A DNA stretch of 64,000 nucleotides from Halolamina salifodinae. Its GTDB lineage: Archaea > Halobacteriota > Halobacteria > Halobacteriales > Haloferacaceae. The DNA lies in assembly GCF_017874235.1 (NCBI RefSeq), contig NZ_JAGGLC010000001.1, positions 434,001 to 498,000 on the forward strand. The letters run 5' to 3'. This document shows, piece by piece, positions 1-64,000 of this stretch. A program made the translations under genes and the position numbers. Below the pieces are notes generated by a model. It was not told the DNA's origin, did no database searches, and was given only the letters and a program-made list of their open reading frames with translations. The first letter of the stretch is position 1; each line of letters starts with the position of its first letter.

Positions 1-2
1 CC

Positions 3-983
3 GAGACGTACTCGGTCATCCCCAGCGTCTATCTGGATATCGGGATGGCGCTCGGGATCCAGCCGACGGCGGCGACGGACATGGCGCGGGCGCCGCGGAA
101 GATGTACGACATCCTCCCGGACGTGAGCTTCGACGAGGACGGGATCATGGCGCTTGCCTCCGGTTCCGAGTCCGGCTACGACAAGGAGAACTTCTACGCC
201 GCCGACCCCGACGTGAACCTCATCGATCCCCGGGATCTCGGACGGTTCACCGACTGGGACGACAGCGACATCCAGGAGATCGAGGACGCGACCGGCCCGT
301 TCGTCGCGTCGGGGGTCCGGTTCGGCCCCACCCACCCGTACGGGAACGAGCAGGACACCTACTACGAACTCTACGACGTCTTCGAGAAGATGGCGACGGT
401 GTTCCAGCGCCAGGAGCGCTACCGGCAGTGGGTGTCGCTGCACGAGGAGTTCATGGCGACCATCGAGGCCGACCTGCCGCCCGAGGACGAGCGCCCCTCG
501 GTCATCGCGCTGTGGCGCGGGGTCGACCCGACGGCCGCGCAGTTCTACCCCTCGCCCATCCACCAGTACCACAACCAGACGCTCCCGCTCTCCCGACTCG
601 GCCTCGAGGACGGGTTCGACGCCGAGATCCCCGGCGGGGGCACCATCGGCTACGAGGAACTGCTCGAACACGACCCCGACTACATCGCCGTCGTCGGCTC
701 GCTGACCTCCGACACGCACGAGGAGTTCGTCTCCAACATCGTCGAACCGTTCGAGAACGACGCGAACGGGCAAGAGCTCACCGCCGTGCAGGAGGGGAAC
801 GTCATCCGCTCGGGCGGGCAGTATATGGGCCCCATCGTCGACCTCTTTGCCACCGAGGCGGTCGCCAAGCAGGTCTGGCCCGACCGGTTCGGCGAATGGC
901 CCGGCCCCGTCCGTGATGTCGCCGAGGACGGACAGCTGTTCGACCGGCAGGCGGTCAGCGACATCATCAACGGGAACGCGTAG
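3..983 (+). CDS. ABC transporter substrate-binding protein, iron-siderophore/cobamide type (5' end missing)
   Basis: This is the C-terminal 326 residues of a periplasmic-binding-type protein; the reading frame is open to the left edge, so the signal peptide and N-terminal lobe are missing. The protein would capture a metal chelate outside the cell and deliver it to the permease encoded next. The C-terminal lobe shows the usual pattern of this family: a segment reading EHDPDYIAVVGS, then a turn into AVQEGNVIRSGGQYMGPIVD and a final helix. The stop codon lies three bases before the permease start, so the genes form one operon. Siderophore, haem and cobamide carriers look alike at this level, so the ligand is not settled. 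Confidence 0.85.
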   Translation, partial: ETYSVIPSVYLDIGMALGIQPTAATDMARAPRKMYDILPDVSFDEDGIMALASGSESGYDKENFYAADPDVNLIDPRDLGRFTDWDDSDIQEIEDATGPFVASGVRFGPTHPYGNEQDTYYELYDVFEKMATVFQRQERYRQWVSLHEEFMATIEADLPPEDERPSVIALWRGVDPTAAQFYPSPIHQYHNQTLPLSRLGLEDGFDAEIPGGGTIGYEELLEHDPDYIAVVGSLTSDTHEEFVSNIVEPFENDANGQELTAVQEGNVIRSGGQYMGPIVDLFATEAVAKQVWPDRFGEWPGPVRDVAEDGQLFDRQAVSDIINGNA

Positions 984-986
984 CTG

Positions 987-2099
987 ATGGGGCGAGTACT
1001 CGACCGACTCGCGGCGCTGCGTGCCGCCGGAACCGACTGGTACGCCACCTCCAAACTCGCGCTCATCGTCGTCGGCAGCGTCGCCGTCCTGCTCGGGTCG
1101 ACGATACTGCAGGTGAGCTTCGGCGCCTACCCGCTGACGCTGGGCGAGGCCTGGCAGACCGTGTTCGACGCGGAGATCCTGTTCAACCCCGAAATCTGGC
1201 GGTGGACGTTCCTCGGCGCGGACGTGCCCGAGTGGCTGACCCGCCAGCAGGTCATCGTCTGGAACCTCCGGCTGCCCCGCATCCTCGTCGGCGCCATCGT
1301 CGGCGCGAACCTCGCGGTGTCGGGTGCGTTGTTTCAGATCATCACGCGCAACGAACTCGCCAGCCCGTACATCCTCGGGGTCAGCGACGGCGCCGGCCTC
1401 GTCGTGCTGCTCACGCTGACGACGTTCTACGGCCTCATGCCGTTCCTCCCTATATTCGCCGCGGTCGGCGGCGCGCTCGCGTTCCTCCTGGTTTATGCCA
1501 TCGCCTGGAAGAACGGCACCAGTCCCGTGCGGTTGGTCCTCGCTGGCGTCGTCGTCGGTACCGTCTTCGGCTCGGTCCAGCGCGCGCTGTTTTTCTTCAT
1601 CGACGACCTGGGGGTCGCGATGTCCGCACAGGCGTGGCTTTCCGGCACGCTGATGAACGCGGGCTGGGAGGAGGTCCGGATCGCGCTCCCGTTCACCGTG
1701 CTCGCGATGGCGCTGGCCTTTGCCGTGACACAGGAGTTGGACGTGCTGTTGCTCGGCGAGGACCGCGCGGACTCCCTGGGGATGCCCGTCGAGAAGATGC
1801 GGTTCGCCATCGCCGGCATCGGCGTGCTCTCGACGGCTGCGGCCATCGCCGTCGCGGGCCTCATCGGCTTCGTCGGCCTCATCGTCCCGCACATGGTGCG
1901 GAACATCGTCGGCAGCGAGTCGAAACTGCTGCTGGCTGGCTGTCTGTTCCTCGGGCCCGCGCTGCTGGTCAGCGCGGACGTGGGCGCGCGGCTGGCGCTG
2001 AGCCCCGTTCAGCTTCCGGTTGGGGTCATCACCGGCATCGTCGGCGGCCCGTACTTCCTCTACCTGATGCGCAAGAAGACGAATCTGGGTGAACTATGA
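987..2099 (+). CDS. FecCD/BtuC-family ABC transporter permease
   Basis: A 370-residue polytopic membrane protein that forms the channel of a type II ABC importer for iron chelates or cobamides. About nine or ten hydrophobic segments are visible. Typical FecCD signatures are present: LRLPRILVGAIVGANLAVSG near residues 95-114 and the coupling-helix stretch GLIGFVGLIVPHMVRNIVG near residues 290-308. It starts three bases after the binding-protein stop and overlaps the ATPase gene by four bases (ATGA), so all three subunits are probably translated together. The N-terminal insertion with two tryptophans around residues 70-85 is longer than in bacterial FecC. Confidence 0.93.
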   Translation: MGRVLDRLAALRAAGTDWYATSKLALIVVGSVAVLLGSTILQVSFGAYPLTLGEAWQTVFDAEILFNPEIWRWTFLGADVPEWLTRQQVIVWNLRLPRILVGAIVGANLAVSGALFQIITRNELASPYILGVSDGAGLVVLLTLTTFYGLMPFLPIFAAVGGALAFLLVYAIAWKNGTSPVRLVLAGVVVGTVFGSVQRALFFFIDDLGVAMSAQAWLSGTLMNAGWEEVRIALPFTVLAMALAFAVTQELDVLLLGEDRADSLGMPVEKMRFAIAGIGVLSTAAAIAVAGLIGFVGLIVPHMVRNIVGSESKLLLAGCLFLGPALLVSADVGARLALSPVQLPVGVITGIVGGPYFLYLMRKKTNLGEL

Positions 2100-3013
2100 G
2101 CGACGGGTCACTGCGGAACGGCCGAGAACCGGACGACGACGCCGCGGATCGGTCCGCGAGTAGCACGGTGACCAGCACGGAGACCAACCCGGAACCCACC
2201 GCGGGCCCAGAAGCATCCGACTTCTCCGGGTCGGACCTCGTCGTTGGCTATCCCGGGCTGGAGACGCCGGTCATCGACTGCGAGTCCGTCGCCGTCCCGC
2301 CGGACGCGGTGACGGCACTCATCGGCCCGAACGGGAGCGGGAAGAGCACGTTGTTGAAAGGACTCGCGAACAAGATTTCTCCCGACGACGGGACGGTGCT
2401 GCTCGACGGCCGGACCATCGAGGAGTTCGGCTCGAAGGAACTCGCTCGGACGCTCGGGCTGCTCTCTCAGGAGAACGCCGTCCCCTCGGGCGTCTCCGTC
2501 GTGGATCTCGTCGAACGGGGCCGATACCCCCACACGGGCTTTTTCGATTCGCCGGACGAGTCGGATCTGGCGGCCGTCGACGAGGCGATCCAGTTGGCCG
2601 GCATCGACCATCTGCGCGACCGGGACGTCGACAGCCTCAGCGGCGGGCAGAAACAGCTCGTCTGGATCGCGATGGCGCTGGCCCAGGAGACGGACGTGCT
2701 ACTGCTCGACGAGCCGACGACGTTCCTCGACCCCCACCACCAACTGGAGGTGATGGAGATCGTCGAGACGCTGCGCGACCGGGGCGGCATCACGGTCGTG
2801 CTGGTGCTCCACGACATCAATCAGGCCGCGCGCTACGCCGACCACGTCGTCGCGCTCAAAGACGGGTCAGTGTACGCCCGCGGCGATCCCGGGGAGGTCA
2901 TCACGCGGGAAACCCTCGCGACGGTGTTCGAAATCGACGTGGACGTCGTCGAAACCCAGCACGGGACGCAAGTGATCCCGCTGGATCCGCTCCACGACGA
3001 CCACCCGGCGTAA
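2096..3013 (+). CDS. ABC transporter ATP-binding protein, FepC/BtuD type
   Basis: The 305-residue ATPase that powers the importer. An acidic, low-complexity N-terminal extension of about 40 residues precedes the nucleotide-binding domain; it is rich in Asp, Thr and Ser and looks like a haloadapted tail. The Walker A motif GPNGSGKST is at residues 77-85. A Q-loop region follows, then the signature LSGGQKQ and the Walker B/D-loop LLLDEPTTFLD, then the switch histidine in VLHDINQAARYAD. Gene order binding protein, permease, ATPase is the standard one. The start ATG lies inside the last codons of the permease gene. Confidence 0.93.
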   Translation: MSDGSLRNGREPDDDAADRSASSTVTSTETNPEPTAGPEASDFSGSDLVVGYPGLETPVIDCESVAVPPDAVTALIGPNGSGKSTLLKGLANKISPDDGTVLLDGRTIEEFGSKELARTLGLLSQENAVPSGVSVVDLVERGRYPHTGFFDSPDESDLAAVDEAIQLAGIDHLRDRDVDSLSGGQKQLVWIAMALAQETDVLLLDEPTTFLDPHHQLEVMEIVETLRDRGGITVVLVLHDINQAARYADHVVALKDGSVYARGDPGEVITRETLATVFEIDVDVVETQHGTQVIPLDPLHDDHPA

Positions 3014-3021
3014 CGGGCGGC

Positions 3022-3762
3022 TCAGGCGACGAGCAACAGGACGCCGAGCGAGAGCGCGACGGCGCCGACCGCCAGACCGGCAAGCGACGTACTCGCCATC
3101 CGCCGGACGGTTCCGACGGGCGAGCGATCCGAGACCACCAACGGATCGACGCCGGCGGCGGTGACTCGACCGACGACGGTCACGTCGTCGCCCGGCGTCG
3201 CGCGCTGCTCACTGTACCGCCGCGTGCCCAGCGAGAGCGCACTTGCGACGGCGCCGACTCCGAACGGTCGCGCGTACCACACCGTCGTCGTCGGAACCGC
3301 GTCAGTCCGGGCCTCGAAGCCCGCGACGCGCTCCGGCGGTGTCTCCCCCGGCGCGACCGTCGCGACGACCTCCCGGCCCAGCGTGACCGTCCGGGTCGGC
3401 TCGACCACGTCGACGACGCCCTCGGGAGTCCGGAGGCGGAACGGCACCGAGCCGGCGCGCTCGTGGATCGTCACGAACCACGGGAGCAGATACAGGCCGA
3501 GCCGACGCTCCTCGACGGCGTAGCGCAGCGCCAGCGACTCACGCCCGGAGAATGGTGCCGTCAGCGTCCCTTCGTCGCTTGCTTCCGCGGTGCCGTCGAG
3601 GCGAACGAGCGATCCCGGAGGCGCCCTGGCGAGCGAATCGGTCGGCGTGGCGCGATAGACGGCCACGGCGCGCCAGACGTACCGGAGACTCACGAGGAGG
3701 ACGACGGCGCCGACGACGAGCATCGCCGCGCCGAATAGGTCGGACGTGGCAGGGAGGGCCAT
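3022..3762 (-). CDS. Membrane protein with GIDE (E3-ligase-like) domain
   Basis: A 246-residue protein with one hydrophobic segment after the start (about residues 8-28) and another at the C-terminus, enclosing a soluble beta-rich region. That region follows the GIDE pattern: PGSLVRLDGTA, then TLTAPFSGRESLALRY, then SVPFRL with a Val-rich continuation, and near the end TRRYSEQRATPGDDVTVVGR. GIDE domains occur in the mitochondrial ligase MUL1 and in many archaeal membrane proteins, but no RING domain is present here, so ligase activity is not implied. I chose the internal ATG (MALPATSD) because it begins just before the first membrane segment. Function unknown. Confidence 0.7.
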   Translation of the reverse strand: MALPATSDLFGAAMLVVGAVVLLVSLRYVWRAVAVYRATPTDSLARAPPGSLVRLDGTAEASDEGTLTAPFSGRESLALRYAVEERRLGLYLLPWFVTIHERAGSVPFRLRTPEGVVDVVEPTRTVTLGREVVATVAPGETPPERVAGFEARTDAVPTTTVWYARPFGVGAVASALSLGTRRYSEQRATPGDDVTVVGRVTAAGVDPLVVSDRSPVGTVRRMASTSLAGLAVGAVALSLGVLLLVA

Positions 3763-3805
3763 ACCGGTCGTTCCGACCGGCCGGGGCAAGGAACTGGTGG
3801 TCGGC

Positions 3806-4864
3806 TTACTCGAACAGCGTTGCGGGCGGGCCGCCAGGGAGTTCGTCGCGGCTGTGGGGCTCGGTGAAGTCGATATCCGGACCCACCGCGACGATTCGCT
3901 TGGGGTTGATGTCGCCGTGGCTGACGTAGTAGTGCCGGGTGATGTGGTCCATGTTCACCGTCTCAGGGACGCCCGACTCACGGGTCGTTTCACTCCCCGT
4001 TCGTCCGTCCGACGAACCCGAGGGTTCGCCCGGGGTCTGGTAGAGATCTTTCGTGTACCCCCAGAGGTTCGGGTACTCGTGGATCGCCCGGCGGTTGCAC
4101 TTGAAGTGGGTGTGGTAGACGTGGTCGAATCGGACCAGCGTTGCGAACATCGCCACGTCCGCGAGCGTCAGTCGCTCGCCGTCGCCCGCCAGATATCGCT
4201 GCTCGGCCAGCACGCCCTCCCAGTGGTCGAGCGCGTCGAACAGGTCATCGACGGCGTTCTCGTAGGCCGCCTGCGTGCCCGCGAAGCCGGCGCGGTAGAC
4301 GCCGTTGTTGATCGGGTCGTAGATGGCGTCGACGATCTCGTCGATCTCTTCTCGAAGATCCGCGGGGTAGAGCGAGGCGTCGTTACCGTCGAACGCGGTG
4401 TCGAGCATCCGCATGATCTCGCTCGACTCGTTGTTGACGATGGTCTCCTCCTGCTTGTCCCAGAGGACCGGGACGGTCACGCGACCGGTGAATTCGGGGT
4501 CGGCGTCGGTGTACACCTCACGCAGGTAGTCGTGGCCACCGAGCGGGTCCGGGTGCTCCGCGGAGAACTCCCAGCCCTCGTCGTAGCGCTCTGGCTGGAC
4601 CAGCGAGATGCTGATGTCGTCCTGCAGGCCACGAAGCTGTCGGGTCATCGCCGCGCGGTGGGCCCACGGGCAGGCCCGGCAGATGTACAGGTGGTAGCGC
4701 CCCGACTCGGCAGGGAACTCGGTGGACTTCGGTGCCTCGCCCGCCGCGGCGACGCTGCCGTCGAGCCAGTTCCGGAAACTGGTCTCCTGGCGGTCGAACT
4801 CCCCCGCCTCGTCCGTGGACTCGTACGCGTCGGTCCGCCACTCGCCGTCGACGAGCATGTTCAT
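3806..4864 (-). CDS. Glutathione S-transferase family protein, glutathionyl-hydroquinone reductase (ECM4/YqjG) type
   Basis: A 352-residue protein of the Xi-class GST family, which reduces glutathionyl-hydroquinones through a catalytic cysteine. The thioredoxin-like half carries CRACPWAHR at residues 62-70, so Cys65 in CPWA is the likely catalytic residue. A helical GST-C half follows, including DGERLTLADVAMFATLVRFD. Length agrees with the family. Haloarchaea use gamma-glutamylcysteine rather than glutathione, so the natural thiol is probably that compound (inference). The frame stays open far upstream of the chosen ATG, but that stretch is the antisense shadow of the next gene. Confidence 0.88.
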   Translation of the reverse strand: MNMLVDGEWRTDAYESTDEAGEFDRQETSFRNWLDGSVAAAGEAPKSTEFPAESGRYHLYICRACPWAHRAAMTRQLRGLQDDISISLVQPERYDEGWEFSAEHPDPLGGHDYLREVYTDADPEFTGRVTVPVLWDKQEETIVNNESSEIMRMLDTAFDGNDASLYPADLREEIDEIVDAIYDPINNGVYRAGFAGTQAAYENAVDDLFDALDHWEGVLAEQRYLAGDGERLTLADVAMFATLVRFDHVYHTHFKCNRRAIHEYPNLWGYTKDLYQTPGEPSGSSDGRTGSETTRESGVPETVNMDHITRHYYVSHGDINPKRIVAVGPDIDFTEPHSRDELPGGPPATLFE

Positions 4865-4975
4865 GGGCGTAATTGGGCGCCTCGCCGGATAAAGCGAGCG
4901 CCACCGGGCCTCAATGGGGCTGGACACTCCGAGCAGCGGGAAAGAGTATTGTCGTCGGCTCCAAAATGGGTCGCC

Positions 4976-6091
4976 GTGCGCCGTCGCGTGCTCGCCGTCG
5001 TGCTGCTGCTCGTCGCCGGCCTCGCCGGCGCGACAGTCGCGGGGTCGTCCGGCGCCGAGCAGGCGAGCGCGCCTCCGGCCGACCAGTTGGTCGCCCCCGA
5101 CGGCACCGAGAGCTACGTCTGGCCCTACACCAGCCGCCACCGGTCGACCGAGGGGCGGACGCTCGCGCTCAACGTCGTCGTCCACGGCGAACCCGACCGA
5201 GTCAGCCGGGCGTTCACCGCCCGCTCCGACGAGAACTGGTCGCAGGTCGACCCGAACGCCACCGTCAGCGTCTCGCCGTGGCGCCCGGCCCACGGCTCGG
5301 TTCGCTACTCCTACGTCAGCGGCGACCACGGGGGCTCGGGCGAATGGATCCCGCCGGCCTACCAGCTTGCGGTTGGCACCTACTTCGGCGAGCGAACCCA
5401 CATCCGAGCCTACCCCAGCGCGTCGGGCAACTGGACCGCGCTGCAGGCCCACACGGAGTACTGGGACTGGTTCCGCCTCCGTCACACCGTCACGGGCGTC
5501 GAACCCGGCGCGGCGTTCGTCGAGCGGGATCTGGCCGACGAGCCGTTCGTCGCCGACGTCTCGCGGGCGACCCACGGAAACACGGGTGGTGGCAGCGACG
5601 GCTCGTGGCTGGTCGTGGAGTTCGCGTCGGCCGCGCTGCTTGCGGCTGCGGTGCCGCTGACGACCCGGCGCCTCCAGCGCGCCGACCTCGCCGTTGCCGC
5701 GGCGCCGCTCGCGGTCGTCGTCGGCGTCCGCACGTGGGGTCTCGCCGCCGAGGCAGTCGCACCCGGCGTGAACCCCAAACTGTTCGTCGCGATTGGCTAC
5801 CCCGTGCTGGCTGCCGGACCGCCGCTGCTCGTGGCTCGGTTTGCCCGCGGGCGGCCGCCCGTCCGTGCTGGGGTGCTGGCGCTCGGGAGTCTGACTATCG
5901 CGACCGTGCTGGATCTGGGGTTCGTCGGCGTCGCCGACGTCCCAGCACGGATCGTCCAGCACCGCGTCGCGCTGGCAGCGGCGCTCGGCGTCGTCGCGTT
6001 CGGCGCAGCGGAGAACCACCGGCGCGTCGTCGCCGCCGGACTTGCGGCGTGGGCGGCCGCGCTGGCCGCACCACTCTTCGGCCTGATCTAG
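4976..6091 (+). CDS. Uncharacterised membrane protein with secreted domain
   Basis: A 371-residue protein. The GTG start is chosen because it is followed at once by Arg-Arg-Arg and a hydrophobic signal segment (VLAVVLLLVAGLAGATVAG). About 190 extracellular residues follow, rich in Trp and Tyr, with motifs such as SYVWPYTSRHRS and a repeated His/Tyr/Arg pattern. The C-terminal third holds five or six membrane helices. A purine-rich run and an AT stretch (aaagagtattg) lie about 25-35 bases upstream. The gene is convergent with the ThiR-like gene and overlaps its stop. No catalytic motif is visible and I do not recognise a characterised family. Confidence 0.72.
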   Translation: MRRRVLAVVLLLVAGLAGATVAGSSGAEQASAPPADQLVAPDGTESYVWPYTSRHRSTEGRTLALNVVVHGEPDRVSRAFTARSDENWSQVDPNATVSVSPWRPAHGSVRYSYVSGDHGGSGEWIPPAYQLAVGTYFGERTHIRAYPSASGNWTALQAHTEYWDWFRLRHTVTGVEPGAAFVERDLADEPFVADVSRATHGNTGGGSDGSWLVVEFASAALLAAAVPLTTRRLQRADLAVAAAPLAVVVGVRTWGLAAEAVAPGVNPKLFVAIGYPVLAAGPPLLVARFARGRPPVRAGVLALGSLTIATVLDLGFVGVADVPARIVQHRVALAAALGVVAFGAAENHRRVVAAGLAAWAAALAAPLFGLI

Positions 6092-6996
6092 CGCAGCAGC
6101 GTCTCGACGACGGCGTTCGCGACCGTCGGGGCGTCCCGGCCGATGACGTAGGTGATGGGCTCGACGCCGTGTGCGCCGGTCTGGTAGAGCACGAACGGCT
6201 CGCCGTCTTCGAGGTCGGCGCCCGCGACAGCCGTCGTAACGGCGTCGGCTGCCTCGGTGTCGAACTGAACCGTCGTGTAGCCCGCGTCGGCGAAGGCGTC
6301 GACGATATCCGCGTCGTAGACGACGTTCACCGCGGCGCTGGCGTCGGAGCCGGCTTCACGGGCCGCCAGCAGGATGCCGGCGACGTGCTCGCTGACGCCG
6401 AACGCCGGGTCGCCCGGCACCGTCGCGCTGCCGCTCACGTCGACGATCCGACCCGGCACCGCGGCGACATCCTCGATGCCGGTAGGATCCGGGAGCGCCT
6501 CGACGAGGTTCGTGCCGACGTTGGGGATGAGGTCGGCGAATCCGGAGACGTTCGTGAGCACGCGCAAGCCCCGGCGGACCGACGCGAGCACCTGCTCGCT
6601 CGTGCGCAGCGTCGACTCGGCGTCGTGGACCGCGAACGTGGCGTCGGCCTCGGCGAGTTCCGGGACGGCTTCCTCGTGGAGGCGCGCGAGCAGGTCGCCG
6701 TCCTCCAACTGCCGGATCAGTACCTCCGCCTCGACCAGCGCGCCGACGCGGCTGAGCGTCCCGTCTGCCAGCCCCTCGGCGACGCGGTCCGTGAGTGCTG
6801 TGACTCGCTCGTCGCGTTTCACGTCCGGGTGGCCCTCGACCTCGCCGTGGGCGTACTTCGAGACGGCCGACTGGCTCACGCCCAGCAGGTCGGCGACTTC
6901 GGCCTGTGTCAGCCCGCGCTCCCGCAGGCGCTCGGCCAGCATCGCCCGATAGGTCGGGAGGAAGGCGTCGACGACGACCTCCTCGACGAACTTCAT
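6088..6996 (-). CDS. thiR: HTH-ThiN transcriptional regulator, ThiR-like
   Basis: A 302-residue regulator. An N-terminal Xre-type helix-turn-helix occupies about residues 18-52 ([19 protein letters not shown]). A middle segment follows, and the C-terminal half, from about residue 120, resembles the ThiN domain of archaeal thiamine phosphate synthases. In archaea such HTH-ThiN fusions (ThiR) are repressors of thiamine biosynthesis and transport genes that sense a thiamine phosphate (established for the family). The start ATG overlaps the dcd stop (ATGA), so it is translated behind dcd. No thiamine gene is visible nearby, so its targets must lie elsewhere. Confidence 0.82.
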
Positions 6997-7583
6997 TCGT
7001 CGCTCCCCGTGAACTCCGGATCCGTGCCGATCCGGGAGGCCTGTGGGCCCGACTGGTTCTGGTACTTCGAGTCGCGCTCGACGCCGTAGGGGCGCTCGGC
7101 GGGCGAGGAGAGTTCGGTGAAGATGAGCTGTGAGACCCGCATCCCCGGCGAGAGCGCGACCGGCGCGGTGCCGAGGTTCGAGAGTTCCAGCGTGATCTGG
7201 CCCTCGTAGCCCGGGTCGACGATGCCCGCGGTGGCGTGAATCACGACCGCGAGGCGGCCAAGCGAGGAACGGCCCTGCACGGTCGCGATCAGGTTGGCGG
7301 GCACCTCGACGCGCTCCTTGGTCGTGCCGAGCACGAAGTCGCCGGGGTGGAGGATGAACTCCTCGCCCTCGGGGACGGTGGTCTCGGTGACGTAGTCGCC
7401 GACCTCCTCCTCGCGGTTCGGATGGATACAGGAGATGTTCGTGCGCTGGAACTCGAGGAACTCCTCGCCAAGCCGGAGGTCGACGCTCGCTGGCTGGATC
7501 TGCTGGTCTAAGTCCTCGATGGGGTCGATCACGAGGTCGCCAGCCTCCATCCGGCGAAGGATGTCGCGGTCCGAGAGGATCAT
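6993..7583 (-). CDS. dcd: dCTP deaminase
   Basis: A 196-residue trimeric dUTPase-fold enzyme that makes dUTP (or dUMP, if bifunctional) from dCTP for thymidylate synthesis. The N-terminus [17 protein letters not shown] is typical. The PASVDLRLG segment (about residues 32-40), the [10 protein letters not shown] segment and the active-site run [15 protein letters not shown] are all present. Length is normal for the archaeal enzyme. The C-terminal tail is acidic. Its stop overlaps the start of the ThiR-like gene, so the two are cotranscribed; no functional link is obvious. Confidence 0.95.
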
Positions 7584-7689
7584 ACCCGAGATGCAGGGCC
7601 CGGGGGTGCCTAAACACGACGGTCCACGAGTCGGGCACCGGGCTGAGCGTTCACACGGGAGCGCCGCCGGGGACGCCGCGAACAGCGGC

Positions 7690-8406
7690 TCAGCCCAGTT
7701 CGAAGACGAACCCGATCACGGTGAGCACGCCGACGATGACCCCCGCTGTCGACGCCGGAACGTCGTGAGCCTCGGCCAGCCCGAAGATCCGGATCGCGCC
7801 GGCCCAGACCGCGACGACTAGCACCGCCACGATGCCGACCACCTCGATACCCGAGATCGCCGACTGGAGCACCGCGATGGCGTTCTCGGGGTTGTTTGGA
7901 ACCGAGACCGACTGGAGCCGCTGGATCGTGAACCCGAGTACGGCGACGAGTCGGAGGAGGCTCGGCGCCATCCCCCAGCCAGCGACCGTCGCCACGTCGA
8001 CGAAGCGTCCGGACCCGCCCGCCATCGAGCCAGCGACGTAGAGCACGCCCGCCTGAATCAGCCACCAGAGCGGGACGAGCACGACTGACGCCGGCGCGAG
8101 CCACGAGAGTTCGTCGGCGACCATGGCGCCGAGGTTCCGCTCGACGGTTTTGGGCTCGTCACAGCCCGAGAGCGTGTTCTCGAACGTCGAGCCCTCGCAG
8201 AACGAGTCGCCGGGGTAGGCCGGGTTGTCGACGGTGACCGTCGTGTCCAGCGCGGCCGCGAACTGGTCGATGAGCACGGCCATCCCGGCCGCGACGGCGA
8301 CGGTGACGACGGCGACGACGATGGCCGCGTGGGCCAACGGCGGCGAGCCGTCGTGCTGTTCGAAGTACCGATCCGGTCGGAGGAGGGGCGTTCGGGGACC
8401 AACCAT
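7690..8406 (-). CDS. Yip1-domain membrane protein
   Basis: A 238-residue integral membrane protein. The N-terminus [19 protein letters not shown] is the motif found at the start of haloarchaeal Yip1-like proteins. Five hydrophobic segments follow, with one short exposed loop between the first and second that has two cysteines (SFCEGS and SGCDEPKT), possibly a disulfide outside the cell. Start chosen at the ATG in front of that motif; upstream codons in the same frame look non-coding. The function of archaeal Yip1 proteins is not established. It is transcribed away from pth2. Confidence 0.75.
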
Positions 8407-8491
8407 CGTTCTATCGTGAGCCTCGCGGAACAAAGTCGTTTCTCCCCGGCGGTCCCGAAGCGCTTTCCCGCCGGCCGCGGGAGAGCCGGGT

Positions 8492-8830
8492 ATGAAGCAG
8501 GCGATTGTCGCGCGGACCGACATCGGGATGGGGACCGGAAAGCTGGCCGCACAGGTGGCACACGCCTCGCTCTCGGCCTACGAGGACACCGACGAGCGCA
8601 CCAGAAAGGCCTGGAAGGGCGAGGGCCAGAAGAAGGTCGTGCTGAAAGCCAGCGGCGAGGATCAGCTGTTCGAGCTTGCCGACCGGGCCGAGCGGAAGGG
8701 GCTGCCGAACGCGGTGATCCGCGACGCCGGCCACACCCAACTCGACCCGGGGACGGCGACGACTGTCGCCATCGGCCCCGGCGAGGACGAGATAGTCGAC
8801 CGCGTGACCGGCGACCTCTCGCTGTACTAG
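8492..8830 (+). CDS. pth2: Peptidyl-tRNA hydrolase, archaeal/eukaryotic type
   Basis: A 112-residue Pth2 enzyme that frees tRNA from stalled peptidyl-tRNA. The family signature is present: [21 protein letters not shown] with the catalytic-site Lys17, Gln21 and His24 in order, followed by AHASLSAY. The C-terminus reads [23 protein letters not shown], the usual nucleotide-binding end. Length is standard. It is followed 92 bases later by truD on the same strand, so tRNA quality genes are clustered here. Confidence 0.96.
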
Positions 8831-8921
8831 CCGCCACCACGTCCGTCGTCGCCGAGCCCGAAACCGCGTGCTGCATCGCCGACGGACAGGGTTAACTCCG
8901 GAGCCGGGGTACGTTCGCACA

Positions 8922-10355
8922 ATGCGAGAGGCCCACCCCCGCGAGCGCACGGTCGGCGTCGAGTGGTACGTCAGCGACGCCGACGGCGTCGGCGGCCGTC
9001 TGCGGGATCGACCCGAGGATTTCCGGGTCCGGGAGCTGGAGGCGTTCGACACCGAACCCACCGACAGCGCCGACGGCGACTATCCCTACCTCGTCCTGCG
9101 GGCCACGCTGCGGGGCTGGGACACCAACGATTTCGCGAGTCGACTCTCGGACGCGATGGGCGCCTCCCGAGAGCGGATCGACTGGGCGGGCACGAAGGAC
9201 AAGCACGCCGTCACGACCCAGCTGTTCTCGGTCGCCGACGCCGACCCCGAGGAGATCCCGGAGATCCGCGACGCCGACATCGAGGTCGTCGGCCGCGCCG
9301 GCCGGCATCTCTCCTACGGCGACCTCGCGGGCAACGCCTTCGAGATCACGGTCCGCGACCCAGAGGACCCCGAAAACGCCGGCGGGATCACCGATCAGCT
9401 CCGGGAGTTCGCGGGCGACGCCGGTGGCGACGGGGACCGAATCGGCGTCCCCAACGTCTTCGGTCACCAGCGCTTCGGCAGTCGTCGCCCCGTCACCCAC
9501 GAGGTCGGACTGGCCATCGTCCGCCGGGAGTGGCGCGACGCGGTGCTCGCGTACGTTGGCAACCCCGCCGAGGCCGAACCTGAGGACACTCAAGTGGCCC
9601 GGGAGTTCGTCGACGAGCAGGCCGCGAGCGACGACCCCGACTGGGACGCCTGCCTCGACGAGATGCCCGGCAAACTCGGCTACGAGCGCTCGATGCTCCA
9701 CCGGCTCCGGGAGCGGGAAGCCGGGAGCGGGTCCCCGAGCGCGGGCGCCGATGATGAACCCGACGTTCCCGAATCGCCGAGCGATTCGGGAGCCAGTCAG
9801 ACGGAGTCTGACGTTGGTCCGTGGCGCCACGCACTCGAAGCCGTGCCGTCGAACCTCCAGCGGCTGTTCGTCAACGCCGCGCAGTCCTACGCGTTCAACC
9901 GGATCCTGAGCGAGCGACTCGAACGGGGGCTCCCGTTCCACAAGCCGGTCGCCGGCGACGTCTGCTGTTTCGCCGACACCGACATCGACGCCGTCCGGAA
10001 GCCCGACCCCGACCGGGTCCAGCGCGCGACCGAGAGCCGCGTCGACGTGCTCGCGCGCCACTGCGAGCGCGGCCGGGCGTTCGTGACCGCGCCGCTGATC
10101 GGCACCGAAACGGAGTTCGCCGACGGCGAACCCGGCGAAATCGAGCGCGAGGTGTTCGACGACCTCGGACTGGAGCCGGAGCTGTTCGACCTGCCCGGCA
10201 ACTTCGAGTCGACCGGTACCCGGCGGGCGATTCTCGTTGACACGGAGATGGCGGTGTCTCACGACCCGCTCGCCTTCGAGTTCGCGCTCCCCTCCGGGTG
10301 CTACGCGACGACGGTGCTCCGGGAGTACCTCAAGACCGACCCGATGGAGCTGTAA
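8922..10355 (+). CDS. truD: tRNA pseudouridine(13) synthase TruD
   Basis: A 477-residue archaeal TruD, which makes pseudouridine 13 in tRNA. The catalytic Asp is Asp93 in the motif GTKDKHAVT (residues 90-98), and RPEDFRVRE near residues 30-38 is also diagnostic. The TRUD insertion domain lies in the middle. Residues about 270-300 form a Ser/Asp-rich, poorly conserved loop encoded in part by two adjacent DNA hairpins (9768-9812), so this loop looks like an in-frame insertion of a palindromic repeat. The start ATG is the one directly ahead of REAHPRER; the frame stays open upstream but without a better start. Confidence 0.95.
9768..9812. repeat. Paired palindromic insertion inside truD
   Basis: Two perfect hairpins sit side by side within the coding sequence. 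The first has 9-bp arms at 9768-9776 and 9782-9790; the second has arms gtcagac/gtctgac at 9796-9812. They are separated by agccag and flanked by gacgtt and gttgg. The same linker words join the hairpins of the array at 59.2-59.6 kb. The encoded stretch is a Ser/Asp/Glu-rich loop of TruD. Confidence 0.7.
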
Positions 10356-10427
10356 GTCGGTCGCATCCCGGGACGGCGACGGCGCCGCAAGCGCGCCGCT
10401 TTTCCCCGCCAGCCGCCACGTTCCTGC

Positions 10428-11180
10428 ATGGACTGTCGGCGGTGTGGCACGGACCTCCCGCGGCCGGGTGACTACTGTCTGGCCTGCGACACCGCCAACT
10501 GCGACGCCGTCGTCGTCGCGTTCGAGCGCGACCGCGCGACGCTCACGTTCCTCCGGGACCCGCCCGACCACGCCGAGGACGAGGAGCCCGAAATCGTCGG
10601 CGAGACGACCATCACCACCATCCCAGAGGAGGGCCCCGAGGCCGAGGTAGTCGAACTCCGGAACTTCGCCGGGAAAGTCGCCGACGAGATCCGGCGCAAG
10701 CGGCCCGAGGAGGTGTACGCCGCCGGGGCCCGGGAACCGCTCCGGGAGTGTCGTGCGCAACTCCACCACCAGTTCTACCGCGTGCCCGACGAGGACCCCG
10801 TCGAGCGCGTGCGGAGCCAGCGCGGCGAGCGGACCCTGGAGGTGGTCGAGACGCCGCCCGACGAGAAACTCGGCGGCTCCCACAGCACCCTCATCGGCGG
10901 CCGGGACGGTCGCGACGTGGTCAACACCGTCGCCGCCCACCCGAACGTGAAGAAGCTGATTCCCGGCCCAATCGAGGCCGGGGGCGGCGGCGCCCGCGGT
11001 GGCGTGCGTGCGAAGGCGACCCGCGCCGGCGGGAACGGGAACGTCCGCCTGCTCATCCGTGACGGCTCCAGCGTGCAGGAGAACCGCGTGGTAACGACGG
11101 CGATGAACCGTGAGACGGGGGAACGCGTCAGCGAGGCGCTGAACGAGGCGCTGGTCGAGGCAGGGTTCCAGCAGGGCTGA
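10428..11180 (+). CDS. DUF2103-type zinc-ribbon protein
   Basis: A 250-residue protein. It begins with a four-cysteine ribbon (Cys3, Cys6, Cys17, Cys20; MDCRRCGTD then DYCLACD). An acidic middle region follows, and the C-terminal half is conserved-looking and rich in Gly, Arg and Lys: [36 protein letters not shown], then an RGGVRAK segment. The basic, glycine-rich second half in an acidic proteome suggests binding to nucleic acid, but this is inference. The neighbours are tRNA modification and ribosomal genes. I assign the DUF2103 name from recollection of the family and no function is known. Confidence 0.7.
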
Positions 11181-11234
11181 TCGGCGACGCGACTCGCAGG
11201 GTTTTTGTGCGTACTGGGGCTACTCACCTCCACT

Positions 11235-11504
11235 ATGGCTGAACAGAAGGCACGGTCCATCGGCAGCGCCGGTCGGTTCGGCGCGCGCTACGGGCGGGTC
11301 TCGCGACGACGCGTCTCGGAAATCGAGGCGGCGATGGAGAACGCCACGGTCGACGGCGACTCCGTCAAACGCATTGGTACGGGCATCTGGAAGAACGAGG
11401 AGACCGGCGAGACGTTCACCGGCGGCGCCTACCGGCCGGAGACGCCGGGCGGCCGCTCGGCGCAGCGATCCATCCGCGCAGCACTCTCCGAAGACAACGA
11501 GTAG
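11235..11504 (+). CDS. rpl37ae: 50S ribosomal protein L37Ae
   Basis: An 89-residue large-subunit protein present in archaea and eukaryotes. The N-terminus [21 protein letters not shown] and the later [20 protein letters not shown] are family hallmarks. The zinc-ribbon cysteines of typical L37Ae are absent: the CxxC pairs are replaced, for example by ETGE, as in other haloarchaea. It starts the rpl37ae-rpoP-pcc1 cluster; a T-rich run (gggtttttgtgcg) lies about 25-35 bases upstream and could hold the promoter. Confidence 0.95.
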
Positions 11505-11508
11505 ACCG

Positions 11509-11643
11509 ATGAGCTACAAGTGTTCCCGCTGTAAGCGCGACGTCGAACTCGACGAGTACGGCGGCGTGCGCTGTCCCTACTGTGGCCACCGCGTCCTGCT
11601 GAAGGAGCGCGGCGGCGACGTGAAGGAAGTCGACGTGAAGTGA
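11509..11643 (+). CDS. rpoP: DNA-directed RNA polymerase subunit P (Rpb12-like)
   Basis: A 44-residue zinc-binding subunit of archaeal RNA polymerase. Cysteines are at positions 5, 8, 22 and 25 (YKCSRCKRD and VRCPYCGHR), and the C-terminus is short and charged. It begins four bases after the L37Ae stop, and its own stop overlaps the GTG start of pcc1. This ribosomal protein-polymerase-KEOPS order is common in Euryarchaeota. Confidence 0.96.
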
Positions 11644-11900
11644 CGGCGACCCACACCGCGACGCTGGCTGTTACGCACGACTCTTCTGCCCGGGCGAAAC
11701 GCGTCTTCGAGAGCCTCGACCCCGAAGTCGGCGGCGTCGACGACGACCGTGCGGGCGCGAGCGTCGCCCGCGACGGCCGGACCGTCGAGGTGACCGTCGA
11801 AGCGGCCGACCTCAGCGCCCTCCGGGCCGGCACGAACAGTTGGAGTCGGCTTCTCTCGACGGCCGAAGCGGTGACGGCGGCCGGAGCCCAACGGTTTTAG
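11640..11900 (+). CDS. pcc1: KEOPS complex subunit Pcc1
   Basis: An 86-residue dimerisation subunit of the KEOPS complex, which makes t6A37 in ANN-decoding tRNAs. Pattern: a first beta strand [10 protein letters not shown], a helix with [12 protein letters not shown], a Val-rich strand [20 protein letters not shown] and a terminal helix. The catalytic Kae1 and Bud32 subunits are not in this window. The GTG start lies in the last codons of rpoP (GTGA overlap), which supports cotranslation. Confidence 0.88.
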
Positions 11901-11924
11901 GCGCTGCACGGGAACTGTAACGGT

Positions 11925-12764
11925 GTGATACCTCCGATCGCCAGCAACTTCGTCGCCGGTGAGAGCCCAGCGACGGCGCTCGATCACGTCGCCGCTCGGA
12001 ACGCCGAGGGCGTGAACGTGATCCTGAACCTTCTCGGCGAACATTACGACGACCCCAGCGCCGCCGCCAGCGACGCGACGGCCTACCGCGCGCTAGTGCG
12101 GGACATCGCCGACAGCGACGTCGACGCCTGCATCTCGGTCAAACCCTCACAGCTCGGCATCGACATCGGCGAGGACGTGTTCACGTCGAACTACCGCTCG
12201 GTCGTCGAGGCCGCACAGGACGCCGGCGTGTTCGTCTGGTGTGACATGGAAGACGCCGACACCACCGACACGACCCTCAACGCCTTCGAGGAGTTGGCCC
12301 GGGAGTACGAGGGCGGCGTCGGGCAGTGTGTCCAGTCGAACCTCAAGCGCACCAGCGACGACCTCGAACGCCTCGCCGACGTGCCCGGGAAGATCCGCCT
12401 CGTGAAGGGTGCGTACGACGAGTCTCCCGAGATCTCCTACAAGGAGAAGTCGGCGGTGAACGAGCAGTACCGCGAGGACCTCGAGACGCTCTTTGCCGAC
12501 TACGAGGGGAAGATCGCCGTCGGCAGCCACGACCCACAGATGATCGAGTACGCCCGGGACCTGCGCGAGGAGCACGACCGGGAGTTCGAGATCCAGATGC
12601 TGATGGGGGTCCGGCAGGACGCCCAGCGCGACCTCGCCGCCGATGGCGAGGAGGTCTGGCAGTACGCGCCCTACGGCGACAAGTGGCTCTCGTACTTCTA
12701 CCGCCGGGTGCGCGAGCGCAAGGAGAACGCGCTGTTCGCGGTGCGGGCGGTTCTGGGGATCTGA
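11925..12764 (+). CDS. Proline dehydrogenase
   Basis: A 279-residue flavoprotein of the PutA/PRODH TIM-barrel family, oxidising proline to pyrroline-5-carboxylate. Motifs run through the barrel: CISVKPSQLG, FVWCDMEDADTTD, GQCVQSNLKRT, IRLVKGAYDES and, near the end, QMLMGVRQDAQRDL, with the substrate-binding YFYRRVRERKEN at residues about 258-269. It is shorter than bacterial PutA, as is usual for monofunctional archaeal versions. No pyrroline-5-carboxylate dehydrogenase lies next to it. The start is a GTG; an alternative GTG two bases earlier is out of frame. Confidence 0.92.
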   Translation: MIPPIASNFVAGESPATALDHVAARNAEGVNVILNLLGEHYDDPSAAASDATAYRALVRDIADSDVDACISVKPSQLGIDIGEDVFTSNYRSVVEAAQDAGVFVWCDMEDADTTDTTLNAFEELAREYEGGVGQCVQSNLKRTSDDLERLADVPGKIRLVKGAYDESPEISYKEKSAVNEQYREDLETLFADYEGKIAVGSHDPQMIEYARDLREEHDREFEIQMLMGVRQDAQRDLAADGEEVWQYAPYGDKWLSYFYRRVRERKENALFAVRAVLGI

Positions 12765-12883
12765 ACCGCGCCCCGCACGCCGCGCCTGCTGAGCACTGCT
12801 CCGCTCCGCCCCGATCCACCCTACTCCGTCGACGACCGTCGGAGCGGTACGGCTTTACTTCTCGGGGCGACACGTCAGGACGA

Positions 12884-13549
12884 ATGAGCCGGTGGAAGCG
12901 CGACTTCGCGAGCGGCCTGATCGTCGTCCTCCCAGTGTTCGTGCTGCTGTTGATGCTGCGGTGGCTGATCGGCCACCTGCTGGCACTGCCGCTGAGCGTC
13001 CCGCCAAGCCGGATCCCGGCGGAGTGGATCCCGCGGCCGATCACCGTCGAAGCCGCGGCGCTGGCTCTGGAGTTGGGGCTCACGCTGGGGCTGTTCCTGT
13101 CGGTCACGCTCGCGGCGGGCTACCTGATGCGCACCCAGTTGGGCAAGATCGCCGAGGGGTTGTTCGACGACGTCGTGAACCGCGTCCCCGGCGTCCGGGT
13201 GCTGTACAACGCCTCGAAGCTGGCCGTCGAGACCGCAGTGTCGGGTGCCAGCGACCTCCAGCAGCCCGTGAAACTGGAGCCCTGGAACGGGATGCGGATG
13301 ACTGCGTTCAAGACGGGTCAGAAGACCGCCGACGGCCGCGAGGTGCTCTTTCTCCCGACGGCGCCGAACATCACGACCGGCTACGTGATCGAGGTGAAGC
13401 CGACCGACTACCAAGAGACCGACGAGAGCGTCGAGGAGGCGCTGACTCGCGTGCTCTCGGCGGGGTTCGGCGAGTCCGGCAGCCCGAACGAAATAGAGAT
13501 CCCGGTGACCGAGGAGGGGAAACCCCGCGATGGCTCGGACGACGCGTGA
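12884..13549 (+). CDS. DUF502 family membrane protein
   Basis: A 221-residue protein with two membrane helices (about residues 10-34 and 55-82), joined by a short loop with many prolines, and a cytoplasmic C-terminal domain. The family signature is visible in RVPGVRVLYNASKLAVETAV and VLFLPTAPNITTGYVIEV. Bacterial and archaeal DUF502 proteins have no proven function. The start ATG follows cgacacgtcagga with no strong ribosome-binding site. The nearest neighbour downstream on this strand, 48 bases on, is a VTT-type membrane protein. Confidence 0.85.
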   Translation: MSRWKRDFASGLIVVLPVFVLLLMLRWLIGHLLALPLSVPPSRIPAEWIPRPITVEAAALALELGLTLGLFLSVTLAAGYLMRTQLGKIAEGLFDDVVNRVPGVRVLYNASKLAVETAVSGASDLQQPVKLEPWNGMRMTAFKTGQKTADGREVLFLPTAPNITTGYVIEVKPTDYQETDESVEEALTRVLSAGFGESGSPNEIEIPVTEEGKPRDGSDDA

Positions 13550-13597
13550 CTCGCGTGCTACTGAACCTGAAGACTTAGGTCGTCGGGCGGCCGAAGG

Positions 13598-14173
13598 ATG
13601 ACCGTGTCACCGGTCCCCGGTCTCGGCCCACTCGCCTTCACCCTCCTCCAGCACACCGCTTCCGAGGGCGGGATGCTCAGTTCGCTCGTCGAGACGGCGA
13701 CCGGGCCGATGGGCCTCGTCGCGATCTTCGTCTACTCGTTTCTGATCGCGTTCGCGCTGCCGGGCGTGAGCGAGATCGTGCTGGCGGCGCCGCTGGATCT
13801 GGGGCTGGGCCGGACCGGACGGCTGGCGGTGATCATCCTCATCTCCGGTGTCGGGAAGGCCGCCGGGTCGGTGTTCGCGTTCCACATCGGGCAGGAGGCC
13901 AAGGAGTCCGGGCCCGTGACCCGGGTGCTGCGGCGCTCCCGGTTCGACGTGGTCGAGTGGTCCGAGAAGAAGGTGGTCGTGCTGGCCCAGAAGTACGGCT
14001 ACGGGGGGCTGGCGCTCGCACTCTGCGTGCCGACGTTCCCCGACACGCTCTCCATCTACGCGTTCTCCGTGCTCGAGGAGGACTACTACCGGTTCGCGTT
14101 CGCGACGTTCGTCGGGAGTGTGGGGCGCCTGCTGGTGACGCTCGGCGGCGTCGCAGTGATCACTGCGTTCTAG
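13598..14173 (+). CDS. VTT/DedA-like (YqaA type) membrane protein
   Basis: A 191-residue protein with four to five membrane segments. The VTT signature is the run IAFALPGVSEIVLAAPLDLG followed by the Gly-rich VIILISGVGKAAGSVFAFHIG, in which a re-entrant helix normally carries the conserved glycine and proline. A basic amphipathic loop (TRVLRRSRFDVVEW) and a last pair of helices follow. DedA/VTT proteins act in lipid scrambling or proton-driven transport in other organisms; the archaeal role is not known. Confidence 0.8.
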   Translation: MTVSPVPGLGPLAFTLLQHTASEGGMLSSLVETATGPMGLVAIFVYSFLIAFALPGVSEIVLAAPLDLGLGRTGRLAVIILISGVGKAAGSVFAFHIGQEAKESGPVTRVLRRSRFDVVEWSEKKVVVLAQKYGYGGLALALCVPTFPDTLSIYAFSVLEEDYYRFAFATFVGSVGRLLVTLGGVAVITAF

Positions 14174-14218
14174 CGGGCGACCCACAGCCTACAAGCGCCA
14201 CGCCCCCCAGCAGCCGGT

Positions 14219-14953
14219 ATGCGCCTCGCAGACGCCACGTGGACCGACGTTCGCGACGCCGACGCCGACCTCGCCGTGCTCCCCGTCGGGTCGACCGAGG
14301 GCCACGGCCCCCACGCACCGCTCGGGACCGACAGCCTCGCCGCCGAGGCCATTGCCGAGGCCAGCGCCGACGCCTACGAGAAGGGGACCGGCGAATCGGT
14401 GCTCGTGGCGCCGACGATGCCGGTCGGGATCAGCGAGGAACACCGCGCGTTCGACGGCACGCTCTGGGTGTCGCCGGATACGTTCCGCGACTACGTCCGG
14501 GAGGTCGTCGAGAGCCTCGCGGCCGGCAACGGCCCGGACGGGGTGGTGCTGGTCAACGGCCACGGCGGCAACGTCGACGCCCTCCGGGAGGTCGCCGCCC
14601 GCCTCACCCGCGACGAGACGGCGCTCGTGGCGCCGTTCACGTGGTTCGAAGCCGTCGGCGAGCACAGCAGCGACATGGGTCACGCCGGCCCGCTGGAGAC
14701 GGCACTGCTGCGGCACGAACACCCAGAACTGGTGCGGGAGGATCGGGTCGACGACGCCCGCGAGAACGGGAGCGAGCGCTGGGGGGACTGGGTCTCGGGC
14801 GTGAACCTCGCGTACGACAGCGACCAGTTCACGGAGAACGGCGTCGTCGGCGACCCCGACGAGGGAGATGCGGCGCGCGGGGCCGAATTGGCCGAGTTAG
14901 CGACCGACGCGCTGGTGGACCTGCTGGAGGCGGTTCGGGAGCGGACTGACTGA
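14219..14953 (+). CDS. Creatininase-family amidohydrolase
   Basis: A 244-residue metal-dependent hydrolase. The N-terminal motif AVLPVGSTEGHGPHAPLGTD carries the metal ligands Glu, His and Asp, and a further run LVNGHGGNVDALREV is the family's second signature; a late EHSSDMGHAGPLET adds His and Glu. Archaeal members include the formamide hydrolase ArfB of riboflavin and F420 synthesis, and creatinine amidohydrolase in bacteria, so an ArfB-like deformylase is a reasonable idea here (inference). It is convergent with, and directly abuts, the next gene. Confidence 0.85.
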   Translation: MRLADATWTDVRDADADLAVLPVGSTEGHGPHAPLGTDSLAAEAIAEASADAYEKGTGESVLVAPTMPVGISEEHRAFDGTLWVSPDTFRDYVREVVESLAAGNGPDGVVLVNGHGGNVDALREVAARLTRDETALVAPFTWFEAVGEHSSDMGHAGPLETALLRHEHPELVREDRVDDARENGSERWGDWVSGVNLAYDSDQFTENGVVGDPDEGDAARGAELAELATDALVDLLEAVRERTD

Positions 14954-15370
14954 CTACTCCTCGTCGTCTTCCTCTTTCTCGCTCTCGGCTTCCTGCAGCG
15001 CCGAGCGGAGTGCCGGGAGCGTGCCTGCGAGGTCGCTCACGTCCGCGTGGGCGTCCTCGATGTCCTCCAGCAGGGCTTCGAGGTCGTCGATTTCCGCCTC
15101 CAGATCGTCGGCGTCCTCGAACGCGTCGGCACGTTCGCCCATCACGTACTGCTTCTTGGCCGCGCGGAGGTGGTCGGCGGCGTCGCCGGTGTCCAGTGCG
15201 GACTTGAGGGAGTTGAGCGCGCCGAGCGTGTTGTCGGCCTCGACGTCCCAGACCGCGTCGGCGGCGGGCAGCGCCGCGCGGGCGTCCGCGAGGTGGCCCT
15301 CGACCTCGCTGCGCATCTCCGCGGCGGCCTCGCCGAACAGGTCGTCCTCGTCGAACGTGGTCTGACTCAT
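14954..15370 (-). CDS. Small acidic coiled-coil haloarchaeal protein
   Basis: A 138-residue, highly acidic protein with almost continuous helix. The N-terminus MSQTTFDEDDLFGEAAAEMR is a conserved-looking block; heptad-like patterns of Leu and Ala run through residues 25-120 (DADDLEAEIDDLEALLEDIE), and the tail is a run of Glu and Asp. No enzyme motif. Its stop is one base after the stop of the convergent creatininase-family gene. The start ATG is the second in the frame, ahead of SQTTF. Cytoplasmic; function unknown. Confidence 0.75.
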   Translation of the reverse strand: MSQTTFDEDDLFGEAAAEMRSEVEGHLADARAALPAADAVWDVEADNTLGALNSLKSALDTGDAADHLRAAKKQYVMGERADAFEDADDLEAEIDDLEALLEDIEDAHADVSDLAGTLPALRSALQEAESEKEEDDEE

Positions 15371-15510
15371 GCGGGCAGATTGCACACGCGCAGGGTAAAA
15401 AGATCGCCACAGGGTGTAACTGAAACTCCGGGCAGGATCGGTTCAACCGGGCGTTCAGTCGGGGGAACCCGATCAGTTTCACCGCGCCCCGTGGCGGGGG
15501 CTGAGTCAGG

Positions 15511-15951
15511 CTACTCCTCGACTGACTGAAGCGTCATCAGCGGGTAGCCGTCATCCATCTCCATGCGCGTGTGGACGGTAGTGCCCTCGTACTCGATGCG
15601 CATCTCGACCTCCATCAGCGAGCCTGTGAGTTCGGTGTACCCACCGGGAGACGTTTCCGCTCGCTCGTCGTCCTCGCTCGCGGAACTGCGACTCCCCTCG
15701 CCCCGTTCACTATCGCTCTCGGGACCCTCCTCGTGGTCGATGGCGTCGGCGACGCGGTCGTCGAGGATCGACACCTCGACCGACTCGCAGTAGGGTTGGT
15801 TCTCGATGGACTCGGCGATTGCCGTCTCGAGGCTGCGCGTGCTGGCGGGCGAGACGGGCGTCCCGGCGAACTGATGGTAGAGCGAGCCGAACTTGATGCC
15901 GGCCTCGAAGCAGGCCTGCTGGGGGTCGGTGGGGTCGGTGGGATCGGACAT
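15511..15951 (-). CDS. mptD: Dihydroneopterin aldolase, archaeal MptD type
   Basis: A 146-residue protein related to MptD, which cleaves 7,8-dihydroneopterin in archaeal pterin synthesis. The signature FEAGIKFGSLYHQFAGTPVS lies at residues 15-34, followed by LETAIAESIENQPY. The middle (residues about 73-108) is an unusual Ser/Glu/Asp/Arg-rich insert, from a GC-rich DNA stretch with short inverted runs, absent from the compact methanogen enzyme. It sits 47 bases downstream of the DUF5305-like gene on the same strand and may be read from that operon. Confidence 0.78.
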   Translation of the reverse strand: MSDPTDPTDPQQACFEAGIKFGSLYHQFAGTPVSPASTRSLETAIAESIENQPYCESVEVSILDDRVADAIDHEEGPESDSERGEGSRSSASEDDERAETSPGGYTELTGSLMEVEMRIEYEGTTVHTRMEMDDGYPLMTLQSVEE

Positions 15952-15998
15952 GGGCGGGACTGGGCGTGGGCACGGGAAAGCCGTGTCGGGACCGGGGC

Positions 15999-17039
15999 TC
16001 AGTCTTCGTCCGGCGTCATCGGCGTGGTCCAGGGGTCTATTGACCCGTGGTAGTAGACGACCGGCCCGTCGATGACCGCGTGGGTGTTCAACTCGGAGTC
16101 GTAGATCACCCGCTTGTCCTGGTCGATGGCCACGTCGACGAGGTCCTCGACCGACGCCATCGCGACGCTTCGTTCGGCGACCTCGCCCCGGAGCGACCCC
16201 TCGGAGATCCACTCGGCGTACCGATCCCGATGGATCCGGTCTTCGAGCGTCCGCCACTCCTCCTTGCGACGGTAGAGTACGAACACGACGACCGACGAGA
16301 GAAGCGCGACGACGCCCACCGCCGCGGGAACCCCGTACGCCAAGCGGTTCCGCGTCGGCAGCGTCGTCGTCCGGGTTTCGGTCGTGCTCTCGCGGTTCTC
16401 GACTGCGAACGAATCGAGCGTGTACGTCTGGCCGGAGAGGCCGAGCGGCCGCTGCTGGGTGAGGGTACCCGAATACCGGTCGCTCTCGTAGGCCGTCGTC
16501 AGTTCGACCGAGACGGACAGCGAGCCCGCGGAACCGACCTCCTCGGAGACCGGGGCGAGCCGGTCGATCAGGGCCGGGATGTCGAGCGTCGTCGAGGCGT
16601 TCGCCACACCGGAGGTGGTACTGGCCTCCTCGTCGACGAGCACGCGGGTACGCTCCCAGAACACCTCACCGTTGCGAGTAGCCTGCATCACCAGCACGAG
16701 CCGGTGTTGCACCCGAACCGACTGGTCGGCAGGGACGGCCGTCTCGACGCTGAGCGTGAGGTTCGGCATCGTCTGTGTGAAGTAGACCGGCTGGTTCTCG
16801 ACGCGCTGGCCCGACTGGTACATCGCGCTGTCTCCGGTGACGACCGCGCTCGTGTCGACGGCGGACTCGAAGCGCTGCTCGTGGGTGTGGTCGGTCACCG
16901 TCGTCGTCGGTGGGTTGGTGTACACCCAGCCGGCGCCAGTCAGTGCGATGACGGCGACGACCGCGAGCACGACGGCGATAGTCCGCCCGTGCTCGGCGAC
17001 GAAGAGTTTCGCCCGCGGGATGCCCGGTGTCAGCGCCAT
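15999..17039 (-). CDS. DUF5305-type membrane-anchored extracellular protein
   Basis: A 346-residue protein with an N-terminal membrane helix (about residues 20-42), an extracellular beta-rich domain of about 180 residues (TVTDHTHEQRFESAV onward) and a second helix near residues 237-260 followed by a cytoplasmic tail of about 85 residues. The tail holds a run RIHRDRYAEWISEG and a conserved Val/Ile-rich end (DKRVIYDSELNTHAVIDG). It overlaps the preceding small secreted protein by one base and so belongs to the signal-peptidase operon. Probably an accessory or anchoring factor for the exported fibre-like proteins (inference). Confidence 0.75.
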   Translation of the reverse strand: MALTPGIPRAKLFVAEHGRTIAVVLAVVAVIALTGAGWVYTNPPTTTVTDHTHEQRFESAVDTSAVVTGDSAMYQSGQRVENQPVYFTQTMPNLTLSVETAVPADQSVRVQHRLVLVMQATRNGEVFWERTRVLVDEEASTTSGVANASTTLDIPALIDRLAPVSEEVGSAGSLSVSVELTTAYESDRYSGTLTQQRPLGLSGQTYTLDSFAVENRESTTETRTTTLPTRNRLAYGVPAAVGVVALLSSVVVFVLYRRKEEWRTLEDRIHRDRYAEWISEGSLRGEVAERSVAMASVEDLVDVAIDQDKRVIYDSELNTHAVIDGPVVYYHGSIDPWTTPMTPDED

Positions 17040-17542
17040 CAGTTCACCGGCACGCTCCGATCCGGAGCCGTGACCTCGATTCCGTTGCCCGATGCGTTAA
17101 CGTGGAAGTAGACGGTTTCGGTTGAGAGAGTGCTATCGTTGGCTATCTCGATCTCCACTGTTTGGGTCGCCCCTGCGGCGAGGCCGAAGGAGGTCTCGTT
17201 CCCGGCCACGGTGTCGCCGACCACGAGGTCGCCGATATGGGTGGAGTCGTCCCTGAGGCCGACCGTGACTGTCACGTCGGTACCGAGGCGGTTGGTGACG
17301 TTCACGAGCGGTTCGGTCGCGTTGACGTGGACCGCGTCGGCGGTGTCGAGCGCGTGGGCGGCCGACGCGTCGTCGGTGACGTTGACGGCGCCGTTCCGAT
17401 CGACTTGCGCCGTATCGAACGAGGCTGACCCCGCCCCGGCGCTCCCGAACGCGGCGACGACGATGATCGCGACACCCGCGATCAGGACGAGCGTCGGAAT
17501 CGTCCGGTCCGACCCGCGTCGGCGCGAGCGGCGCCCGCTCAT
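17039..17542 (-). CDS. Exported TasA/DUF1102-like small protein
   Basis: A 167-residue protein. Positively charged N-terminus (RRSRRRGSDR), one hydrophobic segment (about residues 16-34), then a Ser/Thr/Val-rich beta domain beginning at SASFDTAQVDRNG. This arrangement, signal helix followed by a short Ala/Gly run and a beta sandwich, is the one seen in TasA/camelysin-like proteins processed by a dedicated signal peptidase. It overlaps the peptidase gene by four bases (ATGA) and the next gene by one base. Likely a minor structural subunit (inference). Confidence 0.7.
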   Translation of the reverse strand: MSGRRSRRRGSDRTIPTLVLIAGVAIIVVAAFGSAGAGSASFDTAQVDRNGAVNVTDDASAAHALDTADAVHVNATEPLVNVTNRLGTDVTVTVGLRDDSTHIGDLVVGDTVAGNETSFGLAAGATQTVEIEIANDSTLSTETVYFHVNASGNGIEVTAPDRSVPVN

Positions 17543-18540
17543 CGGCCCCCCCGCCAGTTCGGCCGCCGCTGCGAGCGGCCGAACCGAAGCGGCTGTTTCC
17601 CGTCGAACAGCACGGCGTACACGAGGAAGATCGGCGCGAACAGTGCGCCGACCGTCGCGCTCGCTGCGAGCACCGGGCTGGTCGTGTGGAGCGACCGAAC
17701 GACACCCTCCGGAAGGACCGCCGGGTATCGATAGACGGCGAGTGAGGCGTCATGGGTGCCGTGTGTGTCCTGCGGGGGGATCCGTAGCGTCGCCGAGACC
17801 GCCGTGGCGTTGGCCTCGTGTGCGGTCACCGTCGCCCCCTCGGTGTCGAGCATCCGGTAGGTGAACGACTGGGACGGGACCGAGATCAGTAGCTCCTCGG
17901 TCCCCGGTTCGCCCACGGTGAGCGTGTTCGCGCCGCCGCCCCCGCCGTCGACGGCGACGAAGGTCATCTCGTGGGTGACCGCGCCGGTGAGGAGGATGCC
18001 GACCGCCGCCAGCAGTGCCACGACGAGCAGCGGGTGGGTCACGTCGCTCACGCGAACGACCGAGCGCTCGGGCCGGTCGGCGTCACCGGCGTCGTACAGC
18101 ATGCTACCGACGACGAGTAGCCCGCCGATAGCGGCGACGAGCAGCCGGTTCCCGGCCAGCAACGAGGCCACGACCCCGAGGTTCGGGATGGTGAGCGGTT
18201 CGCCACCGACAGTCAGCACCGTCCCGACGATGTCCTCGCGCTGGACGTAGGGGTAGCCGGTGGATTGGTCGGTCACGTCGTTGTTGTCGCCCTTGGTGAC
18301 GAACCCCGCGTCGGTGCGGTCGACCACCCGGTGGGTGACGTACTCGTCTCGCTCGGGCGAGTGAAAAACGGCGATGTCGCCCTGCTCGACCGCCCCCGAG
18401 ACGACGACGTAGCCGTCGTTCACGTCCAGCGTCGGCTCCATGCTGTCGGAGTAGACGTACGAGACGTGGATCGGCGAGGCCGGCGCTGTAAGTGCGACCG
18501 CGGCGAAAATTGCGAGGACGACGGCGAGGCGTTTGATCAC
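17539..18540 (-). CDS. Signal peptidase I, archaeal type, with extended C-terminal domain
   Basis: A 333-residue membrane serine protease. Ser33 in YSDSMEP is the nucleophile; His70 in YVTHR replaces the bacterial Lys, as in ER and archaeal signal peptidases; Asp85 in TKGDNN completes the site. After about 140 residues of catalytic domain come a TM helix, an extracellular domain of about 110 residues (VAVDGGGGGANTLTVGEPGT onward) and a final TM pair. Ordinary haloarchaeal Sec11 is shorter, so this is a specialised enzyme. Its neighbours are exported TasA-like proteins, probably its substrates, in the same way that SipW serves TasA in Bacillus (inference by analogy). Confidence 0.9.
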   Translation of the reverse strand: MIKRLAVVLAIFAAVALTAPASPIHVSYVYSDSMEPTLDVNDGYVVVSGAVEQGDIAVFHSPERDEYVTHRVVDRTDAGFVTKGDNNDVTDQSTGYPYVQREDIVGTVLTVGGEPLTIPNLGVVASLLAGNRLLVAAIGGLLVVGSMLYDAGDADRPERSVVRVSDVTHPLLVVALLAAVGILLTGAVTHEMTFVAVDGGGGGANTLTVGEPGTEELLISVPSQSFTYRMLDTEGATVTAHEANATAVSATLRIPPQDTHGTHDASLAVYRYPAVLPEGVVRSLHTTSPVLAASATVGALFAPIFLVYAVLFDGKQPLRFGRSQRRPNWRGGR

Positions 18541-18563
18541 GTGTTACGAAAATCGGGGTCCGT

Positions 18564-19112
18564 TTAGATCGAGATCGTCAGGGTCCCCGAGAGGTTGGTA
18601 TTGGTGTCAAGCCCGTGCGTGTCAACGACCACGACGACGAAGACGGTCTGCCCCGAAGAGAGGGTAGCCGATGCGGACGTTCCTTCCTCGTCGGCAGTAC
18701 CGAGCGACGTACCAGAACCGTCGTAAACGTGGAACTCGATGTTTGCGCTGGCGTCGGTGTCCGCGCCAGTGTAGTCAAGCGAGAGACTATGGCTCTCGGC
18801 GTCTTGGTTGGTGATGTTGAACGCGTAAGACTCGTTCCCGTTGTTCGTATCACCGATCTCGAACCGCGAATCTGTGTTCACGCCGCTTGCACTACCTCGT
18901 GTGAAATCAACGGTCACTGCGCCGGTGCTGTTCTGCTGGACAACCCCGGAAGACGAGTTAGCCTGAATGCCGATGAGACCAACGTCGTCAGTGACCACGT
19001 TCGCACTTGAAGCACGGTCGACGTTTGCTGTCGTGTTCGCACTCGCTGCGAACGCCGCCGACGAAGCGATCATCAGTACTACGAGCACTCCAACTTTGAG
19101 TTTCGAACTCAT
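18564..19112 (-). CDS. TasA/DUF1102-like secreted fibre subunit candidate
   Basis: A 182-residue secreted protein with a classical signal segment (LKVGVLVVLMIASSAAFAAS) and a mature domain almost without Lys and with many Asn, Ser, Thr and Val. Paired beta-strand motifs occur, such as AFNITNQDAESHSLSLDYTG and TVFVVVVVDTHGLDTNTNL. It is the first gene of the operon and its DNA is AT-richer than its neighbours. Size, strand pattern and linkage to a dedicated peptidase recall TasA and the archaeal bundling-pilus subunit AbpA. The assignment rests on context and composition, not on a clear sequence match. Confidence 0.7.
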   Translation of the reverse strand: MSSKLKVGVLVVLMIASSAAFAASANTTANVDRASSANVVTDDVGLIGIQANSSSGVVQQNSTGAVTVDFTRGSASGVNTDSRFEIGDTNNGNESYAFNITNQDAESHSLSLDYTGADTDASANIEFHVYDGSGTSLGTADEEGTSASATLSSGQTVFVVVVVDTHGLDTNTNLSGTLTISI

Positions 19113-19270
19113 TACACTGGGATGCAGCCGTGGAGGTTGATATATACTACTTTCCTATTATCAACTATGATTTCTTACATGATTGTTGAATAGCGGGTCT
19201 CGTAGAAGTTCTATCGCAGAACTACCCCGATCTTGGAGAGATCGCTACTCGCCGGTGTCGGACCGCACCG

Positions 19271-19278
19271 TATTTACC
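19271..19278 (+). promoter_or_regulatory. TATA-like element ahead of the azf-like gene
   Basis: The sequence tatttacc is centred about 28 bases before the ATG at 19303, the spacing expected for a leaderless haloarchaeal transcript. This supports the downstream ATG over the in-frame one at 19183. Confidence 0.4.
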
Positions 19279-19302
19279 CCCGCTATCCACATATTCACCC
19301 GA

Positions 19303-20097
19303 ATGGACGACCCGGTCCTGCTGACGGGTGCCGGCGGCCGCGTGGGGCAGGCCATCCTCTCGCGACTCGCCGACGAGTACGACTGGCGGCTGCTCGACCG
19401 GGAGCCGATTCCCGAGGAGCGCCGACACGGCGTCCCCGAGTCGGCATCGTTCGTCGCCGACGTGACCGACGACGCCGCCGTCGCCGACGCCGTCGCCGGC
19501 TGTGGCGCCGTAATCCACCTCGCGGGCGATCCGCGCCCCGACGCACCGTGGGACTCGGTGCTCGCGAACAACATCGACGGCACCCAGACAGTGTTCTCCG
19601 CTGCCGTCGACGCCGGCGTCGAAAAGGTGGCCTTCGCCTCCTCGAACCACGCTGTCGGCGCCTACGAGACCGACGAGCGCACGCCAGAGATGTACCGGGC
19701 CGACGACGACTACCGCCTCGACGGCGAGGAACTCCCGCGCCCCTCCAACCTCTACGGCGTCTCGAAAGCCAGCGGCGAGACGCTCGGGCGCTACTACCAC
19801 GACCACGCGGATCTGGACGTTGTCTGTGTCCGCATCGGGAACCTCACCGAGGGCCACCCCCCGCGCGAGTACGAGCGCGGGCAGGCGATGTGGCTCTCCC
19901 ACCGCGACTGCGCGCACCTGTTCGACCGGTGTCTGGCGGCCGACTACGGCTACGAGATCGTCTACGGCATCTCCGACAACGACCGGAAGTACTACTCCAT
20001 CGAGCGCGCGAAGGAGGTGCTGGGGTACGACCCGCAGGACAACTCCGCGGAGTACACGTTCGAGGGCGAACCGAAAAACGACCCCGCTACCGAGTAG
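19303..20097 (+). CDS. azf: NAD-dependent epimerase/dehydrogenase-family protein, Azf-like (NAD+-dependent glucose-6-phosphate dehydrogenase)
   Basis: A 264-residue extended short-chain dehydrogenase. The Rossmann motif is LTGAGGRVGQAIL at residues 6-18. The catalytic Ser is in ASSNHAVGAY, and Tyr and Lys in YGVSKASGE. The C-terminal FEGEPKNDPATE matches the family length. In Haloferax volcanii a protein of this kind, Azf, is the NAD+-dependent glucose-6-phosphate dehydrogenase of the oxidative pentose phosphate route. Uronate dehydrogenases share the fold, so the assignment is probable, not certain. The neighbourhood with an rpa gene fits the H. volcanii region as I recall it. Confidence 0.72.
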   Translation: MDDPVLLTGAGGRVGQAILSRLADEYDWRLLDREPIPEERRHGVPESASFVADVTDDAAVADAVAGCGAVIHLAGDPRPDAPWDSVLANNIDGTQTVFSAAVDAGVEKVAFASSNHAVGAYETDERTPEMYRADDDYRLDGEELPRPSNLYGVSKASGETLGRYYHDHADLDVVCVRIGNLTEGHPPREYERGQAMWLSHRDCAHLFDRCLAADYGYEIVYGISDNDRKYYSIERAKEVLGYDPQDNSAEYTFEGEPKNDPATE

Positions 20098-20571
20098 TTA
20101 CGCCTCTTCTACTGCCGCGATCACGTCCTCGTAGTCGGGTTCGTTCGTCGGATCGTCGGCGACCCACGAGTACGTCACTGTCCCGTCGTCGTCGAGCACG
20201 AACACCGCGCGGTTCGCGATGCCGTACAGGCCGAGTTCGGGGATGTCCATCTCCAGCCCGTACGCCCGGATGGCGTCGCCGGCCATGTCGCTCACGAGGT
20301 CGAACTCGAGGCCGTGTTCCTCGCGGAACGCGCCCTGTGAGAACGGCGAGTCGGCGCTGAGGCCGAACACCGTCGCGCCGGCGGCCTCGAACGCGTCGAG
20401 ATGCTCCTGCAGCGCGACCATCTCGTTGGTGCAGGGCGGCGTGAACGCGCCGGGGAAGAAGGCGAGCACGACCGGCCCGTCCCCGAGGTGGTCGCCGAGG
20501 TCGAACGCCTCGTGGTCGCTCGTCCCGTTCGTCGCCGAGAACACTGGTGCTGAGTCGCCGGTAGTAACCAT
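20098..20571 (-). CDS. Peroxiredoxin (AhpE/Bcp type)
   Basis: A 157-residue thioredoxin-fold peroxidase. The active-site loop is FFPGAFTPPCTNEM with the peroxidatic cysteine at about residue 47. The AVFVLDDDGTVTYSWV strand and the Arg-bearing GIANRAVF segment complete the fold. There is no second cysteine, so it looks like a 1-Cys enzyme that needs an outside thiol for recycling. Its stop directly follows the azf-like stop; the genes are convergent. Confidence 0.92.
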   Translation of the reverse strand: MVTTGDSAPVFSATNGTSDHEAFDLGDHLGDGPVVLAFFPGAFTPPCTNEMVALQEHLDAFEAAGATVFGLSADSPFSQGAFREEHGLEFDLVSDMAGDAIRAYGLEMDIPELGLYGIANRAVFVLDDDGTVTYSWVADDPTNEPDYEDVIAAVEEA

Positions 20572-20660
20572 CGGGAGTCAGTACGGGCCAGTGACACTTA
20601 AACACGGAGCCGAACGTGGGCGGGACGAACGCCTATGTCGCCGGCCGCCCAGGTTCGGCT

Positions 20661-21494
20661 ATGCCCGCGCTCGAACGCGTTCGGATCTATCCCGTCAAAG
20701 GACTCGACGGCGCCGAGGTCGAGTCAGCGGCAATTCTCGACGGCGGCACGCTCGCACACGACCGCGAGTTCGCCCTATTCAGAACCGCTGCCGCAACTGG
20801 CGACGGCAGCGTGGACGCCGATATCGAGACCGTCGACGGGAACCCACACGGAAACGGCGTGTTCAACGCCAAACACAGCGACCGCTTCCACGAACTCGAC
20901 ACCGCGTACGACCCCGAGACGACGACGCTCACGGTCGAAACCGACGCGGGCGAGCACCGCGAGTTCGACCTCGAAGCCGAGCGAGAGCAAGCGGCGGCGT
21001 GGTTCAGCGAGTTCTTCGACGCGGAGCTCCGACTCGAACGCAGCCAGTCGCTCGGCTTCGTCGACCGGCGCGGGATGGGGCCGTCTGTCGTCAGCACGGC
21101 CTCGCTGGAGACCGTCGCCTCGTGGTTCGACGACCTGACCGTCGACGGCGCGCGGAAACGGCTCCGGGCGAACGTCGAAATCGGCGGCGTGCCGGCGTTC
21201 TGGGAGGACCAATTCGTCGGCGAGGATGCGCCGGCGTTCGAGATCGGCGGCGTCCGCTTCGAGGGGGTCACCCCCTGCGCTCGCTGCGTAGTTCCGGAGC
21301 GCGACCCGGAGACCGGCGAGCCAACTCCCGAGTTCCGGCAGCGCTTCGTCGAGAATCGCGCGGCGACCTTCCCCGACTGGGCCGACGAGGACGCGTTCGA
21401 CCACTTCTACACGCTGATGCTGATCGCTCGCGTGCCTGAATCCGACCGCAAGAAGACCCTCCGCGTCGGCGACCCCGTCGAACTCGTCGACTAG
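20661..21494 (+). CDS. MOSC domain-containing protein
   Basis: A 277-residue protein of the YcbX/mARC-like type. The N-terminal MOSC-N beta barrel begins at ALERVRIYPVKGLDG. The MOSC domain (residues about 110-270) has RANVEIGGVPAFWEDQFVG and the conserved cysteine in GVTPCARCVVPERDPETGEP, which ligates molybdenum in this family. It is not fused to a ferredoxin, unlike E. coli YcbX. Expected to act in reduction of N-hydroxylated bases or related compounds. Start chosen at the ATG nearest to the N-terminal motif; a GTG at 20616 would add 15 unconserved-looking residues. Confidence 0.87.
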   Translation: MPALERVRIYPVKGLDGAEVESAAILDGGTLAHDREFALFRTAAATGDGSVDADIETVDGNPHGNGVFNAKHSDRFHELDTAYDPETTTLTVETDAGEHREFDLEAEREQAAAWFSEFFDAELRLERSQSLGFVDRRGMGPSVVSTASLETVASWFDDLTVDGARKRLRANVEIGGVPAFWEDQFVGEDAPAFEIGGVRFEGVTPCARCVVPERDPETGEPTPEFRQRFVENRAATFPDWADEDAFDHFYTLMLIARVPESDRKKTLRVGDPVELVD

Positions 21495-22132
21495 TCGAAC
21501 AGCCCCGAAACGTCCTCCTCCTTCCGGCGCTCGCGCTGGACCATCGCCGAGAGCCGTTCGAAGACGATGGGTCGCTGGCCCGCGTCGGCGTCCGCGTAAT
21601 CCCGCACGAACGTCGCGTAGCGCGTGGTTTCGGGGTGGTCGCTGTCGCGGGCGTACCGGACGGCGTCGATCACGACTTCCGGGTCGTCGCCGATACCGGT
21701 CGCGACGGCGACGGCGACCAGTGCGGTCGCCGACAGGGGTAGCTCCCCGGGTGTCGGCTCGTCGTCGTCGATGTCGAGGCGGGGCGGCGGTGAGCGCTCG
21801 GCCACCTCGGGATCGGCGCGGAACGCTGCCAGCCAGCGCTCGACCGACGTGCTGTCGACGCCGGCAGGGGCGCTTGAGTCGCTGTCTGCGAGCGCGGACT
21901 CGGCCTCCTCGGCCCCGGCGAGGGCAGCGCCCCACTCCCCGCGGCGCCCGTCGAGTACAGCCGTCGCGAACGCCGCGAGTCCCGTTCGGAGCGAGTCGTC
22001 GGCGGCGGGGGCGGGAGCGAGCGGCGTCTCACCCGCCCAGATCGCCCGGGCGATGTCGTACTCGCCGACGTTGTGGGCGGCGGCGCCGGCAAGCAGCGCG
22101 TCGGCCGTCGTCGCCGGCGTGTCGTCGGTCAT
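21491..22132 (-). CDS. Uncharacterised haloarchaeal protein, helical and acidic
   Basis: A 213-residue, mostly helical protein. The N-terminal half looks like a single-copy HEPN/TPR-like helical bundle (ADALLAGAAAHNVGEYDIAR). The middle is a low-complexity Asp/Ser-rich loop, and the end VQRERRKEEDVSGLFD resembles a terminal docking peptide. The start ATG overlaps the stop of the Agl23-like gene by four bases, so the two are cotranslated. I see no catalytic motif and cannot name a family. Confidence 0.7.
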   Translation of the reverse strand: MTDDTPATTADALLAGAAAHNVGEYDIARAIWAGETPLAPAPAADDSLRTGLAAFATAVLDGRRGEWGAALAGAEEAESALADSDSSAPAGVDSTSVERWLAAFRADPEVAERSPPPRLDIDDDEPTPGELPLSATALVAVAVATGIGDDPEVVIDAVRYARDSDHPETTRYATFVRDYADADAGQRPIVFERLSAMVQRERRKEEDVSGLFD

Positions 22133-24030
22133 TGCTCTACCTCCGCGAGGGCATCCTCGTTGATGAACACGACGACCTCCCGGCCCATCGTCCGGAGGTG
22201 GTGGTGCCGACTCTCGTAGTCGTCCTCCAGCGCGGCCCTGACCGCGCCCTCGTGGTTGATGTGCGCGATGACGACCGCTGGCTGGTCCTCCTCGATCTGT
22301 TGGCTGAGCGCCTCCTCGTCGTAGGCGCATTCGGTCTGCACGTCGTCGGCGGCGACGTACCAGTGGATCGGCAGGGCTCTCGCGAGGCGGAGACACTCGG
22401 GGGCCATTCCGCCCCCGGTCCCGGGTTCGGCGACCAGTTCGCTGCCGTAGACCAGCAGGTCGGTGCCGTCGCTGTGTGGCGCGATGGCGCCGATGTCGTC
22501 GAACGTCTCGCGGAACTCCTGTTGGGGCTGGGCGTACTGCACCAGTTCGTTGTCGTCGCTGGTCGGCTGGACGTACGCCGCCGAGACGGCGGGCACGACC
22601 ATGGCGCCGACGACGATCAGGAGGAGCGCACCCGTGAGGGCGGTGCCGACGTGGTCCTCCTCGGCCAGCGACTCCCAGCCCCAGCGGACGATCATCGCGA
22701 GCGAGACGGCCGCCGGAATCGCCAGCGGGACCACCGCGTTGACCATGATCCAGCCAGCGCGGATGTCCGTCGCCAGCGGGTAGCCGAGGATGCTGACGAA
22801 CCCCCAGTAGCCCGCGAACATCACCAGCGAGCGCGGGCGGTCGCCGCCGTAGCGCGCGACGACGAACCCCAGCGCCGCGAACGGCACGACGACCAGGGCG
22901 TAGTTGGCCAGGACGCTCGCGGTGTGTTCGAGAAAGCAGATGTAGCCGCCGATGATCGTCTCCTCGCCGCATTTGGGTTCGACGCTGCCGCCGAACCAGT
23001 GCTTCAGTCCCGGGCGAATGTCGGCCCACGTCGCGTCGAGCAGTTCGGGGAATCGGAGCGGGTTCAGCACGGCGTCCCAGAGCCCGACGGCCGATCCGGG
23101 CGCCCGCGGCGCGTAGAAGAACAGCGAGACGACGAAAAAGAGGCCGAGCCCGCCCAGCAGCGCGCCGCCCCACTCGGTGGCGTCGCCGTCGGGCCGGACC
23201 ACGTCGACGAGCACCGTGAGCGCGACAATCGCCATCAGGAAGGCGACGATGGCGGTCACCCCCCAGCCAGCGACTGCCGCGTAGCCGAGCACTGCAAGCG
23301 TGACCACGGTCAGCGCACTCCAGAGCATCGCGGGCGTCGAGCGCTCGGGGGCGCTCAGTGCGTCGGCGTACGGGCGGATCCGGGCGGTGACGGCGTCGAC
23401 GCCCGAGTCGTAGTTCCGGGGGTTCATCAGCGAGAAATCGAGCAGGAGCGCGCCGGCGCCCACCCAGCACATCAGGTAGACGATGGCGTTCTCCTTGGCG
23501 GCGAAGCCGAGCGCGCCGAAGAGGAAGGCGGGGTAGAGCAGGCGCGGCCGGGCGTCGTCGACGGCACGCAGGCCGAAGCCGAAGGCCGCGAACATGAACG
23601 CCGCGACGAGCAGGCTGCTGCGGTAGAACCGCGAGTAGTAGAGGAGAATGGGGTTAAAGGCGAGCAGGACGGCGACGACGACGGTCTCGGTGTCGTTCAG
23701 GCGCCCGCGGAACAGCAGCGCCGCCAGGGGGAGCAGGGCGCCGACGACGGCGACGAACAGCCGCATCGTGAAGTCGTTCGGGCCGAGCGCGGCGAACACC
23801 CAGGCGTCGACGTACTGGGCCAGCGGCCCGTGGACGATGTAGCGATAGCTGATCTCGCCGGTCTCGAGGTAGTTCAGGGCCCAGTAGGCCACCCGCCCCT
23901 CGTCGAAGTGGGCGACGCGCTGGCCGAGAAAGAGCAGGCGGGCGAACAGGCCCAGGACGGTGACGGCGACGACGGCTCGGACCGTCCGGTCGGTCCGGTG
24001 GAGGGCATCGAGAAGCGCGGAGCGATCCAT
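22129..24030 (-). CDS. Flippase activity-associated protein Agl23-like (TIGR03663 membrane family)
   Basis: A 633-residue multispanning protein with about twelve membrane segments and a C-terminal soluble domain. The first luminal loop has FDEGRVAYWALNYLETGEIS with the acidic pair typical of GT-C type glycosyltransferases, and a second motif YSRFYRSSLLVAAF. Haloarchaeal members were named after Agl23-linked flippase activity in N-glycosylation, and they resemble dolichol-phosphate mannosyltransferases; the real reaction is not established. The C-terminal 160 residues hold a nucleotide-sugar-independent alpha/beta-like fold. It is followed by the overlapping 213-residue gene. Confidence 0.78.
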   Translation of the reverse strand: MDRSALLDALHRTDRTVRAVVAVTVLGLFARLLFLGQRVAHFDEGRVAYWALNYLETGEISYRYIVHGPLAQYVDAWVFAALGPNDFTMRLFVAVVGALLPLAALLFRGRLNDTETVVVAVLLAFNPILLYYSRFYRSSLLVAAFMFAAFGFGLRAVDDARPRLLYPAFLFGALGFAAKENAIVYLMCWVGAGALLLDFSLMNPRNYDSGVDAVTARIRPYADALSAPERSTPAMLWSALTVVTLAVLGYAAVAGWGVTAIVAFLMAIVALTVLVDVVRPDGDATEWGGALLGGLGLFFVVSLFFYAPRAPGSAVGLWDAVLNPLRFPELLDATWADIRPGLKHWFGGSVEPKCGEETIIGGYICFLEHTASVLANYALVVVPFAALGFVVARYGGDRPRSLVMFAGYWGFVSILGYPLATDIRAGWIMVNAVVPLAIPAAVSLAMIVRWGWESLAEEDHVGTALTGALLLIVVGAMVVPAVSAAYVQPTSDDNELVQYAQPQQEFRETFDDIGAIAPHSDGTDLLVYGSELVAEPGTGGGMAPECLRLARALPIHWYVAADDVQTECAYDEEALSQQIEEDQPAVVIAHINHEGAVRAALEDDYESRHHHLRTMGREVVVFINEDALAEVEQ

Positions 24031-24088
24031 CGGTCAGCGAGAGTAGGGGGCGAAACCTAAGTGCTTCCCTCCGGCGGTGTGGGCGGGC

Positions 24089-25507
24089 TCAGAGGATTTC
24101 CTCGGCGTCGATCCGGCCGTCGTGTTCGACGCCGCGGACCGTGATCTCCTCGCCGAGCTGGACGCTCTCGCCGGTCTCGACGCTGCGAGTCTCCTCGCCG
24201 CTGTCGACGACGACCGGACTGCCCGACTGGACGACGGTGCCGGTGAACTCCACTTCCTCCCCGTCGGCGGTGGAGGTCTCTTCGCGGAGTTCGTCGGCGC
24301 CGTCGCCATCCTCGCCGAACGCCGAGAGGCCGCCCTGATCCGCGCCGGGCGGGGTCTTCTCGCCGCCGGAGTCGCTGCCGGCGTCGATGTCGGCCTGCCC
24401 GTCGAGCAGCGAGGCGGTGGACTGCCAGCCGGCGGAGGCCTCGAGTTCGTCCTGCCAGCCGTCCTGAATCTCGACGTCGGTGAACGCGACGCGGTCCGCG
24501 AGCGTGATGTCGCGGTCGGCTTTCTCGCCCCAGAGCGCGACCCGGATGTCGCCGCTGTCGTCGCGCACGCGGACGTTCCGGACCTGGCCCTGCGAGCCGT
24601 CGTCGCGGTCGAACGTGCGCTTGTCGTCGGTCTCGATCACGGCGCCCGCGATGTCGACCGTGTCGCCCATCTCCACGTCGGCGATGTCGGTCGTGTCGGG
24701 GACGTACTCCACGTCCTCGTCGACTTCCTCGATGGTGCCCCGGGAGCCGACGTGGAGTTCGAGGTCACCTTCGCGCTCGCGGACGTAGCCGTCGACGACT
24801 TCGACGATTTCGCCGGCCGATAGCTCCTCGAGGAGGTCGGTCGCCTCGTCCCAGAGCGTGACCCGGATGCGGCCGGTCTCGTCGCCGATTGAGACGTTGG
24901 CCACCCGGCCCTCGGTGCCGTCGTCGCGGTCGAACGTTCGGTAGTCGTCGTCCACGTCGAGCAGTTCGCCGACGAGGGTGACGTCCGAGAGCCCCATCGA
25001 GAGCTCCTCGACCGTGTAGGTGTCCGACAGGGAGACGTCGATGTCGGCGTCGGGTTCGATCTCGGCTTTGTCCGCGGAGACTTCGACGCCGTTGTACCCC
25101 TCCTTGGGGCGCCCGGCGATGCGGAGCACGTCGCCGACCTCCAGTTCTTCGAGGGCGGCCTCGGCCATCTCGTCCCACATCGAGAGCCGGATCCGGCCCG
25201 ACTCGTCGGCGACTTCGGTGTTGACGACCTGGCCGTCCGGCTGATCGCCGTCGCGTTCGAAGGTGCGTTTCTCGCCGACGGAGACCAGCTTTGCGAGGAA
25301 CTTCACGTCGTCCATGCCGGGTTCGATGTCGGCGACGCTCTCGACCTCGCCGCCCTCGTCCTCGAGTTCGTGGGCGACGAGCATCGCCGCCGTCTCGTCG
25401 TCCGCGAGGCCACCCATCTCCTCGACTTTCTCCGCCACCATCTCCTCGAACTCCTCGGCGGAGACGTCCGCGTCCAACTCCTCGTGGACGTCGTCGATGG
25501 CACTCAT
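24089..25507 (-). CDS. rpa: Replication protein A-type ssDNA-binding protein (multi-OB)
   Basis: A 472-residue single-stranded DNA-binding protein. A helical N-terminal segment of about 60 residues is followed by at least three OB folds recognised by repeating blocks: KRTFERDGDQPDGQVVNTEV, then YRTFDRDDGTEGRVANVSIG, then KRTFDRDDGSQGQVRNVRVR, each followed by GRIRLSMWDE-type strands (positions about 80-115, 190-220, 305-335). A Gly/Asp-rich linker leads to a last short beta domain with VEFTGTVVQSGSP. It matches the essential haloarchaeal Rpa2-like protein in layout. No zinc finger is visible. Confidence 0.9.
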   Translation of the reverse strand: MSAIDDVHEELDADVSAEEFEEMVAEKVEEMGGLADDETAAMLVAHELEDEGGEVESVADIEPGMDDVKFLAKLVSVGEKRTFERDGDQPDGQVVNTEVADESGRIRLSMWDEMAEAALEELEVGDVLRIAGRPKEGYNGVEVSADKAEIEPDADIDVSLSDTYTVEELSMGLSDVTLVGELLDVDDDYRTFDRDDGTEGRVANVSIGDETGRIRVTLWDEATDLLEELSAGEIVEVVDGYVREREGDLELHVGSRGTIEEVDEDVEYVPDTTDIADVEMGDTVDIAGAVIETDDKRTFDRDDGSQGQVRNVRVRDDSGDIRVALWGEKADRDITLADRVAFTDVEIQDGWQDELEASAGWQSTASLLDGQADIDAGSDSGGEKTPPGADQGGLSAFGEDGDGADELREETSTADGEEVEFTGTVVQSGSPVVVDSGEETRSVETGESVQLGEEITVRGVEHDGRIDAEEIL

Positions 25508-25693
25508 GCTTGGCGGAGGGTAGGACAGGTGACGGTTAAGCGTTGCCGTTGGGGTGTGAACGCGCCGCTATCCTGCGGTTTCGTCGAACGGGTTGACGCG
25601 GGCATACTGGGGCTGGCGCGCCCTTACACAAGAGGCCTCGGCCGGCGACGACGGGCGCGAGCGCTCGGGGCGACAACCCTTTTCGGCGCGCTG

Positions 25694-26200
25694 GTGTACG
25701 GCGCGCTGATCATGGGCGGCGAAATCCTCGCCGAGCGAGGGTTCGAACAGGACTCGATGCCGACGGCGATGGCGGGTGTGGTCATCCTCAAACTCGCCTT
25801 CGGCGCCTTCGGCGGCGGCGTGCTCTCGTACCTCTCTGAGGGGGCACGGATCCCGGCGCTGGCGATCACCGGCGTCGTCGTCGTCGCCATGACGGCGCTG
25901 ATCGGCGGGTACGTCTACCTGCGCTCGGGGACGCAGTTCGATCACTACAGCCGGTGGGCGACGTACGCCTTCCTCGCGGGACTGGGGGCGCTGCTGCTCG
26001 CGTCGTTCGTTCCGGTGGTCGGCATCGCCGCCTTCGCGCTCATCTTCACGGGGTTCCTGCTCCGACTTGGCTACGAGATGTGGCAGGTCCGGGAGAGCCG
26101 CGGGCGGCCGGCGATGCAGTCGGTCGGCCTGTACGTGGCGGTGGCCGGGGTGTTCGTCCACGTGCTCCAGATCGTGATCCGGATGGTGGCCGAGCGCTAG
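25694..26200 (+). CDS. Small integral membrane protein, uncharacterised
   Basis: A 168-residue protein with five probable membrane helices (VVILKLAFGAFGGGVLSYL, ALAITGVVVVAMTALIGGYV, WATYAFLAGLGALLLASFV, IAAFALIFTGFLLRLGYEM and the last one near the C-terminus). I place the start at GTG because the frame upstream has no plausible initiator until it runs antisense to rpa; an earlier start is possible if a TTG is used. No recognised family; function unknown. Confidence 0.55.
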   Translation: MYGALIMGGEILAERGFEQDSMPTAMAGVVILKLAFGAFGGGVLSYLSEGARIPALAITGVVVVAMTALIGGYVYLRSGTQFDHYSRWATYAFLAGLGALLLASFVPVVGIAAFALIFTGFLLRLGYEMWQVRESRGRPAMQSVGLYVAVAGVFVHVLQIVIRMVAER

Positions 26201-26212
26201 GCGGCGTCGACG

Positions 26213-26314
26213 CTACACGATTTCTCGTTCTCGCAGTGGTTCGTGGAGGAATCGGACGTACAGCGCGAGGTACGGCACCAGCACGGCGGCGGTGAGCACG
26301 ATCAGCAGCGCCAT
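26213..26314 (-). CDS. Very small membrane protein (33 residues)
   Basis: A 33-residue frame starting MALLIVLTAAVLVPYLALYV, one membrane helix, then RFLHEPLRE and a basic/acidic tail. It starts inside the last codons of the 69-residue gene upstream (13-base overlap), which favours translational coupling. Too short for coding statistics; support comes from the hydrophobic design and the coupling. Confidence 0.45.
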   Translation of the reverse strand: MALLIVLTAAVLVPYLALYVRFLHEPLREREIV

Positions 26315-26511
26315 GGCCCGTAGCCGCTCGCGATGGCGCCCGCGCCGCGGGCCGGCACCAGCGGCGTCAGCCCGTAACTGCGGAGCAGGTCGTCGAACAC
26401 CAGCCGAAACGACGCCCACAGCGCGACCAGCACCAGTATGCCGGGGACGAACAGCGTGATGAGGAACTCGTTGACGATCGTGCCCGGATCGTCCGCGTCG
26501 AACAGCGGCAT
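26302..26511 (-). CDS. Small membrane protein (69 residues)
   Basis: A 69-residue frame beginning MPLFDADDPGTIVNEFLITL, with an amphipathic start and one strong helix (LFVPGILVLVALWASFRLVF), then a short basic/Pro tail ending at a TGA inside the next frame. The upstream part of the longer open frame is an unlikely extension with many Pro and Arg. Together with the 33-residue frame it may encode a two-piece membrane complex, as in other haloarchaeal small-gene pairs (inference). Confidence 0.5.
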   Translation of the reverse strand: MPLFDADDPGTIVNEFLITLFVPGILVLVALWASFRLVFDDLLRSYGLTPLVPARGAGAIASGYGPWRC

Positions 26512-26659
26512 CGTTGCCGACCGGTCGTCGCACGGCCCCGAAAAGCTTCGGTCCGGATCGAGGGACGGTGGGTTTGTCACTCGATTAATCAGCACCCGGA
26601 ATCGCGTGAATACTGGCGGATGTTTTGCGTAGCGAATTGGATGCGCAAAGGGAGGGGGG

Positions 26660-26791
26660 ATGCGGGAGTACATCGAGTGCCGAAACTGTGGGTTCGTGCT
26701 GGTCGGTGATCGCAGCGACAGCGCCACGCCGCGGCACTGGGACGCCTGTCCCGCCTGTGGGGGGACCGAGTTCGACCCTATTGGGCGGTAG
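26660..26791 (+). CDS. Small zinc-ribbon protein
   Basis: A 43-residue protein with two CxxC pairs: Cys7/Cys10 (IECRNCGF) and Cys30/Cys33 (DACPACGG), a classical rubredoxin-like zinc ribbon. The start is preceded by the strong ribosome-binding run ggagggggg 7-9 bases upstream, unusual for a leaderless-prone genome. The context gives no role; it is the last chromosomal gene before the insertion sequence. Confidence 0.6.
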   Translation: MREYIECRNCGFVLVGDRSDSATPRHWDACPACGGTEFDPIGR

Positions 26792-26886
26792 GTTTGGGGT
26801 CGGGGCTACCTCGACTGCGAAGGGGACGCCGAGGAGATGAGGAACGGTGTGAGGTTTCGAGGAGTGCTGGGTTCGTCGGTCGGGGT

Positions 26887-26895
26887 ACAGAGACC
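26887..26895 (+). repeat. Target site duplication, left
   Basis: The nine bases acagagacc directly precede the left inverted repeat of the insertion sequence; the identical nine bases follow its right end at 27587-27595. Confidence 0.85.
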
Positions 26896-27586
26896 GGTCG
26901 TGTTAACTTTGGCATCGATTCCACCAGACGGCGAAGGTTTGGAGCCATGATTCTGCAGTCGCCATCGCGGCGTTTGAGAACGTATTTGAAAACGAGGATG
27001 TTCGGCGTTTTACCTCACGAAAGACACGTTCGATGCTGTTTCGGTTTCCGTGTTTTTCAACACGAAACCGGAGCCCAAGTCGGTCGAGCGCAGCTTTGAG
27101 GCTGCCCGCATTATCGACGAGGAACTCGGCGTCATCGACCTGCTGTTTGTCGCGGAGTTCATCGAGAAACAGCATCGTTGTTCCCGCGTTCCGCGTCTGG
27201 AACAGCCGAACGTGGAGGAATTCGTTCGTCTGTGGATCGACCGCTGCAAACAGCCACCGACGCTGATCATTCACTTGGATCACGGTTTCGTCGACCGCGA
27301 TTTGATCCGGCGATGCGGTGCTGTCGGGCTGTAGATCGGCCTTCTGCACCCAGTTGTGGATCGCTGTTCGACTCCGTTCGACACCCAACGTATCGAGATA
27401 TTGTTTGGTATTCGAAAGTGATAGTCCCGCAATGTGGAGCTGAATACCGACTTGAATCGCAAACTGGGGTGTCCGCTCTCGCTCCACAAAGTCCAAGTCG
27501 ATCCACTCGAAAGAACTGTCGAGGCAGTCGATTTCGGCCATAGAGCATCCGAACATCGACCGCCTCACTCCTAACTTAACACGGCC
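26896..27586 (-). mobile_element. IS6-type insertion sequence, complete
   Basis: A 691-bp element with one transposase gene. Its ends are imperfect inverted repeats: ggtcgtgttaactt at the left, and ggccgtgttaagtt read inward from the right. It is flanked by exact copies of acagagacc. IS6-family elements create 8-bp duplications in most studied cases, so a 9-bp repeat may include one chance match. Intact termini, flanks and gene point to a fairly recent insertion. Confidence 0.9.
26903..27541 (-). CDS. IS6-family DDE transposase
   Basis: A 212-residue transposase that catalyses cut-and-paste or replicative movement of the element. Catalytic residues: Asp84 in IAVDETVIQV, Asp143 in FLVDNAGSLKA and a Glu in SIERVFREVKRRTSSF (about residue 176). 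The HTH-like N-terminus (SNTKQYLDTLGVERSRTAIHNWV) recognises the ends. Length agrees with archaeal IS6 transposases of 200-230 residues, and there is no frameshift. The ATG chosen (MAEIDC) starts 45 bases from the right end of the element. Confidence 0.93.
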   Translation of the reverse strand: MAEIDCLDSSFEWIDLDFVERERTPQFAIQVGIQLHIAGLSLSNTKQYLDTLGVERSRTAIHNWVQKADLQPDSTASPDQIAVDETVIQVNDQRRWLFAAVDPQTNEFLHVRLFQTRNAGTTMLFLDELRDKQQVDDAEFLVDNAGSLKAALDRLGLRFRVEKHGNRNSIERVFREVKRRTSSFSNTFSNAAMATAESWLQTFAVWWNRCQS

Positions 27587-27595
27587 ACAGAGACC
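27587..27595 (+). repeat. Target site duplication, right
   Basis: Second copy of acagagacc, immediately outside the right inverted repeat. Confidence 0.85.
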
Positions 27596-27741
27596 ACTGC
27601 CGGTCATTAAGTGGATAGGGCAGTATTTGAGCGGCATAGTGAGTCTTGAAGCAAATCGTTCGGCGTCGGCGCCGAGGCCTCCGGAGGCTGTGAGGCCCGG
27701 CTGGTACGCGGGGTTTGGGTAATAGGGGAAGAACAACTAGA

Positions 27742-28350
27742 CTAGCTAGAGTGATGGCTTCGGTAATCGTGGGATCCGTCTTCTTCTGTCTCTTCAGTAA
27801 GCAACTGGAGTTTGTCAACTGTTTCGCCACGTCGGTTTTCAATAATACATAGATCTCTACTTCCCATTCCGAGATCACTAATATCGCCGCCAACCGTCAT
27901 CTTGAATCCAAAATCGTGAGCGCCGCCGTAGCACGTGATTCGATTATCGTCTCCGTCAAAATCGTCAGGCACTCTCCATAGCCCAATTGTAAATGGTGAG
28001 GCAGTCTGAAATCGGAGATCGAATTCGTCCATCCAAGGGGGAACTTCTACGAATGCATCAAACTCAATATAGCCTTCTTCAGTACGAAACTGCTTGATCT
28101 GATGGTTTCTCGCTGGCCTCTCTAACTCAGGTTCAACTTGGATATATGTAATATCGATTCCATCAACGTAGGCATACACATAGACTGCCAATAGGAAGGA
28201 ACCGGCAATAACAGCAACAGTGGGGTAATTCGCATATTGGCTCTCCGGAAATAGAATCTGGAAGACCGAAGCAGATAGAAGAGCAGCGATGGAAATCACG
28301 CTGATAGGGATAGTGCGAACACCGTGAATCAGTCTTTGTTTGTACCCCAT
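27742..28350 (-). CDS. Island gene A: two-helix membrane protein, paralogue of the 30094-30669 product
   Basis: A 202-residue protein of unknown function. Two membrane helices (about residues 13-34 and 43-63) are followed by a cytoplasmic or external domain of about 140 residues. That domain shares a layout and motifs with the product at 30094-30669: VPPWMDEFDLRFQ (Trp106) against IPDWADRYHIQFA (Trp107), and DGDDNRITCYGG against TDDDNELIVTG. The DNA is clearly AT-richer than the core. It begins one base after the stop of the 331-residue gene, so the pair is cotranslated. The cysteines in the second half are not shared with the paralogue. Confidence 0.72.
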   Translation of the reverse strand: MGYKQRLIHGVRTIPISVISIAALLSASVFQILFPESQYANYPTVAVIAGSFLLAVYVYAYVDGIDITYIQVEPELERPARNHQIKQFRTEEGYIEFDAFVEVPPWMDEFDLRFQTASPFTIGLWRVPDDFDGDDNRITCYGGAHDFGFKMTVGGDISDLGMGSRDLCIIENRRGETVDKLQLLTEETEEDGSHDYRSHHSS

Positions 28351-28351
28351 C

Positions 28352-29347
28352 CTATTCTGACCCTTCGCGGAGTTGGCGGTACCGTTCTATGACATCCATT
28401 GAGATATGTGCGTCAAATCCCCTGTCTCTAGCGGAGTCATAGACCTCTTTGATGAAATCAACCGGGGGATATTTCTCTTCAGTAGATAGATTCTGCCAGT
28501 ATTCATACAATTCCATTAATTCGGACATGAATCCAAGAGAGAATCCCACTCTCTGCAGATCAGACATCTCAGAAAGTGCCCCATCACTAACTCGGATGTG
28601 GATACGACCCCCGGAAAGTTCCGCCACAATAGTCTTGGAGGCATATGTCCATCTGATAACCATATGGGAGATTATACTATTTTCGGAGAATACCTGCAAT
28701 AAGAGAGGCGATAGGAAACTAGGATTTTCTACTCTTACTTTTTCACCAAATACGTTATCGCCTCCTTCAACCTCGATCTCTTGAATCGCGCGCGGAGTTA
28801 GTGCCGAACTGATCCCCTCCCCTAGTTCCATTTTATAGAGAATCCAAATGAGAAAATCAGGAGCTATGTCAAATTGCTCTAAATATAGTGAGTTGATGAG
28901 CTGAGATTTGATCCGGCTCTGTATACGTGAGACCTCCTTGGAGGCGCCCTTGATGAACAGATAATCCGGAAATTTCCAGTAAATATTAGTCTGACTTATA
29001 TTAACATAGCGTTCCTCACTCATCTCTTCCGAGCTACTCTCGTAGGTGAATCTAGAATCATATTCCTCGTCAGTATACCGAATATGCACTAAATTATCGT
29101 GGTTAATTTCCTCAGGGAGTTCCGTATTCGTAAATAGATCACGAGTGTCTGGTAGACTAAACCCCCCACCAGGATTATTCGGAGACCCTGATTCGTATCC
29201 AGAGAGCCGTTCAGATAGAACCTGCTCAACAGAGGAGATACTCATGTTGCGCTCTAGATCCCCCTTAAGATTGACTCGCAGTGGTGAAAATATGAGCCAC
29301 CCAGAATACTCGAATTCGGATTGGCTACTTCCATCCGTTTCACTCAT
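28352..29347 (-). CDS. Island gene B: 331-residue protein, paralogue of the 31384-32406 product
   Basis: A soluble protein of 331 residues with an acidic, Ser-rich first third and a helical C-terminal half. It aligns over its whole length with the 340-residue product at 31384-32406: N-terminal FEYSGWLIF against FEYQGYLLF, NIYWKFPDYLFIKG (from residue 121) against DIYWYHPEYMLFRG (from 118), FLIWILYK against FLLWLFYK, GGRIHIRVSDG against NGRVHIKASDG, and a closing SLGFMSELMELYEYWQNL against SLSFLQELLQLYDCWQDL. No enzymatic motif is visible. It is followed by gene A with a one-base gap and is transcribed away from the MjaI-like gene. Confidence 0.75.
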   Translation of the reverse strand: MSETDGSSQSEFEYSGWLIFSPLRVNLKGDLERNMSISSVEQVLSERLSGYESGSPNNPGGGFSLPDTRDLFTNTELPEEINHDNLVHIRYTDEEYDSRFTYESSSEEMSEERYVNISQTNIYWKFPDYLFIKGASKEVSRIQSRIKSQLINSLYLEQFDIAPDFLIWILYKMELGEGISSALTPRAIQEIEVEGGDNVFGEKVRVENPSFLSPLLLQVFSENSIISHMVIRWTYASKTIVAELSGGRIHIRVSDGALSEMSDLQRVGFSLGFMSELMELYEYWQNLSTEEKYPPVDFIKEVYDSARDRGFDAHISMDVIERYRQLREGSE

Positions 29348-29456
29348 GAGAGCATACCAGACCCGAGATTGTATAAAATCACAGGAGTACTACTTGTTCT
29401 CGCTTCCGAGGTGTTGACGACAGGCTTATAGAATTTGTACGAGAGATGTCCAGTCA

Positions 29457-30104
29457 ATGGAGAACCTACTCAAGATCCCTGCAGAAGAAAGACAGTCAAT
29501 AGAGGCCGGAGAAACAGCTGACCTTCCGAAGTATGCAGCAAGTGTTCTCTCAAACGCGCTGCGATGGTCCGGGGCGAATTCGCCCGAACAACTGGGCCAA
29601 CTGACCGAGATCCACGACGAGTTCCGCGAAAAGCACCCCGAGGGAGGGTACGAGGACTGGGTCGAATTCTACCACGAAGAGTATAACGGAGAGGAGCGGA
29701 TCGCAGAGGCGACAGAAGATGCCTACGTGATGCTCAAGCAGATACGGGAAGCGGTAAACCAACTTGAACGAGACGACGTTCAAGACTTCGTCCAAGAACT
29801 GGTACTGTATCAGACGTACCGCGGGGAGAACATCCGAGAGCTCGTCGTCCAGATTCTGGATCGTAAATACCGACCAGATGTTGAGAGAGTGCCTGCCGAT
29901 CGTGACTTCGAATATGTGCATGCCAAAGTGGGCGACGTGAGGGTCTCTGTACAGCCCGAATCGAGTGGAATGAGTGGGAAGAATGCCTCTGCAGAGGAGG
30001 ATGAGGATGTAGCGGTCGTGTACTACCGACAGAACAACTCCAACAGGGGCCTACGAATCGTCGTCTCAGAGCTGAACGCCGCACTTTCTCCGTTTAGGAA
30101 CTGA
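29457..30104 (+). CDS. MjaI-type restriction endonuclease relative, catalytic residues apparently lost
   Basis: A 215-residue protein. Its N-terminal and central pattern resembles, from memory, the MjaI family of type II restriction enzymes: LPKYAASVLSNAL, SPEQLGQLTEIHDEF, EDWVEFYHEEY, then VQDFVQELVLYQTYRGENIR. In that family the catalytic core ends in a KGIDGY...VSIKP-type run; here the corresponding run is VHAKVGDVRVSVQPES, so the expected Asp and Lys appear as His and Gln. Codon use is less AT-rich than its neighbours. It is convergent with, and overlaps by 11 bases, the gene at 30094-30669. An alternative is an unrelated helical regulator. Confidence 0.4.
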   Translation: MENLLKIPAEERQSIEAGETADLPKYAASVLSNALRWSGANSPEQLGQLTEIHDEFREKHPEGGYEDWVEFYHEEYNGEERIAEATEDAYVMLKQIREAVNQLERDDVQDFVQELVLYQTYRGENIRELVVQILDRKYRPDVERVPADRDFEYVHAKVGDVRVSVQPESSGMSGKNASAEEDEDVAVVYYRQNNSNRGLRIVVSELNAALSPFRN

Positions 30105-30669
30105 GGTCCGCGATTTTGACCTTGAATTGGTCAATCTGGTATCCGTGTTGGGTGTCCTTCACGGTGAGGTCGTAGGTTACTCCATCTGAAGATTTCCTAG
30201 AGATGATAGCGTTGAACTTGAATTCCGAAACAGGCCCAGTGACAATTAGTTCGTTATCGTCATCCGTTATTCTCACCCCATCTTCGGGCTGATTTCCGAG
30301 GACGACATTACACCCGTTCTGTGCAAACTGTATATGATAACGATCCGCCCAGTCGGGGATTTTTGCTGTACATAGAACCCTTTTACTCTCTCCATCGATT
30401 TGGAGCGGCTTACCGTCTTGAAGGTCCAATTCTCCGGGAACCTGCTTCACAAGCTGGACTCCATTTTTATTCCTAGTATATCTAGATGCGAAATATAGAG
30501 ACGGTGGGGCAATCAATACGCAAGCAATAGAGTACACTTCCGGTTGTTCAGCGTAGGACAGGGTCGTTGCAGTGACGGAAGTCAGGATCGCCGTTGTACT
30601 GAGTATGACCCCAATAGACAGCCTGGTTAGTATTTTTTGAGCCGAATTCGTCAGAAATGTCCTAACCAT
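30094..30669 (-). CDS. Island gene D: two-helix membrane protein, paralogue of the 27742-28350 product
   Basis: A 191-residue protein with two membrane helices (about residues 15-36 and 45-62) and a domain of about 125 residues behind them. Shared features with the 202-residue product are the helix pair, IPDWADRYHIQFA, an Asp-rich DDDNEL and a final alternation of charged and hydrophobic residues. It starts three bases after the stop of the 216-residue gene, so the two are coupled. Function unknown; membrane anchoring and a shared tail suggest a receptor or adaptor role (inference). Confidence 0.7.
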   Translation of the reverse strand: MVRTFLTNSAQKILTRLSIGVILSTTAILTSVTATTLSYAEQPEVYSIACVLIAPPSLYFASRYTRNKNGVQLVKQVPGELDLQDGKPLQIDGESKRVLCTAKIPDWADRYHIQFAQNGCNVVLGNQPEDGVRITDDDNELIVTGPVSEFKFNAIISRKSSDGVTYDLTVKDTQHGYQIDQFKVKIADLSS

Positions 30670-30672
30670 ACG

Positions 30673-31323
30673 TTAGTCAACAATATGCTGTTCAAATTCT
30701 TGGAGAGCATATTCAGCTTCCGACAAGTTGTCTACTGTTAGTTCAAGATTCTCCTCATCATAGACCACAAATATCTCGCCGTCGCCACCGTACTTCGGGA
30801 AGAACAGCTCTGCGTCCCAAAGTGGGCGCTGTTTGATTTCACTCAGGGGCTCTTCAAGTGTCGAAACGTCGACTTTTTCCCCATCTTTGATTACACGAAC
30901 TTCACCAGTATGTTCTGCACTCTGAATAAATCGCCAGATATCCTCAGTAGAACTTGTAATACCGCGCCTCACACGGCTATCTTCGGGTAAGTGTTCATTG
31001 AGCTCTCGGATGAGGTCTAGTGTCTTGCCACTGCCACTCTCAACAGCTATTAGAAGCAGATCGGAGCCCCCTCGAAGCATATATTCCCCCGAATAATCTG
31101 TCATTTCTCCAGAGATTGAATGCTCAGACAGGTGGGTGAAATTCCCAGAGAAAACCCTCTGACCACTGAAGGCATAATTTTCAATTACTCCCTGTTCGGT
31201 CCGAACCGGGTTTTCCTCAACTGACTCAACCGAAGGGAGACTCTTGAGCTCGCCGCTAATCACCGACTCAACTTCCTCGTCGGGCAGCCCCTCATCTGGG
31301 CTAATGCGGCGAATCTCACTCAT
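30673..31323 (-). CDS. Island gene E: 216-residue protein with a P-loop-like motif, remote relative of the 32463-33170 product
   Basis: A soluble protein of unknown function. The N-terminus carries EGLPDEE, close to IGLPDED in the 235-residue product. In the middle is LLLIAVESGSGKTLDLI, which resembles a Walker A P-loop (SGSGKT) without the classic spacing or a Walker B partner; the 235-residue product has VTVSAGSGTFAFQLI in its place. A third block LEEPLSEIKQRPLWDAELF and a closing Glu-rich helix follow. The P-loop likeness is short and could be chance. It is read between the 340-residue and the 191-residue genes. Confidence 0.65.
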   Translation of the reverse strand: MSEIRRISPDEGLPDEEVESVISGELKSLPSVESVEENPVRTEQGVIENYAFSGQRVFSGNFTHLSEHSISGEMTDYSGEYMLRGGSDLLLIAVESGSGKTLDLIRELNEHLPEDSRVRRGITSSTEDIWRFIQSAEHTGEVRVIKDGEKVDVSTLEEPLSEIKQRPLWDAELFFPKYGGDGEIFVVYDEENLELTVDNLSEAEYALQEFEQHIVD

Positions 31324-31383
31324 AGATCGTTAGGCGTTATTACTCATTGGAAAGGTATGGTGCTTTCTATCGGCGAGATCTAT

Positions 31384-32406
31384 TTACGATAACCAGTCCT
31401 CATCTCTCTTGTTGCCATATCTGTTAAGCATGTCATCGGACATACTGTCAATCTCGACGCCTAGGTCCTTTGCAGTCTCGTAGAGGTCTTCAAAGAAACC
31501 GTACGGCGGGATCCTTTCTTGGGCGGGAAGATCTTGCCAACAATCGTAGAGCTGGAGCAACTCTTGTAGGAACGAAAGCGACATAGCCAGTCTCCGAACA
31601 TCGTTCGACGATTGAATATCGCCGTCCGAGGCTTTAATGTGAACTCGGCCATTCCCGATCTGGGTTTTGAGCCGATAGTCGTCGTAGAGTTGGAAGTACC
31701 CCTCGAGTAGGGAGATGTTCTTGTCTTTCAGTATTCCTGCGATCATCGGGACACACCTGCGAAGATTTGTGGAGTCGTCGACTTGGTTAGTCTCCCCAAA
31801 CGGATCGCGGTCTCCTTCTAGAGTGGTGTCAGTCAATGCGCTAATTGAGAGCCCCCCGTCGAATTCGCATGCGTCATAGAGTGGATCGTCTTTACAGTGC
31901 TTGTAGAACAGCCACAAAAGAAAGTTAGAGGTGAAGTCGACCGACCTCAAATTCGCATCTGCGCCAAATTTTGTTCTCGTGTGCTCCCTAGCCTCTTGTA
32001 CGTCGTCTTTAGAACCTCGGAATAGCATATATTCCGGGTGATACCAGTAAATGTCCGTATCCTGGACATGAGGGACCTCTACTTCAACCTCTTCTCCCTG
32101 ATAGTACGCATCTGTAGACTCACGATCCTCATAGAGATACCTGTGACTGATCAAAAAATCAGCTACAGTACTGAGTTTTTCCTCTACGGAATCATCATCA
32201 CGGATGTAGTTCGGAAGGTCAAGATCTTCATACCCTTTCTTAGTGCCCTGGTCTCCTTTCTCGTAGGAGTCGAACAACTCAGAGAGGGTTGCTCTGGCCT
32301 CGCTTCGGCTTCCCTCATACTTCGAATTAAGCGAGGAAACCTCATAGATGCCGTTAAACAGGAGATACCCCTGATACTCAAACGCGACTGGGTCCTCGGT
32401 ACTCAT
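31384..32406 (-). CDS. Island gene F: 340-residue protein, paralogue of the 28352-29347 product
   Basis: A soluble 340-residue protein. It matches the 331-residue product block by block (see that entry). Its first 110 residues are longer and hold a YEKGDQGTKKGYEDLDLPN segment; the region after residue 190 carries FDGGLSISALTDTTLEGDRD. The C-terminal half is the best-conserved part, ending with a WQDLPAQERIPPYGFFEDLY helix pair that recurs in the paralogue. No known domain. Position in the block: second gene, with an AT-rich gap of 56 bases before it. Confidence 0.75.
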   Translation of the reverse strand: MSTEDPVAFEYQGYLLFNGIYEVSSLNSKYEGSRSEARATLSELFDSYEKGDQGTKKGYEDLDLPNYIRDDDSVEEKLSTVADFLISHRYLYEDRESTDAYYQGEEVEVEVPHVQDTDIYWYHPEYMLFRGSKDDVQEAREHTRTKFGADANLRSVDFTSNFLLWLFYKHCKDDPLYDACEFDGGLSISALTDTTLEGDRDPFGETNQVDDSTNLRRCVPMIAGILKDKNISLLEGYFQLYDDYRLKTQIGNGRVHIKASDGDIQSSNDVRRLAMSLSFLQELLQLYDCWQDLPAQERIPPYGFFEDLYETAKDLGVEIDSMSDDMLNRYGNKRDEDWLS

Positions 32407-32462
32407 AGTTGCTAATATGGTAGTTATGCTCAGAATTCAAAAGAGTATTGCTTATAGTATTA

Positions 32463-33170
32463 TCATAAGGACATCTCTGCGTGTTGGAGTACCTGGTCTA
32501 AGATGAACTGTGAGAATTCCACAGAATCGTAATTGCTCGGCTGGTATACCTCAACATACCCACTCTTAGAAGCAGTCATCTTGATATCCTCCTCTTTAGA
32601 CTGAATGTTTAGCCCTATCTGATTCTTCGGCAATTGATGAACTACACTTCCTAATTCTGTGTCGTCAAAGACACCATCCCCGTAAATCGTACCTTTCTCC
32701 GCATTCCCGGTGTTACCGTAAAATCCGACCTGCCAAGTCTCCGCTTCTTCGGCGCGTGAGGCGCCCTCGTATGATCGAAGGAATGAGTCAAGATCGATCT
32801 CCGCTCTTCGTACCGTCGCGGAAGTAGTAGCTCCAGAGATCAATTGAAATGCGAAGGTACCAGAACCGGCGGAGACAGTTACAAATGAACCAGGGACCAG
32901 TAGAAACTCAGTGTACTTAGTCTTGACAACGTCTACTCGTTCACTAACCGAAATATTATCCGTCTCTGGGTCGATATTTACCTGTTCTTCAGTATCCAGT
33001 TCTTGGATCGCTGCTCGACCTGTTTGAACTGTTATTCCATCCCGCTCTGTTGTTTGTCTCACTTCAAGGCATGCAGTAAGTTCAGTATGTTCATCTACCT
33101 GAGTAGTTTCGGTATATGATTCAATCGGGTCAAAGTCCTCATCTGGAAGGCCAATTACTCCTGCACGCAT
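32463..33170 (-). CDS. Island gene G: 235-residue protein, remote relative of the 30673-31323 product
   Basis: First gene of the block. A soluble, acidic protein with many beta-like stretches and repeated Thr/Glu runs (ESYTETTQVDEHTEL, RQTTERDGITVQTGRA). The middle part KYTEFLLVPGSFVTVSAGSG parallels MLRGGSDLLLIAVESGSG of the 216-residue protein, and helix DSFLRSYEGASRAEE parallels DIWRFIQSAEHTGEV. I see no catalytic residues. A TATA-like tttatttc box lies about 27 bases upstream of its ATG, so this gene probably starts the transcript. Confidence 0.7.
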   Translation of the reverse strand: MRAGVIGLPDEDFDPIESYTETTQVDEHTELTACLEVRQTTERDGITVQTGRAAIQELDTEEQVNIDPETDNISVSERVDVVKTKYTEFLLVPGSFVTVSAGSGTFAFQLISGATTSATVRRAEIDLDSFLRSYEGASRAEEAETWQVGFYGNTGNAEKGTIYGDGVFDDTELGSVVHQLPKNQIGLNIQSKEEDIKMTASKSGYVEVYQPSNYDSVEFSQFILDQVLQHAEMSL

Positions 33171-33192
33171 GTGGAGGACTGATTCCCCCTCC

Positions 33193-33200
33193 GAAATAAA
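33193..33200 (-). promoter_or_regulatory. TATA-like box for the island's main transcript
   Basis: On the minus strand the sequence tttatttc is centred about 26 bases ahead of the ATG at 33170, the spacing of a leaderless haloarchaeal promoter. It would drive the four genes that follow to the left. Confidence 0.4.
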
Positions 33201-33291
33201 CTTTAGCTTCTACACATTTTCTGACGTTCTCCATCGGTGGAGATCTCATAACTGGCAGTATAAGCTTCAGACCACTATACCAGTTAGATGG

Positions 33292-33620
33292 CTACAACCA
33301 CCCCACCTTCTCGCGCGCGCCGCTTCGCCGCCGACGAGTACGCTCCCTTGTAGTGCTCGAGGAACGTCTCGAGATCCTCCCAGCCGCCCCAGTCGAGCGC
33401 CAGGAGCGGGTCGACCTCAGCATCGGCCAGCGCCGTCGCCTAGGTCCGCCGGAGTTCCTGCATCGATAGCTCCCGCCAGCCGGCGTTGCCTGTCTCCTCG
33501 GCAAGCTGTTCGCCCGCGTTCGACACCTACCACCGGAGCGTGCGCGTCGACGACACCGACAGCAGCGAGTCGTCGGCGCCGCCGTCGGGGACCTCCACGA
33601 GCGTGCTGATCGACTGAGAG
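33292..33620 (-). pseudogene. Tyrosine integrase remnant (C-terminal piece, two stops, one frameshift)
   Basis: On the minus strand the frame reads STLVEVPDGGADDSLL, then TLRW, stop, VSNAGEQLAEETGN, then SMQELRRT, stop, ATALADAEVDPLLALDWGG, then ETFLEHYKGAYSSAAKRR. Both stops are TAG where haloarchaeal integrases have Trp (TLRWW and RRTWAT). After AKRRA the coding frame shifts by one base before REKVGWL, again the expected end. This is the C-terminal half of a phage-type integrase with Arg and Tyr regions in place, now dead. It abuts tRNA-Pro, so it marks the end of the island. Confidence 0.8.
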
Positions 33621-33663
33621 CACCGAGAGAACAACAAACCCACACCTCCTGAAACCCAGAAAT

Positions 33664-33735
33664 GGGATCGCCCGGATTCGAACCGGGGTCACGGGCACCC
33701 AAGGCCCGAAGTATACCAGGCTAACCCACGATCCC
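33664..33735 (-). tRNA. tRNA-Pro (anticodon UGG)
   Basis: A 72-nt cloverleaf on the minus strand. The acceptor stem is gggatcg/cgatccc. The anticodon stem cgggc/gcccg holds the loop cttgggt with anticodon TGG. The T arm reads ccggttcgaatccgg. No CCA is encoded. The remnant integrase and the accessory island lie on its 3' side, the usual side for integration. Confidence 0.97.
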
Positions 33736-33777
33736 GTACCTCCATCTCCGCGGCTCTCCTGCTAAAGGGTTTCGGGC

Positions 33778-35682
33778 TTAGACGGGGATGTCGATCCCGA
33801 ACATCACCGCAATCCCGAGCGTCGTCACGATCATCAGGAGCAGCTGGAGCGGCCCACCCACCCGGACGTAGTCGGTGAACCGGTACCCACCGGGCCCGTA
33901 GACGAACAGGTTCGTCTGGTAGCCCACGGGCGTCATGAACGCCGTGCTGGCCGCGAACATCACCGCGAACAGGAACGCCGTCGCGCTGGCGCCGACGGCC
34001 TGGGCCGTCTCGACGGCGACGGGGATCATCAGCACCACGCTGGCGTTGTTGCTGATCACGTTCGTCAGCAGCGCGGTGAGCAGGTAGAACACCGCCAGCA
34101 CACCCAGTACGGGGAGCATCGACGACGAGGCGACGACGCCCTCCGCGAGCAGCGTGGCGGCGCCGGTTCGCTCGAGCGCGATGCCCAGCGGGATCACGCC
34201 CGCGAGCAGGAGGATCACGTCCCACTGCACCGCCTCGTAGATCTCGCCGGGCTTGAGACAGCCGGTGACGACCATCGCGAGCGACCCCGCGAGCGCCGAG
34301 ACGACGATGGGGAGGACGCCGATCCCCGCCAGCGCGACGACGGCCGCGACGATGCCGATGGCGAGGCCGGTCTTCTCCTCGCGGAAGTCGTGCTGTTCGA
34401 CCTCGCCGGCGAGGATGAACTCCCGGCCGGCGTCGATGCGCTCGATGGTCGCGGTCGGCGCCTGAATCAGGAGCGTGTCCCCGACCTTCATCGGGATCTT
34501 GTCCATGCGCCGGCGCACGACGTCGCGCCCACGCCGGAGCGCGAGCGCGGTCGCGTTGTAGCGCTGCCGGAAGCCGATGGAGGCCAGCGACTCGCCGATC
34601 ATCGGCGACCCGGGGGCGACGACGACTTCGACGAGGTTCTGGCCCGCCTCGGCCTGTTCGAGTTCCGCCTCGTCGACGGGCACGTCGATGAGGTCGAGTC
34701 CCTCCACGTCGAGCAGTGCGAGCAGCGTGTCCCGGTCGGTCCGGAGCGTGAACGTGTCGCCGGCCTGAATCTGCTTGGGGCCGAGCGGTTCGAGGAACAC
34801 CTCGTCGCCCCGGATCAACTGGAGCAGGTCAACGTCGAACTCCGCCTCCACCAGCGCGTTCCGGACTTTCTTCCCGACCAGCGGCGAGTCCTCGCGGACG
34901 GTCACCTCGGTCAGGTAGTCGCCGATGCCGAACTCCTCGGTCAGGTCGTCGCTGGGTTCGATCCGGGCGGGCGTGAGCCACCGGCCGACCGTCATCAGGT
35001 ACGCAAGGCCGACAATCATCACGACGATGCCCAGCCCCGTGAACTCGAACATCCCCAGCGCGTGGAGGTCGGTCCCGGGGTACTGCGGCGCCAGCCGCGC
35101 GGCCACGTCGCTGGCGAGCACGTTCGTGGATGTCCCGATCAGCGTGAGCGTCCCGCCGAACATCGACGCGTACGACAGCGGGAGCAGGAGCTTCGAGGGC
35201 GAGGTCCCGCCACGGTCGGCGACGTCGATGACCATCGGGAGCAGGATCGCCACCGCGGCGGTGTTGTTGATAAAGCCCGAGACGGGCGCGACGATGCCGG
35301 TGATGGCCCCGAGCTGTTTGGTCTCGCTATCGCCGGTGATCCGACCGATGAATGCCCCGAGCGTCTGGACGATGCCGGTCCGGCGGACCCCCTCGCTGAG
35401 GATGAACATCGCCAGCACCGTGATCGTCGCCGTACTGGCGAAGCCAGAGAGCCCCTGCTGGGGCGTGATCATCGTCACCGGGCCGGCGATCAGGCCGGCG
35501 TCGGCGAGCTGGGCGCTCAGGGGTTCGACGAGCATCAGCGTCACCATCACCCCGAGTGCGGTGATGTCGACCGGCACCGGCTCTGTGGCGAACAGCACCA
35601 GCGCCGCCAGCACGACTAGGGAGACGATGACGACCCCGGGCGAGATCGCTACCACGAGGGATCGCTCGCCGGCGCCCGTCAA
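33778..35682 (-). CDS. SLC13/DASS-type anion permease with two RCK C domains
   Basis: A 634-residue membrane transporter with about eleven helices. The first half includes GLSGFASTATITVLAMFIL and the Asn-rich loop FINNTAAVAILLPMV, the second GTSTNVLAS and a repeat ALLTNVISNNASVVLMIPV, which together form the two substrate loops of this family. Between the halves lie two RCK-C-like ligand domains (about residues 235-400) with strands such as TVREDSPLVGKKVRN and VVVAPGSPMIGESLASI. This places it with sodium/sulfate- or dicarboxylate-type carriers. The TTG start is the frame's own; an in-frame GTG at 35655 is as likely. Confidence 0.88.
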   Translation of the reverse strand: MTGAGERSLVVAISPGVVIVSLVVLAALVLFATEPVPVDITALGVMVTLMLVEPLSAQLADAGLIAGPVTMITPQQGLSGFASTATITVLAMFILSEGVRRTGIVQTLGAFIGRITGDSETKQLGAITGIVAPVSGFINNTAAVAILLPMVIDVADRGGTSPSKLLLPLSYASMFGGTLTLIGTSTNVLASDVAARLAPQYPGTDLHALGMFEFTGLGIVVMIVGLAYLMTVGRWLTPARIEPSDDLTEEFGIGDYLTEVTVREDSPLVGKKVRNALVEAEFDVDLLQLIRGDEVFLEPLGPKQIQAGDTFTLRTDRDTLLALLDVEGLDLIDVPVDEAELEQAEAGQNLVEVVVAPGSPMIGESLASIGFRQRYNATALALRRGRDVVRRRMDKIPMKVGDTLLIQAPTATIERIDAGREFILAGEVEQHDFREEKTGLAIGIVAAVVALAGIGVLPIVVSALAGSLAMVVTGCLKPGEIYEAVQWDVILLLAGVIPLGIALERTGAATLLAEGVVASSSMLPVLGVLAVFYLLTALLTNVISNNASVVLMIPVAVETAQAVGASATAFLFAVMFAASTAFMTPVGYQTNLFVYGPGGYRFTDYVRVGGPLQLLLMIVTTLGIAVMFGIDIPV

Positions 35683-35703
35683 AAAGATGCGGGTTCGCGG
35701 CCC

Positions 35704-35943
35704 TCAGTCGCGATCCGAAAAGGCGGTGCCGAAGGCAGCCCCGAGCGCCACACCCATGCCCATCCCCAGCGCGAGGTTGTCCATCGCGGTGCCCAGCGCC
35801 GCGCCGATCGCGATACCGACCGCCATCCCCGTCGCCATCGCTTCGCTCTCGTCCATGCCGTCGTCGACCTCGCCGTCGATGGCCGCACCTCTTCCGTCGG
35901 CGCTGTCGGCGCCACCGGCGCCGTCGCTGCGTTCGTCGCTCAT
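35704..35943 (-). CDS. Small glycine-zipper protein
   Basis: A 79-residue protein. The first 35 residues are polar and acidic (SDERSDGAGGADSADGRG), and the rest is Gly/Ala/Met-rich with a GxxxG pattern: GMAVGIAIGAALGTAM, then GMGMGVALGAAFGTAF. Such glycine zippers form membrane-associated oligomers in small bacterial and archaeal proteins. Function unknown. Confidence 0.65.
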   Translation of the reverse strand: MSDERSDGAGGADSADGRGAAIDGEVDDGMDESEAMATGMAVGIAIGAALGTAMDNLALGMGMGVALGAAFGTAFSDRD

Positions 35944-35981
35944 ACTCGTCAGAAGGACCGGGGGGGCGAAGAACGTTATCG

Positions 35982-38093
35982 CTACAGTTCCTGCTCGGCC
36001 AGTTCGAGCGCGGCCACCTGCTCGTAGGGGCTCTTCCCGTTCCGGATCCCCTCCAGAATCAGGAACGCATCACTGGGCGAGAGGAAGTGACTCGTCACCG
36101 CTCGGCCCAGCGGCGTCGCCTCGAAGCCGTCGATGAACTCCCACTCCAGCAGTTTCCCGACGGCGTGTTTCGTCGGCACGTCGCCGATCATGCGGTCGTT
36201 GAGTCGCTTGGCCAGTTTGCCGGCGACGGCGATGTTCGCCAGCGTCTCCTCGGCGGCGGCGGCCTCGTCGTAGACGGTCGCCACGTCCTCCATCTCGCCT
36301 TTCAGCAGGCGGAACGCCGTCTCGTCCTCGGTGGCCTCCATCGAGCCGTGGTAGACGGCGTCGGGTTCGACGAGCAGGTACACCGTCCCCTGATCGTGGT
36401 AGTCCGGACGCCCTGCGCGCCCGAGCATCTGGGAGAACTCCTGGACCGAGAGCCACTCGATCCCCATCGCGAGCGAGTCGAAGATCACCTGCGAGGCCGG
36501 GAAGTCGACGCCGGCCGCGAGCGCGGCGGTGGTGACGACCGCCGCGAGATCCTGATCGCCGAACTGGCGCTCGACCTGCTTTCGCTTCCCGTAGTCGAGG
36601 CCGGCGTGGTACGGCGCGGAGTCGTAGTCGAGTTTGCGGGAAATCTCGTGACAGCGCCGCCGGGAGTTGGTGAAGATGATCGTCTGGCCCCGGTAGCCCT
36701 TCGAGGATTTGCTGTCGAACTCCCGCCTGACGAGGCGGTCCTCGATCCGGAGTTTCTCCCGGCCGTCCGCGAACGTGACGTGGCGCTCGATGGGGACCGG
36801 GCGCTCCTCGAACTCGATGAGGGTGGCGCGTAGCTGTTCGGCCAGCCACTCGGGGTTGCCCACGGTCGCGGAGAGATAGACGAACTGCGTTCCGCCGTCC
36901 TCGCTCCGCTCGGACGACGTACTCCCGCTCGCGTCGCTCGCGGTAGCGCCGTCGTAGCGCTCGTGGGACTGCTCTCGCTGCTCGCAGTAGTGTTTGAGCC
37001 GGGAGATCATCCCGTCGAGGCGGTGGCCCCGTTCACCCTCCTTCAGGCTGTGGACCTCGTCGATGACGACGGTGCCGATGTCGCCCATGTTCTTGCCGGT
37101 GCGGAGGCCGTGGTCGATACCCTCGTAGGTGCCGACGATGATGTCGGCGTTCGGGTCGAACTGGGCGCCCGAATCAGTTACTCGGGAGCCGCCGACCCGC
37201 AGGGTCACGTCGAGTTCGTCGCCGTAGCGCTCCTCGAAGTCCTCGTGTTTCTGGTTCGCCAGCGCGACCAGCGGGACGAGAAAGAGCAGTTTCCCCTCGC
37301 CGTTCAGCGCGCGGTCGACGCCGGCGAGTTCGCCGACGAGCGTCTTCCCCGTCGCCGTCGCCGACACGACGAGCTGGTCCTTCCCCTCGAACAGGCTGTT
37401 CTCGACCGCGAGGCTCTGGACCGGGAGCAGCGTGTCGAAGCGGCCCTCGATCATCGACTGCAGGGTGGGGTGGAGATCCAGATCGCTGGTCTGGAAGGGG
37501 TCAACCTCGTCGGTTGTCGCCGAGATGGTGTCGAACTTCGTGAGGTCGGGGTCGAGTTCGCCCTTGAGGAGGTCGGTGATGCGGTCGAGGTCGCCGACTT
37601 CGAGCAGTAGCTCTTCGAGTCGGTCCTGTGCGGCGCCGGTGAACTGGCCCTTGTAGGAGAGTTCGCGCTCCAGTTCCTCGACGGCGCAGTCCTGACAGAT
37701 GTAGTCCCGGTCGGCCGAAATGGCCGTCTCCTCGGTGATCGGGGAGTAGCGCCCGGCGTTGGCACAGTAGCGACAGGTGCGGACCACCAGCGCCTCCTGC
37801 TGGTAGCCGCCGAGCATATCCTGGAGTCGCTCGCGGCCGTCGGGGGAGGTCTGTTGGGAGATACGGATGCGTTCGGCGCGGCGGGCGAGTTCGACGAACT
37901 CCTCGGGGCGCATCGGCTCACCGCCGTCGTCGTCGGACTGCAGGAACCGACGGGGCCGGGGGCCGGCGTCGGTCTCCTTCAGTTCAAGCGTGCCGCGGAA
38001 CACCCGGGAGCCGTCACGGACCACGACGACGAGGAAGTCGCCGCCGGCCTCGTGGAGGAACAGGGTATCGACGCGGGCGACCTGCTGAGACAC
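35982..38093 (-). CDS. Ski2-type DEAD/DEAH helicase with zinc-finger N-terminus
   Basis: A 703-residue superfamily 2 helicase. An N-terminal domain holds four cysteines (Cys107, Cys110, Cys133, Cys136) that would bind zinc. Helicase motifs: LPVQSLAV (Q/Ia side), ATGKT at 247-251, VVIDEVHSL (motif II, DEVH), LSATVGNPEW (motif III), and QMLGRAGRPDYHDQG (motif VI). It belongs with Hel308 and Ski2-like enzymes but has its own zinc domain. A Ser/Asp-rich linker near residue 395 is encoded by a palindromic DNA stretch (36897-36915). Acts on DNA or RNA in repair or processing; the exact role is unknown. Confidence 0.9.
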   Translation of the reverse strand: MSQQVARVDTLFLHEAGGDFLVVVVRDGSRVFRGTLELKETDAGPRPRRFLQSDDDGGEPMRPEEFVELARRAERIRISQQTSPDGRERLQDMLGGYQQEALVVRTCRYCANAGRYSPITEETAISADRDYICQDCAVEELERELSYKGQFTGAAQDRLEELLLEVGDLDRITDLLKGELDPDLTKFDTISATTDEVDPFQTSDLDLHPTLQSMIEGRFDTLLPVQSLAVENSLFEGKDQLVVSATATGKTLVGELAGVDRALNGEGKLLFLVPLVALANQKHEDFEERYGDELDVTLRVGGSRVTDSGAQFDPNADIIVGTYEGIDHGLRTGKNMGDIGTVVIDEVHSLKEGERGHRLDGMISRLKHYCEQREQSHERYDGATASDASGSTSSERSEDGGTQFVYLSATVGNPEWLAEQLRATLIEFEERPVPIERHVTFADGREKLRIEDRLVRREFDSKSSKGYRGQTIIFTNSRRRCHEISRKLDYDSAPYHAGLDYGKRKQVERQFGDQDLAAVVTTAALAAGVDFPASQVIFDSLAMGIEWLSVQEFSQMLGRAGRPDYHDQGTVYLLVEPDAVYHGSMEATEDETAFRLLKGEMEDVATVYDEAAAAEETLANIAVAGKLAKRLNDRMIGDVPTKHAVGKLLEWEFIDGFEATPLGRAVTSHFLSPSDAFLILEGIRNGKSPYEQVAALELAEQEL

Positions 38094-38215
38094 GTGTGGT
38101 CGTAGGCGAAACGGGTACTTCAGCCATACGATGCTTGGGCATGTGAGCCCATGCCTGTGGGTCTGCGAGCGTCCCTCACAGTACGTTTAGGCCCGTGGAG
38201 ACGGTAGATCCGGTA

Positions 38216-38416
38216 ATGACGCCCTCGCTCTCGAAGACGACGCTGTTCTGCTCGGTCTGCGGCCACCGCAGTCCGCCGGACGGCGACTGGGAGGAATCGG
38301 AGACGACAACCGAACTCGGCGCGCGACTCGCGCTCGCCTGCCCCGACTGCGGGACGACGATCACCCGACGGGGCGTTGATAGTCGGGCCGTCGACGCCGC
38401 CGTCGACGCAGACTGA
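38216..38416 (+). CDS. Small zinc-finger protein
   Basis: A 66-residue protein with two CxxC pairs (LFCSVCGHRS and LACPDCGTTI), spaced about 30 residues apart. A TATA-like acgtttagg run lies about 25-35 bases before the ATG, which supports a leaderless start here rather than the in-frame GTG at 38195. Likely a DNA- or RNA-binding treble clef or ribbon. Not recognised. Confidence 0.65.
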   Translation: MTPSLSKTTLFCSVCGHRSPPDGDWEESETTTELGARLALACPDCGTTITRRGVDSRAVDAAVDAD

Positions 38417-38437
38417 GAGAAGCCGTCTCGTCCCTCG

Positions 38438-38869
38438 CTACTTCTCGACCAGTTCGATAGCGTCGTCGCCGTTGGGCACCGCACAGAGGAACGCCCCCGG
38501 CCGGTCGGCCTCGTTTCGATACCAGTGGACCGCGCCCGCGGGGATCAGCAGCGAGTCGCCCGCGGAGACGGTGTACTCCTCATCCTCAATGCCGACCACG
38601 TACTCGCCGGCAAGTACGTACTGTTCGTGTTCGACCTCGTTGGTGTGCTCGGGCACCTCGGCGCCGGCGTCGAGTTCGAACCGCCGGATCGCGAAGTTCG
38701 GCGCGCCGTCTTCCTCGTCGATGAGGACGCCCTTTCGGAGGCCATCGGCGGCGTCGCCAGAACGCTCTGCGTTCTGGCTGCCTGACGAATCGCTGTGCGA
38801 TTCGTCAACGTCGACGGCCTCGTACTCGATCTCGTCGCTGCGCTTGACTACGGGGTCGGTGTCGCTCAT
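38438..38869 (-). CDS. Cupin-domain protein
   Basis: A 143-residue single-domain cupin. The two motifs are visible: EVPEHTNEVEHEQYVLAGE (cupin 1, with His, His and Glu ligands) and AGDSLLIPAGAVHWYRN (cupin 2, His). A metal site is therefore likely and the substrate unknown. The N-terminal 40 residues include a Ser/Asp/Glu stretch (ESHSDSSGSQNAERSG) that is encoded by two DNA hairpins and looks like a late insertion. It lies between a zinc-finger gene and a site-2 protease gene. Confidence 0.85.
   Translation of the reverse strand: MSDTDPVVKRSDEIEYEAVDVDESHSDSSGSQNAERSGDAADGLRKGVLIDEEDGAPNFAIRRFELDAGAEVPEHTNEVEHEQYVLAGEYVVGIEDEEYTVSAGDSLLIPAGAVHWYRNEADRPGAFLCAVPNGDDAIELVEK
38757..38807. repeat. 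Paired palindromic insertion inside the cupin gene
   Basis: Two perfect hairpins in coding DNA: ccagaacgc/gcgttctgg at 38757-38777 and tgacgaatcgc/gcgattcgtca at 38783-38807, with the linker ctgcc between them. The first stem repeats a hairpin of the 59-kb array (59240-59260) almost exactly. Confidence 0.7.
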
Positions 38870-38952
38870 AGCTGCGGGTTCGGCGCCGACCACATAAACC
38901 ATGACGTGTGATGGCGGCCGCCTTTTTCACCCTGTCCCCCGAACCGACGCGT

Positions 38953-40137
38953 ATGCGAGGAATCCGACTCGGGAGCATCTTCGGCATCCCGATCAAACTC
39001 GACGCCACGTTCCTACTGATCTTGCCGCTACTGGCCTATCTGATCGGGAGCGACGTGGGGACCATGGTTGAGGAGGTGCTCAACCCGGCGTTCGGCGCCG
39101 GCATCCAGACGGGCGCACTGACCGGCGGCTATACGCCGTTCGCGCTTGGGGCCGCCGCCGCCATCGGCCTGTTCACCTGCGTGTTGCTCCACGAACTCGG
39201 CCACTCGGTTGTCACGATGTACCACGGCTACGAGATCGACTCGATCACCCTCTGGCTGCTCGGCGGCGTCGCACAGTTCGCCGAGATGCCCGAGGACTGG
39301 AAGGTGGAACTGCAGGTCGCCGTCGCCGGCCCCATCGTCAGCGTCGCACTGGGCGTGCTCTCCTACGCCGGCTTCTCGCTGCTCGCCGGGGGCGGCCAGC
39401 CGGTACTCACGTTCATCCTCGGCTACCTGATGCTCGCGAACATCGTGCTCGCGGCGTTCAACATGCTGCCGGGCTTCCCGATGGACGGTGGCCGCGTGCT
39501 GCGCGCGCTGCTCGCCCGTACCCGGACCCATGCCCGCGCGACACAGATCGCTGCGGAGGTCGGCAAAGGGTTCGCGGTCCTGCTGGCGCTGTTCGCGCTG
39601 TTCACGGGCCTGAACCTCTACCTGCTCGCGCTCGCCTTTTTCATCTACATGGGCGCGGCCGGCGAGGCCCAACAGACCGTCCTGAAGGCCGCGTTCCGCG
39701 GCGTCACCGTCGGCGACGTGATGACCGGCGGCGACGACCTCCGGACGGTGTCGCCCGACGACAGCATCGCCCACCTGATCGAGCGGATGTTCCGCGAACG
39801 CCACACGGGCTACCCGGTCGTCGAGAACGGCGACCTGGTGGGGATGGTGACGCTGGGTGACGCCCAGTCGGTCGACGAGGTCGAGCGTGACGCGATGCGC
39901 GTCGAGGACGTGATGGCCACTGACATCTACACCGCGACGCCCGAGACTGAGGCGATGGACGCGTTCCAGACGATGCAACAGGAGAACGTCGGGCGCCTGC
40001 CCGTCGTCGACGCCGACGGGGCGCTCTGTGGGATCGTCTCCCGGACGGACCTGATGACCGCGTTCGACATCATCCAGCAGAGCGGCGCCGCCTCCGGCGA
40101 GTCGCTGGGTCGGGAGATGACGCCGTTCGGGCGATAG
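38953..40137 (+). CDS. Site-2 protease family metalloprotease with tandem CBS domains
   Basis: A 394-residue intramembrane protease. The zinc motif HELGH is at residues 80-84 within a membrane helix, and the second ligand Asp lies in NMLPGFPMDGGRVLRA. Four to six helices span residues 17-240. The C-terminal 130 residues form two CBS domains (VGDVMTGGDDLRTVSPDDS and MATDIYTATPETEAMDAFQ), probably sensing adenine nucleotides. The family cleaves membrane-bound regulators; the target here is not known. The start ATG is the one at MRGIRLGS, after an upstream, unlikely extension. Confidence 0.92.
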   Translation: MRGIRLGSIFGIPIKLDATFLLILPLLAYLIGSDVGTMVEEVLNPAFGAGIQTGALTGGYTPFALGAAAAIGLFTCVLLHELGHSVVTMYHGYEIDSITLWLLGGVAQFAEMPEDWKVELQVAVAGPIVSVALGVLSYAGFSLLAGGGQPVLTFILGYLMLANIVLAAFNMLPGFPMDGGRVLRALLARTRTHARATQIAAEVGKGFAVLLALFALFTGLNLYLLALAFFIYMGAAGEAQQTVLKAAFRGVTVGDVMTGGDDLRTVSPDDSIAHLIERMFRERHTGYPVVENGDLVGMVTLGDAQSVDEVERDAMRVEDVMATDIYTATPETEAMDAFQTMQQENVGRLPVVDADGALCGIVSRTDLMTAFDIIQQSGAASGESLGREMTPFGR

Positions 40138-40179
40138 GCCGCCAGTAGACATACGGCGCTCGGGGGCGACCGGTCGCAC

Positions 40180-40350
40180 ATGGGTAAGACGATAGAGATC
40201 GTCGCGTACACTGTCTCGGGCGAGCCGTCGCCGATGATCAGGGTCTTCGAAACCGCTGACGCGGCCGACGAGTACATTCAGGAACTCAACCGCCGCGAGG
40301 AGCTAACGGAGGTCGAACGACGAGCGGTCGACGTCGACGACCTCGACTGA
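40180..40350 (+). CDS. Small conserved-looking haloarchaeal protein
   Basis: A 56-residue protein beginning MGKTIEIVAYTVSGEPSPM, with a beta hairpin and then a helix (ETADAADEYIQELNRREELT). It is acidic, with Glu/Asp at the end. Typical of short single-fold haloarchaeal proteins with no assigned function. It starts 43 bases after the protease stop, and the next gene begins 67 bases later. Confidence 0.6.
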   Translation: MGKTIEIVAYTVSGEPSPMIRVFETADAADEYIQELNRREELTEVERRAVDVDDLD

Positions 40351-40416
40351 GAAGACGGGGCCGGATTTTTCGTGGCTGCCACTACGCCTAACACCTAGCC
40401 GGTGCAAGCTACGGGT

Positions 40417-40731
40417 ATGAGTGACCTCGCAGCACGGGTCTACGAGCTCAGCGACGACGAGTACGTCCGACTCCACCTGCCGGAGGATACCATCGACTGC
40501 ACGCTGCAGGAGGGCCGGATGCAGGGCGACGAGACGAACGGGGACTGGCGCTGGCTCGCCACGGAGACGCAGGGCGACAGCTATGTCCTCATCAGGATCC
40601 CCTTCCGCGACGGCGAGATGCGGGGCGTCGCCGCGCACGTCGTCGACAGCCCGGAGGCGAATATCGACGCCGGCAACGCGCAGAAAGTGACCGATATCGA
40701 GGTGCTCGACCGGGGCGCTGGGCAGGCGTAG
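40417..40731 (+). CDS. Uncharacterised haloarchaeal protein
   Basis: A 104-residue protein beginning MSDLAARVYELSDDEYVRLH, alternating strands and acidic loops. The middle motif GDSYVLIRIPFRDGEMRGVA suggests a beta-barrel type fold. Cytoplasmic, no signal or TM. A small-molecule-binding or regulatory role cannot be read from the sequence. The start ATG follows a short AT run (acacctag). Confidence 0.6.
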   Translation: MSDLAARVYELSDDEYVRLHLPEDTIDCTLQEGRMQGDETNGDWRWLATETQGDSYVLIRIPFRDGEMRGVAAHVVDSPEANIDAGNAQKVTDIEVLDRGAGQA

Positions 40732-40797
40732 GGGGCGGGGGGTCGTTTCGGTCGGATCGACGGGCGTCGACGGCGATTCGCAGCCGGTAAGAGAGTA

Positions 40798-40910
40798 GGG
40801 CGCGGGAATTGAACCACGGTCGTTCCGCTCGCGGTGCTCGCTTCACTCCCTGATTCAATTCCCTTCGACGGACCTTCGGCTGCTCACGTTCGTTCGCAGC
40901 CAGAAGGTCC
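40798..40910. repeat. tRNA-His 3'-end copy with palindromes
   Basis: The 18 bases gggcgcgggaattgaacc of the tRNA-His T arm (40911-40928) recur exactly at 40798-40815, downstream of the tRNA. The copy forms one arm of an inverted repeat with 40854-40863 (ttcaattccc), and a second inverted repeat (40870-40910, ggaccttcggctgc against gcagccagaaggtcc) leads back to the tRNA end. A remnant of an attachment site or a terminator are the two options. Confidence 0.6.
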
Positions 40911-40978
40911 GGGCGCGGGAATTGAACCCGCGTCTCAGCCCCCACAAGGCTGAAGGATACCACTACCCCAGCCCGGAC
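40907..40978 (-). tRNA. tRNA-His (anticodon GUG)
   Basis: A 72-nt tRNA on the minus strand. The acceptor stem is tccgggc/gcccgga with an encoded G-1 paired to C73, both hallmarks of tRNA-His. The anticodon stem cagcc/ggctg holds the loop ttgtggg with anticodon GTG. The T arm is gcgggttcaattcccgc. No CCA encoded. Downstream lies a repeated copy of its 3' end. Confidence 0.96.
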
Positions 40979-41091
40979 ACACCGAGTTCTACTGCGGTTC
41001 GAGGGAAATACGTTACGACATTCCCGGGCCCGTGGCACGCTCCCGCAGGGGAGCGAGGGACTTTTGCCGACCAACGGCGTAGCCGCCGATA

Positions 41092-41547
41092 GTGGCCATC
41101 ACCGACAAGATCTACATCAAAAACCACCGGCAGATCGCCTCCCAACTGGAGCGCTCCATCCCCAAGGGCGCCTTCAAGGGAGCGACGCTGGACCTCCTCT
41201 TTACCGGTGACGGCATGGAGAAACTCGACGAAGCGACCCGCGAGAAGGTGCTCGACTTCGCGGAGGACTTCCTCGACTGTGACTGCGACAATAACCCCTA
41301 CTGCGGCCACCCCGAGGAGAAGTTCATCACTTACCTGCTCGAACTCCGCGCACAGGGGCTCGGCCCCGACGCCATCGTCGACGCGATGTCCGCGGAGTAC
41401 ATGCTCTATGCCTACTCGGGGGACGTGCTCTCCTTCCTCGACAGCGCGATCCGGCGGCTGGAAGCCGTCGAGTCGCTCGCTGAAGTAGAGGGGAATCAGG
41501 AAGCCGCGCGGCGCGCCCGCGAAGCCAAACAGGAGCTGTCGGGCTGA
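41092..41547 (+). CDS. Conserved helical haloarchaeal protein
   Basis: A 151-residue, mostly helical protein that starts at a GTG (MAITDKIYIKNHRQI). A short Cys-rich segment (DFLDCDCDNNPYCGHPEEK) in the middle has three Cys and one His and may bind a metal. The C-terminal half carries long helices with GLGPDAIVDAMSAEYMLYAY. Widespread haloarchaeal proteins of this kind lack an assigned function. It is convergent with the ribbon-helix-helix gene downstream. Confidence 0.72.
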   Translation: MAITDKIYIKNHRQIASQLERSIPKGAFKGATLDLLFTGDGMEKLDEATREKVLDFAEDFLDCDCDNNPYCGHPEEKFITYLLELRAQGLGPDAIVDAMSAEYMLYAYSGDVLSFLDSAIRRLEAVESLAEVEGNQEAARRAREAKQELSG

Positions 41548-41555
41548 GTCGGTAA

Positions 41556-41942
41556 CTACCCGAGCTGGAAGGAGCCACCGTCGCCGTCGAGTTCTTCGAG
41601 TTTGACGACCTCCTCGTCGTTTTCGGCCTGTTCGCGCAGGTAGTCGATGTAGCGTTTGTGCTCCTCCAACTGCTCGCGCAGGTGGTCGGCCTCCAGTTCC
41701 AGCCGCTCGTGTTCGCGGATGAAGCTCTTCGGCACCTCGACCGTCGGCGGGAACCCCTCGCCGTCGTCGGCGTCCTGGTCGGCCGGCACCAGATCGACCT
41801 GGCCGTCGTGGGCGACGAGCGTGTCGACGTAGTCCCGGAACACCGCCGACAGCGAGAGTTCCCGCTCTTCGGCGATCTCCCGCAGCGTCTCGAAGGCGTC
41901 CTCGTCGACGCGGAAGGAGATCGTCTTGCTCTTCGTGCCCAT
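41556..41942 (-). CDS. Ribbon-helix-helix DNA-binding protein with coiled-coil tail
   Basis: A 128-residue protein. The N-terminal 45 residues form a CopG/Arc-type ribbon-helix-helix (SKTISFRVDEDAFETLREIA), a dimeric DNA-binding fold. After a short acidic linker, residues 70-120 form a heptad-rich coiled coil (LELEADHLREQLEEHKRYID) that could hold two dimers together. Such proteins act as repressors in toxin-antitoxin or metal regulation; no toxin gene is next to it. Confidence 0.8.
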   Translation of the reverse strand: MGTKSKTISFRVDEDAFETLREIAEERELSLSAVFRDYVDTLVAHDGQVDLVPADQDADDGEGFPPTVEVPKSFIREHERLELEADHLREQLEEHKRYIDYLREQAENDEEVVKLEELDGDGGSFQLG

Positions 41943-42018
41943 GTTGGCCTCGGGTTGCGGGCGATGGGACTTAAGCGTTCGTGGGTGGTGGGGGTTTCAT
42001 CGGACGTACCGTCGCGAA

Positions 42019-42028
42019 AAGGTTATCC
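42019..42028 (+). promoter_or_regulatory. TATA-like element ahead of cspA
   Basis: The AT-rich run aaggttatcc is centred about 31 bases upstream of the cspA ATG (42055), consistent with a leaderless transcript. It supports the ATG at 42055 rather than the in-frame ATG at 42031. Confidence 0.35.
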
Positions 42029-42054
42029 GGATGGGCAGCGTTGGTTGGGTTGCA

Positions 42055-42249
42055 ATGGCGACTGGAACGGTTGATTTCTTCAACGACACGGGCGGCTACG
42101 GTTTCATCGAGACTGAGGACGCGGACGAAGACGTCTTCTTCCACATGGAAGACGTGGGCGGCCCTGACCTCGAGGAAGGCCAAGAAGTTGAGTTTGACAT
42201 TGAACAGGCCGACAAGGGCCCCCGCGCGACGAACCTGACCCGTCTGTAA
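42055..42249 (+). CDS. cspA: Cold shock protein CspA
   Basis: A 64-residue OB-fold RNA/DNA-binding protein. The RNP1-like GGYGFIE and RNP2-like DVFFHM motifs are in place, after MATGTVDFFNDT. The length and the acidic surface (EDADEDVF) match the haloarchaeal cold-shock proteins, which work as RNA chaperones. The start is taken at the second ATG since the extra upstream residues (MGSVGWVA) do not belong to the family. Confidence 0.93.
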   Translation: MATGTVDFFNDTGGYGFIETEDADEDVFFHMEDVGGPDLEEGQEVEFDIEQADKGPRATNLTRL

Positions 42250-42374
42250 GTCGGTTCTTCGCAGCGGACTTCTGCGTTTATCACACCGAGTAGCGGTCGC
42301 GTTGTCGGTTCGTGTGCAACGACACCGGACAGGGCGTCCCTTGCCGTTTTGTCCACCCCCCTCCAACGCCGCCC

Positions 42375-42875
42375 ATGAGCGACCGCTCGCGCTTCGAGAG
42401 GCTGGAGCGCCACGCCACCCCCGGCCCGCGGAACTCCCTGCGGCACTGGCCCGACGCCAAATCCCCGCCCCGCGTGGCGCTGAACTACGTCGTCGTCTGG
42501 CTGATCCGCATCTCCCCCAGCCTCCGACTCAAGAACTGGCTGCTCGCACGGCTTGGTGCCGACGTGGGCGAGGGCGTCTCGTGGGGGCTGGAAGCCACCC
42601 CCGACGTGTTCTGGCCCGAACGCATCACGCTCGGCGACGACGCCATCGTCGGCTACGACGCAACGCTGCTCTGTCACGAGTTCCTGCAGGAGGAGTACCG
42701 ACTCGGCGACGTGGTCGTCGGCGACCGCGCGATGATCGGTGCCGGCGCCATCGTGCTCCCGGGCGTCGAAATCGGCGACGACGCGCAGGTGGCGGCGAAC
42801 TCGCTGGTCGTCGAGAACGTGCCGGCGGGCGAGACCGTCGCGGGCGTTCCAGCAGAACCCCTCGAGCGGGAGTGA
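42375..42875 (+). CDS. Hexapeptide-repeat acyltransferase
   Basis: A 166-residue left-handed beta-helix protein. Hexapeptide repeats run from GADVGEGVSWGLEATPDVFW to the C-terminus (residues about 55-150), with YDATLLCHEF in the middle and RAMIGAGAIVLPGVEIGDDA, then AAGETVAGVPAEPLE in the last coil. This is the O-acetyltransferase type acting on sugars or small molecules; no acceptor can be named. The first 45 residues form two helices. The next gene is convergent and 10 bases away. Confidence 0.87.
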   Translation: MSDRSRFERLERHATPGPRNSLRHWPDAKSPPRVALNYVVVWLIRISPSLRLKNWLLARLGADVGEGVSWGLEATPDVFWPERITLGDDAIVGYDATLLCHEFLQEEYRLGDVVVGDRAMIGAGAIVLPGVEIGDDAQVAANSLVVENVPAGETVAGVPAEPLERE

Positions 42876-42884
42876 CCGCTGACC

Positions 42885-43679
42885 TCAATCGTCGTGGACG
42901 ATCACGATGCCGCCTTCGAACACCTGATCGTTCGGGACGATGTACTCCTCGCCGTCGGCCTCGATGTGGGTGACGAACACGTCGATCTCCTGTACCACGC
43001 CGTGCTCGTCGCCGATCTTCACCGAGTCGCCGATGCCGTAGGGCTCGTTCAGGAACAGATAGAGCCCGGCGGCCGCCGAGGAGAGCATCTGCTTGCCGGC
43101 GACGGCGCCGAAGACCACGAGCGCCAGCGCGTACAGCGCCAGCAGGACGACCAGCGCGAACGTCGAGACGCCGATCTGGTCCAGCGCGAGCACGAACGCG
43201 ACGTAGAAGACGCTGTACTTCGCCGCGGTCGGGATGATCCCGATCTGGGGGAGTTTGACGCTCCGAAGTCGTTCGGAGAGGAGGAGTTCGACCTTGTCGC
43301 CGACCACGACGCCGACGATCAGGATCAGCACCGCGACGAACAGGCTGGGGAAGAAGCCGGTCGTCTGGGACCAGAACTGTTCGGCGTAGCTGGGTTCCGC
43401 GACCGAGATGGCGACGATGCCGCCGAGAATCACGATAAACCAGCCCGAGAGCTGTGAGAGGATCGCGACCGTCGACGTGCCGACGCCGCGGGCGGTCCGC
43501 TCGAACGCCGTCCCCTCGATGGTCTCGGGGAGGCCCGCGCGCCGAAGCAAACTGGCGTTGATCTTCACCACCAGCAGGCCGAGTACCACCGCGAGCAGGA
43601 ACACGCTGAGCGCCAGCCAGAACCGTTCGGGCACCGCCCCCAGCGGGCCGGCGAGTTCGAAGCCGGGCTGGAGCGCCAT
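42885..43679 (-). CDS. Small-conductance mechanosensitive channel (MscS family)
   Basis: A 264-residue channel. Three to four TM segments in the first 190 residues; the pore helix is the Gly/Ala-rich AVAGKQMLSSAAAGLYLFLN, followed by NEPYGIGDSVKIGDEHGVV, the classical MscS beta-domain entrance. Domain order and length agree with MscS without its C-terminal alpha/beta part. It overlaps the dacZ stop (ATGA), so it is made together with the c-di-AMP synthase. It probably opens on hypo-osmotic shock. Confidence 0.93.
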   Translation of the reverse strand: MALQPGFELAGPLGAVPERFWLALSVFLLAVVLGLLVVKINASLLRRAGLPETIEGTAFERTARGVGTSTVAILSQLSGWFIVILGGIVAISVAEPSYAEQFWSQTTGFFPSLFVAVLILIVGVVVGDKVELLLSERLRSVKLPQIGIIPTAAKYSVFYVAFVLALDQIGVSTFALVVLLALYALALVVFGAVAGKQMLSSAAAGLYLFLNEPYGIGDSVKIGDEHGVVQEIDVFVTHIEADGEEYIVPNDQVFEGGIVIVHDD

Positions 43680-44488
43680 CAGTAGTCCTCCGGATCGATC
43701 TCCAGAATCAACTCACCGCCCTTGAACGCCCGCACCATCCCGTCGGACTCCGAGAGCACGATGGCTGTCGCGTTAGTCGCCCGAGTGATGGCGGCGCCGG
43801 CCATGTGGCGGGTGCCAAGCCCCTTCGGGATGTCGACGCCCTCGGCACCGGCCTCGAGGTAGCGGTACGCCGAGACGATCTTGCCCGAGTCGCTGATCAC
43901 GAACGCGCCGTCGAGGCGTGAGAACTCCTTGAGCATCACGTTCACGATGGGGTCGCCGACGTGGACGTGGGACTTCTCGAAGGGGTTGTACGAGAGCGGT
44001 CGGGACTTGTTCATCACCTTCCCGGCGTCCCCGATGACGAACAGCGCGCCGACGGGCTTGCCCTTCTGGCCCTTCTTGCCGAGTTCGATCACGACCTCGA
44101 ACACGTCGCGGATCACCCCGGGGTCGGCCCGGGAGTTCGCGAACAGGTCGTACACCCCGGAGTGCATCGCCTCGTCGACGCGCACCCGGACCAGCGAGTC
44201 GTGGTCGTCGCCGAAGATCCCCACGACACAGGCGACCTCGTCGCCGTCGTCGACGATCCCTCGGTCCATCGCTCCCTCGACCCCGAATCTGATACGGTCC
44301 CGGACGTTCTCGAAGGGGAGCGGCAGTTCGACGTACGTTTCGGCATCGACGGCGTTCTCGGGGGCGACGACGACCACCTCGACATCCGACTCCTCGAACC
44401 GTTCGTAAAACCCGCTACTGGGCGAGAACACGAACACCGCGTCCACACCGTCCGTCAGGTCCTCGAGGAGATCGGCAGGGGTCGTCAT
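43679..44488 (-). CDS. dacZ: Diadenylate cyclase DacZ
   Basis: A 269-residue enzyme that makes cyclic di-AMP from two ATP. The DAC domain occupies the C-terminal half: RLDGAFVISDSG with the DGA motif at residues 193-195, and GLGTRHMAGAAITRAT with the RH(M) motif at 225-230. The N-terminal half is specific to archaeal DacZ. In Haloferax volcanii DacZ is essential and its product helps osmotic balance. The gene is upstream of, and overlaps, the mscS gene, which fits this role. Confidence 0.93.
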   Translation of the reverse strand: MTTPADLLEDLTDGVDAVFVFSPSSGFYERFEESDVEVVVVAPENAVDAETYVELPLPFENVRDRIRFGVEGAMDRGIVDDGDEVACVVGIFGDDHDSLVRVRVDEAMHSGVYDLFANSRADPGVIRDVFEVVIELGKKGQKGKPVGALFVIGDAGKVMNKSRPLSYNPFEKSHVHVGDPIVNVMLKEFSRLDGAFVISDSGKIVSAYRYLEAGAEGVDIPKGLGTRHMAGAAITRATNATAIVLSESDGMVRAFKGGELILEIDPEDY

Positions 44489-44532
44489 TATCAGAGATAA
44501 TCATGCCGCCGGATCAAAGGGTTTGTGGGTTC

Positions 44533-44550
44533 GTCAGACGGGCGTCTGAC
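44533..44550. repeat. Short perfect palindrome between dacZ and the AI-2E transporter
   Basis: gtcagacg/cgtctgac with a two-base loop. The arm gtcagac equals the second truD hairpin arm (9796-9802). It lies 62 bases before the transporter start, so a regulatory or terminator role is possible, or a stray copy of the same palindrome family. Confidence 0.5.
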
Positions 44551-44611
44551 AGCTTCCGACGTTCCTTCGGCTTCCCATACACTTTACAACAGATCACTGA
44601 GTCGTATCGGT

Positions 44612-45751
44612 ATGGACGAGAGACGGCTCGTGATCGCGCTGTTCGGAATCGCCGTCGCTGCCGTGATCGGCGCGCTCGCCTATCGGTTCATCGCACCGCT
44701 GACCGTCTCGATCTTCCTCTACTACTCCACGCGACGCTACTTCAAGTCGCTGCGCCGTCTCCGACTCCCGGCACGAGTTCGGGCGGTGACGGTGTTGGCG
44801 TCGCTGGCAGTGCCGCTGGTGTTGCTGATTAGCTACGCCACGGTGCTACTGGTGATCGAGGCCCGGGCGTTCGTCGCACAGTACAACCTGCTCGACGTGG
44901 CGACGACGAACATCGAGTGGCTCGGCGGGATCGACAAGATCCCGGAGTTCACGATCCAAGGACTCTACGCGGCCTATCAGTCGGGGGACCTCTCGCCGTT
45001 CATCGACTTCGCCAGCGCCCACGCGGAGTTCCTGACGACGCTGGTCTCGGGCTTTTTCCTCAACATGTTCGTGGTCGTGATCGTTACCTACTACCTGCTG
45101 ATCGACGGCCACCGCATCCGCGACTGGCTGCTCCGGTTCGACGACGACGCCATCATTCGGGAGTATCTGGAGGCCGCCGACAAGGAGTTGGAGTCGGTGC
45201 TCTTTGGCAACCTCCTGAACGTGATCGCCATCTCGCTGATCGCCATCGCGGCGTTCACCGCCTACAACGCGCTGGTCCCCACGCCCGCCGAAGTGCCCTA
45301 CCCCACGCTGGCGGGCACGCTCACCGGTATTGCGAGCCTGATCCCGGTGGTCGGGATGAAGATCGTCTACCTTCCGCTGACCGCCGTCGCCGCGCTGCCC
45401 ATCGTGCTCGGCGGCGACCAGTCGCTGCTGGTGTACGTCCTCGGCTTCCTCGTCGTCGCCGTCGTCGTCGTCGACACGATTCCGGACATCCTGCTCCGGC
45501 CGATCCTCAGCGGCGAGAACACCCACGTGGGGCTACTGATGCTCGCGTACACGCTCGGCCCAGTGGTGTTGGGGTTCTACGGGCTCTTTTTCGCCCCCAT
45601 CGTGCTCGTGATCGGGCTGACGTTCGGCCAGACCGCGCTGCCGCGGCTGCTGGGCGCCGACGAGGACGAGGGGCTCTCGGCGGACCAGATGCTGCTGAGC
45701 GACTTCACCGAGGAAAGGAGTTTCCGGGACAGCGTTCGGGACCGGATCTGA
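44612..45751 (+). CDS. AI-2E family transporter
   Basis: A 379-residue membrane protein with seven to eight helices. Family marks are the central hydrophilic loop (about residues 85-160) with helices, a GTLTGIASLIPVVGMKIVYLPL segment, and the C-terminal VVDTIPDILLRPILSGENTHVG run with the proline-rich re-entrant helix, followed by LGFYGLFFAPIVLVIGL. Members act as exporters or antiporters for autoinducer-2, Na+/H+ or unknown substrates; none can be assigned. The start ATG matches the begin of the first helix (DERRLVIALFGIAV). Confidence 0.88.
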   Translation: MDERRLVIALFGIAVAAVIGALAYRFIAPLTVSIFLYYSTRRYFKSLRRLRLPARVRAVTVLASLAVPLVLLISYATVLLVIEARAFVAQYNLLDVATTNIEWLGGIDKIPEFTIQGLYAAYQSGDLSPFIDFASAHAEFLTTLVSGFFLNMFVVVIVTYYLLIDGHRIRDWLLRFDDDAIIREYLEAADKELESVLFGNLLNVIAISLIAIAAFTAYNALVPTPAEVPYPTLAGTLTGIASLIPVVGMKIVYLPLTAVAALPIVLGGDQSLLVYVLGFLVVAVVVVDTIPDILLRPILSGENTHVGLLMLAYTLGPVVLGFYGLFFAPIVLVIGLTFGQTALPRLLGADEDEGLSADQMLLSDFTEERSFRDSVRDRI

Positions 45752-45785
45752 GCGGGGTAGGAGCGGATTCTCAATGAACGGGACT

Positions 45786-46024
45786 GCGCGGGACCGGATT
45801 CGAACCACGGTCGGACGTGCTCGCTCGCTTGCGCTCGCTGTGCGCGGCCTCCCTGCTTCGGAATCCGGTCGTGACGATTTTCGTCCTCGCTGTCGCTCGG
45901 ACAGAAAATGCGCGGGACCGGATTCGAACCGGAGCAAGACGGTCGCTCACTTCGTTCGCGCTGCGTCTTGCAGGATCCGAACCGCTCCTGCTCCCTCCTT
46001 CGTTTTCTCGCTCCGCTCGAAAAC
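45786..46024. repeat. tRNA-Leu T-arm copies and palindromes upstream of the integrated element
   Basis: Two partial copies of the tRNA-Leu 3' end (gcgcgggaccggattcgaac) begin near 45787 and 45910, about 123 bases apart, the same distance as from the second to the left attachment site at 46031. Each is followed by palindromes: the first copy pairs with gaatccggtc near 45861-45870; others at 45877-45909 (attttcgtcc against ggacagaaaat) and 46002-46024 (gttttc/gaaaac around tcgctccgctc). They look like scars of earlier integrations or of tRNA copies. Confidence 0.6.
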
Positions 46025-46030
46025 TCAGTC

Positions 46031-46086
46031 AGTGCGCGGGACCGGATTCGAACCGGCGGACCCCTACGGGATAGCGTCCTAAGCGC
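46031..46086 (+). repeat. Left 56-bp attachment repeat
   Basis: Exact copy of 52420-52475: the 3' half of tRNA-Leu(UAG), from the anticodon loop to the acceptor end plus one base beyond. The sequence diverges at both sides. It marks the left end of the integrated element. Confidence 0.92.
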
Positions 46087-46226
46087 GGATGTGCCGTAGG
46101 CACGCTAACGCGCCAATTCCGGGGTGGCACGTCCCGTTTTCGCCTTGTCTACCGGCACAAATGACCGCCTTGCATATAAAACCCCGACCGGGACAGCGTT
46201 AAGCGCGAATCACGCTGACCGGTAGA

Positions 46227-46340
46227 TTATTCGTTTCGAGACTCAATCTCTTGCTCGTAAATCCGGTCAGGGTCGGGTTCGTACTCCGTTTCAGATTCAC
46301 CAATGTCACCGAGATGTGGCGGGTCACATTGGAGTGCCAT
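46227..46340 (-). CDS. Element small protein (37 residues)
   Basis: A 37-residue acidic frame MALQCDPPHLGDIGESETEY with a charged tail ending in SRNE. Its start overlaps the preceding stop (TAATG), which suggests translational coupling. Unknown function. Confidence 0.45.
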   Translation of the reverse strand: MALQCDPPHLGDIGESETEYEPDPDRIYEQEIESRNE

Positions 46341-46657
46341 TATCGACCCTCCTGTTGTTTCTCGACCCGTCCGTACACGTCCATCGCGGAACGCTTGAGA
46401 CGACGGAGTGCATCGGCCCGTTCAACATCCCCGGCGGCTTCGGCTTCGAGTACCTTGTCATCCAGAGACGCCGCGAGTGAGAGCGCACCCTGACGGTATT
46501 GTTCTAATTCTCGCTGGGCAACAGCAAGGTCGTGGATGATGTCCGTCACATCCATCTCTCTGCTGGCATGATGCACCGTTTCAGCCTCGATAAGGCCCGC
46601 AAGAGAGTCGGTGTCTTCAAACCCGAGAGTTTCGAGCGAATCTGTGACGCTACTCAT
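46340..46657 (-). CDS. Element helical protein (105 residues)
   Basis: A 105-residue mostly helical protein: SLETLGFEDTDSLAGLIEAE, HASREMDVTDIIHDLAVAQR, and a long C-terminal helix DVERADALRRLKRSAMDVYG. Its start overlaps the end of the SWIM gene by eight bases. Similar gene pairs are usual in haloarchaeal plasmids. No catalytic residue. It may be a partner or a regulator of the SWIM protein (inference). Confidence 0.6.
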   Translation of the reverse strand: MSSVTDSLETLGFEDTDSLAGLIEAETVHHASREMDVTDIIHDLAVAQRELEQYRQGALSLAASLDDKVLEAEAAGDVERADALRRLKRSAMDVYGRVEKQQEGR

Positions 46658-47171
46658 CGGCCTTCACCTCCGGGTTCGGAGCCTCGAAGCCGTCACGGTA
46701 GCAGGGCCAACAGGGGAGTTCGGCCCCGTCGTTCCAGTCACCACAATCACAGTCGTCGGGTCGCTGGCGGGCCTTATCGCTGTCGTCGTCGGGTTGCAGA
46801 ACCTCAACAGTACCCCCGTCTGTCGCGGCTACCTGTGGGGTTCCAGAAACGTGTTCCCCCAGTTGGGAATCAACCGCTTCGGTGTTGGCCCAGCCGGGGA
46901 TAGCCCACTCGCCCGTAGCGAACCGAACCCGACGTTCGTGTTTGCACAGTTCCCCGTCTTCGAGGTTGTGTTGTTTGTCGGGACAGGTACAGCGGGCTTC
47001 GAGCGCGTCAACACGGTACTCAGAACCGCTTTGCGAGGTGACTGAATACACATCTCCCCCGAGCGGGAGAACTGTCATGTACTCCGTGAGAGCGCGGACA
47101 TCGCGTTTCTGAAGGTCGGTACTTCCATCCGTTACGGCACGTTCAAGTGCCGCCGTATCGTTGGTTTGCAT
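46650..47171 (-). CDS. SWIM zinc-finger protein of the element
   Basis: A 173-residue protein. The SWIM motif is ARCTCPDKQHNLEDGELCKH: CxC, then Cys and His, a zinc site. A second C-rich stretch CDCGDWNDGAELPCWPC lies at the C-terminus. SWIM proteins are common accessory genes of haloarchaeal plasmids and viruses, probably DNA- or protein-binding. I chose the internal ATG (MQTNDTAAL); upstream codons in the frame cover an unlikely, basic peptide. Confidence 0.72.
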   Translation of the reverse strand: MQTNDTAALERAVTDGSTDLQKRDVRALTEYMTVLPLGGDVYSVTSQSGSEYRVDALEARCTCPDKQHNLEDGELCKHERRVRFATGEWAIPGWANTEAVDSQLGEHVSGTPQVAATDGGTVEVLQPDDDSDKARQRPDDCDCGDWNDGAELPCWPCYRDGFEAPNPEVKADE

Positions 47172-47383
47172 GGCCTTTCGGACTCCAAACGAAGGCCATT
47201 GTCCGGGTGCGACAACACCCGGGCGTTCTCTGAAACGCAACGTCCCGAGGGACAACGACCTTCGTATTTCTACCTTAGACGGGAAGATAATAAAACCATC
47301 GGAAAGTCCCTAATGCGCGTGTAAACAACAGTTAGTAACGTCTAAGGTAAAGACTTAAAGTGGCAGAGATACATCATTGAGAC
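47172..47383. other. Divergent promoter region of the element
   Basis: Two hundred bases between the SWIM gene and the winged-helix gene, which diverge. AT-rich runs (gggaagataataaaacc at 47280-47296, agacttaaagtggc near 47349) are candidate TATA boxes on the two sides. A short repeat word, gtaa and gtct(a)aggtaaa, occurs twice. The winged-helix protein may regulate itself here (inference). Confidence 0.35.
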
Positions 47384-47614
47384 ATGGGAAATGATACAAC
47401 CCCCGGGCGAAAGCCGCGAGTGACAGATGACGAGATTCTGCAACTGTTTCGAGAAACAGATGACCCAGTCCTTTCGACTGCCGAAGTGACCGAACAACTC
47501 CCAATCAAGCGAAGTGCGACGTACAAACGGCTATCAGCACTCCGTGACAGCGGGAAGTTGACTGCTAAGGATATTGGTGGTCGGAATACAATTTGGTGGA
47601 TTCCGGGCAACTGA
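47384..47614 (+). CDS. Winged-helix DNA-binding protein
   Basis: A 76-residue protein: VTDDEILQLFRETDDPVLST (helix 1), then AEVTEQLPIKRSATYKRLSA (helix-turn-helix) and SGKLTAKDIGGRNTIWW (wing). This is the compact haloarchaeal winged-helix repressor of plasmids and viruses. It diverges from the SWIM gene. Likely target: its own and the neighbouring promoters (inference). Confidence 0.8.
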   Translation: MGNDTTPGRKPRVTDDEILQLFRETDDPVLSTAEVTEQLPIKRSATYKRLSALRDSGKLTAKDIGGRNTIWWIPGN

Positions 47615-48189
47615 GCTACGTTGCGGCCTTTCTGTGATATTACCGCCTAAGATTCGGAATCGGGGGTCATGGACGGTTCTCTGCCCGTGAGAAAATAGCG
47701 TGTAGGGACGGGGGTAGGTTGTTACACCAGAGATACCCCCCTCCGTGTATCTTTAGTAACCAGCCGCGCACAAAACAGGGTGGATTTCACCAGATTTTCG
47801 CGGGAATCGGCCCGGAACAGTATCAGGTAGGGATGACAGCGATAAGGGCCAGTGGGTTGCTGTTGTCGGTACTAACTTTCCGCAACCAGCCTACGATACT
47901 GCGCGGGCGAGAGACTGGGTTAGAATCCGCTTCAATCACTCTGCTACCTTCTGCCGACCTTATCGGTGCAAACCGTTAAAATACCCAGTGATTATCCGGC
48001 AATATTTGTGGTGAGAGAGATTGCTCTTTCTGGCATTTCAGGCTCCCGCTGTCCGGTCTGACCCTCCGTATATAAGCCAATTACCTTTCATTGTGGTAAG
48101 GAGGACACAGCAGTCCCACCCGTGTATATAAGGGCGTGTCCTTTCATTGTGGTGAGGAAGCTGATTGCCTCCTTGTTCTCAACAACACA
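47615..48189. other. Non-coding region with repeated promoter unit
   Basis: No convincing gene in these 575 bases; one open frame at 47719-47979 has no supporting feature. The region contains an inverted pair of the octamer CGATAAGG (47840-47847 and 47958-47965), two 56-bp-spaced promoter-like units (48068-48097 and 48124-48153) and a third partial copy of the word ttgtggtgag (48006-48015). It may hold an origin or a control region. Confidence 0.5.
48068..48153 (+). promoter_or_regulatory. Tandem duplicated promoter/operator upstream of a RHH-type gene
   Basis: Two units exactly 56 bases apart. Each has gtatataag (48068-48076 and 48124-48132), a strong TATA box, and 16 bases from its start the 14-mer cctttcattgtggt (48084-48097 and 48140-48153). 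The 14-mer lies where the transcription start is expected, so a repressor could bind there. The gene at 48190 is 57 bases after the second unit's TATA. Confidence 0.55.
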
Positions 48190-48327
48190 ATGCGCGGAAC
48201 TACCATCAGAGTTAGTCACGACGAGAAGCGGCGACTGGATGAAGCGGCAGAGGAAATGTGTGGAACTACCGAGGTTCCATACGGCGAAGTCATCGCACAA
48301 CTCGTAGACAAAGCGACCGACGTGTAG
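48190..48327 (+). CDS. Small RHH-like protein
   Basis: A 45-residue protein MRGTTIRVSHDEKRRLDEAA followed by a helix (VIAQLVDKATDV). The strand-helix-helix order is that of a ribbon-helix-helix fold, and two cysteine-free hydrophobic patches agree. It is the first gene after the tandem promoter, so it may be its own repressor. It belongs to the block that leads to rep. Confidence 0.6.
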   Translation: MRGTTIRVSHDEKRRLDEAAEEMCGTTEVPYGEVIAQLVDKATDV

Positions 48328-48388
48328 CGTAGCGACTATCGAATAATTGAGTAGGTCGGTTAGGGCCGACCTTTCAGCACCTTACAAA

Positions 48389-48745
48389 ATGTCAGTAGAC
48401 ACATCTACCAACGACACGGAGAACCGTAAATCTGTCGCTTCTAATACGACAGATTACCAGCACAGCAACGACAGCGAACTAAAATCCCACTTCCAACAGG
48501 GCGGGCGGTACTTCCTCCAAGACCCCGCAACTGGGGAGAGCGTCAATGTCTCTCGGCTGACCGCCTACGCCGAGTACGGCAGGGAAATATACCAACGGGA
48601 CGCACACCACGAGATTCCACTACTGAAAGTGGATGCACCGAAGTTTCTCGATGCACTCACACGGCAGGAACATACGGAGTATCATAAGCAGGAACCCGAC
48701 CCCGTAGAGGTGGACGGCTTCCCCCTGCTTCGAGCGGGGCGATGA
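48389..48745 (+). CDS. Element protein ahead of rep (118 residues)
   Basis: A 118-residue, polar protein of unknown function. The first 45 residues are Asn/Thr/Ser-rich and probably disordered; the rest is helical with SRLTAYAEYGREIYQRDAHH and PLLKVDAPKFLDALTR. Its stop overlaps the rep start by four bases (ATGA), so it is translated just ahead of Rep. It could be a copy-control or Rep-loading protein (inference). Confidence 0.62.
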   Translation: MSVDTSTNDTENRKSVASNTTDYQHSNDSELKSHFQQGGRYFLQDPATGESVNVSRLTAYAEYGREIYQRDAHHEIPLLKVDAPKFLDALTRQEHTEYHKQEPDPVEVDGFPLLRAGR

Positions 48746-49701
48746 GCCAAAGTCGAGATGACTATGCGCCAAACAACAAAAATTCGTCCGGGTTCGCTGA
48801 CACCCACGATACTGAACCCGCTGACCCGACTGCCGCCGACCACGCTACTCGTCGCGGCCTTCCTCTTGCTCCAGAGTCCGTGAAGCCCGACCGTCTCCCC
48901 GACCCGTTCGTCACCGATAAGGGCCGGGCGGTGACGGTGGCTGAAGCCGGTGAGACGTACCTGAAGGTCCAACGGTCCAACTGGCAAGAAGATACACTCA
49001 CGTCGAAGTACGAGCGGCACAAGTCCGAAACGTACCCCCGGATTCTCGAAGCCGACCGGCACTTTCGGGCGAAGTACGACGGCGTCACGACGGCGATGCT
49101 GACGCGCCGACTGTCGCCGCTCGATGAATCGGGCGAGTGGCTGACGCCGTGGGAGTGTAACGAAATGCTCCACGGCGGGGGAGTCCACAAGTCGATTCGC
49201 GGGACGCTGAACTACCAACTGGATGCGTTCAAGTTCGAGTGGATAGCCGTCACCGCACCGACGCGAAGCGCCGGGACTCCCCACGAACACATCTACCTGT
49301 GGATAGACGACCCCGACAACGATGTGACGACTGACCAAATCCTGCCCGCCCGTGACAAACATCTGAAATACTGTGCAAACGCCTACGAGAAGCATCATCA
49401 ATATCGGGCAGACGGAACCGGCGGTGCGGTCACAGTCCAGCACTCCCCCGACCTTATCGGCTCGGTCCCTGACGAGTTCTTCAGCATCGCTGAGAACAGT
49501 CCGACCTACGAGGATACGGGAAAAGTGTTAGCGAACACCGCCGGAGCGCAATATCTCGCTTCCCAACTGGCACACCTGCCGGTCGGTGACTACTACGACA
49601 GCCAGCGGGAGAACCCACCGCAGGCATTGTTTGAAGGCGCGGCGCTTGCGTGGGCCAGCCCGCGCGACTGGTTCCGGGCCGGTCGGGGTGTCCCCTCGTA
49701 G
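48742..49701 (+). CDS. Rolling-circle replication initiator (HUH Rep)
   Basis: A 319-residue Rep. The metal-binding motif is HEHIYLW at residues 181-187, close in layout to haloarchaeal plasmid/virus Reps. A Tyr-rich motif NTAGAQYLASQLAHLP (Tyr271) is the candidate for motif 3 and the nicking tyrosine, although another Tyr, such as in KYCANAYEKHHQY (210-221), is possible. It would nick the element's origin for replication of the excised circle. The N-terminal 60 residues are low-complexity. It overlaps the 118-residue gene. Confidence 0.78.
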   Translation: MSQSRDDYAPNNKNSSGFADTHDTEPADPTAADHATRRGLPLAPESVKPDRLPDPFVTDKGRAVTVAEAGETYLKVQRSNWQEDTLTSKYERHKSETYPRILEADRHFRAKYDGVTTAMLTRRLSPLDESGEWLTPWECNEMLHGGGVHKSIRGTLNYQLDAFKFEWIAVTAPTRSAGTPHEHIYLWIDDPDNDVTTDQILPARDKHLKYCANAYEKHHQYRADGTGGAVTVQHSPDLIGSVPDEFFSIAENSPTYEDTGKVLANTAGAQYLASQLAHLPVGDYYDSQRENPPQALFEGAALAWASPRDWFRAGRGVPS

Positions 49702-49888
49702 CAGAGCGGGGGAGATGACTATGTGCTACGAAGCAGAAAACCGCCCCTCTACCGACCCACCGGCCTGCCAGTTCCCCGGCCCACCAGTAGGGTTGAAGAG
49801 AGCGGTGCGCGTTTCACCGGGGAGCAAGACGGCTGATAGCCGGGTGGCTGGTTTCTGTGGTGTAGCGCATAGTCATCTCGGCATTGCT

Positions 49889-50035
49889 CTACCGGCAGTC
49901 TTCGTCGGGCCACTCTCCCTCAGTAATGTATTCTACCTCTTCATCGGACAGTACGTCTTTGTCTTGAAGAACGCCGACAAGCCGCCCGAACGATTCACTC
50001 AGATACTCGGTTCCAGATTGGCTATCATCACTCAT
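49889..50035 (-). CDS. Small acidic element protein
   Basis: A 48-residue acidic frame MSDDSQSGTEYLSESFGRLV that continues with a helix (GVLQDKDVLSDEEVEYITEG) and ends in DEDCR. Its composition (Asp/Glu over 30 percent) is the haloarchaeal one, against the antisense frame. Unknown function. Confidence 0.5.
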   Translation of the reverse strand: MSDDSQSGTEYLSESFGRLVGVLQDKDVLSDEEVEYITEGEWPDEDCR

Positions 50036-50357
50036 TGCAGTAGGTTGGTTCCGAGCAGGGACAGATGAACGTTTGGAGAGGTATGCCAACACCGATAAGG
50101 GCAGGCGCTGGCCGTCAGTCCCGAAATGCGGCGTAAGGCAACGACCAGCCTGCCACCCCCGACAGTCTGCGGGTCGAAATGTACGCCTCGCTTCGAAATT
50201 TCGCTTTGCAAGAGCAATCAAGACGAACCAACCTCGGGGTCGCGCCAAGCAGAGTACTTCTCTATATTTGGAACGGGCCTCATGGACGGTCGAAGCAACT
50301 TCCTGCAAACTCGGCTGTCCCGCCCGGACCCTTATCGGTGCTAATATGTTTGGACTA
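50036..50357. other. Non-coding region with an inverted pair of the element's octamer
   Basis: I see no supported gene in these 322 bases. It holds a convergent pair of CACCGATAAGG (50090-50100 and 50330-50340, the second inverted) and a GC-rich middle. Candidate positions for a control site or replication origin. Confidence 0.4.
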
Positions 50358-51239
50358 TCAGCGTTCCTGAGATTCTTCGTCAGTCTGGATAGAGAAAGAC
50401 GGTGCTGGACTATCAGACAGTTCGAGATTTTCAAGGCTATCTTGTTCATCTACCTCATACTCTAATTCAACCAGATGATTTGATTCGGCTGGGAGTGTTG
50501 AAGTACCACTTACCCAAGTTGAGAACTCTTCCCTTTCGTTCCGGTTTCCGGTTACACCTCCATCAATTTCTACAACCTCAACAAAAGTTTCAATCTCAAC
50601 CGTCACGGAGTCTTCTCTCGGGTTGTTCATCTCAACAGTAACTGTACCACCATCCGAGTCATATTGAACTGACGTATCTTCTATTGACGGGTCTGGCTTC
50701 GGTGGTTGTGGGTCGTAATTGTACGCTATACCACCAAGGAGAGCAGTAGTACCAGCACCAACTAATCCAATCGTTCTACGCCGTGATAGATTGACCGAAG
50801 TGGAGGCGTATCCAGCCATATTTACTCGGGACTCTACTACATTTTTCAATCTGGAATATGCGTAAGGCCCACTACCTGCGCCAACCAAACCCGACAACAA
50901 CATTAGTCCATAGAACGGCTCTGGTCGTGTAACGCTCGGGAGTGTATAGAACAATAATGTTACAAATACAAAACTAATGCCCAACCCAACGAAAAACCCG
51001 AGTACAACGAGCGGAGCATTTCTTATAATCTTTTCATCAGTTTCCGAATTGGTATCTGACTCCTCAGAGTCTGCTGAAGTAATTGCAAGCAAGTAGAACG
51101 CGAGTCCAAATATTCCCGTAATTGCAACGACACAGAACCAGATGATACCGCTTCGGTTGTGTCCCTTTGCGTGGAACCCTACTGCGACGGCGAGCGTGAG
51201 CCAAAGCAGGGCGGTAACTATCAGGATATTACTAATCAT
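50358..51239 (-). CDS. Element membrane protein with C-terminal beta domain
   Basis: A 293-residue protein. Four TM helices in the first 120 residues (about 5-25, 35-55, 75-100, 108-125), then a basic juxtamembrane region with a fifth hydrophobic patch (TIGLVGAGTTALLGGIAYNY). The C-terminal 115 residues form an acidic, beta-rich domain (SVQYDSDGGTVTVEMNNPRE) like exported haloarchaeal domains. DNA is AT-richer than the rest. No link to a known viral spike or transport protein is evident. Confidence 0.68.
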   Translation of the reverse strand: MISNILIVTALLWLTLAVAVGFHAKGHNRSGIIWFCVVAITGIFGLAFYLLAITSADSEESDTNSETDEKIIRNAPLVVLGFFVGLGISFVFVTLLFYTLPSVTRPEPFYGLMLLSGLVGAGSGPYAYSRLKNVVESRVNMAGYASTSVNLSRRRTIGLVGAGTTALLGGIAYNYDPQPPKPDPSIEDTSVQYDSDGGTVTVEMNNPREDSVTVEIETFVEVVEIDGGVTGNRNEREEFSTWVSGTSTLPAESNHLVELEYEVDEQDSLENLELSDSPAPSFSIQTDEESQER

Positions 51240-51279
51240 GCTTTTGGAAATTTAGTGGACTTGTAAAATAGGTACGGGG

Positions 51280-52374
51280 CTATCCCATCTGGTCGAGCGC
51301 GTCACGCCGGTCCTCGACCGGGACGTTGTCGTACTTGAGCGTGGTCTTGACAGACTCGTGACGCAACTGAGCCTGCGTAGCGGCAAGGTCGCGCTCTTTG
51401 GTCATGTGAGTACCCACCGAGTGCCGAATTGCGTACCATGACATCTGCCGGTTCTCGTAACTAATTCCGGCCCGTTCGCACAGGTCTTTGAGAATCCGAC
51501 TCAGTTCGTTGGAACCGTAGCGGTTCCCATGCCGAGTGAGCCAGAGTTTGTCGGTGTCCTCGTATCTCGGATGGTCCGCTCGTTCGTCTATCCACCGCTC
51601 TAACGCGGTCGCGGTCCGGTCGGTGATACCTACCGTCCAGTTCCCCTCGTTCTTGGCTGAATCCTCTCTTGGGATACGTAGCAGGCCGTTCTCGGGTTCA
51701 CACCAGCCCACCCGAGCGTTCCCGACTTCCACCGGACGAAGCCCGGCGTCGAGACTCGTCCAGACGAGAGACGTGAATTTCCAGCTATCGGGGTCGGCTT
51801 CGAGAAGGTCGCTATCGGTTCCGTAGTTGGGAGTGCCGTCTTTCCCAAGTGCCGCCTGTCGAATCTTACGACGTTCCGGCTTCGTCAGGAAGTCGCGTGG
51901 GCCGTTATTGCCGCCGCCGGACTGGAAGTTCCAACTGAACTCCCACTCGTCGCGGTTGTACTTGTGCTGAAGCCACTTCGAGTAGCGACCGAGCGCACCG
52001 AGCGTTTTCCCCTTCGTGGACTCCGTCACGTCGCGGAACGCAACTTCCTCCATGTATGCGCGGGCGTCGTCTTGGTCGGGCGGGGCTTTGTAGCCGCCGC
52101 GGTTCTCCCACATCCACAGGTCGAAGCGGGCCGTCCGATGTCCCGTCTGGCAGACGGTGTACGGAGAGTATCCTTTCGCTTTCTCCGGGTCTTTCCCCAT
52201 CCGAAGCAGGTACGTGAGGAAGGGTTTGCGGTACTCGTAATAATCCACAGCGCCCTTATCGGATAAGAAGTCGCGTTGGTTCTTGCGGACGATTGTAATC
52301 GTTCTATTCGGTTCCATCATATCCGAATCGAAACCGGGACAGCGTTCGAGCGTATTCGGCTTTTCGAGGTTCAT
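51280..52374 (-). CDS. Tyrosine recombinase (integrase) of the element
   Basis: A 364-residue integrase. The N-terminal SAM-like domain covers about residues 45-150; the catalytic part follows. Arg213 in LDAGLRPVEVGNA (box I), RHSVGTHM with Arg317 and His318 (box II, where the usual preceding His is Tyr), His339 in QLRHESVK and the nucleophile Tyr348 in TTLKYDNVP. The gene ends 46 bases from the tRNA-Leu end, typical of archaeal tRNA integrases. It is intact, so excision should be possible. Confidence 0.9.
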   Translation of the reverse strand: MNLEKPNTLERCPGFDSDMMEPNRTITIVRKNQRDFLSDKGAVDYYEYRKPFLTYLLRMGKDPEKAKGYSPYTVCQTGHRTARFDLWMWENRGGYKAPPDQDDARAYMEEVAFRDVTESTKGKTLGALGRYSKWLQHKYNRDEWEFSWNFQSGGGNNGPRDFLTKPERRKIRQAALGKDGTPNYGTDSDLLEADPDSWKFTSLVWTSLDAGLRPVEVGNARVGWCEPENGLLRIPREDSAKNEGNWTVGITDRTATALERWIDERADHPRYEDTDKLWLTRHGNRYGSNELSRILKDLCERAGISYENRQMSWYAIRHSVGTHMTKERDLAATQAQLRHESVKTTLKYDNVPVEDRRDALDQMG

Positions 52375-52419
52375 TTGGGGTCTTGTCGTTGTTGGACAAG
52401 ACGAAAACGGGAGGTAGAG

Positions 52420-52475
52420 AGTGCGCGGGACCGGATTCGAACCGGCGGACCCCTACGGGATAGCGTCCTAAGCGC
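52420..52475 (+). repeat. Right 56-bp attachment repeat, in tRNA-Leu
   Basis: Copy of 46031-46086. It covers the 3' part of the tRNA-Leu gene (anticodon loop to acceptor end), so integration rebuilt a complete tRNA. Confidence 0.92.
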
Positions 52476-52506
52476 TACGCCTTTGGCCTGGCTCGGCAAC
52501 CCGCGC
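52422..52506 (-). tRNA. tRNA-Leu (anticodon UAG)
   Basis: An 85-nt tRNA with a long variable arm on the minus strand. The acceptor stem is gcgcggg/cccgcgc and the discriminator is A. The anticodon stem tagcg/cgcta holds the loop cttagga with anticodon TAG. The variable arm is tcccgtaggggt-like, and the T arm ccggttcgaatccgg. It is the attachment site of the integrated element. Confidence 0.96.
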
Positions 52507-52597
52507 GCCGTGACGCGAACGGCGTTCGCGTCCGCAATCGACCGAACGGGATGCGAACACAAAAACGGCACTATCCCGCCGCTAGCGACGACCCGAC

Positions 52598-53914
52598 TCA
52601 CTCCGAACTGGTCGGCAGGATCTCCGAGTTCCCGTGCGGGCCGTTCCAGAACACCACGAGCGACTCCCCCGGCGAGGCTTCGAAGCCCACCCGAACAGTG
52701 TCGCCTGCCGCGATCTCGTCGTCGTACCCGTAGCCACAACGGCTGAACCGATAGATATCGTTCGTTTTCGGGTGTGCGACCCCGACTCGCTGGGCGGGAA
52801 TCGTCGCACCCGACTCGTGGGTCACCGCCACCGCGTTGTCGCCGTCGCCACAGTCCACACCGGCGCCGTCGTCGAGTAGCCGGTAGCTAAACGTCGCTTC
52901 GGGCGGTTCCAGCCCGTGGTCCTCCGTATACTGCTCGTCGACGAGAGTCTGCATCGGCTGTGTCGGCCCCGTCTCACGGATCCTGGCGGCGACGCGCCCC
53001 TCGCCGGTGAACGCGCTCGTGGGACGACTCGTCGAGAAGTACCCTACCCGGCCCTCCGTCGCCTGTTCGACGCTCGATAGCGGACCAGTGCTGCCGACCT
53101 CCTCGGCCCACTGCTCGCTCCACTCGTCGATGTACTCCTGTGGCGTCCGGGGCGCCGACTCGTCGAACAGGAACGCCACCGTCTCCGTGATGCCGCCGTC
53201 GATCTGGAGTGCACGGCCGATGGCCCGGGTGTTCGGCGGTCGTTCGCCCAGATCCGGTTCCGAAGTGATTGCCGAGACGTAGTCGCCGCCGCCGAGCACC
53301 GACAGGAGTTCCTTCATCTCGGAGTCGTCACGGTAGCGCTCCGTCTCCCCCGCGAGTGCCTCGGCGTGAGCCCGGACGAACTCGGCTGGCGGGGTCGCCC
53401 GCTCCCGCGTCGACGTGAAGAATATCCCGTCGCCGACGCCGCCGGCGTACCGCTCCGGCTGCTCCGGATGCAACAGCACGTCGACGCCGTGGTGGGTCTC
53501 CGCAACCGTCCAGTCGTCGCTCCGGTAGCTCTCGAGGAGTGTCTCCCGGTCGAACGTCCCCACGAACACCTCCGTCGGGCCGTACTGGGCGTACGTCTTG
53601 ACCGTCGACGGATCCAGGTCGAACCCCAGTTCGGCCTTCCCGGTCGGCCGATCTATCAGCCCCGACGCCACCTCGTTGTCGCCGTGCTCCCGCAGCGACG
53701 CGATATCCCGGACCGCCAGCATCCGGTGCTCGATGTCGACACAGCGACCGGGGGCGTAGATGGCGCTGCTCGTCAACGCGTCGAGGCTGCCCTCGGGCGC
53801 GCTCGGGCCGCCCCCGGCGAGCGAGCGAGCACGGTCGACGGCGCTACAGCCGGCCAGCCCGGCGGCAGCACCGACGCCGAGCGCCTCCAGCAGTCGACGG
53901 CGTGAAACGGTCAT
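52598..53914 (-). CDS. Tat-exported lipoprotein, uncharacterised
   Basis: A 438-residue protein. The signal is a twin-arginine lipoprotein type: SRRRLLEALGVGAAAGLAGC, so it crosses the membrane folded and is anchored by Cys23. The mature part is a mix of strands and helices with no recognised domain; it contains two Cys (VDCGDG and SRCGYG) that may pair. Probably extracellular and involved in binding or sensing; not assigned. The start lies 23 residues before the lipobox cysteine. Confidence 0.82.
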   Translation of the reverse strand: MTVSRRRLLEALGVGAAAGLAGCSAVDRARSLAGGGPSAPEGSLDALTSSAIYAPGRCVDIEHRMLAVRDIASLREHGDNEVASGLIDRPTGKAELGFDLDPSTVKTYAQYGPTEVFVGTFDRETLLESYRSDDWTVAETHHGVDVLLHPEQPERYAGGVGDGIFFTSTRERATPPAEFVRAHAEALAGETERYRDDSEMKELLSVLGGGDYVSAITSEPDLGERPPNTRAIGRALQIDGGITETVAFLFDESAPRTPQEYIDEWSEQWAEEVGSTGPLSSVEQATEGRVGYFSTSRPTSAFTGEGRVAARIRETGPTQPMQTLVDEQYTEDHGLEPPEATFSYRLLDDGAGVDCGDGDNAVAVTHESGATIPAQRVGVAHPKTNDIYRFSRCGYGYDDEIAAGDTVRVGFEASPGESLVVFWNGPHGNSEILPTSSE

Positions 53915-53995
53915 AGGGAGCGGTCGTGGCTCCCCCTAATGGGTTTTTGGGTAAACGGCCCCCACTTTCTCCACGCTCGCCCACGAACGATCCCC

Positions 53996-54592
53996 ATGCG
54001 CCTCTTCCAGACCTGGCGGAACTACGCCGCGCAGGTGCTGCTGGAGCGGGACATTCCCCTTATCACCGGCTGGGTACGCTCGTGGTTGGTCGACCTGCAC
54101 GTCGACTTCTTCGCCGAGAGCAGCGAACGGGACGGCGATGCGCGCCGCCCCCTGCTCGGAGCGCTGTTTGACGCGGCCATCGACGTGTATCTCGCCGCGC
54201 TCCGCGAGGGGTATCCGGAGGCGCAGGCCCGCGAAATCACCCATATCCAGGGCTCGTGGACGTTCATCAACCACGGCTGGGGTGAACTGCTGGAGTTCCC
54301 GCCCGAGGAGGCCACCGCCTACTACGAGCGCTACGAGGACTTCTTCGACCGGCACGACTGCTCTCCCGAGGATCCGCTGGGGGAGTTCGCGCCCGCGGGC
54401 GGCCTGCGGGACGCGCCCGAAACCCCGGAGCGACTGAACGGCGACTACCCGTTCGCAGAGCCAGGACTCGAGGACGGCGTCTACGTCGTCGACGAGAAAA
54501 TCGAGGTGCGCCTCCAGTGCGGCGGTCCCGGCGAGCAAGAAGGGCCGGTCGTCGACGCTGAGGGCGTCGAAACCGCACCCGCAGACGATTAG
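53996..54592 (+). CDS. DUF6149-type helical protein
   Basis: A 198-residue protein, helical through residue 130. The block LREGYPEAQAREITHIQGSW, followed by INHGWGELLEFPPEEATAYY, is the characteristic stretch of the haloarchaeal family I recall as DUF6149. The C-terminal 70 residues are low-complexity and acidic. Function unknown. I used the ATG at MRLFQTW because the earlier codons in this frame lie antisense to the convergent stretch and look non-coding. Confidence 0.75.
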   Translation: MRLFQTWRNYAAQVLLERDIPLITGWVRSWLVDLHVDFFAESSERDGDARRPLLGALFDAAIDVYLAALREGYPEAQAREITHIQGSWTFINHGWGELLEFPPEEATAYYERYEDFFDRHDCSPEDPLGEFAPAGGLRDAPETPERLNGDYPFAEPGLEDGVYVVDEKIEVRLQCGGPGEQEGPVVDAEGVETAPADD

Positions 54593-54595
54593 GAA

Positions 54596-55471
54596 CTACT
54601 GAGCGAGCGCGTTCTCGAGCCGCTCCACGTACGCCTCGTTCCCGACGTGGACCGGCACGCGCTGATGCAGATCCGTCGGCTCCACGGCCAGCAGCGACTG
54701 CTCGCCGTCCGATGACGCCCCGCCGGCGGCCTCGATGATTTTCGCAATCGGCGCCCCCTCGAACTGCAGGCGGAGTTTCCCGTTCGGCGCCGACGAGAGC
54801 GCCGGGTAGGCGAAGATGCCGCCGTAGCTCAGCACCTGGTTCACGTCGCCGACCATCGCGCCGCCGTAGCGGAGTTTGAGCTCCGTCTCGACCTCGCGGG
54901 CGTAGTCGTGGAACGCGTCGGGCCAGTCCGGCACTCGGCCACCGAACCCGTAGACGACGGGGTCCTCGGGGAGTGTTACGTCCTCCTCGACGGCCTGCAT
55001 CTCGCCGCCGTCGATGACGTACGTCGTCACCGTCCCCTCGCGGGCGACGGTCATCGTCGTAATCGGGCCGTAGAGGATGTACGCCGCAGCGATCAGATCC
55101 GCGCCCGCGGCGGGGAGCGGTTCGTCGGCGATGCCGACGATGGTCCCCATCGCGTTGTTCGACTCGAGGTTCGAGGAGCCGTCGAGCGGGTCGATAGCGA
55201 CCGAGAGCGTGGCCCCGGCGTCGCCGGCCGCGTTGGTCACGTCGACGACCGCCTCGCGCTCCTCGCTGGCGAACTCGACGACGCCGTCGACGGCGCCCAG
55301 CGCCTCGAAGAACAGTTCGTCGGCGTGGACGTCCGCGGCGGTCACCGTCTCGCCGGAGGGGTTCTCGACGCCCGCCTCCGTGAGTCGGCGGCCCGGCAGG
55401 CCCGCACGCACGTCCGGGGCCACGGCGGCGACCGTCTCGAGCACGTCGTCGACGGCCTCGTTGGCCGCCAT
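54596..55471 (-). CDS. fbp: Fructose-1,6-bisphosphatase, class I
   Basis: A 291-residue Mg2+-dependent phosphatase for gluconeogenesis. The metal/phosphate motif [13 protein letters not shown] is at residues 93-105 with Asp94 and Asp97; Glu70 in FASEER is another ligand. A conserved GGRVPDW and [15 protein letters not shown] (residues about 207-222) is the sugar-binding region. Length is a little short of the 330 of bacterial enzymes. It overlaps the aldolase stop (ATGA), so both are made together in the fructose-bisphosphate step. Confidence 0.92.
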
Positions 55472-56292
55472 CAGTCGAGCGTCGCCTGCTCGCCGTGGCC
55501 CTCGACGGCGGCGAGTGCCTCCTCCACGGAGGTTTCCTCGAAGATTATCTTCTCGAGGCCATCAAGGAGGGCTTCGGGGTTCTCACGCTGGAACACGTTC
55601 CGACCGACCGCGAGGCCCTTCGCGCCGGCGTCCATCGCCTCCTTCACCGTCGAGAGGAACTCCTCGTCGGAGGCCTTCGACCCGCCGGACATCACGACGT
55701 CCGTCGACGCCGCGGCCTTGCAGGCGTGAGCCATCGCGTCGGCGTCGCCGGGGTACTTGATCTTGGCCACGTCGGCGCCGAGTTCGAGGCCGAGACGGGC
55801 CGCGTAGGAGATGGTCGAGGGCTTGGTGTCGTTCTTGACGCCCTGCCCGCGCGGGTAGGACCACATGACGACGCCCATGTCCTCGTCGCGGGCGGCCTCC
55901 TGTGCGTCACGGAACTCCTCGGCCATCTCGACTTCGTGGTTCGAGCCGCCGTACAGCGTGAAGCCGATGGCGTCGGCGCCGAGTTCGGCGGCGTACTCGA
56001 CCGACCAGTTGACGGCCGAGTCGTGCTCGCCCATCCAGAGGTTCGAGGTGCCGTTGAGTTTCGCCAGCAGATTGACCTCGTCCTCGTAGTCGGGGTAGTG
56101 GGCCTCCGCGACGCCTTTGCCGACCGCGAGGGCGGTGACGGCGTCGTGGGTCGCTACGTCGAAGACGTGCTCGGGGTTCATCGACTCGGGCACCGCCTCG
56201 AAGTCGACCGGCCCGTGCTCGAGGCCGTGGTCGTACGCCAGGATCAGCAGTTTGCCGTCGCGGGAGATTGGGTCAGTTGCGCCGGGGATCAT
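55471..56292 (-). CDS. fba: Class I fructose-bisphosphate aldolase, archaeal (DhnA/FbaB) type
   Basis: A 273-residue Schiff-base aldolase. The catalytic Lys is probably Lys177 (or Lys179) in [12 protein letters not shown], and the Gly-rich [16 protein letters not shown] with [14 protein letters not shown] binds phosphate. [13 protein letters not shown] near the N-terminus is typical. Linked with fbp it serves gluconeogenesis and glycolysis in both directions. A related archaeal fold makes a shikimate precursor (ADH synthase), so a minor role there cannot be excluded. Confidence 0.9.
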
Positions 56293-56406
56293 GTGCGCAG
56301 TTCGGGCGAGTCAGCACAAAAAAGCTACCTTCCTCGGAGTCACACCGAGAACGTGCCACCCGGCCGCGACCGAAACGACGAAACGCCCGGCCAACCCTGG
56401 GCCGGT

Positions 56407-57024
56407 ATGACGCTGCTCTGTACGGGCTACGAGCCGTTCGGCGACCACGAGACCAACCCCAGCGAGCGCGTCGCTCGCGAACTCGACGGGGCGACCGTCG
56501 CCGGCCACGAGGCTGTCGGCGCGGTGCTCCCCGTGGAGTTCGACAACGTGGCCGACGAACTCGCCGCGCTGATCGACGAGCACGACCCCGACGCCGTCAT
56601 CGCGACGGGGCTCGCGGGCGGGCGCTCGACGGTGAGCGTCGAGCGCGTGGCCGTGAACGTCGACGACGCCGTGACGGTGCCGGACAACGCCGACAATTCG
56701 CCCTACAACGAGCGAATCGAACCGGCCGGCGCCGACGCCCACTTCGCGACAATTCCGGTGGTCGAGAGCGTCGAGGCACTGCTCGAGGCCGGCATCCCGG
56801 CCCGCGTCTCGAACTCCGCGGGCACGCACTGCTGTAACCACGCGCTCTACTCGCTACTCGAGAACCACGACGTTCCCTCGGGGTTCGTCCACCTGCCCTT
56901 CACGCCTAAAGGCGCCGTTTCCGAGGCCGAGGCGCCCGAACGCGGCGGCAGCGTGCCGGCGTCGCTGCCGCTCTCGCTGCAGGTCGACGGCGTGCGGAGG
57001 GTGCTGGCGACGACAGTAGCGTAG
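56407..57024 (+). CDS. pcp: Pyrrolidone-carboxylate peptidase
   Basis: A 205-residue cysteine peptidase that removes N-terminal pyroglutamate. Catalytic residues are Glu79 in VERVAVN, Cys142 or Cys143 in SAGTHCCNHALY (by family, the CN pair) and His162 in GFVHLPF. The CTGYEPFG opening is diagnostic. Length is normal for the family. It begins 114 bases from the divergent fba start, and could release free pyroglutamate for the amino acid pool. Confidence 0.93.
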   Translation: MTLLCTGYEPFGDHETNPSERVARELDGATVAGHEAVGAVLPVEFDNVADELAALIDEHDPDAVIATGLAGGRSTVSVERVAVNVDDAVTVPDNADNSPYNERIEPAGADAHFATIPVVESVEALLEAGIPARVSNSAGTHCCNHALYSLLENHDVPSGFVHLPFTPKGAVSEAEAPERGGSVPASLPLSLQVDGVRRVLATTVA

Positions 57025-57079
57025 TCGGTCGTTTCCGCGACCCGCACCCCTTTATCCCGCGGCCGAAACAGGGCCGGGT

Positions 57080-58456
57080 ATGGTTCATCTACCCGACGCC
57101 GTCGTCGGCGACGCCCAGACCAGCCTGTTCGCGTGGAACCGGCTGGTGGACCTCGTCGACGTCGGCAACCGCATGGCCGGCCAGCAGGGCGAGGCCGAGG
57201 GCGCACAGATCATCCACGACGCCTTCGAGGCGGCGGGGCTCCGGAACCCCCGGATCGAGGCGTTCGAGATCCCCGGCTGGTGGCGTGGCGATTCCTCGCT
57301 GACCGTCGAGTCGCCCAGCCAGCGCACCCACGGGGGGAGCCATCAGGTCGTCGCGCTCCCGGGCACCCCCGCGGGCGAGGCGACGGCGCCCATCGTCGAC
57401 GTTGGCGACGGCACCTACGAGGAGTTCGACGCCAAGAGCGACCAACTCGACGGCGCCATCGCGATGGCCTCCAGCAAGACCCCCGAGCACGCCGACCGCT
57501 GGCTCCACCGGATGGAGAAGTACGTCAACGCCGCCGACCACGGCGCCGTCGCGTTCGTGTTCCGCAACCACATCGCGGGCGCGCTCCCGCCGACCGGCGA
57601 GGTCGGCTACAACAACCGTCCCGGCCCCATCCCCGCCGTCGGCGTGAGCAGGGAGGTCGGTGCGCGCCTCGAACGCTACGCCGCCGAGGGCGAGTGTGAA
57701 GTGACCGTCGAGGTGGACTGCCGGAACGAGCCAGCGACCTCGCGGAACGTCGAGGCGTTCGTCGGCCCGGAAGGTCCCGACGAGGGCGGCGACGCGGAGG
57801 AAATCCTCGTGACCGCCCACGTCGACGCCCACGACATCGCCGACGGCGCCAACGACAACGGCGCCGGATCGGTGCTCGTCGCCGAGGTCGGCCGCCTGCT
57901 CTCGCAGGTCGAGGACGACCTCGACAGTCGGGTTCGGCTGGTGACGTTCGGCTCCGAAGAGATCGGCCTGCGCGGCGCTTACCACTGCGCGGAGACCATC
58001 GACCTCTCGAACGTGAAGTGCGTCATCAACCTCGACGGCGCCTGTAGCTCCCGGAATCTCCGGGTCGGTACCAACGGGTTCTGCGCGCTGGGAGAGCTGT
58101 TCCGCGCGGTCGCCGACGAGTTCGACGCCCCCGTGTCCACCGGGTCGAGCATCTCGCCCCATGGCGATCAGTGGGCGTTCGTCCAGGAGGGCGTGCCGGC
58201 GACGATGACCAGCACCACCTCCGACCAGTCCGGTCGCGGCTGGGGCCACACTCACGCCGACACGCTGGACAAACTCGACTCCCGGGACCTCCGGGACGTG
58301 GCGACGCTGGTGACCGAGGCCGCCTACCGCGCCGCACAGGACGAGTTCTCGGTCGAACGCCGCACCCGGAAGGAGACGCGCAACACCATCGACGAGGGGT
58401 ACGTCCAGGAACTCAAGATGGGCGGCCGCTGGCCGTACAACGATCTGGAGGGTTGA
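57080..58456 (+). CDS. M28-family zinc peptidase
   Basis: A 458-residue aminopeptidase- or carboxypeptidase-type enzyme. The first half has a PA-like domain (residues about 120-210, GAVAFVFRNHIAGALPPTG). Zinc ligands follow in the family order: VTAHVDAHDIADGANDNGAGS (His, Asp), FGSEEIGLRGAYHC (Glu, Glu), VINLDGACSSRN (Asp) and GHTHADTLDKLD (His). No signal peptide, so it acts in the cytoplasm. It lies 55 bases after pcp; both may take part in peptide use. Confidence 0.9.
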   Translation: MVHLPDAVVGDAQTSLFAWNRLVDLVDVGNRMAGQQGEAEGAQIIHDAFEAAGLRNPRIEAFEIPGWWRGDSSLTVESPSQRTHGGSHQVVALPGTPAGEATAPIVDVGDGTYEEFDAKSDQLDGAIAMASSKTPEHADRWLHRMEKYVNAADHGAVAFVFRNHIAGALPPTGEVGYNNRPGPIPAVGVSREVGARLERYAAEGECEVTVEVDCRNEPATSRNVEAFVGPEGPDEGGDAEEILVTAHVDAHDIADGANDNGAGSVLVAEVGRLLSQVEDDLDSRVRLVTFGSEEIGLRGAYHCAETIDLSNVKCVINLDGACSSRNLRVGTNGFCALGELFRAVADEFDAPVSTGSSISPHGDQWAFVQEGVPATMTSTTSDQSGRGWGHTHADTLDKLDSRDLRDVATLVTEAAYRAAQDEFSVERRTRKETRNTIDEGYVQELKMGGRWPYNDLEG

Positions 58457-58516
58457 TCGGGCCACGGGGCTGCCTCGGCCGGTAGTTTTTCGCCGCGCCG
58501 ACCCGACCAGCGAGTC

Positions 58517-58951
58517 ATGTCCGAAACCGTGCTGGTGCCCGTCGACGGATCGCCCCAGTCAGCCGACGCGCTCGACCATGCGCTGGAGAAGCTCCCCGAC
58601 GCCGACATCGTCGCGCTGACCGCGGTCGACCCCATCGCCGCGGGCTACAGCACCGCGCCCGGCCCGGACGCCGCCGGCTACCCCGGCGAGTGGATCGAAC
58701 AGGCCCACGAGCGCGCCGACACCATCCTCGACGACTCCGTCGAGCGCGCCGCCGAACACGACCACGAGATCGATACCGTCCGGGTGACCGACCGACCGGC
58801 CCGCGCCATCGTCGACTACGCCGACGAGGAGGACGTCGACCACATCGTGATCGGCAGCCACGGCCGCACGGGCGTCACGCGCGTGCTGCTCGGCAGCGTC
58901 GCCGAGAAGGTGGTCCGTCGTGCGCCCTGCCCCGTCACTGTGGTTCGATAG
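58517..58951 (+). CDS. Universal stress protein (UspA family)
   Basis: A 144-residue Usp with the ATP-binding type signature: VLVPVDGSPQSADALDHAL at the N-terminus and IVIGSHGRTGVTRVLLGSVAEKVVRRAPCPV at the C-terminus (shown here in two parts: GSHGRTGVTRVLLGS and CPVTVV). The G-2x-G-9x-G(S) pattern for ATP is present. The middle acidic helices include ERADTILDDSVERAAEHDHE. Expected to be induced under stress. Confidence 0.93.
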   Translation: MSETVLVPVDGSPQSADALDHALEKLPDADIVALTAVDPIAAGYSTAPGPDAAGYPGEWIEQAHERADTILDDSVERAAEHDHEIDTVRVTDRPARAIVDYADEEDVDHIVIGSHGRTGVTRVLLGSVAEKVVRRAPCPVTVVR

Positions 58952-59193
58952 CGTCCCGTAGATGGGTTTTCAGTTGGTTCGAGGAGCACCAGCAGCAACA
59001 GCATCTCTGAGCTAGACTACTTGTAGCCGCACCGCCCCCGCACCGCAGCCACGGCCTCCCCAGCCGACTCGCTCCCGTACAGTCGCTCGTCCCTCGCGCT
59101 CGGGTCGCGCACGGAAGCGCGACCGCTTCGCGCCGACCGCGGCCACGGCTACGGAGCGGTGGACGCCTCGCGCTCGCTCCTGCCGCGAGCGTC
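58952..59193. other. Non-coding, GC-rich stretch before the hairpin array
   Basis: No gene supported. It is rich in short inverted runs (gcgcacggaagcgcgaccgc-like stretches near 59105-59135) and could be part of the same repeat-derived region as the array that follows. Confidence 0.4.
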
Positions 59194-59565
59194 GCCGGAC
59201 CACGTCCGGCTGGCAGACGAGCGTCGCTCGTCGACGTCACCAGAACGCGACGCGTTCTGGTTGGCGAACGAGAGCCTACGGCTCTCGTCAACGCGGGGGG
59301 AGGGTGCGTGGCCGACCGGAGGGAGGCCACTGAAGACCGAGCGGGGAGCGTCAGCGACCCGCGAGGGGTGGGGACTCGGCGCTGCGCCGTTAACGGGAGC
59401 AAATCTCCCGTTCGCCAGCCGGACGTAGTCCGGCGACGTTAACGGGAGCGAAGCTCCCGTTTGCCAGCAGGAAGGCGGCGCCTTCCTGCGACGTTGACGA
59501 GAATCTCCGATTCTCGTCTGCCAATCAGAAATCTCCGATTTCTGGTGACCGGGCCTCGTGCCCGG
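59194..59565. repeat. Array of eleven hairpins with alternating conserved linkers
   Basis: Eleven perfect or near-perfect inverted repeats: 59194-59210, 59216-59232, 59240-59260, 59268-59288, 59393-59411, 59419-59433, 59442-59460, 59468-59488, 59497-59517, 59526-59544, 59549-59565. Stems differ but alternate between acg...cgt and cag/ccgg...ctg/ccgg ends, with loops of three to five bases. Linkers alternate too: cgacgtt(a/g) and t(c/t)gccag. The array is broken at 59289-59392 by a GC-rich gap. No gene crosses it. It does not fit CRISPR, tRNA or a single terminator. Confidence 0.75.
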
Positions 59566-59721
59566 CGCCTCGCGGTCTATCAGGTGTCAACGATAGGGAT
59601 GCTGTTGCTGTCGCAGTCGCCGAAGCGACCACACTACCCAAACACGCCGAATCCCATCCATCCCCGGCAGAGCCCGCCCGGTCCTGTCCCTTTTTTGTGT
59701 CGCCTCCCCCAACCGGGAGCC

Positions 59722-61371
59722 ATGTCCGAACCGGACCTCGACCGATTCACTTCCCGCCGCTCGACCGTCTACGGCGCCGACGGCGTCGTCGCCACCAGCC
59801 AACCGCTCGCCTCGCAGGCGGGCATCTCCGTCCTGCAGGACGGCGGGAACGCCTTCGACGCCGCCGTCGCCACCGCGGCGGCGCTGAACGTCGTCGAACC
59901 CACCTCCACGGGACTGGGTGGCGACGTGTTCGCGCTGTACAAGACCGCCGACGGCGACGTGGGCGCGATGCGCTCCTGTGGCGGCGCGCCCGCCGAGGCG
60001 ACGCTCGAAAACGTCCGCGAGCAGGTCGCCGAAGACGCCGACGAGGACATCGACCCCGAGGAGGCCGAGATGCCCCAGACCGGCGCACAGGCCGTCACTG
60101 TTCCCGGGACCGCCCGGGGCTGGGAGCTGACCGCCGAGGAGTTCGGCCGGAAGGACCTCGGCGAACTGCTCCAGCCGGCGATTCGCTACGCGACCGAGGG
60201 ATACCCCGTCTCGGAGGTCGTCTCCGCGCAGTGGCAGCACGCCGAGGAGCTATTCGACGACGAGCACGCCCGCGAGGCGTTCCTCTTCGACGGCGAGGCG
60301 CCAAGCACGGGCCAGCAGGTCACGCTCCCGCGACTCGGCCAGTCGCTCCAGACCATCGCCGACGAGGGCGCCGACGCGCTCTACGAGGGCGAGATCGGCG
60401 AGCAGATCGCCGCGGAGGTCCAGTCGAAGGGTGGGTTCCTCACCACCGACGATCTGGCCGCGTTCGAGCCGGAACTGCTCGATCCGGTGTCGACGACGTA
60501 CAACGGCGCCGAGGTGTACGAACTGCCGCCGAACAACCAGGGCCTGATCGCGCTGGAGGCGCTCAACGTCGCCGAGGAGATCGGTGCCGGCGAGTACGAC
60601 CTCGACTCGCCCGAGCGCGTCCACTACTTCGCGGAGGCGATGAAGGTCGCCTTCGAGGACGGCCACCACTACATCACCGACCCCGAGTACGAGGAGCACC
60701 CGCCGCTGGCCTCCCAGGAGTGGGCCGAAGAGCGCGCCGAACTCATCGGCGACACCGCGAACCACGACGTGAGCTTCGGCGTCGAGGGGAGCAACGCCGA
60801 GGACGCCGACACGGTGCTGCTCTGTGTCGCCGACGGCGAGGGGAACGTCGTCTCGTTCATCAACTCCCGCTTCGCCGGCTTCGGCTCCGGCCTCGTCGCC
60901 GGCGACACGGGCATCGCGCTCCAGAACCGCGGCGCCTCCTTCTCGCTCGACGAGGACCACCCGAACCGCATCGAGCCGGGCAAGCGCCCGTTCCACACAC
61001 TCGTCCCGGCCATCGCCGACTTCGCGGCCGACGACCCGGAAACCGAGGACTGGGCGGCCTTCGGCGTGATGGGCGGCTTCATGCAGCCACAGGGTCACCT
61101 GCAGGTCATCTCGAACATCGTCGACTACGACCTGCCGCTGCAGGCCGCACTGGACCTGCCGCGCTGGCGCTACCGGGAGGACGGCACGCTGGCCGTCGAG
61201 GAGCGGATGGACGACGACGACGAACTGCTGACGAAACTCACCCGGAAGGGCCACGACGTGCGCGTGCTCTACCCCGGGCTGTTCGGCGGCGCCCAGATCG
61301 TCCGGAATCAGGACGGCACGCTCTCGGGCGCGACCGAACCGCGGAAGGACGGGAACGCGCAGGGGTACTGA
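59722..61371 (+). CDS. ggt: Gamma-glutamyltransferase
   Basis: A 549-residue N-terminal nucleophile hydrolase that cleaves gamma-glutamyl bonds. The nucleophile Thr364 is in DADTVLLCVADGEGNVVSF. The first half has DGGNAFDAAVATAAALNVVE and STGLGGDVFALY, which are typical, and the second half GAQIVRNQDGTLSGATEP at the C-terminal end. No signal peptide is present, in contrast to bacterial periplasmic GGT, so it would act inside the cell, probably on gamma-glutamylcysteine. A T-rich run (cccttttttgtg) 25-32 bases before the start may be its promoter. Confidence 0.9.
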   Translation: MSEPDLDRFTSRRSTVYGADGVVATSQPLASQAGISVLQDGGNAFDAAVATAAALNVVEPTSTGLGGDVFALYKTADGDVGAMRSCGGAPAEATLENVREQVAEDADEDIDPEEAEMPQTGAQAVTVPGTARGWELTAEEFGRKDLGELLQPAIRYATEGYPVSEVVSAQWQHAEELFDDEHAREAFLFDGEAPSTGQQVTLPRLGQSLQTIADEGADALYEGEIGEQIAAEVQSKGGFLTTDDLAAFEPELLDPVSTTYNGAEVYELPPNNQGLIALEALNVAEEIGAGEYDLDSPERVHYFAEAMKVAFEDGHHYITDPEYEEHPPLASQEWAEERAELIGDTANHDVSFGVEGSNAEDADTVLLCVADGEGNVVSFINSRFAGFGSGLVAGDTGIALQNRGASFSLDEDHPNRIEPGKRPFHTLVPAIADFAADDPETEDWAAFGVMGGFMQPQGHLQVISNIVDYDLPLQAALDLPRWRYREDGTLAVEERMDDDDELLTKLTRKGHDVRVLYPGLFGGAQIVRNQDGTLSGATEPRKDGNAQGY

Positions 61372-61386
61372 GTCGAAAAGGGGGAG

Positions 61387-61959
61387 TTAGGAGGCGTCGT
61401 CCGGACTCGTTCGCTCGCCGCCCTGGATCAGATACTCGCCGGGGTTGGGGAAGAACGCCGACGCGTCGTCGTGTTCGATGGAGCCGACGATGGTGCCGTC
61501 GAGCAGGCGGACGTGGCTGTACATCTTCTCGCGGTCGAGCGCCGCACGGACCAGATCGACGGCTTCGCGTCGACGGAACGCGCCGGCGATCAACAGCACG
61601 AACTCCGCGTCGTGGTCGAGACACTCCGTGACCAGGAAAACGGAGTCGGCCGCGGCGGCCTGATAGACGGCCGTCTCGTCGAAGTCGAGGCGCTCGCGGG
61701 CCTCGGTGAACTCCTCTGCCGTGTCGCCATCGACCAGATGCGTCAGTCCCCACTCGTCGCCGTCGCCGGCGTCCGGCGCGACGGGCGAGGTGTCCTGGGA
61801 GACCAGCACCATCGTCTCGTAGCCGGCCTCCTCGCGGTCGGCCGCCATCGCGCGGGTGTCCGCGATGGTCTCGTTCCACGCCTCGCGGATGCTGTCGGGC
61901 GACTCGGCGATACGCTCAACCTCGTCGGGCACGCCCGCCTCCGGATCGGGTTCGACCAT
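61387..61959 (-). CDS. Uncharacterised haloarchaeal protein
   Basis: A 190-residue alpha/beta protein. The N-terminal 50 residues are helical (VERIAESPDSIREAWNETIA), followed by a beta strand YETMVLVSQDTSPVAP and a middle part ending in SVFLVTECLDHDAEFVLLIA. The C-terminal segment is MYSHVRLLDGTIVGSIEHDD with Phe and Pro. I recall no function. It is 16 bases from the convergent ggt stop. Confidence 0.7.
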   Translation of the reverse strand: MVEPDPEAGVPDEVERIAESPDSIREAWNETIADTRAMAADREEAGYETMVLVSQDTSPVAPDAGDGDEWGLTHLVDGDTAEEFTEARERLDFDETAVYQAAAADSVFLVTECLDHDAEFVLLIAGAFRRREAVDLVRAALDREKMYSHVRLLDGTIVGSIEHDDASAFFPNPGEYLIQGGERTSPDDAS

Positions 61960-62004
61960 ATCTCCATCCCGGGCGCAGCGGAGATAAACGCCACGTGTTG
62001 GGGC

Positions 62005-62397
62005 TCAGGGACCGACGCCGAGGAAAACCTCCATCGCGAGCGAGACCGCCAGCGTCGCGACGCCCGTGAGAAACAGCTTCCAGTCGCGGCTCACGCGGTC
62101 CTCGTAGGGGAGCAGTCGCCCCCGGAGCGGGGGAACCTGCTGGAGCGCCACCTCGACGTCGGCGGGTTCGTCGCTCTGGACGGTCACACGCTGCTCGTCA
62201 CGGCCGGGGCGGGGGGGCTGGATGGCGAAGCTCCCGAGCCCGAACAGCAGCAGGCCGACGACGAACAGCACGTACTTCAGCGTGGGCAGGCCGTCGCCGA
62301 ACAGCAGCGACGGGACCGCAGAGAAGACGACGGTCAGCGCCGTCGCCCCGGCGACCCAGAGGGCGGCCTCCACGAGACGGAGGATACGTCGGCTCAC
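62005..62397 (-). CDS. Membrane protein following the peptide transporter
   Basis: A 130-residue protein with three helices (about 10-30, 38-58, 107-127) and a soluble loop between the last two, SDEPADVEVALQQVPPLRGR. Start GTG overlaps the oppF stop (GTGA), so it is translated behind the transporter. No known family; it may be an accessory of the importer or simply share the transcript. Confidence 0.65.
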   Translation of the reverse strand: MSRRILRLVEAALWVAGATALTVVFSAVPSLLFGDGLPTLKYVLFVVGLLLFGLGSFAIQPPRPGRDEQRVTVQSDEPADVEVALQQVPPLRGRLLPYEDRVSRDWKLFLTGVATLAVSLAMEVFLGVGP

Positions 62398-63710
62398 CGC
62401 CTGATTGCGGACTCGACGTCGTCGTACTCCTCGCGGTGGCGGTGACAGTAGCTCTCCCGGCCGCGGTCGCCGACCTGGTGGTGGGCCGGACGCTCCCGAT
62501 CACAGACGCTGCCGAACGCCTCGTGGAGGCGCTCGCGGGCGTCCTGTGGGTGGCCGGCTTTCACCTGCTCGACCGCGTACGTGAGGTGGTCGTCGACGAC
62601 CGGCGGGCGCTCGACGCCGTCGAACAGGTCCTTGACGGCCTCGTCGATGTCGTCGTACTTCGAGAACAGGCCGGCGCGACGCTTCACGCGGTCGACCGTG
62701 CCCAGTTCGACGCGGGTCCGCTCCCGGACGATCTCGCGGAACCGCTCGATTGCGTCCCACGTCTCCTCGGAGACCTCCTCGAACCCCTCGGGACGGATCT
62801 TCGCCGGACAGCGCGTCGAGAACTGACAGCCCTGGGGCGGGTCGCGCGGACTCGGCGGCGTGCCGGGGAGCGTGGTTCGCTCGCTCTCGTCGGTCGGGTC
62901 GGGTCTGGGGATCGCCGACAGCAGCGACTTCGTGTAGGGGTTGACCGGGTCCTCGTACAGTTCCTCGGTCTCGCCGACCTCCATGATCTTCCCGAGGTAC
63001 ATCACCGCGACCCGGTCACAGATATGCCGGACGACGCTTAGGTCGTGGGCGATGAACAGGTACGTGAGATCGAACTCCTCCTGGAGGTCCTCGAGCAGCG
63101 TGATGATCTTCGCCTGGACGCTCACGTCCAGCGCCGAGACCGGTTCGTCGAGAACGACGAACTCCGGCTCCAGGGCGAGCGCGCGGGCGATACCGACCCG
63201 CTGGCGCTGGCCGCCGGAGAACTGGTGGGGGTAGCGGTAGTAGTGCTCCTCACGCAGGCCGACCCGCGAGAGCAGGTCCATCACCCGCTTGCGGCGCTCG
63301 CGTTCGGTCCCCTTATCGTGGGCGTCGAGCGGTTCGCGGACGATTTCGCCCACGGTCATCCGGTCGTTGAGGCTGGACTCGGGGTCCTGAAACACGATCT
63401 GGGCGTTGCGCCGCCACCGTTTCAGGTCCGATCCCTCGAGCGTCGTGATGTCGGTGCCGTCGAAGGAGACGGTTCCCGACGTCGCCTGTTCGAGTCTGAG
63501 GAGCGTCCGGCCCAGCGTACTCTTGCCAGATCCGGACTCGCCGACCAGACCGAACGTCTCGCCGCGTTTGATATCGAGGTCGACGCCGTCGACGGCTTTC
63601 ACCGGCGGCGGCGAGAACATCCCGTCGTCGCCGTAGTACTTCTCGAGGTTCCGCACCTCGATGAGCGTCTCCTCGTCGGTGTCGTCGTGACGCTGTGTCG
63701 CCTGGCTCAT
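62394..63710 (-). CDS. Oligopeptide/dipeptide ABC transporter ATP-binding protein (OppF/DppF type)
   Basis: A 438-residue ATPase. Walker [10 protein letters not shown] at residues 57-65, signature [15 protein letters not shown], Walker [13 protein letters not shown] and the switch His in [14 protein letters not shown]. The Opp/Dpp C-terminal region with the cysteines of a likely iron-sulfur or metal site follows ([20 protein letters not shown]). Odd: about 95 more residues at the end, rich in Arg, Glu and His, ending with [10 protein letters not shown]. It overlaps the neighbouring ATPase gene by four bases. Confidence 0.93.
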
Positions 63711-64000
63711 TCGTGGTCACCTCCCGTCTCCGCCTGCGCTCGATGGTGTTCGACTCGCTCCGACCGCGACTTCTCCCCGGGGTAGAGCAGACAGGCCGCA
63801 GTGTGCTCCGGGCCGACCTCGACGTGTTGGGGGTGGGCCTGCTCACAGGCGTCGAACGCGTGCTCACACCGCGGCGCGAACCGGCAGTGCGACGCCGCCT
63901 CGTTCGCCGTCGGCACGTCCCCCTCGATGGTTCGAAGCTGTTCGCTCCCGTCCTGCCTGCCCGGAATCGCGTCGAGCAGCCCCTCGGTGTAGGGGTGGGT
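63707..64000 (-). CDS. Oligopeptide/dipeptide ABC transporter ATP-binding protein (OppD/DppD type), C-terminal part
   Basis: The last 97 residues of an ATPase, open to the right edge. The run HPYTEGLLDAIPGRQ followed by IEGDVPTANEAASHCRFAPR and CEHAFDACEQAHP is the standard OppD/DppD C-terminal domain with its cysteine cluster. The ATPase motifs lie outside the window. Its stop overlaps the OppF-type gene. Permeases and the peptide-binding protein are probably further right. Confidence 0.9.
   Translation of the reverse strand, partial: THPYTEGLLDAIPGRQDGSEQLRTIEGDVPTANEAASHCRFAPRCEHAFDACEQAHPQHVEVGPEHTAACLLYPGEKSRSERVEHHRAQAETGGDHE

Follow-up and report, generated by a model that had tools for sequence, protein, structure and literature searches.

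RexAB has been recognised for decades as a phage exclusion system and was connected to the RdgC fold only recently; to our knowledge, it was previously known from bacteria and their phages only. RexA of phage lambda has the RdgC fold (PMC11077077), and RexAB of P. putida consists of a DNA-binding protein and a membrane protein, the latter being responsible for damage to the membrane (PMC12894663). Another described arrangement, the "RdgC histone" operon of Halobacteria and Bacillus, comprises a histone, an RdgC-like protein and a transmembrane (TM) protein (PMC11390915). Here we describe a haloarchaeal gene cassette that resembles RexAB (as present in phage lambda, in P. putida as RexABpp, and in actinophages) in that mobile DNA encodes a protein with a predicted RdgC fold and, downstream of it, a small membrane protein. 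These data suggest a RexAB-like antiviral alarm in archaea, for which we found no earlier description in the literature.

The cassette lies in a 64,000-nucleotide stretch of the Halolamina salifodinae genome (hereafter the window), on an island of foreign DNA that spans approx. 26.9-33.7 kb. As had been predicted from the nucleotide sequence, this island is AT-rich, i.e., its genes have 44-54% GC and are embedded in DNA with 65-70% GC. The island starts at the 3' end of a tRNA-Pro (TGG) gene (33663..33735, minus strand; identified with ARAGORN), which represents the integration site. The predicted integrase remnant is real; it is a decayed tyrosine-integrase C-terminus at 33290..33640 on the minus strand, whose frame (...LRRT*ATALADAEVDPLLALDWGGWEDLETFLEHYKGAY...) is interrupted by stop codons. 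A transposase ORF with an IS240/IS6-type DDE domain (26903..27736, minus strand; PF13610, 2.4e-11) lies at the opposite end. No direct repeats were found to mark this end, where they have presumably been lost. None of the other six genomes from this genus carries the island; in these, the spacing between the flanks is 440-1256 bp as compared to 7460 bp in the window.

All six minus-strand genes of the original prediction are present as ORFs, and their families recur in other haloarchaea. In operon order, these genes are G (32463..33170; 235 aa), F (31384..32406; 340 aa), E (30673..31323; 216 aa, a small soluble protein) and D (30094..30669; 191 aa), followed by B (28352..29347; 331 aa) and A (27742..28350; 202 aa). 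The window thus shows the gene orders F-E-D and B-A with intergenic gaps of 1-60 bp; D starts 3 bp after E and A starts 1 bp after B. B and F are related over their whole lengths, as predicted (end-to-end alignment with 26% identity, E = 8e-39). The predicted relatedness of A and D was also borne out (BLAST, E = 2e-5); iterative profiles seeded with either protein gather an identical set of 34 proteins, i.e., one common profile family. For E and G, a weaker likeness had been proposed; BLAST did not detect a match between them, while profile comparison yielded a weak signal that was reached by 4 of 100 shuffles.

The proposal that these genes represent two copies of a three-gene unit stands in part. 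An F-type and a D-type protein are common to both sets, but the B-A set has no small soluble protein and E is found in the first set only; the shared unit is therefore F-type plus D-type. G stands apart as an upstream gene whose distribution is far wider than that of the rest. We considered B as a recent duplicate of F, and rejected a recent duplication of one set because of the age of the F subtypes, which group according to their partner genes on the F tree (4 changes as compared to 14.1 in shuffles, with 0 of 200 shuffles as low). B-A thus represents another and older subtype, an F-D pair that lacks E. Where a locus holds two F copies (nine loci), the copies belong to different subtypes in every case (9/9).

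None of F, E, D, A, B or G matched Pfam, NCBIfam or PADLOC, in agreement with the prediction that they carry no motif of a known defence, toxin, transport or replication family. Structure prediction was more informative for F, the hallmark gene of the cassette. When the AF2 model of F (pLDDT 80.7; pTM 0.82) was compared to the PDB with Foldseek, E. coli RdgC (2owl) was matched over the full length (E 6.7e-5, probability 1.00), with moderate TM-scores of 0.43/0.48; this was the sole PDB match at E <= 0.001, all others being far weaker. The F model also matches viral RdgC-type proteins, and its viral matches at E <= 0.001 are labelled RdgC or "exonuclease" (the latter being a label given to phage genes of the RdgC type), or are unnamed. 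An RdgC fold over the whole length of F is thus well supported as a prediction. Conversely, F differs from RdgC in sequence. With the Pfam RdgC family (PF04381), no match to any F protein was obtained across 24 genomes carrying F at a cut-off as permissive as E <= 10, nor to any of 127 family proteins; the comparison of F with the RdgC sequence profile was not significant (24 of 100 shuffles reached the score). RexA compared to the F, E and G profiles did not score clearly above shuffles (best for E, 2/60); as the known structural pair RexA-RdgC also fails this comparison (13/60), its power is low.

The RdgC-G and F-G profile scores were reached by 0 of 100 shuffles, and the weak E-G signal is collinear with these two stronger matches. 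These profile data suggest that E and G carry the RdgC core as F does. Among PHROGs, the cassette proteins matched one family only (phrog_18169, function unknown), to which 23 proteins of the set matched and which was allotted to G by count; this widespread haloarchaeal family thus probably includes G. The model of D, with a modest pLDDT of 68, shows two membrane helices and a beta-sandwich domain that matches generic Ig-like folds; D is a candidate effector or anchor. A likewise has two hydrophobic segments. D was also considered as a membrane effector resembling CBASS Cap15 (S-2TMbeta, two helices and a cyclic-nucleotide-binding beta barrel), which found no support, as no Cap15 was among the 50 matches listed for this model.

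Overall, the window contains the RexAB-type layout, i.e., a membrane protein encoded downstream of a protein with a predicted RdgC/RexA fold in the same operon (F-E-D and B-A), with several differences from RexAB itself. Lambda RexA has 279 aa as compared to 340 aa for the archaeal F, and RexB has approx. 145 aa and four helices as compared to 191-202 aa, two helices and a beta sandwich for D and A. In addition, the archaeal cassette includes the RdgC-core-like proteins E and G, and it does not have a cI/cro neighbourhood.

Cassette families were found in 32 of 394 haloarchaeal genomes (approx. 8%), representing 23 of 86 genera; F itself is present in 32/394. The conserved operon order is [G]-F-E-D, and the F-E-D order is kept in 28 loci with differing flanks. 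E occurs in 27/394 genomes, all of them F-positive (27/27), and D occurs in 27 genomes, in each case together with F (27/27), while G is found in 71/394. In seven loci, none of them in the window (where F and B have membrane partners), F is paired with a Schlafen AlbA_2 protein instead of a membrane protein; four of these partners were tested and matched PF04326 (1e-11 to 2e-15). AlbA_2 can thus stand in for D in archaeal cassettes, which represents a further difference from RexAB, and the obligate membrane or AlbA_2 partner also sets F apart from RdgC. The recurrence in different contexts that the original prediction had looked for was therefore clearly observed, with F-E-D, F-D and F-AlbA_2 cassettes in varied flanks. 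Obligate linkage of the cassette genes is well supported, and the F-type protein always occurs with a membrane or nuclease-like partner. A small membrane or nuclease-like protein next to a protein with a DNA-binding fold, in a mobile context, is also what would be expected if the island were stabilised by an addiction module of the toxin-antitoxin kind, with D/A or AlbA_2 as toxin and F/E as control. We consider such a module very unlikely, as the F-type protein exceeds the usual antitoxin size, three RdgC-core-like proteins can co-occur, and no autoregulatory DNA-binding domain was recognised.

We hypothesize instead, with about an even chance of being right, that the cassette encodes a conflict system of two modules working like RexAB of phage lambda. 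F (with E and G, and with B in the second set) would represent RdgC/RexA-fold DNA binders, probably clamp-like dimers, and the F-type complex may respond to foreign or abnormal DNA, e.g., intermediates of viral replication or recombination. D and A would act at the membrane once the DNA-bound complex is triggered, most likely by making the membrane leaky so that the infected cell is stopped. In the sister cassettes, the Schlafen AlbA_2 protein would replace the membrane protein as another effector for the same sensor. A broader version, which we put forward tentatively and would sooner bet against than for, is an archaeal antiviral system in which an RdgC-core superfamily (F, E and G, plus additional relatives located next to G) serves as a shared DNA-sensing platform with interchangeable effectors (the two-helix membrane protein or Schlafen AlbA_2), and in which pairs of different subtypes are kept adjacent in one locus.

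As integrases adjoin many cassettes and in several loci directly precede G, it is tempting to assign the proteins to the mobile element. RdgC-fold clamps would then direct how the island recombines, replicates or integrates, which RdgC encoded on phages and plasmids may also do, and D would tether the DNA complex to the membrane. Phages and plasmids commonly carry RdgC itself, and the probable PHROG membership of G points in the same direction. However, scans of 2.9 million viral contigs and of 50,697 phage records (IMG/VR and INPHARED) did not recover F, which was seen on two plasmid records only; in addition, the exchange of the membrane protein for AlbA_2 suits an effector better than a tether. 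We thus regard service to the mobile element as rather unlikely. For F, the same searches led us to reject a viral or provirus module, and the concern that the genes might be parts of a known virus found no support, as no phage or viral contig carrying F was detected.

The haloarchaeal "RdgC histone" operon, in which an RdgC-like protein also precedes a TM protein (PMC11390915), raises the possibility of a chromatin or nucleoid module, i.e., a membrane-anchored DNA-bridging complex of a similar kind. In the cassette, we recognised neither a histone gene (Pfam sequence scan) nor a TM protein with a winged helix (D model); its first gene is G or F, and E and G are extra, which sets it apart from the operon as described. 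Moreover, patchy islands, present in 8% of genomes and absent in six congeners, are unlike a housekeeping nucleoid factor, and we judge this reading improbable.

For the RexAB-like reading, a role in conflict or defence, as originally proposed, is plausible mainly because F shares the RdgC and RexA fold and has an obligate membrane partner, and we infer this role for the cassette. Against this, known defence genes show no more than a weak enrichment beside the cassettes (70 PADLOC models as compared to 47 in regions drawn at random from these genomes); one reason for rating it as weak is that one of the random control regions happened to coincide with a DISARM locus. If the reading is correct, the two-part logic of RexAB would extend to archaea, with an extra F-only small subunit and a choice of effectors, and the cassette would offer a testable handle on how RdgC-type clamps sense foreign DNA and relay a signal to the membrane. 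Restriction enzyme aside, Pfam, NCBIfam and PADLOC do not detect the cassette, which is therefore missed by haloarchaeal defence surveys based on them.

Also in favour of the RexAB-like reading, the cassettes lie in mobile islands adjacent to integrases, restriction enzymes are found near them, and in H. roseum a Shedu gene directly overlaps D. In the window, the gene predicted to be restriction-modification-like, C (29457..30104, plus strand), encodes an MjaI-type restriction endonuclease (PF09568, 8e-24; PADLOC REase_II, 2e-25), with a score of 84.8 bits against a cut-off of 22.7 and most of the domain covered. No methyltransferase gene adjoins C; a possible partner is an N4/N6 methyltransferase encoded at an unlinked site of the genome. 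Orphan CTAG methylases are common in haloarchaea (PMC5867850, PMC6471742). C and D are arranged tail to tail with an 11-nt overlap, and this convergent arrangement is repeated in a second locus (L031).

The six genes lie on an island of approx. 7 kb that begins at the 3' end of tRNA-Pro (33663-33735). Beside this lies a tyrosine integrase (33290-33640) that is decayed and contains stop codons, and an IS240/IS6-type transposase ORF (26903-27736) occupies the opposite end. Genes of the island have 44-54% GC, as compared to 65-70% GC for the haloarchaeal chromosome; the AT-rich island and the integrase remnant of the original prediction are both borne out. In each of the other six genomes from the genus, the flanks are 440-1256 bp apart, as compared to 7460 bp here; the island is therefore an insertion seen in this genome alone of the seven, and most simply a recent acquisition. 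One congener (G074) retains the tRNA end in a second copy of 25 nt. A second AT-rich stretch (46200-52500), which ends at tRNA-Leu (52421-52506) and contains an intact tyrosine-recombinase-like ORF on the minus strand (51280-52374), is probably another integrated element.

All six minus-strand genes were, as predicted, intact ORFs. Genes G, F, E and D form one operon (gaps of 56, 60 and 3 bp, in that order), and the pair B-A (gap of 1 bp) lies beyond the plus-strand gene C. The proposed kinships held, as B is related to F (26% identity, E 8e-39) and A to D (E 2e-5, with A and D seeds yielding a single profile family); however, the two sets are not copies of one three-gene unit, as B-A is of the F-D type and lacks E. 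The RM-like gene C encodes a MjaI-type restriction endonuclease (PF09568, 8e-24; PADLOC REase_II, 2e-25), a type found tail to tail with D in the island and in locus L031 and adjoining G in L102. An unlinked N4/N6 methyltransferase gene is present elsewhere in the genome; this candidate, with a putative CTAG specificity, could protect the genome against C.

F, E, D, A and B matched no described sequence family (127 family members scanned), in agreement with the original prediction, and by sequence F falls outside the Pfam RdgC family. By its predicted fold, F is RdgC-like. The AlphaFold2 model of F (seven input sequences) was good (pLDDT 80.7, pTM 0.82), and its single PDB match with E <= 0.001 was E. 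coli RdgC (2owl; E 6.7e-5, probability 1.00), a ring-shaped, dimeric, DNA-binding protein (reviewed in PMC11077077). This alignment spans the whole length; the runner-up had E 0.05 and probability 0.10. The TM-scores of 0.43/0.48 (rmsd 9 A) are moderate, which would be expected if the angles between domains were different. Nine viral structures also matched the model with E <= 0.001 (four recombination-associated protein/RdgC, three "exonuclease" and two unnamed), "exonuclease recombination-associated" being the phage annotators' label for RdgC-type genes.

Profile comparisons were controlled by column shuffling (100 shuffles), using an E. coli RdgC query identical letter for letter to PDB 2owl. 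RdgC-G scored 24.0 (13.5 +/- 2.1 in shuffles) and F-G 25.4 (13.6 +/- 2.2), with 0/100 shuffles reaching either score, while RdgC-E, E-G, F-E and RdgC-F were weak or non-significant alone (reached in 6, 4, 16 and 24 of 100 shuffles, respectively). Since RdgC-G and F-G exceeded their shuffles and all six alignments among RdgC, F, E and G follow one register, whereas D and AlbA_2 gave nothing, an RdgC core is probably common to F, E and G, as judged from profiles for E and G and from a structural model for F alone. The suggested kinship of E and G, a weak signal for that pair by itself, is in register with the stronger F-G and RdgC-G matches. The D model (pLDDT 68) comprises two helices and, after them, a beta sandwich, with Ig-like structural matches only. 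Two neighbour families of G also scored by profile, n15 (300-320 aa) clearly with E and G (0/40 shuffles) and n20 (beside G in four loci) with G; haloarchaea may have a large superfamily of RdgC-core proteins on mobile DNA. In L070/L101, L108 and L112, G is immediately preceded by a small tyrosine integrase, and n15 is close by.

F relatives were found in 32 of 394 haloarchaeal genomes (23 of 86 genera). Calling genes around them and clustering the neighbours revealed F-E in 28 loci, with D next in nearly all and G ahead in ten; F-D without E in six loci, B-A included; and, in seven loci, F with a Schlafen AlbA_2 protein after it (PF04326 at 1e-11 to 2e-15 in the four that were scanned). The gene set does recur, which the original prediction named as support for a system. 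All 27 genomes with E carry F, as do 26 of the 27 with D, the remaining one having a divergent F (E 3e-27) directly ahead of D; E and D are thus obligate partners of F within this sample. G is not: most of the 71 genomes (of 394) that carry it have no F. Origin from a known virus would predict F among viral sequences; F was found neither in IMG/VR scans nor among 50,697 phage records, and it occurs on two haloarchaeal plasmids.

A membrane component may likewise exist in the F-AlbA_2 subtype, as in two loci (L041:9438-9908 and L056:8147-8641) the AlbA_2 gene is followed by one for a protein of 156-164 aa that has a membrane segment at its C-terminus. Beside the F-D pair of genome G108, on the opposite strand, a two-gene set (L208:7391-9095; 296 aa, then 276 aa with a hydrophobic N-terminus) resembles by eye a further pair of this design. 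In L036 (11552-17986) and L037 (817-7278), a 2144-2153 aa protein 67-86 bp after D has an N-terminus that by eye resembles a GHKL/Hsp90-type ATPase; Pfam gave no match for it at 0.01.

The F tree was split near-cleanly by partner type (4 changes, minimum 3, as compared to 14.1 in shuffles; 0/200 as low), and 9/9 loci with two F copies combine the F-E type with another type. B and F therefore exemplify a pairing of unlike subtypes that recurs across loci, as opposed to a fresh duplication. Computation shows linkage and partner exchange along with the predicted fold, and the original interpretation, supported in part, is sharpened to an archaeal, multi-subunit cassette of RdgC/RexA fold with interchangeable partners. 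No description of it was found in the literature searched (mostly papers available without subscription).

Lambda RexA, a non-specific DNA binder, shows the RdgC fold in its crystal structure (PMC11077077). RexB, for its part, is a membrane protein. When RexA is overproduced in P. putida, the RexB-type partner harms the membrane, and the authors proposed that infection is aborted in this way (PMC12894663). F-D and B-A share this two-part design, although D, with two helices and a beta domain, differs from RexB. Sequence comparison of RexA with the cassette proteins had no power, since RexA and RdgC themselves fail it. The "RdgC histone" operon of Halobacteria and Bacillus likewise combines an RdgC-like protein with a TM protein (PMC11390915), but neither a histone nor a winged-helix TM protein was recognised in the cassette; its F and the RdgC-like protein of that operon possibly share ancestry.

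Because F-D and B-A have the RexAB design, we propose that F, together with E and G, would act as a DNA-bound sensor and D/A as a membrane effector, which AlbA_2 would replace in sister cassettes; for the cassette we infer DNA binding, the trigger, the action of the effector and protection. The predicted conflict or defence role is consistent with this layout and with the neighbours, which include the MjaI-type enzymes, DISARM genes, type IV restriction enzymes, integrases and, on a Halobaculum roseum plasmid, a Shedu defence gene overlapping D with restriction genes upstream. Conversely, the PADLOC tally near cassettes (70 models, as compared to 47 in regions drawn at random from these genomes) counts against a defence reading, as it does not demonstrate enrichment.

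In four loci (L125, L128, L129 and L131), the gene that follows G tail to tail codes for a protein (family n22) with a single membrane helix at its N-terminus, possibly another RexA/RexB-like pairing. On two small enterobacterial plasmids (L205 and L207), a RexA homologue that lacks annotation precedes a RexB-like protein of 145 aa and four helices.
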